DNA of 64,000 nucleotides from Norana najaformis. Lineage: Eukaryota > Annelida > Clitellata > Crassiclitellata > Hormogastridae. The notes beneath the pieces were generated by a model. That model did not search any database. It had not been told where the DNA came from and saw nothing but the letters and a program-made list of their open reading frames with translations. The DNA lies in NCBI GenBank assembly GCA_964023275.1, contig OZ029919.1:34325865-34389864 (forward strand), in the 5' to 3' direction. A program made the position numbers and the translations under genes. Below, in pieces: positions 1-64,000 of this stretch (positions are counted from its first letter, which is position 1; each line of letters starts with the position of its first letter).

Positions 1-599
1 ATCATTTCCGAATGTAATTCCAGTCTCTGCTTGCAACCACAAGAAGACACACGTATTCTAAAACAACAACGTATTCTAAAACACAATAAATGCATCGTTA
101 CCTCAAGAAAATTACCCACTAGAATACGATTCAGTTAAATACACAATATTTTATCAACAAACATGAAAATTTCACCAGCATAAATTGCATACAATTTCGA
201 ACAAAATTCTGTCGTGCGATAAAATTTAAGAGTGCAAACAATACAAGTTTGACGGAATATCAAGTAACATCTCGATAAACACTAATTCTGACATATACAA
301 CAAGATAAGTGAGTAAAAACTACCAATTTGAACGAAAATCAGGTGCACATTTCGGTTATAATCCCGATTCAAGAACACGAACACCAATATAATGATGATG
401 ATGATAATAATAATAATAATAGTAGTAGTAGTAATAATATTTGCCTGATTTTCCAGACAGTTCCCTTTGGCTCCTTGTTACAGTTGTACGTGCTCGGTCT
501 ATCCACCTGTACCTACAGGTAGTACGCGCTCACACCCGTCACACCTGTCTATGTATTGGCACACGCCTTAATGTCTCGGATGTATCAGGAACACTCCCA
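1..599. other. AT-rich intergenic stretch, no gene seen
   Basis: No credible exon is visible. The only structure is a short run of GAT, AAT and AGT triplets at about 391-438. Short open frames across this run are low-complexity. Confidence 0.6.
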
Positions 600-760
600 G
601 TGCGAGTAAATGTAAATGTACACCCTTTCTATGGTGACCTTGTGGCCTTGACCCTGATCGTTTTACAATCGATCAGGTGATATCCTTGACGACCGCTGCT
701 CGTTTGAATGGGCACCAAGCCTTTTAAGGTCCCCGTGTACGAACCGAGAGCACATACTGT
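600..760 (-). repeat. SINE family A copy (partial)
   Basis: Matches the family seen best at 43400-43655. It shares the tail GTAAATGTAAATGTACA, the 'CTATGGTGACCTTGTGGCCT' block and the 'TTTAAGGTCCCCGTGTACG' block. The element reads on the minus strand, so the (TTTACA)n tail lies at the low-coordinate end. The tRNA-like head is not recognisable in this copy. Confidence 0.65.
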
Positions 761-1394
761 CGAGCTTTGGTTGCAATCAGAAACTTTAGTCAACGCTGAA
801 GTTTGAATTGAAGTTGGTGTTTTTAGTCTATGAGTTGGGGATTTTATGAGAGTCTTCAGCAGAAATTGTGCGAAAGACATTTGTTGGTAAAATTTAAAGA
901 AATGATAGAAAGAAGGTTATCACCTTCAACTCAGAACATCCTATACTATAATTTTCAAAATCCTGAGGGATCATTGCTACTTTGGATAAACCAATTGTAA
1001 TGATGAAATAGTAGTAGTAGTAGTAGTAGTAGTAGCAGTAGCTTTAACGGCTTTTAGCGTATTTTTTATTCTTATTGGATTACACCGACTGATCTCAGCT
1101 AAAAGGAATAATAAAACAGGTCATACGTACCCGGCAGAAATATTTTAATAAATTTTTGTACCCTGAAGAGTTCTGTACCCAAAATTAATCTGGACAACAG
1201 ATTATTATTGTTGTTGTTCGTATAAGAACGAATCCACCATTACTTTGACAAGCGTGCATACCAGTGATCAATAACCAAATCAAGATATAACACGAACATC
1301 TCAAACAGCTATTTCATGAAAACATTTTCAGAATCTGAACACTTACGAAAGATGTGCTGCAGTAAATATACCACAAAAATACCAACAAAGGTCA
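761..1394. other. Intergenic, no gene seen
   Basis: Unassigned sequence. An AGT triplet microsatellite lies at about 1009-1040. No splice-bounded open frame stands out. Confidence 0.5.
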
Positions 1395-1501
1395 GAGGTC
1401 ATCCATAAAGGACATCCGTAAAGAGGAAGGGGTCACGCAAATGCGGACAGATGCGGACAAAGGGGTCCAATTTTTGCGGACGTCCTTCATGTGCGACCTT
1501 T
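1395..1501. mobile_element. Short TIR element (MITE), small copy
   Basis: The left end reads AGGTCATCCATAAAGGACAT. The right end, reverse-complemented, reads AGGTCGCACATGAAGGACGT followed by CCGCAAA. These imperfect inverted repeats match the ends of the larger elements at 2010-2400 and 7967-8331 (GGGTCGTCC.TAAA.GA.GTCCGCAAA). It has no coding capacity and is an internally deleted non-autonomous DNA element. Confidence 0.55.
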
Positions 1502-1764
1502 TATCAAATACCACAAAAGATACTAAGAGGTGACCCCGATAAGCAGGTCCCAGCCAAGCCCTCAGTGTTAAGAATTTGACCCCCAAGCAACTTTGATTAC
1601 ACGAATCGCCCTGCATTTCTGCTTTGCAGCATTTTACTCTAAACAATATTTCACATTTAAAACAAATTAAAAGACATGCTACTCGTAATACTAATACCAA
1701 TTTTAACCATCGGGTATTAAGCAAGGTGGGCAAGAACATTTACTTACAACCTACGCTCTGCTTT

Positions 1765-1823
1765 ACGTCGCCAGGGTTTGAACCCTGACCCAATGAACAG
1801 GCAGTCTGTTAAATTACCACATG
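1765..1823 (-). repeat. tRNA-like SINE head
   Basis: On the minus strand a TGGTAATTTAACAG block resembles a pol III A box and is followed by a GGGTTCAAACCCTGG stem that fits a T-arm/B box. Spacing is about that of a tRNA, but the arms do not close into a clean cloverleaf. A SINE head or decayed tRNA copy is more likely than a working tRNA gene. Confidence 0.4.
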
Positions 1824-2009
1824 GAAAACCTTAAACGTGAAACCACAAAGACACCAAGTAAGCAACCAAACGCTGTTCTACTTATTCGTTCATTGCACTT
1901 ATTACAGGGTCGTTACACAAGTCCACTCAGCAAGCTTGAACCCGCAATCGATGGATCACACACTTGGTGTGCTACCGAGCAGACCACAATCACACAGTGG
2001 CCTTATTGG

Positions 2010-2400
2010 GGGGGTCGTCCATAAATGAAGTCCGCAAAAAGACTCCTCCCTCCCCTAGTCCGCATTTGGCATTACCCTCCCCACCCCTCTTCAGACGTCC
2101 GCACTCCAACGGATCACCAAGGCCTAGATTTGGCTACCCTGCAGGGCTAACTGTACTACTGGGTGGGCTACTTTGATGCTACCGCGCCCGGGAAAGGGAC
2201 TCTAATTAGCTCCAACGCAGTACAAACTGTCATCTGACTGACTGAAGTTGGTGTTCAAAGAACAGACTGTACTGAAGTAAAATATTAGAAGCACGTCCAC
2301 AACCCCTCCAAAACCCCGTCCATAACCCCTCTTTCTCTGTCGGTAGTATGGCGACCCCTACCTCCTCTCCCTCTTCACGGACGCCTGAATGAACGACCCC
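2010..2400. mobile_element. Short TIR element (MITE), about 390 bp
   Basis: The left end is GGGGTCGTCCATAAATGAAG then TCCGCAAAAAG. The right end reverse-complements to GGGGTCGTTCATTCAGGCGTCCG. The interior is C/T-rich, lacks a transposase frame and contains further copies of the terminal motif (for example CCCGTCCATAACCCC). It is the same family as the elements at 1395 and 7967. Confidence 0.55.
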
Positions 2401-2484
2401 TATCGCTTGTATCAAGTAGTTCATTAAAAAACCAGTTTAGCAACACAGTTAATTTGTTATAACGATTTCTCTGAAAGATCTCCG

Positions 2485-2715
2485 GTGGCTACAATAAGAA
2501 TGAGACAGAGGAAATGGATTGGACACATTCCCTTCTGAGAAAGACCACACAGGGATGAATGGGAGGAAAGGAAAGAAAAGGAATTCCAGACAAATGCTCA
2601 TAGACTGGATGATGGAGGTCGGATACAGTAAACTGAAGTAGGAGGCTCAACAAGGTTAGGAATGGCGCCGTTGGTTGTTCGAACTTCGGGGGGAGGTAGG
2701 GGAAGAACTTGAAGA
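2485..2715 (+). mobile_element. LINE 3' fragment (RT C-terminal region)
   Basis: Conceptual translation gives RQRKWIGHI and, after frame shifts, a W-rich LINE tail of the type 'MLIDWMM...WRRW'. This arrangement (KW-GH, then GR/SR, then W at fixed spacing) is typical of the C-terminal region of non-LTR retrotransposon ORF2 proteins. It is 5'-truncated and frame-broken, and is a dead copy. Confidence 0.45.
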
Positions 2716-3877
2716 AAAAATTGCGAGTTACCCAGATTACACTAATATTACGCTGACGTTAAAATAATACTAACTAGTAACCAACTGTAACACCACTGAA
2801 ACACATTTTAACAGCAAGTATATATCAATACTTTGTTACCTTAAAAGCTCAATATTTGTTAGCGAGTACAGTCATCCTTATTAAAGACTCAAATTCCATT
2901 CACATTCATTGAAATAATTCATAATGAAACACACAGAATGTTAATTTGTTCTTACACATAACTGCAATCAGCCAATAACCAAAATTCATCCTACTCGCTA
3001 CACTAACAAAACAATAACTAACAAACTAACAGCTGCATCGTCACTTGTATTTGGTTTCGCTAAAAATCAGCTTAATGTGACTTTGGAATTGACTGCTAAG
3101 GGAAACCCGTTTTATACTTATCTCCAGCTCGCTGGGATTTATTGCGGCCTGGCCACGTAGGCGTTTTATACCTCACACAAAAAACCATTAAAAACTGATT
3201 CTAGAAAACCAATTAAATCACCACAAAGGCAAAGAGGTAATTATTTTCTGAACTGATTGATGACTAGATCACGACATAAAGCTTCCCGACTCGCAAACCG
3301 GTGTCGTGTTAGATCGGTTCCAGTGGCGAAAACAGTTCCGAAAAATACTGATTGGTTCACGTGACCGAGGACGTCACATAACAGTTTGTCAAAATAATGT
3401 TTTCTCCTAATTAATGCATAAATACAGACTACTTGGGTGAATGCTTGCGCTTCTATTTTTCCACCTACTTAAATACTGTTTTGCATCAAATTTTACTACC
3501 AAGAAAACAGAAAACTTTAAGCTTCACTATTCGTGAAGAAAAGTGGGAACCGTTTTCGCCCCGGAACTGAACTCGCACTACACCGGAACCGATCTTGCAC
3601 CACACCAACATCGCGAATTACAACAAGGTCCGATTCCGTCCCAAACAACCTGCAACATGTGTGTAGGCGTGCACGTGACTGAACACTCAATGCATGAATA
3701 TTATATAGCGCCATGGGAATGAACACTTTTATAGCACATTATAAGCGACTGGCAAATTGGCGTTGAGGACATTCAGCATGGTTTCTACCCAGAACAACCT
3801 GCAACAACTATTAAGTTAACAATCACTCATATCTACTCAAATCTCTATCTACCTACGCGTATTGACATTAATATTTA
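2716..3877. other. Intergenic, no gene seen
   Basis: Non-repetitive, AT-biased sequence. A minus-strand open frame of 69 codons near 3517-3726 has no recognisable domain and no flanking splice signals that would recommend it. Confidence 0.5.
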
Positions 3878-4165
3878 ATCTAATCTAATCTAATGGCTTC
3901 TATAGCGCCGTTATCAGAAGGCCCAAAGCATCAGCTAACGGTCGCTTCAAGTGAAATCGCAATCAAAAATCATGATCAATCACAGAAGCCAGGTCAAACT
4001 TCGACAGATCAGAGAAACCAGAAGTTAGGCTACGGTGGGCAATCAATTTCAATCACACGAGTTTTAAATACAGACCTGAAGGACATCAAAGAATTGAGAG
4101 AACGAAAAGAACTGGGCAGCACTCAGCACTTTTGAGAGAACCTTAAAAGGCGCTATACAAATGTT
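3878..4165 (-). repeat. Interspersed repeat family C with (TTAGA)n tail
   Basis: Read on the minus strand, the element ends GGCGCTATAGAAGCC then (ATTAG)n. Internal blocks (TGATGCTTTGGGC, GATTGCGATTTCACTTGAAG, CTGGTTTCTCTGATCT) recur at 8661-8845, 36385-36560 and 59640-59765. The short tandem tail and shared 3' end mark a retroposed SINE or LINE 3' end. The open frame running through it is incidental. Confidence 0.6.
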
Positions 4166-4285
4166 TAGACACATAATTACACATATGCTGGTACATACAC
4201 ACATACGTACACACATATCAGTACATTTTTCAAATGCCACATATGTCTTACATGGTTGTAAATTCTGGCTTTAAAAAGACTACAC

Positions 4286-4287
<2 letters not shown>

Positions 4288-4323
<36 letters not shown>

Positions 4324-4351
4324 ACACCCACACACACACACAAACAAACAC
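4288..4351. repeat. (CA)n microsatellite
   Basis: An almost pure CA dinucleotide run with a few CCCACA and AAACA interruptions. Confidence 0.95.
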
Positions 4352-5117
4352 ACACCAGAAACAACTTCAGTTTCTGGCTGCCGAGCACGTATCCCAGCAA
4401 TCATGGATGATTGTAAGGCAATACTTGCTAAATTACTGCTACAATCACGAACAACGATTGACTGATTGACACAGAAACGTCTACCTGCGTTTCTCCAGTC
4501 ATCAGAACGCGAGAATCACGTGACCTAGCAGACGTGCAAGTACTACTCTCTGAGAGCAACTCTGTATATAGTTCCACTGCGAGAGCAGAGGATATCAGCA
4601 ACAAACTTATTGGCTGGCAGTCGACCTCCGGAATGAACTACAACTGATATACACCTTGGAGCACAAGTGCACAGCTAATCTGGATAAAATTCCTTGCACG
4701 CTGAGCTGTTCCTGCTTGACAAGACGAAAACCGGTTGTCAGAAGCAAAGCCTCACAGGCAAAATCCTAAAATCAGAACCGCACCAACAGATTACGAACTG
4801 ACCTTTGACCTTAGAAGTCTACAAATCAACATCTTAAACTTAAATACTAAAACCTGGTACTTGTTACTACTCAAACCCTGATTACGAGAAATTAAAAAGT
4901 GATATATCTCTAATGAACAACACGATTCGCTGGCAAACATTGTACGTGAGCAACATCATAAAGTATTACCACAAGGAAAAACATAAAAAGATGCTTCTCC
5001 AGTCATTTCGCATCGATTTGCAATCGGGATTGCACAGTTTACTGCAGTATAACTTTTCTGACAATTTTCAACAAGATAAATATTAATTAAAGATTTGAAG
5101 AAAGATGTCACAAATAG
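4352..5117. other. 3' flank of the LRR-Ig gene
   Basis: Lies downstream of the stop codon of the minus-strand LRR-Ig gene and so should contain its 3' UTR. No convincing AATAAA was found on the minus strand within the first 140 bases, so the transcript end is not placed. Confidence 0.4.
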
Positions 5118-7700
5118 CTAAAACTCTGTTTCTCTCTCAGACGACGCAGTGTCGTTGGTTTTCCCGATGACGACAATGTTGGGCATTTCCGGCATCTTGG
5201 GGAAATCCATAGGATCTGCGGGAAAGCTTTCTAGAAAGATGTCGCTGTTTGAATCGCCAAGACTGTCCATGCGTTGAAAGTCAGGAAACATCTCAGGCTC
5301 TTGAATCCCAGGTTCAACGTCGGCTGTGAAGGATATCGAATGCAGAATGGCAGAGTTGGTCTCCGACCCTGACTCGCTTGCCGTGAGGTACTCCGACTCG
5401 TCCGACAGATTCGAGTCGGTGTCGCGGGGAACGTGAATTGGGTGAGCTTCGAAGTCGAAGGCGATCGACGCGTCAAAGATGATAGACTCGGTGTGCATGC
5501 ACTCGGCTTCGATCACTGTGACGCAGTTGCCAATGTCGAGTAGTTCGAGCAGTTTGAGCACGTTCTGCTGTTGTGCCTTGTACTGGTCGCGAAGCCGTGA
5601 CATCTGTTGCACGCCGTACTCGCGGATCTTGAGGACCTGAGCGTTGTAGTTTTCGCGCATCTTCTCCACCTGATGCGAGCGATAGTCCTTGAATTTGCCG
5701 CGCCGGACACCGTAGCTTTCGCGCAGCTTGTCCATCTGCTGTGTGCAATTGTCCTTAATACGCGCCGTCTGGCAGGCGTAGTGCTCGCGCATGCGTTCCA
5801 GGTATTGCAGAACGCTCGTGACTGTCGCTTGTTTGTACGTGCGCAGCTTATCAATGCGCGAATGTCGAAACGCCGAGAACTGATCGATTTTGGCTGATTT
5901 GAACGCGGACAACTGATCCATCTTCGCCGTGCGGTACGCGCTGAACCTGTCGATCTGCGCCGCCTTGTAGTCCTGTATCGCTTCGAGGACTTCACGGATG
6001 CTCTTGCGTTTCTTGCGCTCCTTCGAGCTACAGACAAACGCCAGATAACGGATGATACCGATGATGACGGCTATGAAGAAGAAACCGGTTGCTGTCAGAA
6101 AACCGAGGATTATGCTCTTCACTGTCACCGTCGACATGACTTGATAATTTAACTGGAACTCGACGCTGACTGTGTCATTTCCGTACTCGTTTGCTGCGAT
6201 ACAGCGATACGTGCCACCTTCTTTTCGTGTCACGTACGTGATGTACAAGCTCCCGTTGGGCAGGACGAACATTCGGTCCTGTTGCTCGTACTGGTGTACG
6301 TAGGAATCCACACCCAATAGCAACAATCTTTCAACCAGCACTCGCTCCGCATTCACCTCTGAGTACGCTATCGTCAGGTTTCTGTTTGTTACCCAAATGA
6401 ATTGAGACGGCTGATATCGTGATGTAGCGCAGTCCAAAACAGCAGACGAACCAAGGCTGTGCTGTGCATCTTTCGTGTAGTCGAGAATTCTGGGTTTTCG
6501 ACAGTCAAATAGATCAGAAGTCATATTTCTTACCGCCTCTTCCGCGTCCCAACAGATTGGTCCCACTTTCAGCGAATTCCGAAACATGCCCTCCAACGTG
6601 AGAAACTCCAGAAACGAAACGCAATTGCATGACCACGGATTTCCAGAGATGTCCAACACCTCCACCTGTTTCAGAGTGCTGAACATAACCGACTCGAGAG
6701 AAGAGAGATTGTTGTCTCTCAAGTCAATGTTTCTCAACTGGGTGAGGTTGCTGAAGACAAGACTGCTAATCGAACTCAATCTTGAATTGTGTGCTAGCTG
6801 TAAATGCCTAAGACTGTTCAAACCGGTAAAGAGATTTTCAGAAATACTGGTAAGATTTTGCAGGTAACTCATTTCAATCGTGTCCAGACTGGTCAGATAT
6901 TGAAATGCAAAGTCGGGAACAAAGCCGATGGGGTTACCGGTAATAACAAGTGTTAGCAGGTTTGGCAAACTGGTGAACCAATCTGGATCGACGGTTGACA
7001 GCCGATTCCAGCTGAGGTCAAGGACCTGCAGATATCTCAGCTGTCCAGATATAGAAAACTGAGCAAGAGAATTCGAGGACAGGCTGAGCTCTCTCAGGAA
7101 AACATCGCCCGACGTCACGTTCACTGCGAACTCATCGATCTGATTTCCAGCCAAGTCAAGTCGCTGTAAATTGGCCAAATTGTCCAGGAATGTTTCCGGG
7201 ATGTGGACCAAAGCGTTTTCGCTCAGGTCCAGTACTGAAAGACTAGAAAAAAGGGTAAATTTGTCTACATTGCTAATCCGATTTGCCGACAAATACAACT
7301 CCTGCAACGGTGACTTGATACCCGGCAGAAAATCATCCAAATCATTGTGGTCAAGTGAGAGACTGCGAAGATGAACATTGTGACTAAACGCGTTCGCTGA
7401 TATATTCGACATCAAGTTGTGACTCAAGTCGAGATGTCGAAGCTCCGTAAACTTGACAAAGTCATCATCATTGACTTCGTAAATTTCGTTGGCACTCAGG
7501 TTGAAGGAATGCACGTCGACAGCTGATGTGTTTGGGACCACCGTCAGATTCAAACCGACACAGCTCAGCGAGCGAACCGCATCGTCGCACGTGCATCCAG
7601 CTTCACTGCAGGTAACCACTTCTAAGTTGCCAAGCGGCAAAAGTGTAAGAATGATGAGGTACCACAGAAGTGCAGAAGTGTCCAGCTTATCGCATGGCAT
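5118..7700 (-). CDS. LRR-Ig single-pass membrane protein with hendecad cytoplasmic tail
   Basis: An 860-residue type I membrane protein, probably a cell-surface receptor or adhesion molecule. Residues 1-31 form a signal peptide (LLWYLIILTLLPLG core). An LRR N-cap (CSEAGCTCDD) follows, then about eleven leucine-rich repeats from 65 to 355, an LRR C-cap (NPWSCNC...C383...C400) and one Ig domain at about 405-517 (Cys424, Cys500 in GTYRCIAANEYG). The transmembrane helix is 527-552 (IILGFLTATGFFFIAVIIGI), followed by a basic stop-transfer ERKKRK. Residues 570-720 form about thirteen 11-residue units of the type (A/D)Y(K/R)xxQhDxhx. The tail is acidic and Ser-rich. I chose the Met just before the signal peptide; the frame stays open 57 codons further, but that part has no signal sequence and crosses a good splice acceptor. 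The LRR-LRRCT-Ig-TM order is shared with many neuronal LRRIG proteins. I do not assign an orthologue. Confidence 0.88.
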   Translation of the reverse strand: MPCDKLDTSALLWYLIILTLLPLGNLEVVTCSEAGCTCDDAVRSLSCVGLNLTVVPNTSAVDVHSFNLSANEIYEVNDDDFVKFTELRHLDLSHNLMSNISANAFSHNVHLRSLSLDHNDLDDFLPGIKSPLQELYLSANRISNVDKFTLFSSLSVLDLSENALVHIPETFLDNLANLQRLDLAGNQIDEFAVNVTSGDVFLRELSLSSNSLAQFSISGQLRYLQVLDLSWNRLSTVDPDWFTSLPNLLTLVITGNPIGFVPDFAFQYLTSLDTIEMSYLQNLTSISENLFTGLNSLRHLQLAHNSRLSSISSLVFSNLTQLRNIDLRDNNLSSLESVMFSTLKQVEVLDISGNPWSCNCVSFLEFLTLEGMFRNSLKVGPICWDAEEAVRNMTSDLFDCRKPRILDYTKDAQHSLGSSAVLDCATSRYQPSQFIWVTNRNLTIAYSEVNAERVLVERLLLLGVDSYVHQYEQQDRMFVLPNGSLYITYVTRKEGGTYRCIAANEYGNDTVSVEFQLNYQVMSTVTVKSIILGFLTATGFFFIAVIIGIIRYLAFVCSSKERKKRKSIREVLEAIQDYKAAQIDRFSAYRTAKMDQLSAFKSAKIDQFSAFRHSRIDKLRTYKQATVTSVLQYLERMREHYACQTARIKDNCTQQMDKLRESYGVRRGKFKDYRSHQVEKMRENYNAQVLKIREYGVQQMSRLRDQYKAQQQNVLKLLELLDIGNCVTVIEAECMHTESIIFDASIAFDFEAHPIHVPRDTDSNLSDESEYLTASESGSETNSAILHSISFTADVEPGIQEPEMFPDFQRMDSLGDSNSDIFLESFPADPMDFPKMPEMPNIVVIGKTNDTASSERETEF

Positions 7701-7832
7701 CTTCAGACGAATTGTGACAATTGTCGGCCAAGGAGGAGGCACACAAGACTGCAAAGCGACCGTCAACCGTCTGCTGCTCCTTCTCGCTTCTTTTGATTCT
7801 GGCAAAATTATTCCAAAACTAATTTTTAAATC
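7701..7832 (-). other. 5' UTR part of the LRR-Ig exon, with splice acceptor
   Basis: Reading leftward on the minus strand, TTTTCTATTTGCAG ends at 7833 and gives a pyrimidine-rich acceptor. The large coding exon probably begins at 7832, so a non-coding 5' exon should lie to the right. A second possible acceptor (GCTTTGCAG) lies nearer the start codon, at about 7752. Which is used cannot be told from sequence. Confidence 0.45.
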
Positions 7833-7966
7833 CTGCAAATAGAAAACATTAGATTGCTTATCTTGCATCAAATTCAGTTATAAATCACATCACTCATTGA
7901 CATCACAAGATGATGCTGATGACAAATAGGAATATATCATTTCCTCAATGCTGACTGTCCGATAAT

Positions 7967-8331
7967 GGGTCGTCCCTAAAGGATGTCCGCAAAGAGGGGA
8001 GGGAGGGTCACCCAAATGTGGACAAGGGGAGGGGGTTAAGCCACTGCGGAAGTCCGCATCTAAAGTTGGTACAAAGAGTTATTTCCGCACATCCTGTGAC
8101 TAAAGCATCAGGTTCAGTCACACAGCAAACAATCTCAACTGTGCTAGATCTAATTACATTTTGAAGGCGGAAGTATCAAAGTTCCCCACCTCGTAGCACA
8201 ATAAGCCCTGCAAGATTACCAGGGAAGCCTAATGTAGGCCTTAGTACTCTGCCGGAGTGCAGACTTCCACAGAAGTTCAGGGAGGGATCCAAAGTAGGTA
8301 ATATTTGCAGACGTCATTTATGGACGGCCCC
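7967..8331. mobile_element. Short TIR element (MITE), 365 bp
   Basis: The left end is GGGTCGTCCCTAAAGGATGT then CCGCAAAGAGG. The right end reverse-complements to GGGGCCGTCCATAAATGACG then TCTGCAAATA. This is the best-preserved pair of ends in the family (others at 1395 and 2010). It has no coding capacity. The flanks do not show an unambiguous target duplication, so the superfamily is left open. Confidence 0.6.
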
Positions 8332-8660
8332 TACAAACTCAAAACTGAAACTTCAGCCAACAACTGTACTGTATAGCCAAGTCATACACACATATACACA
8401 ATACAGAACGTAATATATATATATATATATGCATGAATGGATGTATGTGTATATATACACACAATATATATATGCATATATGTACATACATTAATGCATA
8501 TATATATATTGTGTGTGCTTGTGCCCATTAAGGATAAGCTAACACATGGTTTGTTAAGGTTTCCCTGTTGACAGCAGAGCAGTAATATTACTAACAATAG
8601 CAGGACCTATCGTTAATCACATTGCTACATGCAATTGCAATGTATTCACAGTTCACCCTA
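8332..8660. other. AT-rich microsatellite stretch
   Basis: Contains (TA)n and TATATG/CATATA runs between about 8400 and 8515. Otherwise unassigned. Open frames here translate to low-complexity I/Y/C strings. Confidence 0.6.
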
Positions 8661-8845
8661 TCTAATCTAATCTAAAGATTTCTACAGCGCCGCTGTGATA
8701 ATACACAAGGCATCAATTGATGGTTGCTTCAAGTGAAATTGCAATCAAACATCATGCTCTGTTGGAAAAGCCAGGTTGAATTCCAATAGGTCAGAGAAAT
8801 CAGAAGTCAGGCTACAGAGAGCCCTGAACCTGTATCCATGACACC
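8661..8845 (-). repeat. Interspersed repeat family C copy
   Basis: Begins on the plus strand with TCTAATCTAATCTAA then ATTTCTACAGCGCCG and shares the blocks GCATCAATTGATGGTTGCTT and GTCAGAGAAATCAGAAGTCA with the copy at 3878-4165. Confidence 0.6.
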
Positions 8846-8870
8846 ATAAACATTTAGCACTTTAGCACCA

Positions 8871-8926
8871 CCCCAAGTTACACCACCCCAAGTTACACCA
8901 CCCCAAGTTACACCACCCCAAATTCT
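8871..8926. repeat. Short minisatellite, 15-bp unit, about 4 copies
   Basis: Unit CACCCCAAGTTACAC repeated with almost no divergence, which implies recent expansion. Confidence 0.85.
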
Positions 8927-8974
8927 TTGGCTCTGCCTCAGTGAATTTCAACCATGGCACTGATACTCATCCAC

Positions 8975-9262
8975 ACAAATACGTACATACATACATAAAC
9001 ATATACAAACAAATACATACATACATGCATAAATACATACATACAGACATAAATACATGCATACATACATACACACAGAAAGACATACATAAATATATAC
9101 ATACATATAATCAAATACATGCATATATGCAGACATAAATACATACATACATACACATGCATAATACATACATACATACATAATACATACCTAATACATA
9201 CATACATGCATACACACATACATACAAATACATACATATATATGCAAGTACGTAAGTATGCA
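8975..9262. repeat. (ACAT)n microsatellite
   Basis: A 290-bp compound ACAT/ATAC tetranucleotide tract. It produces long open frames on both strands (Y/I/H/T on one, M/Y/V/C on the other) that are not genes. Confidence 0.9.
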
Positions 9263-9288
9263 AGCATGTATATTTGTATTTAAATGTT

Positions 9289-9475
9289 TTCATGTTTACC
9301 TATGGGGGGTTTTCCTATAGCACCCATATGGCCTCAACCTTGCTCATTTGTCAACATATTTATCTGGCAAGATCCTTCACCACCGCCGCCCGTTTGAATG
9401 GGCGCCACGCCACTTAAGGTCCCCGTGTACGGCCCATACTAGCCCAAGATTCAAATCTCCGAAATACATGTAAGC
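9289..9475 (-). repeat. SINE family A copy
   Basis: Contains CACCCATATGGCCTCAACC, GATCCTTCACCACCGCCGC, TTTGAATGGGCGCCACGCC and AAGGTCCCCGTGTACGG, all shared with the copies at 34655 and 43400. The low-coordinate end carries a decayed tail. Confidence 0.7.
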
Positions 9476-9844
9476 GTCTCAACACTCACACACGTCAACG
9501 GGTCTGAAGAGTCTCACAAGGGCAAGCCACATACGGTCGAGGACTCAACGGTTCGATAATTCGACGCACAACAACAGGACCATTCATGCTAATTACTGAC
9601 GAAAACACCACTCCGCCAGCGAAAACATACCGGCAGCTCCGCAGTCCGACCATACGGTGCGTGCGCGGTGCGCAGTGCAAGAGACCTGTATTCGAGTGCA
9701 AGGCAACGGAGAGAGAGAGAGAGAGCGAGAGAGAGACCATTAGATGCTAATTGCCAAAGGGACCCAGATCTGTCAAAACAACTGATGATATGAAAGCAAT
9801 ATCGTACGCCCCCTGCCGGACAGGTAAACAAACAGGACCTGACG
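9476..9844. other. Unassigned, with short (GA)n tract
   Basis: A GAGA run lies at about 9710-9737. No gene signal is visible. Confidence 0.5.
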
Positions 9845-10265
9845 TAGCTTCGTAGGTACAGTGTGTGTCTATATGTTTGTGTGTGTCTGTATGCATGTTT
9901 ATGTGTGTCTGTATGTTTGTGTGTGTCTGTATGCATGTTTATGTGTGTCTGTATGTTTGTGTGTCTGTATGCATGTTTGTGTGTCTGTATATGTCTATGT
10001 TTGCATGTTTGTCTGCATGTCTATGTATGTGTGTCCGTATGTGTCTATGTTTGTGTGTCTGTATCTGTCTATGTTTGTGTGTCTGTATCTGTCTATGTTT
10101 GTGTGTGCGCAGGTATGTGTCTATGTTTGTGTGTGTCTGTGTGTCTATGTTTGTGCAGCTGTCTGTTTGTGTGTGTCTGTGTCTATACTTGTGTGTGCCT
10201 GTATGCGTCTGTATGTTTGTGTGCGTGTCTGTCTGTACGTTTGTGTGTCCATGTTTGTGCCCGCC
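9845..10265. repeat. Minisatellite related to TGTGTGTCTGTATGTT
   Basis: A degenerate array of GTGTGTCTGTATG(T/C)(A/T)TGTTTATG-type units over about 420 bp. All three plus frames stay open for over 150 codons and translate to V/C/M/L strings, the expected result of a stop-poor repeat. Confidence 0.9.
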
Positions 10266-10674
10266 AACACAAGGCCAGTCCGAAGTTTATCCAAAACGAA
10301 CAACGGACCGAAAAATACTCCCACATCTGTTCTGATGTTTCTACATCAATGTTTTCGCCGACCCTCTATAGGGAGAGACTCACAAAGATGCTGTCAGAAC
10401 ATCCAGCTGATCTAACGAGAAGCGAGTTTACCAGTACCATGGCCTGGGTGGTAGGGCGGCATTTAGCCTGTACCACTTTGTTATCTCCACTCAGTGTGGG
10501 AGTGAAATACACAAAGGTCAAATGTTGTACTGAGCTCAGAATGGAAAGCCTGAATTCCACCTGCGTCAAATGTTTACCTCCACTCACTGACCTTTTCCTG
10601 ACCTTTCACCTACGACTCCTCACTCAGGCTCAGTCACTGGATATATGCATTATTTACTGCCTTACCTTGTAATT
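10266..10674. other. Unassigned
   Basis: Unique-looking sequence between a minisatellite and a LINE tail. One open frame runs in from the repeat but shows no domain. Confidence 0.45.
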
Positions 10675-10945
10675 GTAATTACGACAATTTATATAGCATT
10701 GTAAGTAGCAGGCTACTTCTAGGGTGCTTTATAAAGTACAAAAAAATAACAAAATTCAGCCCAAGTATAAAGTAAATAGAAGTTCAACTGTTTTTTAAAG
10801 AGGTTGACACTTTTTGACTCCTGAATGGACGCCGGAAGGCTGTTCCAGGCATGCGGACCAGCGACCCAAAAGGCCCGATCACCCTTTCTAGTCTTAGTTG
10901 CCGGTACAAATACATTTCCGTGTGTGAGCATTAAGTTCAATACAG
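10675..10945 (-). mobile_element. LINE 3' end (ORF2 C-terminus plus tail)
   Basis: The minus-strand frame contains RKGDRAFWVAGPHAWNSLP followed by ASIQESKSVNLFKKQLNFYL. This 'R.F..A.P..WN.LP..I....S...FK..L' pattern is the standard C-terminus of CR1/L2-group and related non-LTR ORF2 proteins. It is followed by a GCACCCTAGAAGTAGC region and a TTATATAAATTGTCGTAATTAC tail. 5'-truncated. Confidence 0.75.
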
Positions 10946-11127
10946 AATTATAGAAAAATAATGGGAATGGAAATACTCAAAGTGTTGTACAATTCGAATA
11001 CCTGCTTTGAACATAAAATGAGACAGCAAGTTCGAGAAGAGTCTTTTCAGAGGAACTTCATCAATGTCCACATACATCCCCGTATAAATTATTATTTCTG
11101 CATTATTAAGTGTCCCTATCCAATGAC

Positions 11128-11295
11128 TAACCATCAATCGATGGTGCTGAGCAGTTGTGAGTGATAGACTTGCTCAAGGTCCCTGCACGGTGAGGGGAGA
11201 GTCGAACCCATACTCTCTGCGTTACAAGCTGGGGGCTCTAACCAGGTAGTTACCGTGCCCCAAAAACACACATGAATTATTATTATTATTATTGC
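11128..11295 (-). repeat. tRNA-Thr-like SINE (family T)
   Basis: On the minus strand: GGGGCACGGTAACTACCTGG then TTAGAGCCCCCAGCTTGTAA and CGCAGAGAGTATGGGTTCGA. A box, anticodon region (TTGTAACGCAGAG, matching tRNA-Thr-UGU) and B box are all recognisable. The body continues with GGACCTTGAGCAAGTC, similar to the CORE segment (ACCTTGGGCAAGTCACTT) of MIR-type CORE-SINEs. An ATT repeat abuts the head on its high-coordinate side. Confidence 0.7.
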
Positions 11296-11334
11296 ATTTA
11301 TTACGCATGCAAGGTCAGTGAATCTAAATCTGAA

Positions 11335-11465
11335 GCACAAAGCAACTGTGAGTGAAGAACTTGTCCAAGGTCCCTACACAGTAACCGTTTAAGGGAAGGC
11401 TCAAACCTGCACTCACCACATTACAAGCAAAGCGCTCTATCCAGTTGGCTACCGTGCACCCACAT
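11335..11465 (-). repeat. tRNA-Thr-like SINE (family T), second copy
   Basis: The minus strand reads GGGTGCACGGTAGCCAACTG then GATAGAGCGCTTTGCTTGTA and a degraded B box (GCAGGTTTGAGCC). The CORE-like block ACCTTGGACAAGTTCTTCAC is retained. It is more diverged than its neighbour and in the same orientation. Confidence 0.65.
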
Positions 11466-11554
11466 CTCAAATATATTCTGCCCAGACGCAGATTTGTACA
11501 TCAACCTCTGGGCTGAGAGTCCAGCATGCCAACCAATAGTACCTGTCACACAAG

Positions 11555-12035
11555 GTACTTACATATATCCAGTGGAATATTGTCCCAAGAGGAAATAGTA
11601 CATATATTTCCAGTGGCAGATTATTCCAAGAGGAAGTAGTACATGTATTTCCAGTGGAAGATTATTCCAAGAGGAAGTAGTACATATATTTCCAGTAGAA
11701 GATTATTCCAAGAGGAAGTAGTACATATATTTCCAGTGGAAGATTATTCCAAGATGAAGTGGTACATATATTTCCAGTGGAAGATTATTCCCAGAGGAAG
11801 TAGTACATATATTTCCAGTAGAAGATTAATCCAAGAGGAAGTAGTACATATATTTCCAGTGGAAGATTATTCCCAGAGGAAGTAGTACATATATTTCCAG
11901 TAGAAGATTAATCCAAGAGGAAGTAGTACATATATTTCCAGTGGAAGATTAATCCAAGAGGAAGTAGTACATATATTTCCAGTAGAAGATTATTTCAAGA
12001 GGAAGTAGTACATATATTTCCAGTAGAAGATTATT
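11555..12035. repeat. Minisatellite, 41-bp unit, about 11 copies
   Basis: The unit contains AAGAGGAAGTAGTACATATA followed by TTTCCAGTGGAAGATTATTCC. Variant positions (GTGG/GTAG, TATTCC/TAATCC, CCAAG/CCCAG) recur in alternating copies, which suggests multi-unit duplication steps. Confidence 0.92.
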
Positions 12036-12589
12036 CCAAGAGAAAGGCAGATGCAGGAGGAAATCCTCTTCACCTAACACACGTTCGTTTCAAAGGATAA
12101 TTACCTCAGACAGAGCGAAATTTATTACTGAAAGGATTGCTGGATCAGTTTCACCTCTGAGATGTCAGTCTCCATCAAAGCCAGTTGTCAGTTGCCATGG
12201 AGATACACCTATGCAACGGCAACAATTTGCAGCGATGGACAAATCTGGTTAGCAACAGATAAATCTGGTGGTTTCTTGTAATCAAGAGAAACAGAATATG
12301 GGGGAAAATTCAGGCACTGGATTCTGCAGTAAGATACGGTCTGTAATACACACGAACTGTGCTTCCAAGGATTCCTTGGATTTCGTTTCTTCCATCTAAT
12401 CCAGCTGTTGGAAAACACGCACGAATTGATGCAAATTCTTGGAAGAAATTGTCGGATGAAAAATAGGGGTAGTCTGCGGATTTTCCTCTGCGATTTGTTT
12501 CTTACAGTGCAACAAAACCCATCGCACACTGAATAGATAGATACACAAGAGGACTATTCATCTCCAGAACCATCTTGTCCAACGTTGAT
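12036..12589. other. Unassigned
   Basis: No repeat or exon recognised. A 106-codon minus-strand frame (12209-12529) has no domain and no obvious splice context. Confidence 0.45.
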
Positions 12590-13020
12590 TTTCTAGCGGA
12601 CAATTCACCCAATTTCCATGATCTTTCAATCTGCTTTCTAGTCACATGTGTGTATATATACATATATATATATATAATGTATATATATATATAACAGAAT
12701 ATATTTGTAAGTGTATATACATATATTTGTATGAACCCTATGTCTGTGTGTATACATATACATGTATTATAGCCATCCTCTAGTGGACAATTTGCCCAAT
12801 TTCCACGATCATTCAATCTGCTTTCTAGTCACATGCATATATATGTTTGTATGTAATATATATATATATATATATATATAAGAGAATATATTTATAAGTA
12901 TACATACATATGTATGTAAGTATATGTATATATATATAACAGAATATATTTGTAAGTGCATATATATATACCATTATATATTTGTATCTGTATTTGTATG
13001 AGCCTGATGTGTTAATACAT
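12590..13020. repeat. Diverged tandem duplication with AT microsatellites
   Basis: The block GGACAATT(C/T)(A/G)CCCAATTTCC then TTCAATCTGCTTTCTAGTCA occurs at about 12598 and again at about 12786, each followed by (TA)n and AGAATATATTTRTAAGT. A third partial unit follows at about 12935. The period is about 188 bp. Confidence 0.75.
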
Positions 13021-14338
13021 ATACATAAACAATAGTGGATACCTGTGTATATATAAATATACAGTTACATATAAAGTAAATGTAAATTACAGATTTATAT
13101 AATGCCCTGTGCAAGACAAATTCATCAGAGTATTATACATTATGTGCATACATGTAATGGGTATATATGCAGGCAGGCAGACAGACAGACAGGAAGGCAG
13201 ACAGACAGACAGACAGGAAGGCAGGCAGACAGACAAGAAGGCAGGCAAAATGTCTGACCACTTTTGTCATCTTTATTCATTAGCAAACTGTAACATTCTG
13301 TCTAGTTACAAACAGTTAAATGGTAAAGTAATGTAAACTAGACTGTTTACAAGCCCCATATATATAGTCCATAGAAAAGCAACTTTGAGGCAATCGGAAG
13401 TCTTTTCAAAGCCAGAATTTACAATCATGTAAAACATATGTGGCATTTGAAAAATTAAAAGACAAATCTGACAATGAAAAGAGTTAATAAATAAAAACAA
13501 ACTTTCAGACAAACTGTGACGACAAAAATGACATCCAAAAATAGTTTTAAAAGACAATAATAAAATTTACAATCCTTGCATCGTAACATAACACAACCAA
13601 AATGACAAAATGACATAGTGCCTACTTAGACTTATCCTCGTGCCATTGCAGAACTGAAAGCGGGGTTCCAGGCTTCTTACGGAAAGCTTGCCTCCTACAT
13701 AAGACGCATTCAGCAAAGCTAAATTCTGCGCTATATAAATATTCAGAAACATACAATTTCCATTTTATTTTAAGGGTGACAACTGTACAACAGAGGAACG
13801 GAAATGAAAGCTGCTTTCTCACCTGCTCGTTTTGTAGACTAAAGCTAAACGTGTATCATTAGCTTACATATCGTCAGTGGGGCAACATGCAGTGTTCTCA
13901 GATTCATGCACAAACTGTAGGTACTATCAACTCTAAATCGAGACTCTAACATCCTAACTGCGAGAAGCCGCGTGAAATGGTCCGTGCTGAGGTTCACTGC
14001 AAAGCCAATGACTACGTCACCACCTGGAAGTATCTAGTATGAGCTAAAGCTACTAACGGCTCTGATTTACAAGTCAGATTTATCACACAACGACGTAACG
14101 AAGCATATTAATCACCTTTCCGCATTGCTTAATTACGAAGCCCTCAAACGCTACGGCAATCTGCAGCACTTAACTCGAACAGCTGACGGTTAGCTCGGCC
14201 AATGCAAGCTGAGAAGCAGTTATCTTTCAAATCATCGGCAAGAATAAATTATCGATTAGGTCCAAAATCTGCTACTCAAGGACCTGTTTTGCAAATAAGA
14301 CTAGTGCAAAGTTCCAATTAATAAAGCGCCCTACTTAC
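13021..14338. other. Unassigned, with (ACAG)/(AGGC) microsatellite
   Basis: An ACAG/GGCAG tetranucleotide tract lies at 13168-13252. The segment at about 13395-13455 is the reverse complement of 4226-4280 (both carry GCCACATATG and AATTCTGGCTTT), so it is a copy of another low-copy interspersed repeat. A possible 16-bp exon at 13823-13838 is discussed with the candidate exon at 14339. Confidence 0.5.
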
Positions 14339-14382
14339 ATTTCGTAAATGGTAGGCCGCAGTTCACGGACGCTCACAGCCAT
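14339..14382 (-). CDS. Candidate first coding exon of an unidentified minus-strand gene
   Basis: The minus strand has ATG in good context (ATCAACATGG) and encodes MAVSVRELRPTIYE, then a strong donor AT|GTAAGTAG, leaving two bases of the next codon. An in-frame TAG lies upstream with no earlier ATG. Codon use looks real and the 14 residues are not low-complexity. I do not recognise the protein. To the left, ..TTTAG|16 nt|GTGAGA (13823-13838) would join in phase and add ILQNEQ, but its acceptor is weak. No further exon was found, so this could be a chance signal. Confidence 0.3.
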
Positions 14383-14899
14383 GTTGATATCTAGAAATGA
14401 CCAATCCTTATCGTGACGATGGAGGTCACACGACAAGAATATCCAAACGAAGAACTGCGCCTAAGCATACACAGCGCGCTTAGCAAATAAATCGACGAAA
14501 CGACGCATCTTTTTCTTTCGCAACGGATTCACTATTTGTCCCAAACTACTCTGAAGGTCACACATTATTATGAAATTTTTCTCCCTTTTTCTCACCGTCG
14601 TTAACCCTAAATCACAGATAATTCTTTATTTGTAGAGTCTACACGTTACAATGGTGTTTTAACGACATCTAGAGACCAGTTGCCAGAATGCTGAATCACC
14701 GTACACAGTGACACAAAAGTAAAAATACTCTTGTTTTATATTTTGAAAGAATAGGAGCAAGTTGCAAATTTAAGATGGATTTTAATTTGGCATCGTGCTA
14801 AAATGATTTTTGAAAAAGCTTGCAAACACTGAAAATGAAAGCGCGAAGTTAACTTCGTCAAATTTCTCTATTTAGTCCTTTTTCACCCATCGTTATCTT
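14383..14899. other. Unassigned, possible promoter side of the candidate exon
   Basis: Mostly unique sequence. If the exon at 14339-14382 is real, its 5' UTR and promoter should lie here. No TATA box or CpG cluster is obvious. Confidence 0.35.
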
Positions 14900-15075
14900 T
14901 CTCAAGCCCTTTTATCTTTCACTCCTCACACTTTGCGTTTAAAACTAAACTCACACATTTTGAAGAAATCTTTTTTACCGTAATTCATTCTGTTCGTCGC
15001 CTTCTCATTTCTCTCAATCTAAACATAACCCATCTTAACAGCTCATCAGTGTCCTAACTCTGGTCTTCTGGTAAC
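14900..15075 (+). mobile_element. Decayed LINE 3' region
   Basis: Contains CACACATTTTGAAGAAATCTT, CTTCTCATTTCTCTCAATCT, AACATAACCCATCTTAACAG and CTGGTCTTCTGG, the same blocks as at 39120-39430 and 41925-42200. Those copies end in the LINE-B 3' tail. This copy has lost the tail. Confidence 0.5.
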
Positions 15076-16473
15076 AGAATATGCTGGATACTGACCTGGG
15101 AAATTTTGGTGATTTACAATTATATTGCATTTGCAATTTTACACTCATTCAATTATTATCTTACTTTCATTGACTCGTAATTATTGCGCGTGTGGTGCCC
15201 CATATGTTTATTTAAAGAATTTTCGGGCGCTTCGTGCTTAAAGTATTTGTGTAAAAAGTTGAAATTTACTAAAGTTATTTAAATATCCAAAGTTATATTT
15301 AATCATAATTCATCGCATATTTAAGGTTGAACATCGATTTCTACTGATTTATGGTCAGAATTTTAACTGATTTACATATCACATTACTATAACTATAATT
15401 GCAATGTTTTATACGTGAAGTCTGAACGATTTGGCCCATCACTAACTGGGTTAAGTTTCAACTCGCGTTAATGTTGCATAGTACTAGCTGCTAATACGAT
15501 ACTAAAAGATGCAATTTTTGTATTTCATTTAGCCGACAATATCTAGTATAGTCATTGCAATAGTTCGCGGATTTTTGAGTTAATCGCTAGATGGCAGAGG
15601 CGTTCAATCAAACCACATCTGTAAATCACTAAATGCCAGGATTGTTTCCTAATTGTTCTTCAGTAGGTGCGCAAACGTTTGAGATTCGGAGGCCAGCTAA
15701 GGCATTTCAAGAATAGAGCACAGGGGAATTTAATGAACTGAATCTGTGCATCGAACAACCTAATAGAATGCTGTGCACAGTATCGGAATCAATCCAAATA
15801 TAAAACCATTGTTTGATCACACACTGAAACCCAGTAATAAAACTGGCAAGTACTGCCTCCTGGAGTTTACTGGTTGATTTTTGTAGTCATTATGAATGGG
15901 CAAGAGTTACAGTTGGTACACATGAACAACACCTTCAAGAGCAACTTAAAATGGGAATTAGATTACATTAATAAAATTCACTGAAAGACTAACCAGTTCT
16001 CGAATGGACTCATAAGAGGCTGAAAAATGGAGAATTAGAAGGAATTTTCTTTTACCATAGGAACTGAACCTGAAAATGAGACCTATAATGTAACCTGAAA
16101 GTGATATTTATGAATAATATCAGAAATTGATACCTATAAATGATATCTGAAAAAGTTATTTATGAATGATTCCTGCAAATGGTACCAATAAATATAAACA
16201 CACTTTGTCATTTTTGGATCATTCTCAAGAAACATTCTTCACTTTTGATTGTCTATCTCATTGTATATTTATTATCTTGTTTGAATCTCTAATCATTAAT
16301 ATTTACCTTCCACGATTGCGTTCCACTGATCTCTGGAACGTGGAATTCCCAATTATTGTTCCCTGTTTGCTTGTCCAGTTATTTATTCATCCCTTCGGGA
16401 TAAGTCGATCAAAAACAGAGACAGCAATTTTTATGTCAGGTTTTTCTGTATCAGTATAGGTATCAAGATATTT
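15076..16473. other. AT-rich, no gene seen
   Basis: Includes a degenerate short tandem region around 16070-16190 (TGATATYTATGAATAATATC-like units). A 97-codon frame at 16166-16459 has no domain. The rest is unassigned. Confidence 0.5.
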
Positions 16474-16560
16474 GTAAATGTAAATGTAAATGTACATGTT
16501 TTCTATGGCAACCGCATAGCTTCCACCCTTCTCATTTTTAGTTTTCATGTTTTTACCATT
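16474..16560 (-). repeat. SINE family A, tail-proximal fragment
   Basis: (GTAAAT)n tail followed by GTACATGTTTTCTATGGCAA and CCGCATAGCTTCCACCC. The head is missing. Confidence 0.65.
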
Positions 16561-16699
16561 CGGACAAGAATCAAGACAATGCCTGAGAAAGAAGAGTGTG
16601 GCTACGTAACAGGACGACCTGAAGCCATGTTTTTTGAGGGTACAGCAATCTTGGATAGAATTTTCGACGTGATTAATATTGAAAACTGTAGTTATTCCT

Positions 16700-16875
16700 G
16701 CAAGAATAGATGTTCTTAATCGTAAGCCCTAGATTTCTACAGCGTCCAATGAAAGCTAAGTCGCAGGAACGAGCTTGTTCACAGGCGCTCAGTCAAAGCA
16801 AATCGATAGGATGGAAGGGTTCGGTTCCAGGTCAAGATCCAAGAGTGAGGCAGACAGTGTATGGGATAATAATGT
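16700..16875 (-). mobile_element. LINE-B 3' end copy
   Basis: The plus strand reads AATCGTAAGCCCTAGATTTC, TACAGCGTCCAATGAAAGCT, AAGTCGCAGGAACGAGCTTG and CAGTCAAAGCAAATCGATAG. On the minus strand this is a 3' end, GGCGCTGTAGAAATCTCGAG then (TTACGA)n. Longer copies (37017-37420) include an ORF2 C-terminus, so the family is a LINE, not a SINE. Confidence 0.65.
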
Positions 16876-18351
16876 CTGCCAAACCCGATCGTTGTGAGTG
16901 CAATGCCCAGACAATATTGCTTCTTATCGACTACATTAACTTTTTATGGAGATTTTATATGGTGTGCCGTTTTCCCGATGAGGCTGCGGCAGTCTTTGCC
17001 TGCAGAAACGTCTTCTGTTGACTGTTCCCATCTTCCGGCGTAGTCTGGTGCCCTGCGCTGCTGGCGCGGCCAGTTATCGTTGGCCGTTGCTGGGTTTCAT
17101 GCATATTGCATGGAGGCGACCATCGTGGCTTTCGGCAACGCCCCGTGCACGCAATTCCATTTCACCGCAGCCTGCCATAATAGGCAGCGAAGCCCGTTGC
17201 GCAGAGACAACAAACAGATTGAATAGCAGTCTGGAACTGTGCAGAGAATTCAATAAAACCGTACACGCTTCTTCGAGTCTTCTCGTAAGCAGGATTCGTC
17301 GTGCGCACACAATTCTGTCTTTTCTGTGTGAGCAATTCAAACGCAGTTTCATGATCAGTGTTTGTTGCACGGCCGAGACGCGATATCCTTCAGGAAGTGT
17401 TTACGATCCAGCGTTTACCGACGGGAGTCCGGTAACGACAGAGCGTTGCATCGCAATGTGGGACGGAAGCAGCTGGTAGTGTCGCGGTCATCGGCGGAAT
17501 GCTATTGACGCGGCTGGCCCTCGTCCTGTCTCGCGAGCTGTCTGGGTCAGCTGCCATTTTGCAGGCAACGTCGCTGGACTCGATGCCAGCGCTGCTTCTG
17601 ACGTCCACTTCATCGCAATTGCTTCGTATTCCTGGGCCAAAAGGTCCAGTGTACATCAGGGCAGCATGTAGCATTCGTGCTGGCTCGTGTTGTGACAGCA
17701 AAAGTGGCTCTTCCCGGTTTTATTACTGAGAATTGACAGGCTTGACTGTACCAAGAAGACTAGAAAAACTGTTCCGTGCGAAAAGTACAGGGCCTTCTAC
17801 TTGTTCGGTTTCAAGGGAAAATTGCTGTTTACTGCATAGTCGTGAAATAACTTGAATGTTGCATGACGAGACAGATAAAACTGATTGTTTCTGAATAAGA
17901 ATAGCCACGTTGATCGACAGGAAACTGTGAGAGAAGTGACTCGTTTGGGAGGAAACATACTTGCTCCCTCGAGTCTCATTGCATACTGCTAGCGTTTCAA
18001 GTTTCTTGATACAGAAAGCGTTAGTTGGTTTGGATGGTAGACTCCAAGACGTGACATCTTTTGCAGTGTTTAACAAGTAAGATGAATGTACTTCCTATCA
18101 TTATTTGCTGAGCTGCTTTTGTGTTTTATAATATTTTTTCAATCTCTGATTGATGCAGGCCTTTTTGCTGCACTGTGACGTAATGGGGAACGGTGTACAT
18201 CAATCTGCTGGGTGGATTCATGAAAGAGGGCATTGACACTACTTCTGGTCTGTGCTGTGGCAGGTAAAGAGTAATAGTAATAATAACATTTGTTCAGTGA
18301 TATCTTGGCATTTGTTATGCCCTGGCCAGGTTTTACAGTCTCTTAGAAGTT
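16876..18351. other. Unassigned, GC-richer block
   Basis: 17018-17730 is richer in CpG than its surroundings and holds overlapping open frames on both strands (153 codons plus, 103 codons minus). Neither shows a domain, repeated motif or clear splice borders. Could contain an unrecognised exon; I cannot support one. Confidence 0.4.
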
Positions 18352-21218
18352 TAGTTCTGAACCATTTGTAGTCTAGTTCCAGACCATATGTAGTTTAGTT
18401 CTGAACCATTTGTAGTCTAGTTCCAGACCATATGTAGTTTAGTTCTGAACCATTTGTAGTCTAGTTCCAGACCATATGTAGTTTAGTTCTGAACCATTTG
18501 TAGTCTAGTTCTGAACCATTTGTAGTCTAGTTCCAGACCATATGTAGTTAAGTTCTGAACCATTTGTAGTCTAGTTCCAGACCATATGTAGTTTAGTTCT
18601 GAACCATTTGTAGTCTAGTTCCAGACCATATGTAGTTAAGTTCTGAACCATTTGTAGTCTAGTTCCAGACCATATGTAGTTTAGTTCTGAACCATTTGTA
18701 GTCTAGTTCCAGACCATATGTAGTTTAGTTCTGAACCATTTGTAGTCTAGTTCCAGACCATATGTAGTTTAGTTCTGAACCATTTGTAGTCTAGTTCTGA
18801 ACCATTTGTAGTCTAGTTCCAGACCATATGTAGTTAAGTTCTGAACCATTTGTAGTCTAGTTCCAGACCATATGTAGTTAAGTTCTGAACCATTTGTAGT
18901 CTAGTTCCAGACCATATGTAGTTTAGTTCTGAACCATTTGTAGTCTAGTTCCAGACCATATGTAGTTAAGTTCTGAACCATTTGTAGTCTAGTTCCAGAC
19001 CATATGTAGTTTAGTTCTGAACCATTTGTAGTCTAGTTCCAGACCATATGTAGTTTAGTTCTGAACCATTTGTAGTCTAGTTCCAGACCATATGTAGTTT
19101 AGTTCTGAACCATTTGTAGTCTAGTTCCAGACCATATGTAGTTTAGTTCTGAACCATTTGTAGTCTAGTTCCAGACCATATGTAGTTTAGTTCTGAACCA
19201 TTTGTAGTCTAGTTCCAGACCATATGTAGTTTAGGTCTGAACCATTTGTAGTCTAGTTCCAGACCATATGTAGTTTAGGTCTGAACCATTTGTAGTCTAG
19301 TTCCAGACCATATGTAGTTTAGGTCTGAACCATTTGTAGTCTAGTTCCAGACCATATGTAGTTTAGGTCTAAACCATTTGTAGTCTAGTTCCAGACCATA
19401 TGTAGTTTAGTTCTGAACCATTTGTAGTCTAGTTCCAGACCATATGTAGTTTAGTTCTGAACCATTTGTAGTCTAGTTCCAGACCATATGTAGTTTAGTT
19501 CTGAACCATTTGTAGTCTAGTTCCAGACCATATGTAGTTTAGGTCTGAACCATTTGTAGTCTAGTTCCAGACCATATGTAGTTTAGGTCTGAACCATTTG
19601 TAGTCTAGTTCCAGACCATATGTAGTTTAGGTCTGAACCATTTGTAGTCTAGTTCCAGACCATATGTAGTTTAGGTCTGAACCATTTGTAGTCTAGTTCC
19701 AGACCATATGTAGTTTAGGTCTGAACCATTTGTAGTCTAGTTCCAGACCATATGTAGTTTAGTTCTGAACCATTTGTAGTCTAGTTCCAGACCATATGTA
19801 GTTTAGTTCTGAACCATTTGTAGTCTAGTTCCAGACCATATGTAGTTTAGTTCTGAACCATTTGTAGTCTAGTTCCAGACCATATGTAGTTTAGTTCTGA
19901 ACCATTTGTAGTCTAGTTCCAGACCATATGTAGTTTAGTTCTGAACCATTTGTAGTCTAGTTCCAGACCATATGTAGTTTAGTTCTGAACCATTTGTAGT
20001 CTAGTTCCAGACCATATGTAGTTTAGTTCTGAACCATTTGTAGTCTAGTTCCAGACCATATGTAGTTTAGGTCTGAACCATTTGTAGTCTAGTTCCAGAC
20101 CATATGTAGTTTAGGTCTGAACCATTTGTAGTCTAGTTCCAGACCATATGTAGTTAAGTTCTGAACCATTTGTAGTCTAGTTCCAGACCATATGTAGTTT
20201 AGTTCTGAACCATTTGTAGTCTAGTTCCAGACCATATGTAGTTAAGTTCTGAACCATTTGTAGTCTAGTTCCAGACCATATGTAGTTTAGTTCTGAACCA
20301 TTTGTAGTCTAGTTCCAGACCATATGTAGTTTAGTTCTGAACCATTTGTAGTCTAGTTCCAGACCATATGTAGTTTAGTTCTGAACCATTTGTAGTCTAG
20401 TTCTGAACCATTTGTAGTCTAGTTCCAGACCATATGTAGTTAAGTTCTGAACCATTTGTAGTCTAGTTCCAGACCATATGTAGTTAAGTTCTGAACCATT
20501 TGTAGTCTAGTTCCAGACCATATGTAGTTTAGGTCTGAACCATTTGTAGTCTAGTTCCAGACCATATGTAGTTTAGGTCTGAACCATTTGTAGTCTAGTT
20601 CCAGACCATATGTAGTTTAGGTCTGAACCATTTGTAGTCTAGTTCCAGACCATATGTAGTTTAGGTCTGAACCATTTGTAGTCTAGTTCCAGACCATATG
20701 TAGTTTAGTTCTGAACCATTTGTAGTCTAGTTCCAGACCATATGTAGTTTAGTTCTGAACCATTTGTAGTCTAGTTCCAGACCATATGTAGTTTAGTTCT
20801 GAACCATTTGTAGTCTAGTTCCAGACCATATGTAGTTTAGTTCTGAACCATTTGTAGTCTAGTTCCAGACCATATGTAGTTTAGTTCTGAACCATTTGTA
20901 GTCTAGTTCCAGACCATATGTAGTTTAGGTCTGAACCATTTGTAGTCTAGTTCCAGACCATATGTAGTTTAGTTCTGAACCATTTGTAGTCTAGTTCCAG
21001 ACCATATGTAGTTTAGGTCTGAACCATTTGTAGTCTAGTTCCAGACCATATGTAGTTTAGTTCTGAACCATTTGTAGTCTAGTTCCAGACCATATGTAGT
21101 TTAGGTCTGAACCATTTGTAGTCTAGTTCCAGACCATATGTAGTTTAGTTCTGAACCATTTGTAGTCTAGTTCCAGACCATATGTAGTTTAGGTCTGAAC
21201 CATTTGTAGTCTAGTTCC
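18352..21218. repeat. 2.9 kb satellite, 44-bp dimeric unit, about 65 copies
   Basis: Each unit is two related 22-bp halves: TAGTTCTGAACCATTTGTAG+TC and TAGTTCCAGACCATATGTAG+TT. Three places (about 18503, 18794 and 20398) have an extra first half, giving a 66-bp unit. The start of the first half comes in three versions (TTTAGTTCTG, TTAAGTTCTG, TTTAGGTCTG) arranged in runs. Sequence identity is very high throughout, which implies recent amplification or conversion. Stops occur in all frames. No protein or RNA gene is implied. Confidence 0.97.
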
Positions 21219-21533
21219 TTGGGTACTATCATGATTTGTAATTTAGTGAGCTTGTTGATTTCCTTCAATTTCCTACATTGCTAACATCTTCACTTTGCAA
21301 AGCTAATCTTTTCAATTTCCAAGCAAGTCAGCAAATTATGGGGTCGTTTTCAAGAGCAGGTGTCTCTAATTTTCAAATTAAGCGTCTTCAGTTTCCATTG
21401 CCATTGCCTTCACTTCCCGGTGGAAGTGTGTTCAATTTTGAAAGCAGTTGTCTCCAGGTTGCAAAGCAGGTATCTCCAATTACCAGAATTAACAGCTTCT
21501 TAAGCTAGGATAAATATCTGCAGTCTAGCAGTC

Positions 21534-21797
21534 TATACTTCGGGCATGTGCTACGAAAGAGTGGAGACTGCTTAAATAAAAAGATCATCCTAGGCACAAT
21601 TCCTGGATCCCGAGCTCAGGGAAGACCCAAGATGACATACTCGTATATCGATAACAACAAGTCGTGGACTGAATTATCGTTCGACCAGTTATTACAGGAG
21701 ACAAGGGACAGAAGCAGATGGCACAAAATTGTCCGTGGTGCAGCCAATCCTCGGCTGGAGGATGGTCGAAGACAAGACAAGACAAGACATGTCTAAT
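21534..21797 (+). mobile_element. LINE 3' end (family D) with (GACAA)n tail
   Basis: The frame gives YFGHVLRKSGDCL..., then GTIPGSRAQGRPKM, then WTELSFDQLLQETRDRSRWH and IVRGAANPRLEDGR. This matches the well-known ORF2 C-terminal region (FGHV.R - I..GTI.G.R..GRP - W......L....DR..WR..V..AA.P). It ends in GAAGACAAGACAAGACAAGA, a short-repeat 3' tail. 5'-truncated, otherwise open through the fragment. Confidence 0.8.
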
Positions 21798-22164
21798 GGC
21801 CGTTTTCTGACCAGGTGATTCGTTGGGCTCAAGGTGAAGGCTGTAAAAGAATCTCCAAAGGGGAAACTTGTTTACGGTTGTTGGTTGGTCTGTCGGGACA
21901 AATTATCCTGTTATGCAGTGATTTAACTGTTGCGGATGTTTGTCGATGCTGTTCAACCGGCTGCTTCCAGATTTGATCTCTGCGTTGGTTGATTGATGGG
22001 CGCCACGTTGTTTTTCCTGAAAGGGATTTTCGAATATGTAGGTCATTTTCATGAACACTAGTTCCACACGAAGACAAGCTGCTTAAAGAGTTTTACTTAT
22101 ATTGTAGTTGATTATTGTAAAGTAAAACATTGTGATATTGCTGTTGCTCAGTTTCTGAAATAAG
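21798..22164. other. Unassigned
   Basis: No gene or known repeat recognised. Confidence 0.45.
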
Positions 22165-22224
22165 TTCATGACAAGGGTGGATGACATGGGTGGATGACAA
22201 GGGTGGATGACATGGGTGGATGAC
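22165..22224. repeat. Short minisatellite GGGTGGATGACAA/ATGG
   Basis: Four to five copies of a 13-bp GGTGGATGACAAG/GGTGGATGACATG unit, directly before a SINE. Confidence 0.8.
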
Positions 22225-22355
22225 AAAGGTGGTCTGGTTCGATCCACCCATTCAAACGGGCTGCAGCGCTGAAGGATCTCACCCAATTAATTTACTGAAA
22301 AATGAGCATAGTCAAAACCATACCGTTGCTATAGAAGAGCTTGTACATTAACATT
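22225..22355 (+). repeat. SINE family A copy
   Basis: Contains GGTTCGATCCACCCATTC (B-box-like), GCTGAAGGATCTCACCCAAT, GAAAAATGAGCATAGTC and a 3' ACATTAACATTTAC tail. This is the plus-strand version of the 43400 element. Confidence 0.7.
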
Positions 22356-23244
22356 TACTCACCTCGTTCTTCCATACAAGGATGCGAGCCCTTAGTGCTT
22401 TCTTCTGAACTGGGCTGTCCTGGAACTACCCCCAACTACTGAAGATATGGACTGTTCCGCCACATGGCCAGCTCAAGATTTGGAGGAACATTTTCAGCCA
22501 ACATTATGTCAACTGATTTTAGGCTGTTCGAATGTCACATTTTAGCATCTTTGAGAATTCGTTAAAAGGCGCTATGTAATTTACCAGATACATACGTCAA
22601 CGTGCATTACATTTTGACTGGAAATACTCCATCTTTTGGTTTATTTTTTGTGGTAATTATCAATAAGCTGAGAAATTTTCTGTGTGCAAAAATCCCATTA
22701 GCTAGCGCAGAGAACACTTCAAAATTGGACTGTGTGATGAAAGAACATCCTGTGTGAATATGCCAGTGATAGGTCTTAAGATCTCCACTGGATCAGGTTC
22801 GGTTTTTACCAACTGGCAACGTTAGGGCTGGATTTACATGTTAAATGGTTTGGACTGCTCTTTCCGTAGGCGGTGAAGCCAAATAAATTGACATTCAAAC
22901 TGCGTCGTTGGCACGGAATTGAACATCTGCTCAAGCACCGAACTCTCTCTGCAGAGAACGTGACGATGGCACTCCGAAGCTTTTGCGATAATTGCATGTT
23001 CTCACTTCAGTGCAATGACATTTAAGACCGACTGAAAAAGAGATTCCGCGAGCGAATTGAGTTGTCAGTAGATGCTTTCAAACGAGGAGTGGCTGGCTTT
23101 AATCGTGACACTTTGAGCCATGTGCTTCCAGCACTTGCTTTTATAACCATAAATTTTGCATTGGCTTAGTTTTCGTGCATTTAATCCTTTTCCTTTTAAA
23201 TAAGTCCTATTTTCTCTTTGTCAGTATGCTTCTCACAGGCAACT
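22356..23244. other. Unassigned, with a decayed retroposon 3' end
   Basis: About 22545-22610 carries AATTCGTTAAAAGGCGCTAT then GTAATTTACCAGATACATA, like the GCGCTATA 3' ends of family C. The rest is unrecognised. Confidence 0.4.
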
Positions 23245-23770
23245 CAGACAACACCATTCTTCCCTGTTCATGAATCCAGTGGCGACACGATTCTTCTCTG
23301 TTGAGAAATTCAGTGACACTTTTCTTTGTCAAGAAATTCAATGACACCATTCTTTGTCAAGAAATTCATTGACACCATTCTTTGTTGAGAAATTCATTGA
23401 CACCATTCTTTGTTGAGAAATTCAATGACATCATTCTTTGTTGAGAAATTCAATTACACCATTCTTTGTTGAGAAATTCAATGACATCATTCTTTTTCAA
23501 GAAATTTAATGACACCATTCTTTGTTGAGAAATTCAATGAGAGCATTCTTTGTCAAGAAATTCAATGACACCATTCTTTGCCAAGAAATTCAAGGACACC
23601 ATTCTTTGTTGAGAAATTCAGTTATACCATTCTTTGTGAAGAAATTCAATGACACCATTCTTTGTCAGGAAAATTCAAGGACACGATTCTTTGTCAAGAA
23701 ATTCAATATCATTCTTTGTCAAGAAATTCAGTGACACCATTCTTCTCTGTTCAGGAATACAAGTACACTT
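23245..23770. repeat. Minisatellite, 28-bp unit, about 18 copies
   Basis: Unit GAAATTCAATGACACCATTC then TTTGTTGA or TTTGTCAA, with TTGA and TCAA versions clustered. Copies at the ends are most diverged. Open frames of 65-75 codons in this array are repeat translations. Confidence 0.9.
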
Positions 23771-24047
23771 CTCTGTGCAGATTTCAAGTGACTTTTGCTG
23801 TATCCAGGATTCCAGGAACACCTTTCTTCTGTGTCCAGAAATCTAATGCCTCCTATCGTCTCTATTCTGCGCCTTGTGCTTAACTTAACTGTATCCTCGT
23901 TCAGTTCCTCTGATCATCGGCATTGTTATCAGTTGAGCCCCACATCCGACCATTATTTTACCCCTCAGCTTCAAATCCTTGATGCACTCCGGAGACCATC
24001 TTGTCTGACGGTGGATTGGTGTTGGTGAATGGGCCAAAAGATGTTAT
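23771..24047. other. Unassigned
   Basis: No recognised gene or repeat; leads into a LINE-B copy. Confidence 0.4.
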
Positions 24048-24340
24048 TATCGTAATTGTATTCGTAATCGTAAGCTCGAGATTTCTACAGCGAACTGAAA
24101 CTGTAGAACCAAAATAACTCGCTCGAGAATCAGCTTATTGAGAGGCGCTCAGTCAAAGCAAAATCGATAGGCAAGAAGCTCGGTTCCAGGTCAAGATCCA
24201 AGCGTCAGGCAGGCTATGATAAGTGATGTTTGGATTGAATCTTCAGGACTGATAAGGGGAAGAAGAGGAATCAGGATAGGATCTGGAGAAGAGAAGTGTT
24301 TTCAGTTCTGAGTGGAATGGGTGAAGGGTTGGTGAAAGGC
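24048..24340 (-). mobile_element. LINE-B 3' end copy
   Basis: Plus strand: ATCGTAAGCTCGAGATTTCT, then CGCTCAGTCAAAGCAAAATC, GATAGGCAAGAAGCTCGG and TTCCAGGTCAAGATCCAAGC. The extension to 24340 (AGAGAAGTGTTTTCAGTTCT, GGGGCCAAGGAAACC) aligns with the protein-coding end seen at 37230-37400. Confidence 0.6.
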
Positions 24341-25051
24341 ACAGGGGCCAAGGAAACCACATCTTGTAGAGTTCCGGTCAAAAGCCTTTTCCGATCCATC
24401 CATCACTGCGGATAAGGAGTTTCGGACGCTGGGCACATATGTGAGGCTAATGTAGCTTGCCATTGATGGCATTTTTCCATTGATGGGAAAGGCACGGACG
24501 TCCAAAAGCGAATTTATTAGCAAATGCATTAGTAGTAGTAGCGGCAGCAGTCGTTATGGCGGACGTATGCGGTTTCCCACTTCGATGATAGGAGAAAAAG
24601 CTGATCGTGGGTGAAAGAAACGCATAAGGAGTGGGATTTCTTCACGGTCCGTTTGCGGATTAATACAGTCAGACCTGATTTGAGTTAGTCCAATAGTCTG
24701 AACTTCTTTAATTAATACTCGCGTTGTTTTTTAATCCGAGAAATATACCCAACAGTTTAACAAACGCAGCTGGCATGGATGATTCTGAATCGAGGTAACT
24801 GCGTCAAAAATAGTTAGATAATCAGTCAAAAGGTGTGGACTTGCGCTGAATACAACGCGTTGAGGCCTGGCTCGTGTGTAGACTTCTCGGCAACAATTTT
24901 TGTAGCGGACTTGAAACAAATGTAAATGAACATGATATACATATATTACATGTGTTCATTGTACACACATTTACATAATCTTTGCATAATTTTCTTACAC
25001 AGTATATTAATATTACATATATATGCATAAATATATTAACATAATTTATGC
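24341..25051. other. Unassigned
   Basis: No gene recognised. The last 150 bases become AT-rich before the (TA)n tract. Confidence 0.45.
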
Positions 25052-25814
<763 letters not shown>

Positions 25815-25925
25815 AGGGCAGCGGGGGCGAAGGATCTTACCCGATTGATTCACTGAACAATGAGCAGGGTCGAGACCATTCGTTCGCTGTAGAAAATCGT
25901 GTGCATTTACATTTACACTTTACAA
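25815..25925 (+). repeat. SINE family A copy
   Basis: GGCAGCGGGGGCGAAGGATC, TTGATTCACTGAACAATGAG, CAGGGTCGAGACCATTCG and the 3' tail TGCATTTACATTTACACTTTAC. Confidence 0.7.
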
Positions 25926-25994
25926 ATATTAGTTTGTGCTTAGACACCTTTAAATCGCTTTCTCTAGACGCTATATACTTGTCAATAGCACTTA

Positions 25995-26090
25995 TGGAAA
26001 CGGACAGCGGTGGCGAAGGATCTCACCCGATTAATTCTTTGAAAAATGAGCAGGGTCGAAAAACATGTACATTTGCATTTACTGTATTCT
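25995..26090 (+). repeat. SINE family A copy
   Basis: GACAGCGGTGGCGAAGGATC, TCACCCGATTAATTC, TTTGAAAAATGAGCAGGGTC and tail TGTACATTTGCATTTACTG. Same orientation as the copy 70 bp upstream; the two may be a local duplication. Confidence 0.7.
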
Positions 26091-26154
26091 CAATACCCTG
26101 TTTTCATTATCTCTCATTGCGCATTGCAGCTGTGAGTATGCGGTTTTGAATATG

Positions 26155-26906
26155 TCAGTTTTGCGTATATTTTTATGCGTCTGTGTGTTTGTCTGTGTGT
26201 GTGTCTGTGTGTCTCAGTGTGTGTGTTTGTGTGTGTTTCTGTATGTGCTGGCTGACATGGCACCGTTTCTCACTTCGTTGACTTCTTGAGTTTCCTCAAT
26301 AACCGGCGGTTTCTCTGCTCTTCAGAGACTCTGTGGTGGGGAAATGAATGAATGAAGGAAGGAAGGAAGGAAGGAAGGAATGAACGCAGATGAAGACAAC
26401 AGATGAATGAAGGAATTAGTCGGTGGATGGATGGGCGAACAGAAGATGGATGGGTGAGCGCAAGAATGAATGAAAGAACGAACGATTGAGCGGATGAATT
26501 AACGCAGAGGACAATAGATTAATGAACGGATGATAGATGGAATGGATGGACGGACGGACGGACGGACGGCCGGACGGACGGACGGAAGGACGGACGGACG
26601 GAAGGACGGACGGACGGACGGACGGAAGGACGGACGGACGGACGGACGGAAGGACGGACGGACGGAAGGACGGACGGACGGACGGACGGACGGGTCGGTG
26701 AAATGACGGACGGATGTAGTTTTGCATCGACTACTCCCTAGACAATGTTTTGCTGCGCTTGGCCAGTGACTGCTTTGGTGATGTGTGGACATCGTCGTTG
26801 GCTGGCTCTGTCTGTCTGTCTGTGTCTGTCTGTGTCTGTGTGTCTGTCTGTGTCTGTCTGTGTCTGTGTCTGCCTGTCTGTCTCTGTCTGTCTGTCTGTC
26901 TGTCTT

Positions 26907-26957
<51 letters not shown>

Positions 26958-27299
26958 GTCTGTCTGTGTCTCTCTCTCGTTCCTAATCCAACGTGATCCG
27001 TATTCATCCGGGTGACTGACTTGGCGGTAATATCAGACGGTAATAAAATGTCTAGACAGGATCGATCGGCAAAGCATTATACACAAACATGTACATTTAC
27101 GTATACATATACGCACATATATACATACTTGTATGTGTACATTCATATATGCATATACACAGCGATCGAGAGAGATCCCAAGGCATACAAATGTACATGT
27201 GTACATAGCGATATGGAGTCTTTCTTTAAAAATACAGCTTTAAAAACGTATTCAGCCTACGCATCTTTTTTAGATCGAAGTAAGTAAGCTATGCATTTG
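26155..27299. repeat. Cluster of microsatellites
   Basis: In order: (TG)n with TCTG at 26170-26250; GGAA at 26352-26380; (GGAC)n with GGAA interruptions at 26543-26695; (TGTC)n at 26808-26975; a short TA/CA region near 27100-27160. The GGAC array gives RPSV-type open frames on the minus strand and the TGTC array CLSV-type frames. These are not genes. Confidence 0.9.
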
Positions 27300-27450
27300 T
27301 TAACACACCATATGTCCACTGACTGAGCATGGAAACGTTGGCCTGGGTAGATCTCCCCTTCTTCCTCTTATCTCTCCGATCCAATCCCAAACGTGCCTCT
27401 GAGGAGTTTCCCTCGAAGTGGCGCTTTATAAATTTTTGATTACATTACCA
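27300..27450 (+). mobile_element. LINE-like 3' end
   Basis: Ends GAAGTGGCGCTTTATAAATT TTTGATTACATTACC, matching the GCGCTT.ATAAATT.TTGATTAC 3' terminus of the copy at 39120-39430. The upstream part is decayed. Confidence 0.5.
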
Positions 27451-28119
27451 AAGTCTGATGCTAATGTTCTTTTATAAGTTCCCTAGACTTTTAAATGTAA
27501 CAATATATATATCCATGCAATGCTGTGCATATATATGTAAGTATATATATACATATATATATATACATTATTTGTGTGATGGTTTGAAGACCACAGCAGT
27601 ATTTAATATCATATATCGTGATACATTATACAGTACTTGGAATGGATCTCAGCCTTGTGCAAGAGCTATATAATCCGGGATGATGAACGTAACAAGGACA
27701 AGCAGGTGCATTTAAGGAGTTGTTTACGGAGATCCGTTTCAAAGGAGCCTTTGTGATGCGATCCCAATTCATTTCTTGTTGGGACATGTTTTCTCTTTCC
27801 GACAATTTTCCTCTGCGTTGATGAAATATTCTGCATCCCCCCCATTGTCCGAACGCGCTTCTATGGTGATACAATATACAGACAGATGTTTTCTGTACTT
27901 TTTCGGTAAAATTTCCTCTTTTTTGCATTTTTGCAAGTTTGCTGCATGAAGTCGTGCTTTGAGAAGTTCAGATTAGGCGCTATATAAGTGTCTTGAAACG
28001 TTCAGACATGTAGGTCTACCGGGTAGTTGTGGATTAAAAGCTTGGAGAAACAAAGCAGACAAAGAGCTACAAGCGGATATAGGGCCTGGCCTCTGGTTCT
28101 AACAAACAGTAATTCATTT
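27451..28119. other. Unassigned, with TA/ATAC microsatellite and a retroposon 3' end
   Basis: TA-rich tract at about 27505-27570. A GGCGCTATATAAGTGTCTTG end at about 27977-28005 is another truncated retroposon tail. Confidence 0.45.
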
Positions 28120-28480
28120 GGGTCACGGTAGCTGATTGGTTAGCGCTGGGCATGTATGTGGGTCACGGTAGCCGATTGGTTAGCGCTGGGCTTTTATGTG
28201 GGTCACGTAGCCGATTGGTTAGCGCTCGGCTTGTATGTGGGTCACGGTAGCTGATTGGTTAGCGCTCGGCTTGTATGTGGGTCACGTAGCCGATTGGTTA
28301 GCGCTGGGCTTGTAGCTGATTGGTTAGAGCGGTCGGCTTATAACGCGGAGAGTACGGTTTCGAACCTCCTGTGGGCCGGTTACTGTGTGGGACCTTGAGA
28401 AAGTTCTTCACACGCAACTGCCCAGAGCCATCGATTGATGCTTAGTCTCATTAGATAGTGGCGCTTAATCAATGCAGAAA
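28120..28480 (+). repeat. tRNA-Thr-like SINE with tandemly amplified head
   Basis: Five units of about 40 bp (GGGTCACGGTAGCTGATTGG then TTAGCGCTSGGCTTGTATGT) precede one complete element. The complete copy has GATTGGTTAGAGCGGTCGGC (A box), TTATAACGCGGAGAGTAC (anticodon region) and GGTTTCGAACCTCC (B box with one extra T). The body has GGGACCTTGAGAAAGTTCTT, the CORE-like block, and ends with GCCATCGATTGATGCTTAGT. Each unit repeats the region from the tRNA 5' end through the anticodon stem, so each carries an A box but no B box. Confidence 0.75.
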
Positions 28481-28499
28481 ATAACAGTAAAATAACTGA

Positions 28500-29215
28500 G
28501 ATATACAGTACATCGGAAAAGATGAACTCATTTTAGAGGTGAACACATCAAATTAGATTTGAAATTTTAGCATAATCTTGTGGCTGAGTGTCGAACTTAT
28601 GTTTAGATACTATAACCTTTTCTTGTGTACATGTGCGGCATTAAAATCAAGTGAAACTGATAATCACAGGTAAGCGATTGAGCGTACCTGATTGTAAATA
28701 GGAGAATAGGAGCTGTTTAAAAGGTGTGTAATACCGCTGAGCACTTCGTAGAAATTTTCAGTTTTAACGTCATCTCGTGGCTGGCTACCAGAGCCGTTGA
28801 CGTCGATTTCACATTACCCGTTCGTTAATGAGAGAATATCAGCAACACGATTAGACGCAGTTGATGAATATGTGACGTCGGTCAAAACCGTTTTAAAAGA
28901 TCTCAAAAATGTGGGATTTGAGTTACTGTTTACTGGCTATTATAAATAAGAGAAGGTGAAAGTGTTAAAAAGGTGTCTATTGTAACAGAGCACCTCGTAG
29001 TAATTTTCGATTTTTAACGACATCTTGTGGCTGCTGTATGAAAGTATTAACTTATCAAATGACGATTGATCACAACCGAGGTAGGCACATAAATAGGAAA
29101 AAAGAGCACGTTTTAAAGGTGTCTTTCACCAGCTGAGCATATCGTATTATAATTTAATTTTTAGCGACATCCTGTGGCTGCAGGGCCATTGACGTCGACC
29201 TTATCTTACACGAAT
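28500..29215. repeat. Degenerate tandem repeat, 3-4 units of about 150-250 bp
   Basis: A recurring core TAACGACATCTTGTGGCTG (28568, 28766, 29016, 29162, with changes) is preceded by AAAAGGTGT and GAGCACCTCGTAGTAATTTT. Two units continue with GCC(G/A)TTGACGTCGA. The same core and GCCGTTGACGTCG string appears at 55135 and 60728, so the unit is part of an interspersed family. Confidence 0.6.
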
Positions 29216-29334
29216 TTTTTGTGTCATATCTGGTGATGTGTGTGTAGTTCTTGCTTAACGACTCTGCCATTATGAGGCTGATTGCTGATTTATGGTGCTC
29301 ATGTTTCGTTTTTGATGTTTCATTTTGATACAAA

Positions 29335-29620
29335 ACTTTAATGTGATGTGTGTAGCATGATGGATTTTACTGCATTTTTGTCCTTTATCGTGGTAAATTT
29401 TATGTGATACGGTATGTCATGCTGTAACATAGTCCTGCACTTTGTCCTTGGTGAATTTTGTATAATATTATATGTCATGCTGTATGTAACATAGTCCTGC
29501 ACTTTGTCCTTTACCTTGGTAAATTTTATGTTACGTGATGTCTTGCTGTAACATAGTCCTGCCTTTTCCCCTTTACCTTGGTGAATTTTGTGATACATTT
29601 TCTTGTCCTGCGTTTTTGTT
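29335..29620. repeat. Tandem repeat, about 70-bp unit, 4 copies
   Basis: Units share ATGTCATGCTGTAACATAGT then CCTGCACTTTGTCCTTTACC and TTGGTAAATTTTATGT, with small indels. Antisense frames through it are repeat translations. Confidence 0.8.
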
Positions 29621-30139
29621 CTCAAGCGAAAAGTACTCGGATGCGCCGGTTTTAGATCGTGTAAATCGATCTGTTTTCCATGCACTGAATGTTACCATAC
29701 CTGTTCTAAATGAGCGGTTGGCATAGCAACGCTTGTGGCGACATCTGTAATTGGGAAGCAGACGATGGCTTCGTCGTCGAAGCGTCAGAACTGTCACAAT
29801 ATTCAGGTGCAGAACATACGAGATGCTGCCATGTAAGATTCATTTGTTCAGTCAGTCAGTGAATTTATTTAGCGCCTGTTCAAGATATGTGATCAGAAAT
29901 GCGAATTCTTCATCATTTTCATTACTGCCACATTATTAGTTCTTTGCCCAAGGTAAGTGTAATCCATTAGGAACCAAAAATTACGATAGAAACAGTTAAG
30001 AGGTATATTATATTATTATTATTATTTATTTGTGCCCTATGCTCCCTCGGGACTTATAAAAAGGCTCCAGAGAAATGAAATCTCTGCGTTGGCTATTATT
30101 ATTGTTATTAATTATTAATTTTATTATTATTTATAATTA
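29621..30139. other. Unassigned flank of the DNA transposon
   Basis: ATT-rich from 30008 onward. This is the AT-rich site into which the adjoining transposon inserted. Confidence 0.5.
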
Positions 30140-30142
30140 TTA

Positions 30143-30261
30143 CACTGGCCAACACATAATTTGTTGCCTCAAATGTTAGAACTGTTTCTGGGTATATTTG
30201 ACCTGCTGATTCCAGAAAAGGCACCAGTTTTCTCCCAGCAGGTCTAGTTTTCGAGATATAG
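30143..30261 (+). repeat. Left terminal inverted repeat of the transposon
   Basis: Perfect at the outer 12 bp, then interrupted matches ending at GGTCTAGTTTTCGAGATATA. This is the 3' side relative to the gene. Confidence 0.75.
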
Positions 30262-30458
30262 AACATTATGCCATATACCAGTCCTTGCCTCTGCTCGCCC
30301 ATAAAACATAAGGCTATAGCTATAATTATGTAGTGCTCAATTTATTATGTGATACACTAAATAAACATAATAATACAAATACTTAAAAGAAAATGGTAGT
30401 ACCTGAAACTGTACTTATATGATACCAAACAGAACAAGTTTGTTATAAAAATTTCAAG

Positions 30459-32162
30459 TCATTCGACACCGAAGAAGCTCCTTTTGTACGATTTCCGAGT
30501 GTGGCATCTGCCGGAACAATCGCGCATAATATTCCAGCAATAGTCTGCCATCATGTGTGCATCCCATCTTCCTTGATATCGATTTTCCATTGTTTTGATG
30601 TCTTGGTGAAATCTTTCACCTTGCTCTTCGCTGAAGTCACCAAGATTCTCTGGAAAGCGATCTAAGTGACTGTGGAGATAATGGACTTTAATGCTCATGT
30701 TGCAGCCAAGATTGTTGAAATGAAGAAGCATATCCTCTACTAGTTGTGCATAATTGTCTGCCTTCTTGTTGCCAAGAAAATTTTTAGTTACAAGAACAAA
30801 GGAAGACCAGGCACAAGATTCGATTTCATTCATTGATGGTATGAAAAGTGGGTCATTCATAAGTTGCCTGATCTGTGGACCATCGAAGATTCCAGCCTTC
30901 AATTTTTCCATTGTAATTCCTGGTAACTTGTGTACTATGTATTCGAAGCATGAACCTTCTTTATTCAAAGCCCTGACAAATTGTTTCATCAGGCCTAGCT
31001 TTATATGTAGTGGTGGCAGTATGATCCTATCTCGTGCCACCAAAGATTCCTTGATTACATTTTGAGCTCCAACCACCATGTCTTTCCTCGAAGGCCAATC
31101 TTTTCTTGTCCAATGTTCATGCTTGGCTCTACTGTCCCAAAGACACAAAAAGCAGGGATACTTTGTGTAGCCACTTTGTTGACCAAGGAGGAAATTTACC
31201 ATCTTCAAGTCTACACAAATTACCCATTGATGCTCTTTGTATTTTATCTTTTCCAGTACTAAAGAGATGGCATTGTACTCTTCTTTCATCCTGGTGGAGT
31301 GACCGATTGGAATAGAACCAAATTTGTTACCGTTATTTAAAAGCACACATTTCAGACTACGTTTTGAACTGTCGATAAAAAGACGCCACTCATCTGGGCT
31401 GTAATCCGACAGACCAATTTTCTTCAATAAGTTGCTGATGTCATTACAGAATACTAGGTTGTTGTCTTCGGTAAAGAATGGCAGCAAATCCTTTTCTCTG
31501 TTTCTATAAATTGTAATTTTCGTTCCAGGCTGAAGTGCATTCTTTTCCTTTAGTCTGGACGCAAGCAATTCAGAGGACTCTTTGGAAAGATTTAAGTCCC
31601 TGATCAGATCACTCAACTCTTTTTGGTCAAAACGTTCACTGTGTGAAGTTGATTGGAAATCACTGTCACTGCCCCCACTTTCTTCACTTTCGTCATCTTG
31701 TCCGATATTGGACATGCAAGTGTCATCGTCTGAGAGCTGAGGTAGTTTGCGAAAAGGTGGAACTGGTACAATATCCGAATGCGGAACAGGTCTCCTGGCT
31801 GAAGGTATATCAGGGTAAGACAACTTGTGACGATTATTTCGATTGATGCCTATGATATTAACCATACAAAAGTAACAGTCGTCGAAGTGGTTTATCTGTT
31901 CCCTCCAAACCATCGGTACACCAAATTTCAGGCAGCTTCTCTTTCCAGTTGTCCAGTGGCGCAATTGTTCAATACAAGTTTTGCATACTGTATGAGGAGC
32001 CCATTGCTTATCTTGATCTCCAAGTTTGACACCAAAATAACCTACATATGCTCTTTTTACAAACTCAGAAATCGGTTTCCTGTTTGCTTTTAGTGTGTAT
32101 TCCCCACAAATGTAGCAGAATATGTCTGGATGGTTAATGCAGCTCCGTCTGGAGGTAGCCAT
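30459..32162 (-). CDS. DDE-like transposase of the CACTGG-ended transposon
   Basis: 567 residues, single exon, no internal breaks. N-terminal cysteine pairs (CYIC at 16-19, CKTC at 60-63, CYFC at 96-99) look like a zinc-binding DNA-binding region around FVKRAYVGYFGVKLGDQDKQ. Residues 143-175 are acidic and Ser-rich. An RNase H-like core is suggested by LFIDSS (Asp264), VICVDLK (Asp318) and GDFSEEQGERFHQD (Glu512-516), with CFLC at 337-340 and conserved HIKLGLMKQFVRAL at 386. I recognise this as a family present in many copies in invertebrate genomes (for example cnidarians and arthropods) and usually left unnamed. The terminal repeats around it here support a transposase role. The DDE assignment is inferred from motif order only. 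Confidence 0.75.
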   Translation of the reverse strand: MATSRRSCINHPDIFCYICGEYTLKANRKPISEFVKRAYVGYFGVKLGDQDKQWAPHTVCKTCIEQLRHWTTGKRSCLKFGVPMVWREQINHFDDCYFCMVNIIGINRNNRHKLSYPDIPSARRPVPHSDIVPVPPFRKLPQLSDDDTCMSNIGQDDESEESGGSDSDFQSTSHSERFDQKELSDLIRDLNLSKESSELLASRLKEKNALQPGTKITIYRNREKDLLPFFTEDNNLVFCNDISNLLKKIGLSDYSPDEWRLFIDSSKRSLKCVLLNNGNKFGSIPIGHSTRMKEEYNAISLVLEKIKYKEHQWVICVDLKMVNFLLGQQSGYTKYPCFLCLWDSRAKHEHWTRKDWPSRKDMVVGAQNVIKESLVARDRIILPPLHIKLGLMKQFVRALNKEGSCFEYIVHKLPGITMEKLKAGIFDGPQIRQLMNDPLFIPSMNEIESCAWSSFVLVTKNFLGNKKADNYAQLVEDMLLHFNNLGCNMSIKVHYLHSHLDRFPENLGDFSEEQGERFHQDIKTMENRYQGRWDAHMMADYCWNIMRDCSGRCHTRKSYKRSFFGVE

Positions 32163-32638
32163 AACCTTAAGGATGTTCGCATCTGAGGAATTAAGTGACT
32201 AACCTAAAAAATACTAAGAACATGTAGTTATTTAATGTTCACATTCACAGATTGTTCTTGCGACCAACTCTTAATATGCCCTAAGACGACTGCGGCTGCT
32301 CTAGCTTTCAGGAGGCGGTTTATATAGGCTATAAATGCTGACTTCAGCATAATCTATTTACATAGTTCGAAACCATGAAACGCTGTATAAGCACAAATAA
32401 ATTCTAAATGAGGCCATGAATTTAGTGCTGAGTAAGCTGTAGGCTACGGAATAGTTATTTCGTTGAATCAGCAATATCTCAGCACGCGGCAAGATATGCT
32501 GATTTCACATTATAAGGATGTAGGCATTATATGAATCAGCAAGAATTATAATTAGCCATAAATAAAGCTTATTATGACATTTTAGTTTTGTCAAAGACAT
32601 CGTTTAAAGAGTGGACTGGGTTTTCTTTACAAAATCGA

Positions 32639-32767
32639 CGATATCTCAGAAACTAGACCTGATGCACTCAATCCAATGACATTTTCTGAATCAGCGCCCA
32701 AAATTACCCCAAGAACAGGTCTAAAACCGAAGGCAACAAGAAAAAAAATTTTTTCTGTTGGCCAGTG
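32639..32767 (-). repeat. Right terminal inverted repeat of the transposon
   Basis: Mirrors the left end, from ATATCTCAGAAACTAGACCT to the outer TGTTGGCCAGTG. It contains a T-rich insertion relative to the left repeat. Confidence 0.75.
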
Positions 32768-32776
32768 TTATCAATG

Positions 32777-32815
32777 GCAACAAAAACAACCACAACATGT
32801 GGTTGTTTTTGTTGC
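32777..32815. other. Perfect 18-bp inverted repeat with 3-nt loop
   Basis: GCAACAAAAACAACCACA, ACA, TGTGGTTGTTTTTGTTGC. It lies 7 bp outside the transposon's target duplication. Confidence 0.9.
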
Positions 32816-32844
32816 TATTATAGTATTGCTATTATTTTTATCTG

Positions 32845-33015
32845 AGGTAATCGTAATCGTAAACTCGAAATTTCTAAAGCACTACTTAAAGCTAATCGCA
32901 GGGCACCAGCTTATTCACGAGCGCTGCGTCAATTCAGTGGGGTTGTCCAAAGCTGCCAAGTCAAGAACCAAGTCTGTTATGGATTTAAGAGAAGCAAGCA
33001 AAGCAGGGTGTAAAA
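32845..33015 (-). mobile_element. LINE-B 3' end copy
   Basis: GGTAATCGTAATCGTAAACT, CGAAATTTCTAAAGCACTAC, then CACCAGCTTATTCACGAGCG. Lacks the GATCCAAG block and is more diverged than most copies. Confidence 0.55.
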
Positions 33016-33187
33016 AGGAAGGAATTATGAATGTTAGGCAGTAAGTACGTAAAGTAGGTAGTCAGAAAGTTAACAAGTAAGTAATATTCATAGCAGCAAG
33101 ACCTGTCCGTACGTGAAAAGAGCCAGCATACTGGAGTACTGCGAGTTTATAGGGGCTGTACTGAAATCACCGAATTCTACACCGTTT
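33016..33187. other. Unassigned flank of the DR5 array
   Basis: Includes a short run of GTAAGTA-like repeats at about 33040-33085. No exon supported. Confidence 0.4.
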
Positions 33188-33425
33188 TCGACCTTGACCT
33201 AGTCGAGCGTGACCTCTCCTTGACCTAGTCGAGCGTGACCTCTCCTTGACCTAGTCGAGCGTGACCTCTCCTTGACCTAGTCGAGCGTGACCTCTCCTTG
33301 ACCTAGTCGAGCGTGACCTCTCCTTGACCTAGTCGAGCGTGACCTCTCCTTGACCTAGTCGAGCGTGACCTCTCCTTGACTCAGTCGAGCGTGACCTTTC
33401 CTTGACCTAGTCGAGCGTGACGTCT
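33188..33425. repeat. Minisatellite, 26-bp unit, 9 copies, carrying DR5 hormone-receptor half-sites
   Basis: Unit TTGACCTAGTCGAGCGTGAC then CTCTCC. Each unit has two TGACCT half-sites. Spacing within a unit is 9 bp and across units is 5 bp (TGACCT CTCCT TGACCT), which is the direct-repeat-5 arrangement. Seven junctions keep both half-sites intact; the eighth unit has TGACTC. Copies are nearly identical except the last two. Confidence 0.93.
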
Positions 33426-33456
33426 ACCGGCCGGAGGTGACGACAACAGCTCTTAA

Positions 33457-33469
33457 GGGTCAAGGGTCA
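33457..33469 (-). promoter_or_regulatory. DR1 hormone-receptor-like site
   Basis: GGGTCAAGGGTCA: two (A/G)GGTCA half-sites with a 1-bp spacer, the arrangement bound by RXR, HNF4 and COUP-TF family receptors. Found 32 bp from the DR5 array in a GC-rich block. Function is inferred from the motif only. Confidence 0.4.
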
Positions 33470-33779
33470 ATCGGCGAGCTCTTCCGAGCGGCGACGGTCA
33501 AGGCTACTGGCGATCGATAGGACGTGTGCGTGGCGGGTACGTGTGGGTAGATAATGGATTGGGCGACGTTTGGGCTGTATACGTGACTTCTTGGGCGAGA
33601 CGGAAGGCTGCGCGGAGGAAGGGAGGGAAGGAGAGAGGGAGCTGGAAAGGAAATGGCATCATAACGAAAAGTCATGGCTTTCAGCTGGCGTCCGATCTAT
33701 TGGATTCCCCCTCCCCCCAGCAGCTTCTCTGTGAATGCCACAATGTTTACCGACCATGGCTCCCATTACGCCAATTCAT
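33470..33779. other. GC-rich unassigned block
   Basis: Includes GGGCGAGACGGAAGG and GGGAGGGAAGGAGAGAGGGA purine runs. Could be part of a regulatory or promoter region with the adjoining receptor-like sites, but no transcript start can be placed. Confidence 0.35.
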
Positions 33780-34045
33780 ACAGACACACGCACACACACA
33801 CATACGAATTTTTGGATATTAAGGGATTAAGAGCCAGGCAAAAGGAGACAGACAGACAGACACAGACAGACAAACAAACACATACAGACAGACAGACAGA
33901 CAGATGCAGAAGAACAGAAAGGCGAATGGACAGAAAGACAGAGTCAGATAGACAGACAGAGAGACAGACAGACAGACAGACACACAGACAGACATACTGA
34001 CAAATAAACAAATGCATGGAAAGCAGCCACACAGACAAACAGAGA
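33780..34045. repeat. (ACAG)n microsatellite with (CA)n
   Basis: (CACA) at 33784-33803 and (ACAG)/(ACAA) over 33847-34040. Frames on both strands are low complexity. Confidence 0.9.
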
Positions 34046-34654
34046 TATATACTAGCAAGATTATTCTGTAAGAAATACCCAGCATTCGACTAGCATAGCA
34101 TTTATGCAAGAAAATGCCTTTCTTAGTTGGAACTAAACCCTCGTCCTTCAGGTCGCCAGTCGAGCACCTTTACCCTTCACCAGCGGCCTCGTAGCCACCA
34201 GCAATTATAGTCGTCTGGAAACCTGTTTACACCATCAACCTCTTTTTTCTCTATTCTGTGTATCCTTGCGAACGTAACAAGTGCAACGCACAAAAGCGGC
34301 CAGCGTCGCGACGCCTAGCGGCCATTTTGCTCCTCATTGATTCCAGTTCCTGAGACATTTGCATATATAAACAACATTTAATTGCGGTTATTGTGTATAT
34401 CGGCGGATGTTTAATATTCAGCGGTTGCGTGAAGTGCCTTGTACAGCTCGAGCGCGTGTACATGCCGTCCGTCCGTCCCTCCGTCCAGAAGATCAATAGT
34501 TATTCCGACATCAGTCGGGCAAGTCGAGCCTTGTCTGGTCCGATGTCTGTCTGCTGAGTCCTGCTGTGCGTTGTCGCTGTGTTTGATCGGGATAAGCAAG
34601 ATCTTGCAATACACCGAAGAAATGTTTTTACAGATATCTGCAGACTGTAACAAT
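34046..34654. other. Unassigned
   Basis: No recognised gene. A cluster of CCGTCC repeats occurs at about 34463-34490. Confidence 0.45.
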
Positions 34655-34900
34655 AAAATAAATGTTAATGTACACGTCTTTCTATAGCGACCGTGTGGCC
34701 TCATTCTTGGCCTCGACCCTGTTTATTTTGCAATGAATTTATTGGGTGAGATCCTTCACCACTGCTGCCCATTCGAATGGGTGCCACGCCGTTTAAGGTC
34801 CCCGTGTACGGACCGTGCTAGCCCGAGATTAAAATCTGGAATAAGCTACGATCGGTATGCGATCCAGTATCCTCCAGGTTTAAGCACAGACGCTTTGCAG
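34655..34900 (-). repeat. SINE family A copy, near full length
   Basis: TAAATGTTAATGTACACGTC, CTATAGCGACCGTGTGGCCT, GTGAGATCCTTCACCACTGC, GGGTGCCACGCCGTTTAAGG and TCCCCGTGTACGGACCGTGC, then a degraded tRNA-like head (CTACGATCGGTATGCGATCC). Confidence 0.75.
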
Positions 34901-35554
34901 GTTTCAAACTAGTGACTGCGATGTAAAATAGTAAAAATAATTACTGTTTGTGAGCTTGAATTTCGAACAATAAATTGCTAAGTGTATTTGTCTTTAAATT
35001 CAAGTTTAATAAATAAAGTATTATAATTTCCCGGAACAAAGACACGAATGAGAACCAGCAGCATTTCAAAAATGTTTAATTGCAAGTTAAAATTAGCAAA
35101 ATTTAGGTCCAGCAACCGAAAAAGCCCGTTTACCCAGAACAGTTCTACCCAAAGGTATGACCAGAGAAAGACAATCAGACAAATATAGCACATGCATTGC
35201 TTACTTACTTACTTATTTACTTCCTTTAATAATATTTCATAGGAGAAATACTTTTGAGACCTTGATACGGGCAGAAAACTCGTCGTCGTCGTCATCATCC
35301 TCGATTTCTCGAGGTCTTTTTTGCGCAGTCTCACGTGAAGTGATTGATGCCTTGCGTTGCGCTCGAGACTTGAGACACGGAAAGGCTTTTAGGTTGATGC
35401 CGCTAAAGTCAGTTGCTCTGCAGCCAGTAATTCTTTGCCAACAGACTTCTCTGTGGCAGAAAGCTGTTTGCTGATTTCCTTGAATTTTATATATTGAGTG
35501 GGTCATATAGACGGCAGGAGTAAAGAAGAGTCCGCTCGGGTTAATTAAAAGGTG
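34901..35554. other. Unassigned
   Basis: A 71-codon minus frame and CGTCGTCGTCATC run (35281-35300) were checked; no domain or splice support. Confidence 0.45.
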
Positions 35555-35800
35555 GAAGCTTTCATACTTCGGGCATGTGCTACGAATGAGTGGAGACTGC
35601 TTAGAGATAAACGAAGGCAGAATTCCTGGATCCTGAGCTCGGGGAAGGCCCAAGATGACATAGATGGATAACTTCAAGTCGTAGACTGAATTATCGTTCG
35701 ACCAGTTATTACAGGAGACAAGGGACAGAAGCGGATTTCACAAAATTGTCCGTGGTGCAACCAAACCTCGGCTCGAGGAGGGTTGAAGACGTGACAAGAA
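35555..35800 (+). mobile_element. LINE 3' end (family D), second copy
   Basis: ACTTCGGGCATGTGCTACGA, CTGGATCCTGAGCTCGGGGA and AGGAGACAAGGGACAGAAGC are shared with 21534-21797. Frame-broken and without the clean (GACAA)n tail. Confidence 0.75.
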
Positions 35801-36384
35801 TATAGTGGAGAATCAGTTTTTGCAGACATGTCACAGGCCAGAGCTTCAGAAACCCAAGTCATACTATGGCGCATTTATGACACGATGCATTTGGGAAGTC
35901 CCTAAGAGGCGCTACATTAATTCTTCAATACGTAAAACATACATATTTACTTACTTGCCTGCATCAATTGATGTCTTGTTCAGTACGAAACCGTCAGATT
36001 AGAACAGATAATTCGCTACAGGTTATAATTACTATCCGAGTTGGATTTTTGCAAACAGGTATTCCTCATTTGAGTTGGCAATTTACCTGTCGTTCTTAAT
36101 GAATTTTAGCACCACTTAGTCAAGCATGGGTGGCGCTTTTGTGATGAACAACAAAGGCGCTATATCCATGCATATACATATATCCGAGTTGGGATTTTGT
36201 GGAGAGATATGGCTTATTCGAGACAGATGCTGCTTATCATTCATCATAATGGCGATAATTAAATTCTGTGGAGCGTGGCAATTTTCTATGGAGGTGTCTG
36301 GTCGGTTCGCGAGTTTCTTTGGAGCCTCTGTGCGCCAGCTTGTGTATGAGCAGCAATGCCATTTCCAGGATTTTATATAAGAAC
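35801..36384. other. Unassigned with retroposon tails
   Basis: GAGGCGCTACATTAATTCTT at about 35905 and AAAGGCGCTATATCCATG at about 36153 resemble the GCGCTATA 3' ends of other families here. No gene supported. Confidence 0.4.
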
Positions 36385-36560
36385 ACATCTCTTCCAACTT
36401 GTTTACCCAAGGTAGCCTGGCTTCTGGTTTCTCTGACCTATCGGAATTCGGCCCGGGTTCTCCAACGGTTTATGATTTTTGACTGCGATTGAAGCGACCA
36501 TCGACTGATGCTTTGGGCATCTTGATAACGAGTCTATAGAAGATTTAGATTTTATTTTAT
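36385..36560 (+). repeat. Interspersed repeat family C copy
   Basis: AGCCTGGCTTCTGGTTTCTC, TGACCTATCGGAATTCGGCC, GACTGCGATTGAAGCGACCA and TCGACTGATGCTTTGGGC, ending GAGTCTATAGAAGATTTAGA TTTTATT. Plus-strand orientation of the 3878 element. Confidence 0.6.
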
Positions 36561-37016
36561 TAGGTCGTCGCGACGTATGAGGGCAGATTCAGAGGCCATA
36601 CTTCTCGGAATTTGATTTTGATGGTGATGCCACTGAGTTGGCCTCGAACTGATAACAGCTGAGCAAGGGATGCTTGTTAACTTCTGAAGTGAAAATGTCG
36701 ATGAAACTGGTTACCGAAATTACTTTGGACACTAATTGCCACCAACTTATGAAAAATCCTGGGAAACAAAACAGTCATAAAAATCCGTGGACATAAAACA
36801 GAGTCGTGAAGCGTCTTGGAAAACAATAAACGTCTTGAAAAACTCTTGAAAACTTAGAAAGCATGAGAGACAAAGAAGTACTTAAGAAATCTGTGGAAGA
36901 AAAACGCATTCAAAATCCTTATGGCTGACAATTTGAAAAAGACTAAATTTGTTCTGTTTTCTGAACCCCCAGGAAAATAATCTCAGGGAAGTTTAGGACA
37001 ATCATTCTTACTTCTA
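36561..37016. other. Unassigned
   Basis: About 36760-36870 shows loose repetition of a GAAAA(C/T)A..AGTC(G/A)TGAA-type phrase. No gene seen. Confidence 0.4.
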
Positions 37017-37420
37017 ATCGTGTTCTTGTGATTTCTACAGCGCCCCAAGAAAGCTAAGTCGCGGGAACCAGCTTATGCACAGGCGTTCAGTCAAAACAAA
37101 TCGATAGGCAGATGATGTCGGCTTCAGCTCCAGGTCAAGATCGGAGGCTCAGGCAGGTTGACAGATGACTACACGGTGGATGGTGTTCTGAGCTGGAGCA
37201 GCGAGAGAGAAGGGGAAGAGGATGAATCAGGTTAAGACTTATGGAAGAGGAATGTTTTGAGTGAAAGACCTGCGCAGAGATTGCAAGCAGTGCATTGTTG
37301 GTGAGTTTGTAGGAGGGGGTCAGGTAATTGCCGTAATTCTGGCGGGAGTTTATTCCAGAGGAGGGAGTGGCATGGGCTACAGGGCTTCATCCTCCGTTGG
37401 AAACTCCGGGTTCCGCCACT
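37017..37420 (-). mobile_element. LINE-B 3' end including ORF2 C-terminus
   Basis: The minus strand encodes HSLLWNKLPPELRQLPDPLL and, further on, LSLKTFLFHKS then stop: the 'LWN.LP..L......L..FK..L..FL' end of CR1/L2-like ORF2. It continues into TGCCTATCGATTTGTTTTGA, CTTAGCTTTCTTGGGGCGCT and GTAGAAATCAC. This copy links the widespread CTCGAGATTTCTACAGCGC repeats to a LINE. Confidence 0.7.
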
Positions 37421-37869
37421 GACAACATTATCCTCTGTATCAGCAGCAGTAATGGCGTGACTGGGCTGCTGCAGCTGGTTACTGCTACCGCTACCGATGT
37501 CTCTTGTCAAATGGTCTTGTCGCACGGTCGGCCGGGCACCTTCCTCCTTCGCCCTCCCTACCGCGTCGTTCTTCTTCCGCCCTCCCTTCGTGGTCATACC
37601 GGCCGCCGGCATAAATTGTCCCGGCCCATATCGACTCGTCTCGGGTAGAAGCCGACGGTAGGACGGTGGATTTGGATGGGCGTTGGTCGTCCCCTTGGCG
37701 GGCTATAAAGAAATGAGGATTGGCCGTCGCCGTGTTATCTCCGACCGATTGATTTGGGGTTCGGTTTCTGTCTCGATGTTCGCCACCCCGTCCACCACTT
37801 TTGTGGCCCATTCCGAAATCCATATTTACTCCAGCGCAGTTGAAATCTTCTGAACCATTAAAAACCTAA
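37421..37869. other. GC-rich unassigned block
   Basis: Frames on both strands exceed 90 codons because the block is GC-rich (Gly/Arg/Glu-rich on the minus strand). No domain or splice pattern recognised. Confidence 0.4.
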
Positions 37870-38545
37870 GACTGTTATGTTAAGTTATGCGTAGATGTTG
37901 TTATGTTATGCGTAGATGTTGTTATGTTATGCGTTGTTATGGTATGTGTTGTTATGGTATGTGTTATGTTATGAGTTGTTATGTTATGAGTTGTTATGTT
38001 ATGAGTTGTTATGTTATGAGTTGTTATGTTATGAGTTGTTATGTTATGTGTTGTTATGTTATGTGTTGTTATGTTATGAGTTGTTATGTTATGAGTTGTT
38101 ATGTTATGAGTTGTTATGTTATGAGTTGTTATGTTATGAGTTGTTATGTTATGTGTTGTTATGGTATGTGTTATGTTATGAGTTGTTATGTTATGAGTTG
38201 TTATGTTATGAGTTGTTATGTTATGAGTTGTTATGTTATGAGTTGTTATGTTATGTGTTGTTATGTTATGTGTTGTTATGTTATGTGTTGTTATGTTATG
38301 TGTTATGTTATGTGTTGTTATGTGTTGTTATGTTATGTGTTGTTATGTTATGTGTTGTTATGTTATGTGTTGTTATGTTATGAGTTGTTATGTTATGAGT
38401 TGTTATGTGTTGTTATGTTATGTGTTGTTATGTTATGTGTTGTTATGTTATGTGTTGTTATGTGTTGTTATGTTATGTGTTGTTATGTTATGTGTTGTTA
38501 TGTTATGTGTTGTTATGTTATGTGTTGTTATTTCATATGATTTTA
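37870..38545. repeat. Minisatellite, 15-bp unit TTATGAGTTGTTATG / TTATGTGTTGTTATG
   Basis: About 45 units in runs of GAG- and GTG-type copies, with a few 10-bp deletions. Because 15 is a multiple of three, two plus frames stay open for 155-217 codons (CYVMS and LLCYE repeats). These are not genes. Confidence 0.95.
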
Positions 38546-39119
38546 TGTTGTGTTATTATGTTATGTTTGCTATGTTTGTCATGCTATGTTATGTTATAGT
38601 TATGTTATGCATACACAACACTCACACTGCCACATTTACTACAGTGCAGATCATGCAGTTGAAGTCTCTTTCCTATCATTTATAACTGATTTTATGTGTG
38701 TTATGTTATGTGATGTAACATGTATTCAGATAATTTCTTACTAATTCAAGGTTGCCAACTTTGTTTCAGTATTTATTCTGAGTAGGGAAGTAGGGAAAAG
38801 AATGCTTGACACATTCTGTCAGTGTTGGTCTTTATGTTGCGCCTCCGGGTTCCAGTCAAGGACAATCACCGGCATAGATTGCTTGCTCTGGTTTCTGAAC
38901 TTTTCACCCTTTCACAACCTCTCAACAGTGATCTATGTTATGCTAGTTTGTGTTGTGTTAATCAGTACCAGCGCTTCAGGAAATCTTTTCCTGATCCATC
39001 CAATCTGCCTCTTCCCATTTCTCTGAATTTCAACAAAGCCTAACTTAACCGCATATACTCGGTTCCTCCACCAATCCTGTTGTTCACCTACCATCATCCG
39101 CCTGAAGTCTACCACCCCG
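38546..39119. other. Unassigned, with LINE-like fragment
   Basis: 38960-39030 (GCGCTTCAGGAAATCTTTTC, CTGATCCATCCAATCTGC) resembles the LINE 3' segment that follows and may be a separate truncated copy. Confidence 0.4.
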
Positions 39120-39430
39120 TAGGTTTTTCAGTTCAAAACTAAAGCCCTACCTTTTCAAGAAATCTTACCCTGACCGATCCAATCCGCCGCCTTCTCGTAT
39201 CTCTCAATCTAATCAAAACTCACCCTAACAGCTCCTCTTTCTCCTTCCCTGTCTGATTTCACGGTATCTGATCTTGTTCTTCATGGGGTATCTCTGGACG
39301 ACCCATCAGACTTGACGCAGCGCTCGTGAATAAGTTGGTGCCCTGCACTTTGCTTTTAAGCATGGCGCTTCATAAATTCTTGAGATTACGATTGCCTTAC
39401 GTTTTACATACATTACACTTACAGTGTGGA
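39120..39430 (+). mobile_element. LINE-B-like 3' end
   Basis: TCAAAACTAAAGCCCTACCT TTTCAAGAAATC (translates as FKTKALPFQE, the FK..L..F end of ORF2), then CTCACCCTAACAGCTCCTCT, CAGCGCTCGTGAATAAGTTG and GGCGCTTCATAAATTCTTGA GATTACGATT. Full 3' tail present. Confidence 0.6.
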
Positions 39431-39799
39431 AAAACAAACATATTATGGATAAAAAATATATATGTATACATAAAATGTCAGATGCACTTGTCCTGCTTTG
39501 AGGACTTGTTTGTTGTACGTGGTCCGTGACCGGCTATGAGTGGGTGCGTGATTGCATGCGTGGGTGTATGACATCTATATGTGTTTGATTTATGCAATCA
39601 TTACACTGGCTTCCTGCGAAGTATTTAGATTTTTCCAGGAAGGGATAATTCTGCAATGGGGAGAGGGACCTCAATGATTTGGTTTCCAATGGGGGAGTCC
39701 AAGCTTTCCAAAATCGCACGTTTACGGTTGAGCTCGAATATGCATGTCTGGCCGCTTGCAGAGTAGTTTTATAGTGAAACTGCACTGCAAAAATAAAGT
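39431..39799. other. Unassigned
   Basis: No recognised feature. Confidence 0.4.
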
Positions 39800-40035
39800 T
39801 TGGAAGTGAAAGAAAAGATGGAAATAGTATGGGAAATGTACTTGGAGTGAAGGAAAAGATGGAAATAGTATGGGAAATGTACTTGGAGTGAAGGAAAAGA
39901 TGGAAATAGGATGGAAAATGTACTTGGAAGCGAAGGAAAAAGATGGAAGTAGTATGGAAAATGTACTTGGAAGTGAAAGAGAAGATGGAAACAGGATGGA
40001 AAACGTTCTTACAAGTTAAGAAAAAGATGGAAACA
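39800..40035. repeat. Minisatellite, about 42-bp unit, 5-6 copies
   Basis: Unit GTGAAGGAAAAGATGGAAAT then AGTATGGGAAATGTACTTGG A. Divergence rises toward the right end. Confidence 0.9.
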
Positions 40036-40267
40036 GGTTAAGATTAAGGTTAAATGAGGTTAACAGATTAGATTAAGGTTAAATAGATTACACATTGGTT
40101 GGCCGATCGTTGGCTTGTTATGCAGTTGGCTTGTTAGGTTGTTGACATTAATAATGGCTGTTTGGTTGGCATATCTGTTGAATAAACAGATTCAATCTTC
40201 TGCCTGAGACGGAAATTCCTTTAATACTGTTATAGTAAAGCATAAATCGACAGTCACTTCTAAACAA

Positions 40268-41278
40268 AGCGACATCTAAAACTGCAATTCTGAGGAGAGA
40301 ATCGTAATCGTGAACTCGAGATTTCTATAGAAAGCCAAATCGCTGGAATTATTCACAGGCGCTCAGTCAAAACAAAATCGATAGGCTGGTAGAGTCAGAT
40401 TCAGTTCCAGGTCAAGATCCAAGGGTCATGCAGACGGCTACGGTGGATGGTGTTGGATATATCCACAAAGTTCCAGAGAACGGGCTTCGCAGGATAGGCA
40501 ATTCGTGAAGATATGATACGAAGGGTGATGTCCGTATGCAAACACGAATTAAGCATTAGTTTTCTGCACGGACGGCAGGGAGCCTCGTTGGTCTGTTTTA
40601 CAGCAGTATTCGCATTAGTTTTTTACGATATTGGATGTGAGGCTCGTTTCCTTGACAGATGGATGGGTGAAGGCGTTGGTGGTAAGGGCGGCCTGATTAA
40701 GTGTGATCTAGGGACCATTACAAGGACTGGCAAAGCGATAATGTGTGCTAATGGCATCTATATGTGTTTGTTTCCCGTGGCTTCTGGGTTTTTCCTTGGG
40801 TCGTCGTCGACGTAGCCAAGTCTTTTTCTTCGTCTGCTCTCTAGGGTGTCCGATGATGTCTGCCGCACAGCAGTTAGTAAATTTGCACAGTTGATCAGTC
40901 GAAAACGGCCCGTTGAAAATTGGTAGCTTAGGATGCATCTAGCCAGACAATGCTGTCATTGGAATTAGTTGCATTGAATTTTTTGAAGTTTTTGCATTGA
41001 GTTTGCTTCATTTCAATCACCCTTCATATCGTATCTTTTGCAAATTGCTTATCCTGCGATGTCCGTTCTCTGGAACTTTGTGGATCCATCCAACGCCATC
41101 CACCGTAGCTGTCTGCATGACCCTTGGATCTTGACTTGGAACCGAATCTGACTCTACCTGCCTATCGATTTTGTTTTGACCGAGCACCTGTGAATAATTC
41201 CAGCGAATTGGCTTTCTATAGAAATCTCAAGTTCACGATTACGATTCTCTCCTTATAATTGCAATTTTAGATGTCGCT
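40268..41278. mobile_element. Foldback: two LINE-B 3' ends in inverted orientation
   Basis: Left arm 40268-40529 and right arm 41016-41278 are inverted copies from AGCGACATCTAAAA at the outer edge to GAAGGGTGAT at the inner edge. Each arm holds a LINE-B tail. Both share the same private lesion (TTTCTATAGAAAGCCAA, which has lost the AGCGCCC block) and the same flank outside the LINE-B ends. The shared flank shows a duplication-inversion of one locus and not two independent insertions. The 486-bp loop is unassigned. Confidence 0.85.
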
Positions 41279-41342
41279 GGGCGGTGTAGAATTCTCGAGT
41301 TTACGATTACGAAGGACCTCGCCTGAAATTTTCAGTGAACAA
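41279..41342 (+). mobile_element. LINE-B tail fragment
   Basis: GGGCGGTGTAGAATTCTCGA GTTTACGATTACGAAGG: terminal 35 bases of a LINE-B 3' end abutting the foldback. Confidence 0.55.
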
Positions 41343-41350
41343 TTAGCAGC

Positions 41351-41397
<47 letters not shown>

Positions 41398-41405
41398 CTC
41401 TATAG
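41343..41405. repeat. (CTGT)n microsatellite
   Basis: About 11 CTGT units, then TCTATCTCTCTATA. Confidence 0.95.
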
Positions 41406-41924
41406 ATATATGTTTACATGTATTTATGTACGTGTATATCTGCATATTTACACACCCAAACAAATAAACAAACTAACACACACTACAAAGCTATGTGGTC
41501 GCCATGCAAAACGTGTGCACATGAATAGATAAAATGCTGTTATCGACAGAACCTTTATCCTGGACTCTATCTGTGTATGCTGTGTATACTCCCGGGCAGC
41601 TAAGGAATGAGAGGATAGTGTTTTTGAAGGCTGCTTGGAATATACTTGGAGTATGCTTGCTGTGTACTTATAGTATGCTTCCAGGCTTGGAAACAACTCG
41701 ACTAGTATTTTTCCTTCGTCAGTGACTGGTTTGATACGGTTTCGGAAAAGGACGAGCTGCTTTCGATCGAGATGTCGTTCAATCATGCTGCACTGTCTGT
41801 CTCTTTTGGGAATTTTCCGGAACAGCCTTGCCCTGCAGGGAATATACTATCATTGAACCGACGGTAGCTTGTTTATCTGACTCGCCTTTGAGGGATTTTG
41901 TGACTATAAATTGCGTCTTCTATG
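41406..41924. other. Unassigned
   Basis: A 112-codon minus frame (41448-41786) shows no domain. Confidence 0.4.
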
Positions 41925-42200
41925 TGTTCTGATCTCTTCTCATACAAATCTAAGCTCACATTTTCAAGAAATCCCACCCTGATCCATCGAATTCGCTGCC
42001 TTCCCATTTCTCAGCTTAAACACAACCCACCCTAACAGCTCCTCTCTCCTTCTCTCTCTGGTCTTCTGGCAGCCGGACTTGGTTCTTGACGTGGCACAAC
42101 ATTGCTTTTCTTGAGACATGCATATACGGTGCAGACGGTTCAACATACATTACACGACTTTAATTGTAACTGTAATCACAGATTTATATAGCCCCTCTTC
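41925..42200 (+). mobile_element. LINE 3' end copy
   Basis: CACATTTTCAAGAAATCCCA, CCCTGATCCATCGAATTCGC, AACACAACCCACCCTAACAG and CTGGTCTTCTGGCAGCCGGA, followed by a TTAATTGTAACTGTAATCAC and ATTTATATAGCCCCT segment from another tail. Confidence 0.5.
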
Positions 42201-42257
42201 AAGAGAGACCAATCACAAAAGTACAGTGGAACTGAATGGTTTTCAAGGGCTTACGGA

Positions 42258-42328
42258 GTAATCGTAATCGTAAACTGAAAATTTCTAAAGAGCTAGCTGA
42301 AAGCTCATAAAAGCTGTCCTTGTGTCTA

Positions 42329-42367
<39 letters not shown>

Positions 42368-42430
42368 TGTATGTGCGTTTGAGTGTGTGTGTGTTTGCGT
42401 GTGTGCGTGCGTGCGTGTGTGTGTGTATGT
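42258..42430. repeat. LINE-B tail fragment plus (GAT)n and (GT)n microsatellites
   Basis: TAATCGTAATCGTAAACTGA AAATTTCTAAAG is a minus-strand LINE-B end. It is followed by about 13 GAT triplets (42328-42366) and a GT/GC dinucleotide tract to 42430. Confidence 0.75.
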
Positions 42431-42989
42431 GGTGTTTGAACATATATATTATAGTGGTGTTTAAAATCCTTTGAAAGGCTCTTCGTACTTCGAGTTTTAC
42501 CCGCCAAAGGCCACATCTGTTGGGTAAAATCTGCTCCAATCTAATCTGAGGACCGTTTTAGTGCCGATATAAATAAGAATGGGAGAATATCCTCCGAGCA
42601 AATCAGAATTATGTTGCGATGATCGATCTGACATCCGACCATGACGCATCATGTTCAAGGAACATCTTCGCTGACGGAAGCAGACGGAAAAATGCTCTGT
42701 GGTCGTCCGTGACAATCACTGACAAGATAATTGCTTTGCAATTGATTAATCAATACCACCCGCGTTGTCGATTCCGGATCTCCAAAGCAAGGCGACAAAT
42801 AAGAGAATGATGAATTTTGTTCAAGGCGTCCAATCATCTTTGCGGTTCCCTTCTGCGGAAATTCTGTTCATGTGGAGTTATTGCAAATTGAGAAATCGCC
42901 GTCATTTGCAATCCCTGCGCAAGCAACAGTCACTGGATAGAGGAGTGGCAGAGGGGAATCCTCTTGATATGAGGTCAAGTGGGGAAAGG
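42431..42989. other. Unassigned
   Basis: No recognised gene; several 60-80 codon frames without domains. Confidence 0.4.
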
Positions 42990-43165
42990 GTCTAACTAAA
43001 CTCTTATGTTAATTGTTCTCTATGCTTCGTTGACCTTTAGGTGTGGCTAACTAAACTGTTATGAATTGTTCTCAATGCTTCGTTGACCTTTAGGTGTAGC
43101 TAACTAAACTATATTAGTTGTTCTCAATGCTTAGTTGACCTTTAGGTGTAGCTAACTAAACTGGA
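42990..43165. repeat. Minisatellite, about 53-bp unit, 3-4 copies
   Basis: GCTAACTAAACTSTTATGAA TTGTTCTCAATGCTTCGTTG ACCTTTAGGTGTG, with small deletions between copies. Confidence 0.88.
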
Positions 43166-43399
43166 CCATTTCCCTTGTTCCGTCCATTTTATTGTTCCAC
43201 TTCAGGTTTAATGAGACACTTGTCTCAAAAGCCAATTGCCTTGCCATAATATAGAAATGAAGGAAAGAAGTGGCAATAACTGGACCGGGTTGTAATCATG
43301 TAGACACGTAATTACTTTCTGCTTTCCAGAGGGTTACATGAAGTGGAAAGTTATGGGCAATTCAAGGTCCGTGATGTTCGCGTTGACTGTATCTGACTA
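43166..43399. other. Unassigned
   Basis: No recognised feature. Confidence 0.4.
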
Positions 43400-43655
43400 C
43401 ACCAGTACATGTAAACGTTTTTCAATAGCGACCGTATGGCCTCGATTCTGCTCAGTTTTCACTGAATGTTTAGGGTGAGATCTTTCACCACCGCTGCCCG
43501 TTTGAATCGGCGCCACGCAGTTTAAGGTCCCCGTGCACGGACCATGCTAGCCCGAGATTCAAATCCTTGAAATAAGCCACGACCGGGATTCGAACCGGCA
43601 TCTTCACGCACAGAGGCGCCTTTGACGTACGCGTTGACCAATGTAACTGACCAGA
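43400..43655 (-). repeat. SINE family A, reference copy with tRNA-like head
   Basis: On the minus strand the head reads ACATTGGTCAACGCGTACGT (A box region), then CTGTGCGTGAAGATGCCGG and a perfect B box GGTTCGAATCC (plus 43586-43596) inside a CCGG.....CCGG T-arm. The body has GGGACCTTAAACTGCGTGGC, GGTGGTGAAAGATCTCACCC and GAGGCCATACGGTCGCTATT. The 3' end is AACGTTTACATGT. A classic tRNA-derived SINE. The parent tRNA is not identified. Confidence 0.82.
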
Positions 43656-44226
43656 CCAGTGGACCTATAGTGAAATCGTTTCTTGTCGAAAACTGTATTG
43701 TTTCGTAACAACAATATATCTTCAACCTTGATCGTTCAGCCTTCGGTGGTCATTTAATCCCGTTTTGCCAAAGCAAGACTGTTGCCGTGTGCTCTTATAT
43801 CATTTCAGAATTTGACATGAGCTCATTCGAAATTTTTCGCTTGTTTAAAATGCTTGTCTTCAATACAAACTTTCCACCTTAGCTGAATCCTTATTTCTTT
43901 TGTTTGCTGGATTTCATTTTTTGATTTTATTGAACCTGATTGATTATGAATAATGATTAAGAAACCTGAGTCAACGTTATACCAATCTTGCTTGTTGAAT
44001 GACAGACTGGCCATCACAATGAAGTGCCATCTGGCGAATATTTGGGTTATTTAAACCTAGGCAGATGCTGCCATCTAGCGAATGTACCAGTAGCGTACAT
44101 TGCAGCACTTCAGCGCCATCTTCTGAGTGACGAAATATTCGAATACACTGGGATCACAATCTTGTGAAACAAACGAAACCAAATCGTGGCCTCATGTGTA
44201 CACAATATTGAAACTTAGTCTCAACC

Positions 44227-44275
<49 letters not shown>

Positions 44276-44527
44276 CATCATCATCGTCGTCATTATTTAA
44301 TTTTCATCATTATCATTATTAATAATAGTAATAGTATTGTTAGTATTGTTACACGCATAAGTATCAGCATATAGACACCGATTCATCTAAACCTGATGGT
44401 TAGTACTAATTCCTAAACTGTTGGTTGTCAATAAAGTGAATGCAATTCAGTTCAATCTGAATTCAAATCAGTTCAATCTGTTTGTGGGAACAACAGAGAG
44501 GGAAGAAGAGATAAAGGAACTTCACGA
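43656..44527. other. Unassigned, with (ATT)n microsatellite
   Basis: (ATT)n at 44229-44275 followed by CATCATC. The phrase TGCCATCT(G/A)GCGAAT occurs twice (44026, 44070), a short tandem pair. No exon seen. Confidence 0.5.
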
Positions 44528-44662
44528 TGTATGTATGCATGTATGGATGCCTGTATGTATGTGTGTATGTATGCATGTATGTACCCATTTGTATGTACGG
44601 GTAACCATAGGTGCATCCACGAATGTATGTATGTATGTATGTATATCTGTATGTATTTAAGT
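44528..44662. repeat. (TGTA)n microsatellite
   Basis: TGTATGTATGCATG-type tetranucleotides, about 210 bp upstream of the first exon of the WW-protein gene. Confidence 0.9.
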
Positions 44663-44874
44663 ATGCAAAACTTTATACAGTGCACCTTTTCAGAACCTCA
44701 CAGACGCCCAGTGGGTTGTATGTAGGTTGAAAGAAACTGGAAGATGGTTGATTGGATGTTGATGTGGTAAATGATCGTTGAGCGTATACCTTCTTTAATG
44801 GTCAGAGACTTAGATGCTTTGGTGGTTTGTTCCAGGATCGGAAATCTTGACTTGAAGTTGCTGCTGCATCGGCC

Positions 44875-44977
44875 ATGGCTTCGGAACTTGGTTCGCCATC
44901 GTCGCCTCGAGTCTCAGACTTGAATCTTTCCGACTACTACACGATCGCCGCTGTACTCGACCAGTCCCCAGATGATG
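44875..44977 (+). CDS. WW-protein gene, exon 1 (start codon)
   Basis: CGGCCATGG gives a good start context, and an in-frame TGA lies 27 bases upstream. Encodes MASELGSPSSPRVSDLNLSD then YYTIAAVLDQSPDD and one base of the next codon. Donor G|GTAAGC. A 32-bp minisatellite begins about 30 bp into the intron. Confidence 0.65.
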
Positions 44978-47900
44978 GTAAGCACTTCTCACTTCTGTTC
45001 ACTGCGTGTTGGCACGTTCATTCATTGATTCATTCATTCATTCACTCGTTCATTCAATAATTCATTCATTCATTCACTCGTTCATTCAATAATTCATTCA
45101 TTCATTCACTCGTTCATTCAATAATTCATTCATTCATTCACTCGTTCATTCAATAATTCATTCATTCATTCACTCGTTCATTCAATAATTCATTCATTCA
45201 TTCACTCGTTCATTCAATAATTCATTCATTCATTCACTCATTCATTCATTCATTCAAAGTTTGGTTGCGTTGCGGATGAGAAATGACATCAGCCGACGAA
45301 GTCCGCGGAACACGGTTACCTCACTCTCCGGCACTCCTTCGGAGATGGTAGAAGGCGCAGCGTCGGGAAATCCCTCACGCCTCTGTTCTGTACAGGGCAA
45401 ACATTCTTGAGGAGCGCTCGTTTTGCAATAGGGAGGGTGCACGTCCCATTAGTAGCCAGTATGTATTCGAAGTTTGCAACAATCTCTGAGTTTCAGATCA
45501 GCAGCTCACTCACGTATTTTGTGTGTTTAAGAAAAGAAAGCGAAACTATTGATTTTTGCATAACACCCAGAAGAAATTGAGTTTATGCAGCCTAAAAAAC
45601 TCCAAGGTCTGTTCCTCTGGCTTCGAGCGTCGATTCGCAGGATACAGACTGATGGCTTTGAATAAATCTTTCCCAGTGATCAAATGAGAGTTTGTGCCAT
45701 AATCCAGACGTCGTGAAGAGCTGGTACCAGCCTTGACATGGACTGGAAGGCGGAGGCCAGTCTAGACGGGCAGGTAAACAGATGACAGAATGAAATCGCT
45801 TCCTGCTATATTTGCTGGTGCTGGTGATGTTCCCATGCACAAGCCCTTTCGTGGTTGTTTACCGTGTGGTTGGAAGATACAGCGATGGGGTAGGTACACT
45901 CCTGAATGATATGGGTGGCACTTGGTAGAGGAGTGGCTTGGAAGTATCCTTTCGCAACTGGGTCTGTGCTGTGAAGCCTATTGCGTCAGCTGAACGCTTG
46001 ATCAGGAAACTTATATAGCGCCGTTTTATCGACACTCAGATGTGCCTATTATACTGTACATCGCGTCAGTCGACAACAAGAGCGCTTGAAAAACAATCCG
46101 AAAATACCCGACAGTTCTTTGGTACGTGTTACGTGGTCCAACAACAAAGAGACACGTGTTACATTTGGCAAATTTCACGGGAATATCAGCCACCGAGGTT
46201 CATAAGTCAGTTATCAACGAAAATGCCATGAAAGATAATAGGAATGATACATGTTTACCATTAGGCTGTCATACCCTAACTTCGTACGTAGGACACATGG
46301 AGCCCATACTGTAGTATTCCCATATGGGCTTTGTATGTCCTACATATGGAATCAACTGGGCCCGTATGTAGGACATATGAAGCCCATATGGAAATATTGT
46401 CATATGGACTTTATAATGTCCGCTGCTTTTGGAGACAGTGTGGTGAGAGAATAATTGATGTGACAAAACGATATTGCGCAGGATTTGCATTATGTTTCGG
46501 TGATCCAAATCGGTTAGGTTGTCCGGACAATCTGCAACGTGGACAGTTGTTTACAACTTGCTGTCCGGCCTGGAATTGACCAAATGAAGATGAATCTGAT
46601 GAAACAGTTGTATGCCCACAAAGAAGCTGATAAACAATGGGAAATGTGACAAACTAAATTGCAAACTTTAACAATATATTTATGCACCTAGACATTTAGC
46701 TGAGCAACTGAGACTTGAAATCGGACTTTACTGCACTGAGAAGCATTTCTGTGGTGACTTTTGAGGAGTTTCATTGCCTTACAAGTTGTCATGTTACAAT
46801 ACTTGGCACTTTTTGGCTTTTTAGAAATGTTTGGGCTCTAACATAACATAACTAGGGTTTAAATTGTTTAGAAGACATGCAACATGTGTTAGAACCGCTG
46901 CATGTTAACCTGGAAAGCTGAATAGCTCATCCTCCATAGCTTCTTAAAAGCTGTGATAGTGTCAGCTGAGACAGTACTATCAGCCAAACTATTGAAAAAG
47001 TTTACAACTCTAGCGCTAAAGAATTTCTGCCCTAATGGTCCTTTCGGTTTCATAAAAATTTATATCTGTGGCCTCAAATCGCCTTGTTTGATGCTAATTG
47101 AAAGAACCTCCGCCACTGCACTGCCTTCTTTCCACTGATGATCTTATAAGCGTCAGCTAGGTCTCCTGTGCTCCTCCTTCTCTTCTCTTCAGCGTTATTA
47201 GTCCACACATTTTCAACCTTTCTTCGTAGCTCAGGTCCTTGTAACTCCAATTACTTAAGTGGCTCTCATCTGTGATTGTTCCAGTTGTTCTATGTCATGT
47301 TTCAGGTATATGGGCCTAATGAACATTTGCTGTCTGGGTTTTGAGAGTGTACAAGTTATCACCTTACCATAGGAATCTGAAAAAGTGACTTTTTGTTATA
47401 TTTGTACAGGATTGATTTCATAATCACATTCGATTTACATTTTTGACTGTTAAGTCAAATTACTACTGATTATTAATGACCATTCTACTAGTGACAGTTA
47501 CAAAGAAGCTGTATATGGGATTCAAAAGTAATCCCATTTAAGAAAACCTTCAAGCACCTATTATTTATTATCAGCGGTTTTACTTTTTCTTTGGCTGCGT
47601 TGACTGGCCTGCTCTGCTGCAAGATTAGCTTTGCTGATTTTTCATCCTGGCTTTCAGAAACCAGCTGCTCAACACAGCAATACATAAGGCAAATCCTTAT
47701 CACCCTACAGCTTAAACGGGCCCGTGGCAACGTGTAAAATTTCATTTCCTCGGTAACAGATCCTATGCATTATCCTTCCGGATATTTGCGCGGGCGAGAA
47801 ACAGTTCTTGCTGTCTGGTCTTTCTCAGAGATGTGGCGGTAAAGCTTTGTTAGCGACGATCGGAGGCAACACTCAAGTAATTTCAGAATAATGAAGACGG

Positions 47901-50900
47901 AAGTTTCTGGAAGATGTTTTACTTAAAAGCTTCGCTCGTGATTAGTTGCTGGCTTCGCGAGAGAAGGAGGCTGACAGAACGGCGACTTTTTTGTGATGAG
48001 TCTTCTGGTGATTGTAAACTGATGCTGGAGGCTGATGTTACATCTTGTCTGATACCAATTTTTTTTTAAATTTCAAAACACTTGCTAATGACTTAGTAGA
48101 ATAGCTTTCTTCTCATATTTTTAAACATGTTTGTATTTTTTAAAATCCACTCTTTCATAACTTAAACATATTTAACATTGAATTCTACAGAAAATTATAA
48201 GTTGCACGTCATATGCTGAAGATATGGTGAGAATATGATAAAATTCTACCTATGGGCTCCATATATGATGCATATCGGCGCTTATATGGAATATCTTCAT
48301 CACATAACGTTGCAGTTGGGGTTTCGTCATTTCTCGGTACTGCTTTACTGTCAACTTCGAAGCTTGCTTTGACTCCAGATCTGAGGTTACTTAACTTCAG
48401 ATCTAAGCATTATTTAAACACAGACCTGAGCCGCTTTTAGCCCCGATTCTGAGCCATCTGTGGTTCAAAATCCAGAATTTTTCAGTCTCATTTAATACAA
48501 AATCTGAGATTGCTTAAAGTCTAGATGAATAGTGAAAAAAAATATCGTATTTGAAGTTTTTACATGCACTTCCACAGTCGTTTCTGTATGGTCCAAGTCT
48601 TCTGGCATCTTTGCTAACACGAGCAAGTGATCGATTCATTTGCAGACAGTGTTATGGTTTCTGGTTTATAGTTGTTAGGAACTACAATTGTTTTGGACCA
48701 GTCTGCTTTTGACCATCTAGTGGCACCAGATTGGTAGCACCTCAGTCTTTCACTTCTGTGTTCAGGGTTTGAATCGTAGTGAATCATGCTAAGTTGACAA
48801 CTCATTTCCTCAAGTGCTATACACCATAAGGATCAGTGTTCTTATTGGTCTGGTCTTGTTGTTTGAGCACTTCAGCCAAAAATCTTAACTAACCAAGGGT
48901 TCAAGCCTCTAAGGGCCGTTGTTAAGCGCAATATGTAACAAATGAGTACCTTACCTTACAATGGCATAAAATTGAATAAACAGACTCAATTTAAACAGAA
49001 ACATGTTTAACACATCTTTGATTCTCACTGCACCATCAAAGGTATTGATAAAATAGTCAACAATACGGAGTTTTTGCTATAAATTTTTTTATCTGTCTAA
49101 TATTCCAAATGAATTTCGTGCTTATTGTACTAAATAACAAAAAGCCTTTCATAATTCACAACAAAGCATTTTCTCCTCAGTTCCTGTGCAGCTTTAGTCG
49201 CAACCATCGGCTTCTAGCCGCGGTTTTATATACTGTGTAGCCACCCGCTTGCTATTCTTCTTGCCTTTCGCAGACACTATTCATCATTCACACGGTATTG
49301 AATAGTTTTGTGCAAAGCCGGTATGCTGTGACGCCATACAAGAAATTGATGAACGCCCGTCGTTGTATGGTGGGTTCCCATGTTGGGGGAAATTAAGCGT
49401 GTTAGTTACCCTGTAACGGGCTGAGTTATCTTGCGAAGCAGGGTGCCATGAGACGGGTCGAATATGTTAATGGAAGCTCGAGGCGCCAAGGATGTCGGAT
49501 GCCTGAATAATATCGTAGGTCAGTTAACATCGGCGCAACTTCAAAAGACCTTGTCGGCAAGAGATTGTATGTGAATTTCTGTTTAATATTTGATTGAGTG
49601 CTGGAGAAAAAAGTAGCTGACCAAGCTTTTGTTGGGTGGCAAAGAAGTAGTGATGAGGTGGGGTACTGCTATCGTCTTTGGGAATTTATGATGTTCTGGT
49701 TGGTTGGATTATTTTAGGTAGGATGAGATAGAGTAATCATTTGATTATCACCACATTTATGCCATTTTCCTCTTGCTGACACCCCAGACTTTGACCAGAA
49801 AATTTAATTTATGCAGACGAAGTGTATGAATGAGATGCATACGGCTAGAATAGTATCGAATGTCTTTAATAGATTCCCATTTATTTCAGAAACAGGTTCT
49901 GATGTTAAATATTTTTCTGTACACATGTCTGTCTGTAGGACACAGTGACTGTGTTTCACTGATGTCCTTAAGTGAATTGAATTGCAATAGCCGTTTATTT
50001 ACTTGTCAGCATCAGCAGCAAAGCAAAACAGTTTTACAACAATAATATGCACTAGGATTGCAAACATAAACTGTCTAGTGTCAGGTAAATATTCAGGTTC
50101 AGTTAGTGTTTGCTGAACCCAGACACTGCGTCTGAGAGTTAAATACATTCAATACTATTCTGAGTATGATTATTCTGTGTTAACCAAGCTGAGACTGCTG
50201 AGCACAAGGCAGCTCTTGGCAGCTTTGCACTTTCTGTAGCTGTCCCTAGACTCTGGAACTGTGTTGTGAAACATGTTCGGTCTGCAGAGTCAGTCTTGGC
50301 CCTTGGGTCTTGTCTTAAGACTTAGCTTCTCCAAGTCACGCTTCCCCGTAGGCTGAGTTTCTATAGGACTCAACCAGGATTTCAGCATGCACGTCAATAT
50401 AACGTAGGATACAATCCATTTGATGCCTTGGGCATTATTCTGTTTTACAGCTGTTAGACGTTGTAACGACTATTACAGTTATTCAACAGATGGCAGTAAC
50501 GGTAAAGAACCTTTTGGTCTGTTCGCTAGAGGGCGCAAATGAACACTTAATTATATGTTTAGTCTCTCTGTAGATAGAAGATGACAAGGTCGAACCAGGG
50601 AGAACTTTATTTTTAGTTATTAATAGGAAAGAATTAAACTTTACTTATATGATTAAAGATTAAATTTACCAACAAGATTTCTCAAGATTTCTGTGGCTAC
50701 GGCTTCTTTTGGGACGCTGGGATTTAAATGCTGAAGATCGCGCAGTGAAGATGAAACAAAATCTAAAAAATTCGAAATCACTGCACGGAATTTAAGAGTC
50801 TTGCACATTCGACTGTGAAGGTGCTGTGTGCAGTCCGACCAGATTCTGTGTGCAGGACATGTTTGGAAACAATGGACAGAATCAGATTAGACTAGCTGGC

Positions 50901-53900
50901 CGTTGTCGAGTGTCTAATGAAGACGAAGATGATAGAGGCATGCCTGGAAATAGAATCACACGACTAGACATTTGTAGCAATCTTTAATGTTGTTCAATTC
51001 CTTTTCGGAACCTACCGAATTATCTCTGATGAGGATCCTTAATCAGATGCGCTGAAGGAATTTCAAATAGCAGCGGCTCAAGCACGGAGTTAGGACCATC
51101 AGTTGAGTTGAACTAAATTTGGCTGCTCGGTTATATGACCTCTGAAATGGTTCCGCATATGGCGCCTGATTTACAAAAGGTCAGACGACTTTCTTAAAGG
51201 TGACTGACTTTTATAAATTCCTGCGAGTTTTTTTAAGTCTTGGCAAATTATAATGCTATAATGTTTTGTGTAGATGGGTTGAGAATGACGCTGAGGAGTG
51301 TCGTTATAGTAGCTCTGTGTAAGTGTCTGATTAAATCGCGTTGTATTGTACTAAAGTGACTAAATTACTGCCATAAAATCAGCTCAAGTTTTCAAGGCCA
51401 ACATGTAGACCAGTTGCGTTGCGCTTTTAGCAGTTTCTGCTTCCGTCTAGTATTCTTGAATTCAGTTTAAACTTATGCATGACACTTGAATTACCACTTT
51501 TAAGTATTCAGAGTGAGAGTATGTGCTTACCAAATATGAGCACACTTACTTTGTGGCATTGACAAGTACAACTTAATATAACTTAAGCATATCCCGATTC
51601 TTTTCTCAGGAACAACTGCTATTTAGAATAATTTCTTTACATGGAAATTTATATTCGTAGTTGTGCCTGATTATTTGTATAGGGCCATTTCAATAAAATT
51701 ATGAAGTTCTTAGGATTCTGGTCACTGGTCCAAAGAAAACAAAAAATACATTACTATTAAAACTACCTACAGTACAGTTCTTTTTTATTATGCAAATAAG
51801 CGCTTGCAAGTACAAATACTTGAAAGTTTACTTGCATACTACCTGAGTACAATTTCCAAGTACAATTGAAGTACTCCATCCGTGCTGGTAAGCGATGGAG
51901 CATGGTTTAAGAATTCATTAACGGGAGGAACTGTGATTTACAGCTAGAGAATACAACTGCCATGTTCACATTCTCAGTTGAGCACAAAATAATATCATGT
52001 CATTTCTTGGCTGCCTCAATCAAGCCTGAGGTGATTTATTTGTGGGCAATGCTTTGAACTCCGGCCGGGGTATTTCCGGCCAGAAACACGAAACGCTGAG
52101 AAACTTTGAAGGGGAGGAACTGTGGCTTGCAGCTAGAGTAGCATCGGTAATGCTCATTAAATTTTAAAACAAAATAAAAAGATTCATATCAAGCCATTTT
52201 CATTGCGCCTCTATTGATAGGTAATTAATTTGCGGGCACGACTTTGCACTGCGATCTGCGCGGCGCCAGTAGAAATTTTAATCAGCCGTGGAGGACGGGC
52301 GCATCAGAAACTTTGCAACTCTGTGTATCATTGGCGTTTGCGAAGAGCGCCGTTCAGTGTCAAAGGCTTGATCGATGTCGCAGTCTTCCTATACGTCGGC
52401 GCGCTCCGTGTTTATGCGCTCGGCTCAGCGGCTGCCGGTGCCGTCCGTCCGTCCTGCCGGCCATTAGGAGCAAGTTTACGACACGAATTTTGCGATTGCA
52501 GCGCGGTTCTGATATGCTGCGCCTCCGTGATTTCCTAGTCCCTTGCGATGTGGCATCGGTGAGGGTTAAGTGAAACTTTGCGACGAACTGTATCAACGGC
52601 AAGATACTAATATGCTGGATTCAGCTATCGTGACCGACCGCGCATTACGCTGGTTGCCGCGACTTAACTTTCGTTGGGCGCTGTAGAAATCTCGAGTTTA
52701 CGGTTACGATTACACGGTTGGGAAAAGCCAATACACACGCAGCCGAATGGCATCAGTGGGATGATGATGCAACTACTCTTGTGCTGCTTTCGCGCTCTGT
52801 GACCGACAGTGCATTGCGCGGTCAGTCGGGTGAAGCCGAATGAGAAACGACCCTTGAAGCAGCGGCGTTCGTGGAGAAGGTCTCGTTCGGCTGGCGAGAA
52901 TGTCGTGCTCGCAGCTGTCGCGGCGACATCGTCACGGTCTGCTGATGAAGCTGTTCAACCGGAACATGCTCTGGAACGGAACGATTTATCGTCAGGCGAA
53001 TCGGTGGGAGAATAGTTGGATGCTGTCTGCGAATCCGGCTCACACGGATGACTGCTGTTCTGGTTATTACGACATCGTGTTTGGTAAGCAGTTCTGTCTA
53101 CCGATGGCAGTTGTTTAGGGATGAGTCAGCGCAGTTGCAATATTGGGAGGGATAATATGCAATGTGTGTGTGTATGTATGTGTGTGTATGTATGTGTGTA
53201 TGTATGTATGTATGTATGTATGTATGTGTATTTATGTATGCATATGTATGTATGTATGAATTTGTATGTATGTATGTATATGTATGTATGTAATGTATGT
53301 ATGTATGAATATGTATGTATGTATGTGTGTATATGTATGTAATTGTATAATGAGTATGTGTGTATGTATGGATCTATATATGTATATGTATGTATGTATA
53401 TGTATGTAATGCATGTATGTGTGTATGTGTTTGCATGTATGTATGTATGGATATGTTTGTATGTATATGTTTGTATGTATATGTATGTATATGTATGTAT
53501 ATGTATGTATGTATGTTTGTATGTATGTGTGTATGTGTGTATGTATGTATGTTTGTATGTATGTGTGTAAAACACGAAAGCTAATTCTCGGGAACCAGCT
53601 TATGTGGGAACCAGCTTATGACACACGTGCATACATACGTTGTATGTATGCATGTATGTATGGATGGATTTAATGAATTTTCATGTATGCACTTATGTAC
53701 TTGTATGTATGTAGGTGTGTATGAACCGCAAAACCTTTAAACTTATGTACCGCAAAACTTATAAACGTCCCCGGCGTTTATTTGTACAGATCGTTTTAAC
53801 CCTCTGGTGAACCGCCGTCTTAGTGTTTTTAATTGCGAACTAATGGGAAACGCTGTAAAACGTCAGCTGCTGGTGAAGCTTCGTAGATCTGCCCGACGAT

Positions 53901-56900
53901 GTGCGTGGTCTGTTCCGGATTTAATTGGAACCGCATCTTTTGAGTGGATGGCCACGTGAAACACCAACCCAGACTCTGTCTGTCGTTACATCCAGAGTGG
54001 TTTTTTGCGAGCTGATTGCGCATGCGTAGATTAATTGCTGTTGTAATTAGTCCAAGTACAGCGCAAAGGTTTTCTGCTGTCTGCTCTCCTAACCCTATCT
54101 TTATGGCGCTGGTCCAGTCCCCCGTGTTATGACCAGTGAGGGAACTTCTGGGCAAACAAACTGTATTATTTTACTGCGTGTTGGTTGTACTGACGGTCAT
54201 CATTCACTGCTTGTTAATTTATTTGCTCGGCCTAAGAGGGACGGCAGCTGTTGGAAGGCTACAGTGGTCGAGAAGGGTTGTAAAAGCTTAGAATTGCTTT
54301 TTACTACTTGTGGTTTGTGCTGTAGAATCTTTCCCGAACGTCAGGAACGATTTGAATGAATTCTGTATCTGCTAACGTTAAATACATTTGCAACTGGGGT
54401 TGCTCTTGTTTCCTCGACTGGGTTGTAGGCATTGACTGATGATTCTGTATTATTTGAGGGGTTCTTAAGAAGAGCTGTATACTTGTTTTAATATCCAGTT
54501 GTGGTAAAAACATTCGAGAAACTCCTCAGAGGTATGCAAAACTGGTGCTTGCTTGTTGAACCCTAAACCAGAAGTTGTGTTTACATTACTTTATGATGCA
54601 TCTATAAATAGTGTTGTTAGTAACTAAGTGTGGTCATTCGTGATTCTTGACAGAAACGCGTTGCTGTGAACTTGAAGCTATTGTCTGGATATTGACCTGA
54701 TAGCAGCTTGGTTTTGGTGCGCCATCGGTTGATGGCGTGTTCGTTAGACACCGGCGCGATAGGAATGATTAATTAGTTAATTATTTAATTATTTTATCAA
54801 GCTTCCAGAGAGTTTGTTACAAGGTATTGTGCAAATTCTCTGGTGCAGTTTGAAAGCTTTTCTAGGGTCTTGCAATGCTATAAAGTTTTTGTGAGGTGAG
54901 GTTAGCTGCTCTCACTTCGTTGCAACACAGTTGGGGTTCGTTTTCAATCATTTATTCGGATATGTTGTCTGTTTTGTTGTGCATTGCATTGTTAAATTTA
55001 TATGGGGGTCAAACTCTTGAAATTGACTGTTACTGTGATATCTTTTCTGCTATGTGTTGTATGTAGATGTGGATAAAAGATGCTAGAGTTTTATTTTCTT
55101 GTAACGTATTCTAGTGGTAGAAGTTACAATGTGTAACGACATCAAAGGCCGTTGACGTCGCCCTCCTCCTTTATCCAGGCTTGGGACTGGCACTACCCCT
55201 AAACAAGGCAGTGGCGGAGTTCGTAAGGTATTCTGCTTTGCATTGCTAATTTAAATGGCATCAAAACAGAGCTTCATTTTCTGTTACTGGTCAAGATATC
55301 TCTGGGCTGTAGGCTTACTTGCGGCATATTGCAGGTTCAGTTTATTAGATGCCTGGAATTTGTACGATACTCAGGAGAAGTTCAACAGATGGTGTTTGCT
55401 GGTATTCTAGCCAAACTGCAATTTTTGAACAATCGAATAAAGTTGCACCACAACCTCAATTGAAACTTCGATGCTAGGCCGACGCTGGCGAACCTTTTTC
55501 CTAAGTGTGATTGGTTCTTTCATTGGCAAAAATCTAATCCGGGCTGACTGATCGAAATTCTCGGTCAGTTGCTCGGATTAGACGCGCGGCCAAGGGGGTA
55601 ATTTGTAACACTTTTTCGTCTCGGTTCTATGTCGCCTCCGTTCGACTTTGTGCCGCAGTAAACGTTGGGCTTGCATAATTGTGCGGAATTTAGATGACGT
55701 TCTTGAAACGCGTGCACTGTTCTCCATCTGTTCTAAAATCGGCTTATTTCTGCCTGCACGAAGCTTTTTCGGCTGGTTTGTTTGATAGATGACGACTTTG
55801 CTAGATTCTCGTTGATATTATTGATTCTTATCCGCAAAATAGGGAACGCGGGATTGTGGCGACTGTTTATCGGTAGCGGTATTGCACAGCGTGTGTCCGT
55901 CGGTTTTGCGACGGTGAACGGGAACTGGGTGGATAGTAGGAGTCCCTGATTTGTATTCTGTTGTGCTTCGAGAGGCGTTTTATGATCGTCATTAGCAAAG
56001 TTTAGATTATAAAAGATGGTGGTACGCAAGGCAGTTGCCGCCTCTGCTTGTGTAGCATCCAAGGCTCGGAGCGTGTTGTGGCGCCAGTCCCAAGCCTGAG
56101 TAAAGGAGGAGGGCGACGCTAATCATCTTCGTTGTGACACAGCGTCGTTAAACAGCAACTGCGGAGCTTGTTGTGTCGTATATGGGAGTTATGTATAAAG
56201 CCGTTTAGCTATGAGGGTTACGGATTATCTAGGCTTGTTTGGGCCGTTTAGCGTTTGGACTGCACTGTTGAGTATTGAGTTATGCAGTATTGAGTATTGA
56301 GTATATGAAACTCACCACCACTTCATCCCTTGCAATCTCTGCCCGGGTCTTCCACTCAAAACTGAAAACAATTCCACTCAAAACTGAAAACAATTATATT
56401 ATTATTATTGCGAAAATTTTTAACGCGCGCAGTCACAGAAATGCTAATCGGAGGCGCGGATAGTCAGTCGCGAGGTGAAAAGAGTTAGATATCCGGATGT
56501 TTGAAAGCCAGTGAGAAATAATGAGTTTTCAGGCGTTTCTTGATGGAAGAAAGAGAGTTTGAGCTTTGAAGAAGCATTGGTAGTCGGTTCCATTCCTTCG
56601 GGGCAGCGGTGTGGAATGCACGAGAGCCCAGGACAGTTCTGCATCGTAGCTCAGCCAAGAGTCCCGTATCCGAAGATCGTAGGCTGCGTGGAAGGATGTA
56701 AGGAGAGACTAGTGATCGAAGGTAGGTAGGAGCATCGATCGAATTTGCATTCATTGCGTTCTGTAGGAGCAGACCAGGTCATCCGCTGAATTGTTTTGGC
56801 AGAGAGTGATGGAAGACGGGCATGTTCCTCAGAGACGTTTTAGCGTTTCCAGGTCTATCATTGTCCCGCCTTCCGGAAATGAAATATTAATGATATTGTG

Positions 56901-59900
56901 GATTGCGAAGTACGAATATGCGCCCGGATGTCGAAAGAATGGACTGTTCAATCGGTTGATTGCACTATTTGGCATTGTCGCTGTTCGTCAGAGCGAAACG
57001 ATATGGATTTATCCTACTCATGTCGATTCACTGTCGATTCTACCTACTCCCGATAAAACCGATAAACTCCTTTGTTATAGAAACTTCAAATGGGGAGTCT
57101 ACTGTGATTAACTTCGTTCATTCCACGACATGACCGCCCTCGGCATATGCCCACGATGCATTTCCAACTGGCCAGGGTCTGTGGTTTTTATAATTGAAAA
57201 AGGTGTGAGTGCTCAATGGCGGCTCCAGGATTACCTGCGTGGGGTCTAGAGCAATATCATGGGGTGCCATATTCTGCCAGTCCAACATGCACGGGTCTGG
57301 TCTGAGGGGCGCCGGCATATAACCAAGAGGGGCGTGATGATGGGGTGCGAATCTCTGGACAAATAGCTGGTCGTTTGGTACATGACGTTTGGCTATAAAA
57401 TGTGGTGAACAATTCATGCTACACGTTCTCAGCGTAGTTCATTTAGCCGACAGCAGATTAACGTTTACCTGAGCGTGATAGTCTCTATTTAAAATAATTA
57501 ATAATTATCCACTTCTGATCCTAATGTTCTGTCTGGTTCAGCGTCACCAAGATCAATTATTTCCACGTATCTCGAGGCTCAGATGAATTACCGGTTTCAG
57601 CAATAAACTGCGTTTCATTGTCCTCTTACCCCACAGTAATTTTAAAATATTTTTCTGTGTTGCTTTGGCTTCGCTGGCTAATGACAGTATTCACGACTGC
57701 GCGTTAAGGACTTGCTCAGGGTACTTCCACAGGAACCACCTACGGGAAGTTGGAATGGTCACACTCCAGTCTGCAAAGCAAATGCTGACCCAATCGGAGA
57801 CCAAGACCTTGTCTTTGAAGCCAAGGTCGTATACAGTACTATTAAACCTTCTTAAGACTTCGATCCATCTGGTTACCGTATCCTTGAGGACGGAGATCAA
57901 TCATTTCTGTGTTGCATTAATTTGCGGCAGGCAGCGCTTGATGCGTGGCTGCCCCTTCGCGGCCGTGTTTTTTGTGGTCGTCTTCGGTATTACGTTCCAA
58001 ATTCATTTTATGTATCAGTCACCGTAATCTTGTTATTTACATGGACGAATTCTTGAGGTCTTTCTAAACTGGACTCACAATGCAAGTTCTCTGGATAGCG
58101 TATACCTTCCTTATTTTTTCCTTTCAAATAGGTATTTTTTCTGGGCAGACTTGACAGACTGTGGCGTCCAGTTTTTTCTGATGATTTCTAAAACGCCATT
58201 ATCATGGTTGGGTATGGTAGTGCATTCATTAGCATGTAAAGGCAAAAATGGAAAATGCAGAACTATTACCACTTATTCTTTGGCTATTTATGCGGCCTGG
58301 TCCTTCTTGGTCCAGTTTTTCAGACTCGGGCTATTTCCGATGACTGCACAAAATAGCCATTTCCAGCGTAGTTTTATAGAATCCAGTAGCTGCCTGTCTC
58401 GTCATATATCGAGCCCTGATTTATAAAACCTCTTAGCCATTTCTGGATGCCAGTAGTGACTAAACGGCCTCTTTCCCACATCCGAGACGTGGCCTCGAAA
58501 CCGCAAAATGAAAATTGATGTTCGGAACTGCGGCCGGACGAACGCTAAGTGATCCGCCGATTAATTTCGGCTCTTTGCTAGACGCTGTGCATTGTATGCG
58601 AGGCACGCTCGTGCTATCGATACGATTGATAAGTTCGTTTGATCCCAACACGAACTCTTGCCATTCATGATTTTTCGCGTTTACCGCCAACTTTCTCCGT
58701 CCGAATTGAATCGAAGATTGCGCCCGATATCTATCGCCGGTTGACACGGCTTAGCAAGAGATCGTCTGCGATAAGCATGACGTGGTTAGACCGGAGTGTG
58801 CACGTTGTTCGTTGCCAGTTTGCGTCTTAGCATCCGTAGCACGGAGAAGTTCCCGATGGAGAGTTGGCGGCCGAGTGCATGGCAGCGAGTGCGCGGGTGT
58901 GATCGATCTTCGAATTACTGTATGTACGAATAAATCAACGTTTATTGGTGTTGCGCGTTCGTGGCTTGTGCGTACCGGCGTGTGTATATGTGATGTGCTT
59001 ATCAAAACCAATTCGGCTGAGCTTTTAGATGTAAGTTTATCAATTGCGACGGGAGAATGTTAGTCGTTGGGTCAGAAGGAACTTGTTCTTGCTCGGAACA
59101 TGTCATGATTCATCCATTCTCATTTCTTTTCCACTTCTGTTTGTTTTCATTTCTCTTTACATTTTCTTCTCTGTTACTTGCATTTTTTGTTTTAAGGAAT
59201 AGGCATTTGCTTCCTTTGCGTCTACAAATTTTGCCTAAATGATGACAGATTTCATCAGGAACTACCAGGTCATCTGGATGCAAATAATGCATAGATATCC
59301 TGGAATAATATTTGTTAATACGCCATGTGTCCATCGCCTGAGCGAGTCTCCCACACACACGTAGCTCTCAAGCAAAGGATTCTAGTTCACGGTTGACAGT
59401 TACCGCCATATTTAGGGGGGCTTAATTGCCAGGATACTGATACAAATGGTATCATCTATGGAAGCTCTTTGCTGCCATTGATAATCTGTTCATCTTAGAT
59501 AGCAGAGTTACAGATATCGCTAAAAGCTTTATAATATAATAATAACCAGTTCCAAAAACGAAGTCGTTCTACACGAAATCATATTTTGAAATGCTAACTT
59601 CTTGCTTTCTACTTTACTTTTTTTTATTTTCTAAGTATCTACTCTAATTTTATTTATATAGCGCCATTATAATTATGCCCATAGTATCAATCGATTCAAA
59701 TGAAATCGTGCATAATCAACTGAAGAAGAACCAGGTTGGATTCCGATAGATCAGCGAAAGTAAATAGCGTAAAGTTGTGTAATTACTTGCTTTCCATTTT
59801 CGGTTCTCCGGTCATTTTTGAATTTCTCTGCTCGACAGGCAACGACGTTATCACCAGCTTCTCGAACCCAAACTACGGTCTGGACGCAATCAATTCCAAT

Positions 59901-62900
59901 TTGTTCATGCCACCGTCCTACCCCGGAGATAACGAAAACAACGAAGACGATGCGAACATAGATAACGCGATGCCGTCTGCCGTTAACAACACCGGATCGC
60001 TGGCAAAGAATCCGTTCCGCAATTTAACTGACAACTGCGCAAAGATCACCGCAAATTACTCCGAACCTGCTGATGCACTTGATGCCAGGAGAGTCCGCGG
60101 AATGTTGAAGAAGACGTCCACGGGAAGCGTTCCAAACAGCGACGAAGACGAAGAGGATGAGGAGGACGGAAGGGGCTTCGGATCGATTGTCTCCACCGTC
60201 GAAGCGGAGGACAGTTGCGGATCGCAGAGTGTAGCAAACGATCGAAGCGATAAGGACGGAAGCGTGGCGAAACAGCCGGACGGGAAGAAAGATATCGAAG
60301 CGGATGAGTCCCTTGGGAAAACGACGATGCTGAAGAGCGAGAGTAAAGAACACAGGTAGGACACGTATTTCTTACTAGTAGGACAGGTATTTACAACAGG
60401 TATAGGACAGGTATTTATTACAGGTAGGACAGGTATTTACTACAGGTAGGACAGGTATTTATTATATACAAGTAGAACAGGTATTTATTACAGGTAAGGC
60501 CGTTTGTCTATTATATAGCGCTGTTGTCGGGTTCTGAACAGGAGCTATATAAGATTCTATAAGGTTTGTATAAGGTTCTGTTTAAGTTAAAATGTACTTT
60601 GTGAAACGGTGTTTTTTTAATAAATATAAATAACCAATGTTATATTTTAATTCTGCACACGTGTGTTGCGAAGTTCCTTCACAGTAAATGGGGAATTTTT
60701 TTATTGCACTCTAGTAGTAGTTCCAATGTTTAACGACATCTTATGGCATCAAAGGCCGTTGACATCGCCCTCCTCCTTTATCCAGGCTTGGGTCTGGCAC
60801 CACCCGAACACAGCAGTGGCGGAGTTAATTGCACACTATTCGTCCAAGTGCAGTTTCAACAATTGGAGGCATAAAGGGTGTCCTCTTTTGTGGAGATCTA
60901 GAAGGTCGTAAAGGTCATCAATTAAAGCAGATCATGTGGGACCTGGTTTCAAAGACCTGATCCAGTCGGGAATTCTGTGCTCTGCACGGGTTCCCAGATC
61001 CCAGATCCTTGAACACAGAAGCTAGGCACTTCTGTGTGTTGCTGATCAGAGTACATGCTGTCCTAATGTCTGGCACCGGATGGGGACAGGAATGATGTAC
61101 AGCTCCCACGTGTTTGTTGTGACAGCTAAGTCGAGACCTGTATGTATCTATAAATTTATATAGCGCATTTTCGTCTATACAGCTACCAACTGTCTCTGGT
61201 GACGGCCAAGGATGCAGCCATTGTCTGGCGGAGAGACAATGCATGTTTTTGGAACGCTTTTGATCTGCTCGGTCGCTTGTGTCATTTCATTCTCGACTTA
61301 AAACTTAACTTTTTCAAATTCCTTCAACCATAAGCTGCCTCTTTGTCTTAGTGGACTGACCTTCTAGATGTTGACCTGATTGCGTCTTGGTAATGGTGCG
61401 CCATCGGTTGATACCTTGTGCATTAGACACCGGCGCCATAGAAGTTATTAACTAACTAACTATTTATATAGCGCTTGTAAGAATATCTCAAAGACGATGA
61501 ATGAAAGTCTTAACTTGCGTGAATCAGCCATCCTTCCTCATTTCCTATATACATCCACCCATCCATACATCGATCTTTCCATCCATCCATGAACCTGCCA
61601 ATCCATGCTCCCTTCCACCCACCCACCAATCCTTCCTCCCCTAAATCCATCCATCCATCCATCCATACATCCATTCTTCCGTCCATCCTCTTCTTCATTG
61701 ATCGATGCGTCAAAACTTGTAGTCTGTTTCGCGATATCTATTCGCCGGATTCCAACGACAGCGGCATCCAGGCGGACGTGACGTCACAGACGAGATCGTC
61801 GCCAGGTGACGCCACCGGACATCGGCCCGTCTTCAGCAAAGATCGTCACGAAGTCTCTTCCGATAATCCGGAAAGGGAGTCGAGCAAAACCGGTTTTACT
61901 AGCAACATCTACCAGGCTGAGGCTTCCACTCCTCTTCAGCCGGAAATGAGTTCCTGCGACAATGGAAGCCTCAGTGTCGTCGCTAAAGATGCCAAGGTAT
62001 ATGGATGTTGTGATTTCTATGCTGATCAGCATGTGTGTATGTACATATATTTTTTTTATAGGTGCTATCATTTATTTATGTATGTACGTATGTAAATGTG
62101 TATGTATATATGTGTGTATGCAATTATGGCATATGTGTTTGTGCATGTGTCAAGCTATCTTTCATAGCTGCCGCGCTGTCTCTCCGTCTGACTTTTGGAT
62201 CTTGACCTGGAACCGAACCCTTTTGCCTATCGATTTTATTTTGACTGAGCGCGTGTGAATAAGCTGGTCCCCATGACGTGGCTTTCGTTGGGCGCTGTAG
62301 AAATCTCGGAATTACGATTACGATATAGTCTACAGTTTTACCTATTGATGTGTGTATGCATGTATGTTAATACATAAGCATGCATGCAAGCATACAGTAT
62401 ATGCATATATGTATGTATGAACATTTAAGTATGCCTGTATGTATGTATGTATGCATGCATGTATGTTTGTGTGATGTATGTATGTATGTATGTTTGTATG
62501 CATGTATTTGAACATTTATATGATGCACTATTTTCTATTATTATTATGATTATGAATATGATACTTCTGATGGTGATTATTATTATTATTATCATTATCA
62601 TTATTTATTATCATTATTACTATCATTAATATTATTAATGTCACCGTGAAAACAAATCCGTTCCGGACGGGACAATGAGCAGATCGCCCCACCCCGTCCA
62701 CAACCGATGATGGTCACGCTTGGATGCACTCGAATGAGCAGCGAATTTACTAACGGCGATCATCGATTAGGGCTTTGCCGGTTAAATGCCAATCCGATCC
62801 GATTGTCCGAGATAATTGTCCATCCATGATGGCGGCCATTAATTAGCGAAACGAATCAGAGTTTTAACGCGGAGGTTGGGACTTGTTTACAGACTGTCCA

Positions 62901-63620
62901 GGCGGATGGCTTATCTCGCTAGAAAGCGCAATAACTTCTGCCGATGGCACAATAAGCAATTCGGCTTCATTACTGCGTGCACCTTTATTGTAAAGCTAAA
63001 TCTCGGAAATTTCTCAACGCCACACAAAAGCTGCGTTAGGGAGACCAGCTTATCACCGACGTTGTGTCAAAACAAGTCCGCAAACGCCAACGTGTTTGGT
63101 TAATTTCGATGCCAAATTAGAATCCGGGTGGGGGACATGCCGGGAGACAGGGTGGTGGGAATGTTGGTGGTGACGGTCATGGGATGGTACAGGAGCGGAA
63201 GCGGGGTAGGTCACTAAATATACGGCCATTTCCCGTAGTAGCTTCAAAGGGTCGGTTTCAGTCATGGTGAAAAGCAGCCGGAAGAGAGCAAGCGAAGGAG
63301 TGCTATAGTGTTACCGTGGTATAGCGTCTAACAATGCGACCTGGGTTCGAACAGTGGACATGCCATGTGAAAATAAACAACACATTGTCGAGAAACCTCG
63401 GAGGCCATAATCTTTGGTATGAGATGCACCATGTTAGGCTAGTGATCATGTCTAGTGGTTAGTGTGATGTGATGGTTGAAGGTGTGTACTGAAATCTCTG
63501 CCAAGAAATGTAGATGTTTTAAGATTTCTGTGTACTTTTGAGTTCCGCTGCATTCATTTCAGGAATTGGTGAATGAACCTTCGAAGGAAGTCCTTCCTCG
63601 TGGCTGGCAGAAGCACGAAG
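44875..63620 (+). CDS. Fe65/APBB-like WW-domain adaptor gene (5' part, four exons)
   Basis: Join 44875-44977, 59839-60355, 61723-61996 and 63563-63620, 952 coding nt so far, continuing beyond the window. All borders are GT/AG, and the phases fit (1, 2, 0; the last exon ends in phase 1), so the frame is open throughout. The product starts MASELGSPSSPRVSDLNLSD, has an NPNY motif (NPxY type, a PTB-domain ligand) soon after the first junction, an acidic run SDEDEEDEEDGRG and many Ser/Asp stretches. It reaches LPRGWQKHE, the first half of a WW domain (LPxGW). A long disordered acidic N-terminus before a WW domain is the Fe65/APBB layout, with PTB domains expected downstream. Fe65 adaptors bind APP-type tails through PTB2. 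The PTB domains are not in view, so another WW protein remains possible. Confidence 0.55.
45005..45258. repeat. Minisatellite of (ATTC) type, 32-bp unit
   Basis: TTCATTCATTCATTCACTCG TTCATTCAATAA repeated about seven times with almost no change, just inside intron 1. Confidence 0.93.
45259..46904. other. Intron 1: unassigned, with a small inverted repeat
   Basis: At 46318-46393, CCCATATGGGCTTTGTATGTCCTAC faces an inverted near-copy ATGTAGGACATATGAAGCCC ATATGG; related CATATGG/TACGTAGGACACATGG phrases extend left to 46280. No additional exon could be supported. Confidence 0.5.
46905..47330 (-). mobile_element. LINE fragment, ORF2 C-terminal region
   Basis: Minus-strand translation includes KGPLGQKFFSARVVNFFNSL then ADSTVSADTITAFKKL, the 'R..FFS.RV.N.WNSLP..V..A.S...FK..L' end of a CR1/L2/Jockey-type RT protein. 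Upstream it carries broken remains of the REEEEHRRPS/L.DHQ region. Several stops; dead copy. Confidence 0.7.
47331..50174. other. Intron 1: unassigned
   Basis: Mostly unique AT-rich sequence. 48840-48960 ends GGGCCGTTGTTAAGCGCAAT ATGTAAC, a likely retroposon tail. 48377-48420 repeats CAGATCT(G/A)AG. No splice-bounded coding segment recognised. Confidence 0.45.
50175..50465 (+). mobile_element. LINE 3' end, decayed
   Basis: Plus translation gives LGSFALSVAVPRLWNCVVKH then VRSAESVLALGSCLKT, matching 'F..A.P.LWN.L...VR....S...F...LKT' of LINE C-termini. Followed by a GATGCCTTGGGC block like that in family C tails. Confidence 0.6.
50466..51904. other. Intron 1: unassigned
   Basis: No recognised feature beyond AT-rich sequence. 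Confidence 0.4.
51905..52300. repeat. Diverged tandem duplication, about 190-bp unit
   Basis: GGGAGGAACTGTGATTTACA GCTAGAG (51919) repeats as GGGAGGAACTGTGGCTTGCA GCTAGAG (52110). Both are followed by an ACAAAATAA..ATATCA phrase, CATTTCTTGGCTGCCTC / CATTTTCATTGCGCCTC, and ATTTGTGGGCA / ATTTGCGGGCA. The second copy runs into a CpG-rich block. Confidence 0.65.
52301..52899. other. CpG-rich block upstream of candidate alternative exon
   Basis: 52230-53080 is clearly richer in CpG and G+C than the rest of the intron (for example GTCGGCGCGCTCCGTG, CGGCGTTCGTGG). It includes a plus-strand LINE-B tail at 52649-52712 (GCGCTGTAGAAATCTCGAGT TTACGG). Could be an internal promoter for the exon that follows. 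Confidence 0.35.
52900..53083 (+). CDS. Candidate alternative first exon of the WW-protein gene
   Basis: ATG (AGAATGT, A at -3) with an in-frame TGA 45 bases upstream opens a 61-codon frame (MSCSQLSRRHRHGLLMKLFN...) ending at donor TTTG|GTAAGC. It leaves one base, the same phase as exon 1, so it would splice in frame to exon 2 as ...YYDIVF-G-NDVITSF. It sits at the end of a CpG-rich block. No similarity recognised. It could also be a chance open frame, because overlapping frames are open here too. Confidence 0.33.
53158..53575. repeat. (TGTA)n microsatellite
   Basis: Over 400 bp of TGTATG tetranucleotides with TGTGTA and TTTGTA variants. Gives open frames in all plus frames and a 149-codon minus frame, none of them genes. 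Confidence 0.95.
53576..54689. other. Intron 1: unassigned
   Basis: A short TGTATG run continues at 53635-53660. A 108-codon minus frame (53829-54155) has no domain. Confidence 0.4.
54690..54790 (+). repeat. Retroposon 3' end (family E) with (TTAATTA)n tail
   Basis: TGGATATTGACCTGATAGCA, GGTGCGCCATCGGTTGATGG, CGTTAGACACCGGCGCGATA then AATTAGTTAATTATTTAATT. Shares all three blocks with 61365-61475, whose tail is (TAAC)n. Confidence 0.65.
54791..55149. other. Intron 1: unassigned
   Basis: No recognised feature. Confidence 0.4.
55150..56122. repeat. Inverted repeat pair about 0.97 kb apart
   Basis: Left arm at about 55154-55194 (CGTCGCCCTCCTCCTTTATC then CAGGCTTGGGACTGGC) and right arm at about 56080-56117 (GCCAGTCCCAAGCCTGAGTA then AAGGAGGAGGGCGACG) are inverted copies about 37 bp long with one or two mismatches. 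A single further copy lies at 60765-60805. The loop holds non-repetitive sequence with an AGTCGGCTGGACCG-poor but CpG-containing section (55550-55660). Could be a non-autonomous element or two insertions of one repeat. Confidence 0.5.
56123..56459. other. Intron 1: unassigned
   Basis: Short tandem phrases (GAGTATTGAGTTATGCAGTATTG at 56270; CCACTCAAAACTGAAAACAATT at 56350) only. Confidence 0.45.
56460..56790 (-). mobile_element. LINE 3' end, ORF2 C-terminus well preserved
   Basis: Minus frame: LPRSLRSSDTGLLAELRCRT, then VLGSRAFHTAAPKEWNRLPM and LLQSSNSLSSIKKRLKTHYF. This is the canonical 'RSLRS.....L.....R....G.RAF..AAP..WN.LP......S...FKK.LKTHLF' ending of non-LTR RT proteins. The last 90 codons are open, so the copy is fairly young, but it is 5'-truncated. 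Confidence 0.85.
56791..59639. other. Intron 1: unassigned, includes a 99-codon minus frame
   Basis: 57118-57417 (minus) encodes a Pro/His-rich, non-repetitive peptide (RFAPHHHAPLGYMPAPLRPD...) ending in a stop. It looks more protein-like than its surroundings, but I recognise no family. 58440-59060 has above-average CpG and overlapping frames on both strands without domains. Confidence 0.4.
59640..59765 (-). repeat. Interspersed repeat family C fragment beside exon 2
   Basis: TTTTATTTATATAGCGCCAT, ATCAATCGATTCAAATGAAA, AACCAGGTTGGATTCCGATA GATCAGCGAAAG. Ends about 75 bp before the exon 2 acceptor, so it supplies the sequence just upstream of the branch-site region. Confidence 0.55.
59839..60355 (+). 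CDS. WW-protein gene, exon 2 (acidic N-terminal region)
   Basis: Pyrimidine-rich acceptor (TTTCTCTGCTCGACAG|GC) and donor CACAG|GTAGGA. Encodes NDVITSFSNPNYGLDAINSN..., an NPNY motif, DNENNEDDANID, a Lys/Thr/Ser segment MLKKTSTGSVPNSDEDEEDE and a Ser/Asp/Lys-rich end. High codon-level GC and lack of repeats distinguish it from its surroundings. Enters in phase 1 and leaves in phase 2. Confidence 0.75.
60352..60505 (+). repeat. Minisatellite that repeats the exon 2 splice donor
   Basis: Units of about 21 bp, TACAGGTAGGACAGGTATTT A, start exactly at the exon 2 donor (ACAG|GTAGGA). About ten CAGGTA motifs occur, including GACAG|GTATTT several times and a final consensus ACAG|GTAAGG at about 60496. 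Confidence 0.85.
60506..61274. other. Intron 2: unassigned plus shared repeat
   Basis: 60728-60825 (AACGACATCTTATGGCATCA, AAGGCCGTTGACATCGCCCT, CCTTTATCCAGGCTTGGGTC, GCAGTGGCGGAGTT) matches 55135-55220 and, in part, the cores at 28766-29200. It is a dispersed repeat family. The rest is unassigned. Confidence 0.5.
61275..61480 (+). repeat. Retroposon 3' end (family E)
   Basis: CTTAAAACTTAACTTTTTCA AATTCCTTC (decayed FK..L..F coding end), GATGTTGACCTGATTGCGTC, GGTGCGCCATCGGTTGATAC, GCATTAGACACCGGCGCCAT, (TAAC)n and TATTTATATAGCGC. Indicates that family E is also a LINE. Confidence 0.6.
61553..61680. repeat. (CATC)n microsatellite
   Basis: CATCCATC and CACCCACC tetranucleotides ending about 45 bp before the exon 3 acceptor. 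They give the region a pyrimidine-rich plus strand. Confidence 0.9.
61723..61996 (+). CDS. WW-protein gene, exon 3
   Basis: Acceptor AACTTGTAG|TCTG and donor GCCAAG|GTATAT. Joined to exon 2 it reads S-LFRDIYSPDSNDSGIQADV then TSQTRSSPGDATGHRPVF..., ending ...SCDNGSLSVVAKDAK in phase 0. Ser/Asp/Thr-rich and probably disordered. DSNDSGIQADV is the least biased segment. No domain recognised. Confidence 0.7.
62040..62150. repeat. TGTA-type microsatellite after exon 3
   Basis: GTATGTACGTATGTAAATGT and similar, beginning about 40 bp into the intron. Confidence 0.75.
62155..62330 (+). mobile_element. LINE-B 3' end copy
   Basis: CTGACTTTTGGATCTTGACC, TGGAACCGAACCCTTTTGCC, TATCGATTTTATTTTGACTG, AATAAGCTGGTCCCCATGAC, TTTCGTTGGGCGCTGTAGAA and ATCTCGGAATTACGATTACG. 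One of the cleanest copies, with an intact 3' tail. Confidence 0.75.
62340..62660. repeat. (TGTA)n and (ATT)n microsatellites
   Basis: TGTATG/CATGCA tract at 62350-62510 and ATT/ATC triplets at 62535-62640. Confidence 0.9.
62661..62984. other. Intron 3: unassigned
   Basis: No recognised feature. Confidence 0.4.
62985..63080 (-). mobile_element. LINE-B 3' end fragment
   Basis: AATCTCGGAAATTTCTCAAC GCCACACAAAAGCTGCG, then GAGACCAGCTTATCACCGAC and TGTGTCAAAACAAGTC. Confidence 0.55.
63303..63365 (+). repeat. tRNA-like SINE head
   Basis: GTTACCGTGGTATAGCGTCT (A box TGGTATAGCG) and CCTGGGTTCGAACAG (B box). Does not fold into a full cloverleaf and is followed by unrelated sequence, so it is more likely a SINE head than a tRNA gene. 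Confidence 0.45.
63563..63620 (+). CDS. WW-protein gene, exon 4 (start of WW domain)
   Basis: Strong acceptor GCATTCATTTCAG|GAATTG and donor CGAAG|GTCAGT. Encodes ELVNEPSKEVLPRGWQKHE plus one base. LPRGW is the first conserved half of a WW domain (LPxGW, first Trp); the aromatic YY and second Trp should lie in the next exon, outside the window. The remainder of the domain decides the family. Confidence 0.65.
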
Positions 63621-63664
63621 GTCAGTTGGATGGATGTATGTACTTAAAGGATGAATGAGTAGGC

Positions 63665-63890
63665 ACAAAGGTAATATACATTTGTTCACATGCCTCTATA
63701 GAAGCTCGCCAGAAGCATAAAGTTAAAGGTAACACACTTGTTCACATGCCTCAGTAGAAACTCCTTAGAAGCATAAAGTTAAAGGTAACACACTTGTTCA
63801 CATTGCTCAGTAGAAACTCCTTGGAAGCATAAGGGTAAATGCTACACACTTGTTTACATGCCTCTGTAGAAGCTCACCAGAAGCATCTGT
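63665..63890. repeat. Minisatellite, about 56-bp unit, 4 copies
   Basis: AAAGGTAACACACTTGTTCA CATGCCTCAGTAGAAACTCC TTAGAAGCATAAAGTT, beginning about 45 bp after the exon 4 donor. Spacing between copies shrinks 57, 56, 55. Confidence 0.9.
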
Positions 63891-64000
63891 GGTCCTTAGA
63901 CTGAAGGATCATTCAGTCGAGATGCCAACATGAACTCAGCAATTCAATGACAAAAGACCTTTTTTAAACCTCCCAAATTGCTTTGTTAAGCACTACTCAT
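63891..64000. other. Intron 4 start, unassigned
   Basis: No further exon before the window ends. Confidence 0.5.

Follow-up and report, generated by a model that had tools for sequence, protein, structure and literature searches.

A recently multiplied, probably active Chapaev3-like CMC transposon in the genome of the annelid Norana najaformis

Chapaev proper duplicates 4 bp of its target on insertion, Mirage a 2-bp TA and Transib 5 bp; RAG1, the antibody-gene enzyme, is a distant relative of the Chapaev3 group. In the excerpts used here from two published accounts, the residues D, D, C(2)C, LH, H(4)H and E are given as the mark of Chapaev/CMC transposases (PMC4079192, PMC12730594). The first account, as excerpted, describes duplications of 3 to 4 bp for Chapaev in general and, for all Chapaev3 transposons examined in it, duplication of TWA between A and T; Chapaev3 genes are mostly single-exon, with two exons in Merrow and in Garfield, the latter a Chapaev3 element of 2,289 bp encoding 556 aa (PMC4079192). 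The excerpt of the second gives duplications of 2 to 5 bp across the whole clade, CAC ends and 3-bp duplications for EnSpm families, a 2-bp TA target duplication for ESTA, and C(2)C and H(3–4)H between the second D and the last E of Transib and RAG1 (PMC12730594). CNEST of Cryptococcus, according to extracts from its description, makes a 2-bp TA duplication, starts with CACGG and is ~7.2 kb long, and unclassified animal CMC transposases that group with CNEST form a clade beside Chapaev and Mirage (PMC12810828). An N-terminal Chapa zinc finger is attributed to Chapaev3, TransibSU and RAG1 in an extract from a further paper (PMC4411706). Our literature searches found no paper joining CACTGG with a terminal inverted repeat and a transposase and, by title and abstract, nothing closer than the Chapaev3, CNEST, EnSpm and RAG1-relative papers cited here, as excerpted.

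The DNA analyzed here (the window) is a 64,000-nucleotide stretch of the 608 Mb, 17-contig genome of Norana najaformis. It carries a 2,625-bp element that is very probably an autonomous CMC-group DNA transposon of the cut-and-paste type, with Chapaev3 as its best placement. The element would accordingly be a new addition to an already named animal group, Chapaev3 having been described as a class before.

Ends, transposase gene and a second family

The element occupies window positions 30143–32767 between two copies of TTA (30140–30142, with A just before, and 32768–32770, with T just after) and contains an uninterrupted gene of 567 codons, all at the positions given in a preliminary description of this DNA. 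End-to-end alignment delineated imperfect terminal inverted repeats on the left (30143–30259, plus strand), beginning with CACTGGCCAACA (30143–30154), and on the right (32641–32767, minus strand), ending with TGTTGGCCAGTG (32756–32767). The identical 12-bp termini of the preliminary description are present at both ends, but the inverted repeat is longer than had been claimed: counted from base 1 of each end in a gapped alignment, the arms measure 117 and 127 bp (128 and 138 bp with softer scoring), and their score was equalled by 2 of 459 random region pairs of the window (4 of 459 with softer scoring). Within the 64 kb, exact CACTGGCCAACA occurs only at the two ends of the element; with up to two mismatches there are 6 matches versus 5.2 expected by chance, and the four outside the element ends carry two mismatches each. 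A near-perfect hairpin with 22-base arms (32773–32819) lies 2 bases beyond the right target duplication.

A second family is present in the same genome. A 558-codon open frame adjoining copy L009, with 48% identity to the window protein across 570 aligned columns, has at least 76 copies without a stop among the best 78 of 6,535 candidates. The corresponding family-2 element is ~2,353 bp long, with imperfect inverted repeats of about 110–120 bp and with ends CACTGGTCAACA and CACTGGACAACA that are common to the reference copy (L038) and to all four others with both flanks; exact duplications occur in only two of five copies (TAT, TAA). Two family-2 copies, L038 and L042, perhaps carry 1–3 extra bases at the joint. 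Both family 1, to which the window element belongs, and family 2 have CACTGG...CCAGTG termini, in keeping with the CAC...GTG ends of CMC elements, and the proposal that the ends define a wider group is borne out by their occurrence in two families. In family 1, copy L033 carries an altered first base.

The transposase gene is a single open frame encoding 567 aa on the minus strand (30459–32162, stop codon counted in). Its N-terminal region (aa 1–110; 31833–32162, minus strand) probably binds zinc: Cys16–Cys19, Cys60–Cys63, His92 and Cys96–Cys99 are conserved between the two families, and the region gives a weak zf-AD match, below the cut-off of that model. Judged by this Cys/His pattern, it may correspond to the Chapa zinc finger. 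The remaining motifs, all on the minus strand, are the proposed catalytic residues Asp264 (31371–31373) and Asp318 (31209–31211), each at the end of a predicted strand, the C(2)C motif Cys337–Cys340 (CFLC, 31143–31154), the LH motif (PPLH) with His386 (31005–31007), the H(4)H motif His494–His499 (HYLHSH, 30666–30683) and the codons of Glu513 to Glu516 (30615–30626), among which the third proposed catalytic residue lies. This CMC signature (D264, D318, C337/C340, PPLH386, H494/H499, E513/E516) is kept throughout in family 2 and is invariant in the 29 family-1 copies read whole (30 were fetched, the window's own included). Of the catalytic spacing first proposed (Asp264, Asp318, Glu512–516), both aspartates, Glu513 and Glu516 are thus retained in family 2, but Glu512 is not; because it is replaced by Asp there, the catalytic glutamate is probably 513 or 516. 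The same motifs contradict the view that the protein is without the usual features of the CACTA group, as D, D, C(2)C, LH, H(4)H and E of CMC are all present, and, together with the A|TWA|T target described below, they match published Chapaev/CMC and Chapaev3 elements and so disagree with its description as an unnamed protein family.

Comparison with profile and structure databases was less informative. No model in Pfam or NCBIfam names the protein a transposase, and PDB sequence searches with it found nothing. Two structure models were both poor (pLDDT 33 and 47), and one of them was built from a single sequence, such that its Foldseek matches are meaningless; neither model gave a Foldseek match at E ≤ 0.001. 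A VIA-align search with the second model had no transposase, integrase or RAG1 chain among its best 50 matches, a result that excludes nothing. For the proposed RNase H-type transposase, support from structure is weak: predicted strands and helices follow an order compatible with RNase H, and the acidic residues are rightly placed, which suggests the fold, but in models of low confidence.

Copies, target sites and recent multiplication

The predicted further copies with the same ends were readily found. Scoring the best 77 of 6,416 first-look candidates from a protein query on the genome gave at least 77 near-identical gene copies, at least 72 of them without a stop, and all 77 matches span residues 1–567 at 99–100% identity. 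With the whole element as query, the best 40 of 1,157 candidates were scored, and all 40 run from 1 to 2625 at 99–100% identity. These counts are lower bounds, skewed to the closest copies and leaving out short non-autonomous relatives, as the search skips very common words. Both ends are present in 24 of 30 fetched gene copies (the other six were excluded from the end counts), and among the 29 proteins read whole only the window's own is identical to it letter for letter.

Target sites were read at both ends of 44 copies, comprising the 24 fetched gene copies and 20 further copies taken from the 40 scored DNA matches, namely those not fetched before. An exact 3-bp duplication is found in 33 of the 44 (TTA 13, TAA 13, TAG 2, TAT 2, ATA 1, TTG 1 and TTT 1) and in 11 there is none; the TTA duplication at the window locus hence recurs in further insertions, and TTA or TAA makes up 26 of the 33. 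As a control, mis-paired flanks match in 3 bp in 26% of pairs, because the targets resemble each other. A precedes and T follows the target in 32 of 44 copies, 25 of which also have an exact duplication. Only 18 of 44 conform to A|TWA|TWA|T in its strict form, with TTA or TAA duplicated exactly between A and T. A-TWA-T is the common form of the target, and exceptions exist. (For L033, the end was placed one base out in the duplication and A/T counts, not in the end count.) Among the 11 copies lacking an exact duplication, six show an exact TNN duplication between A and T if 1–3 extra bases are allowed at one end, compared with a chance expectation of 10.8%. These six are L008, L020, L032, L043, L061 and L069; the extra bases seen between duplication and end are T, TT, TT, TTT, ATA and GTA, and some of these joints may be 4-bp duplications instead.

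The search for empty sites gave one paralogous empty site and one nested insertion. The joined flanks of 24 copies were compared with the window and with the other flanks, and one pair, that of L018, matches elsewhere across the join. This insertion lies in a dispersed repeat, a copy of which without the element is present in the window (61256–61454, minus strand); 171 of 201 aligned columns are identical across the join, with a 2-base gap within the target stretch, right before the join. Two further copies of the repeat extend past the join by 4 and 20 bases. The cleaner case is L039 (G000:C4:16561200-16564700), where family 2 has inserted into a family-1 element: the left flank of the insertion corresponds to family-1 element positions 1097–1566 and the right flank to 1564–2256, so that the flanks share precisely 3 bases (TAT), which lie between A and T. 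Family 2 moved later than the insertion of that family-1 copy.

The recent activity suggested in the preliminary description agrees with the number of stop-free copies and with their small divergence. The 24 full copies differ by 0.55% on average in pairwise comparison (0.11 to 0.95%) and by 4 to 14 differences per copy from the majority, and 115 of their 131 variable columns are private to a single copy, as expected after a burst. Non-coding differences from the majority amount to 127 of 21,993 sites. If neutral change proceeds at between 3 and 10 per billion sites each year, the copies examined would be about 0.6 to 2 million years old. Synonymous and non-synonymous differences number 35 and 38, where ~23% synonymous would be expected under neutrality; in these copies, chosen by protein score, the synonymous excess leans toward selection on the protein. 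On these figures the transposon appears young and is probably active, and it is a good candidate for a still-working member because many near-identical intact copies exist.

Placement among CMC transposons

Target preference, ends, size and motifs, compared with published descriptions rather than by a tree, all point to Chapaev3. The element resembles Merrow, Garfield and Conan, as far as the excerpted account describes them (PMC4079192), in the A/T-flanked TWA, the CAC/GTG ends, C(2)C, LH and H(4)H, and a compact, mostly one-exon organization; both families here are of matching size, with 567 aa in 2,625 bp and 558 aa in ~2,353 bp, each in one open frame. It departs from them in its length of 2,625 bp, in its imperfect ~120-bp inverted repeats, in its one open frame as opposed to the two exons of Merrow and Garfield, and in the strict target form, the low frequency of which has slightly reduced our still high confidence in the Chapaev3 reading. 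Chapaev proper shares the CMC motifs and CAC ends, but the duplication here is 3 bp. Transib and RAG1 have C(2)C and H(3–4)H in common with the element (in the excerpted comparison, PMC12730594); Transib was set aside in view of the 3-bp duplications, as were Mirage and CNEST, the 2-bp TA of CNEST, Mirage and ESTA being at odds with 3-bp duplications in 33 of 44 copies and the 3-bp overlap at L039.

The alternative that deserves most weight, though we consider it unlikely, is a CMC transposon outside Chapaev3, belonging to a formally unnamed sister lineage comparable to the animal transposases that cluster with CNEST. In its favor, the extracts from PMC12810828 describe animal CMC transposases, as yet unclassified, that form a clade neighboring Chapaev and Mirage; the limited frequency of the strict A|TWA|T form also speaks for it, as does the fact that the likeness to Chapaev3 is one of description and not of protein alignment. 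CNEST itself belongs to the same supergroup, near Chapaev and Mirage, but in the extracts from PMC12810828 its 2-bp TA duplication, CACGG start and ~7.2 kb contrast with the 3-bp, mostly A-TWA-T duplications, CACTG ends and 2.6 kb found here, and the element fits the published description of Chapaev3. Somewhat less probable again is a more specific version, in which the element and family 2 would make up a separate, still mobile CMC lineage alongside Chapaev3, with an integration that leaves 1–3 extra bases at one end (6 of 44 copies); if this were true, the extra-base joining step might be akin to the untidy joints that the related RAG recombinase makes.

Beyond these, a classical CACTA/EnSpm element is very improbable. 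The CACT start, the 3-bp duplication and the CMC motifs are shared with that group, and CAC ends with 3-bp duplications are given for EnSpm families in the excerpt of PMC12730594, but the complete ends read in both families are CACTG rather than CACTA, the target preference is A-TWA-T, the gene is small, compact and single-exon, and no CACTA-type transposase model is among the Pfam matches. A domesticated host gene lying between repeats by chance would account for the open frame and for the synonymous excess, the latter in copies picked by protein score; this explanation is scarcely credible against at least 77 gene copies, both ends in 24 of 30 fetched copies and in all 40 scored DNA matches, the target duplications and the empty site.

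Proposed mechanism, wider searches and surroundings

For a Chapaev3-type element, transposition would begin with a transposase made from the single-exon gene, whose N-terminal Cys pairs probably serve to bind zinc as well as the element ends. The two transposase-bound ends would be paired, and a DDE core of D264, D318 and Glu513 or Glu516, with a zinc-binding insert formed by C337/C340 and H494/H499, would then cut them at CAC/GTG within the CACTG termini; the ends would be joined with a 3-bp stagger to targets of mostly A-TWA-T form, and repair of the stagger would produce the 3-bp duplication. The protein is without a name in Pfam and NCBIfam, yet is very likely a transposase, and at least 72 near-identical copies of it have no stop. 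With two young families in one genome, testing a Chapaev3-type transposase by experiment becomes practical. The group also bears on the origin of the relatives of RAG1.

Relatives were also sought more widely. Viral contigs scanned with the window protein (P0001) matched no pattern; the two-family alignment yielded 50 pattern-matching stretches, none encoding a relative. One of the viral pattern scans gave 0 stretches and others gave L001–L004 and L036–L037, which were rejected as relatives, being short matches only, in open frames of different make-up (the best, L002, has E 0.005 over 23 residues). In genome contigs, 27 stretches matched a pattern, with no relative among them, and none was found in phages.

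The rest of the window holds several other features. A 919-codon open stretch (5118–7877, minus strand) combines leucine-rich repeats with an immunoglobulin domain, which makes it similar to LRR-Ig proteins of the cell surface. A satellite-like array at 18348–21217 consists of ~65 copies of a 44-bp unit with 97% matches, and a 40-bp unit is repeated ~5 times at 28119–28314; by eye, the latter contains a tRNA-promoter-like stretch and may be SINE-derived.
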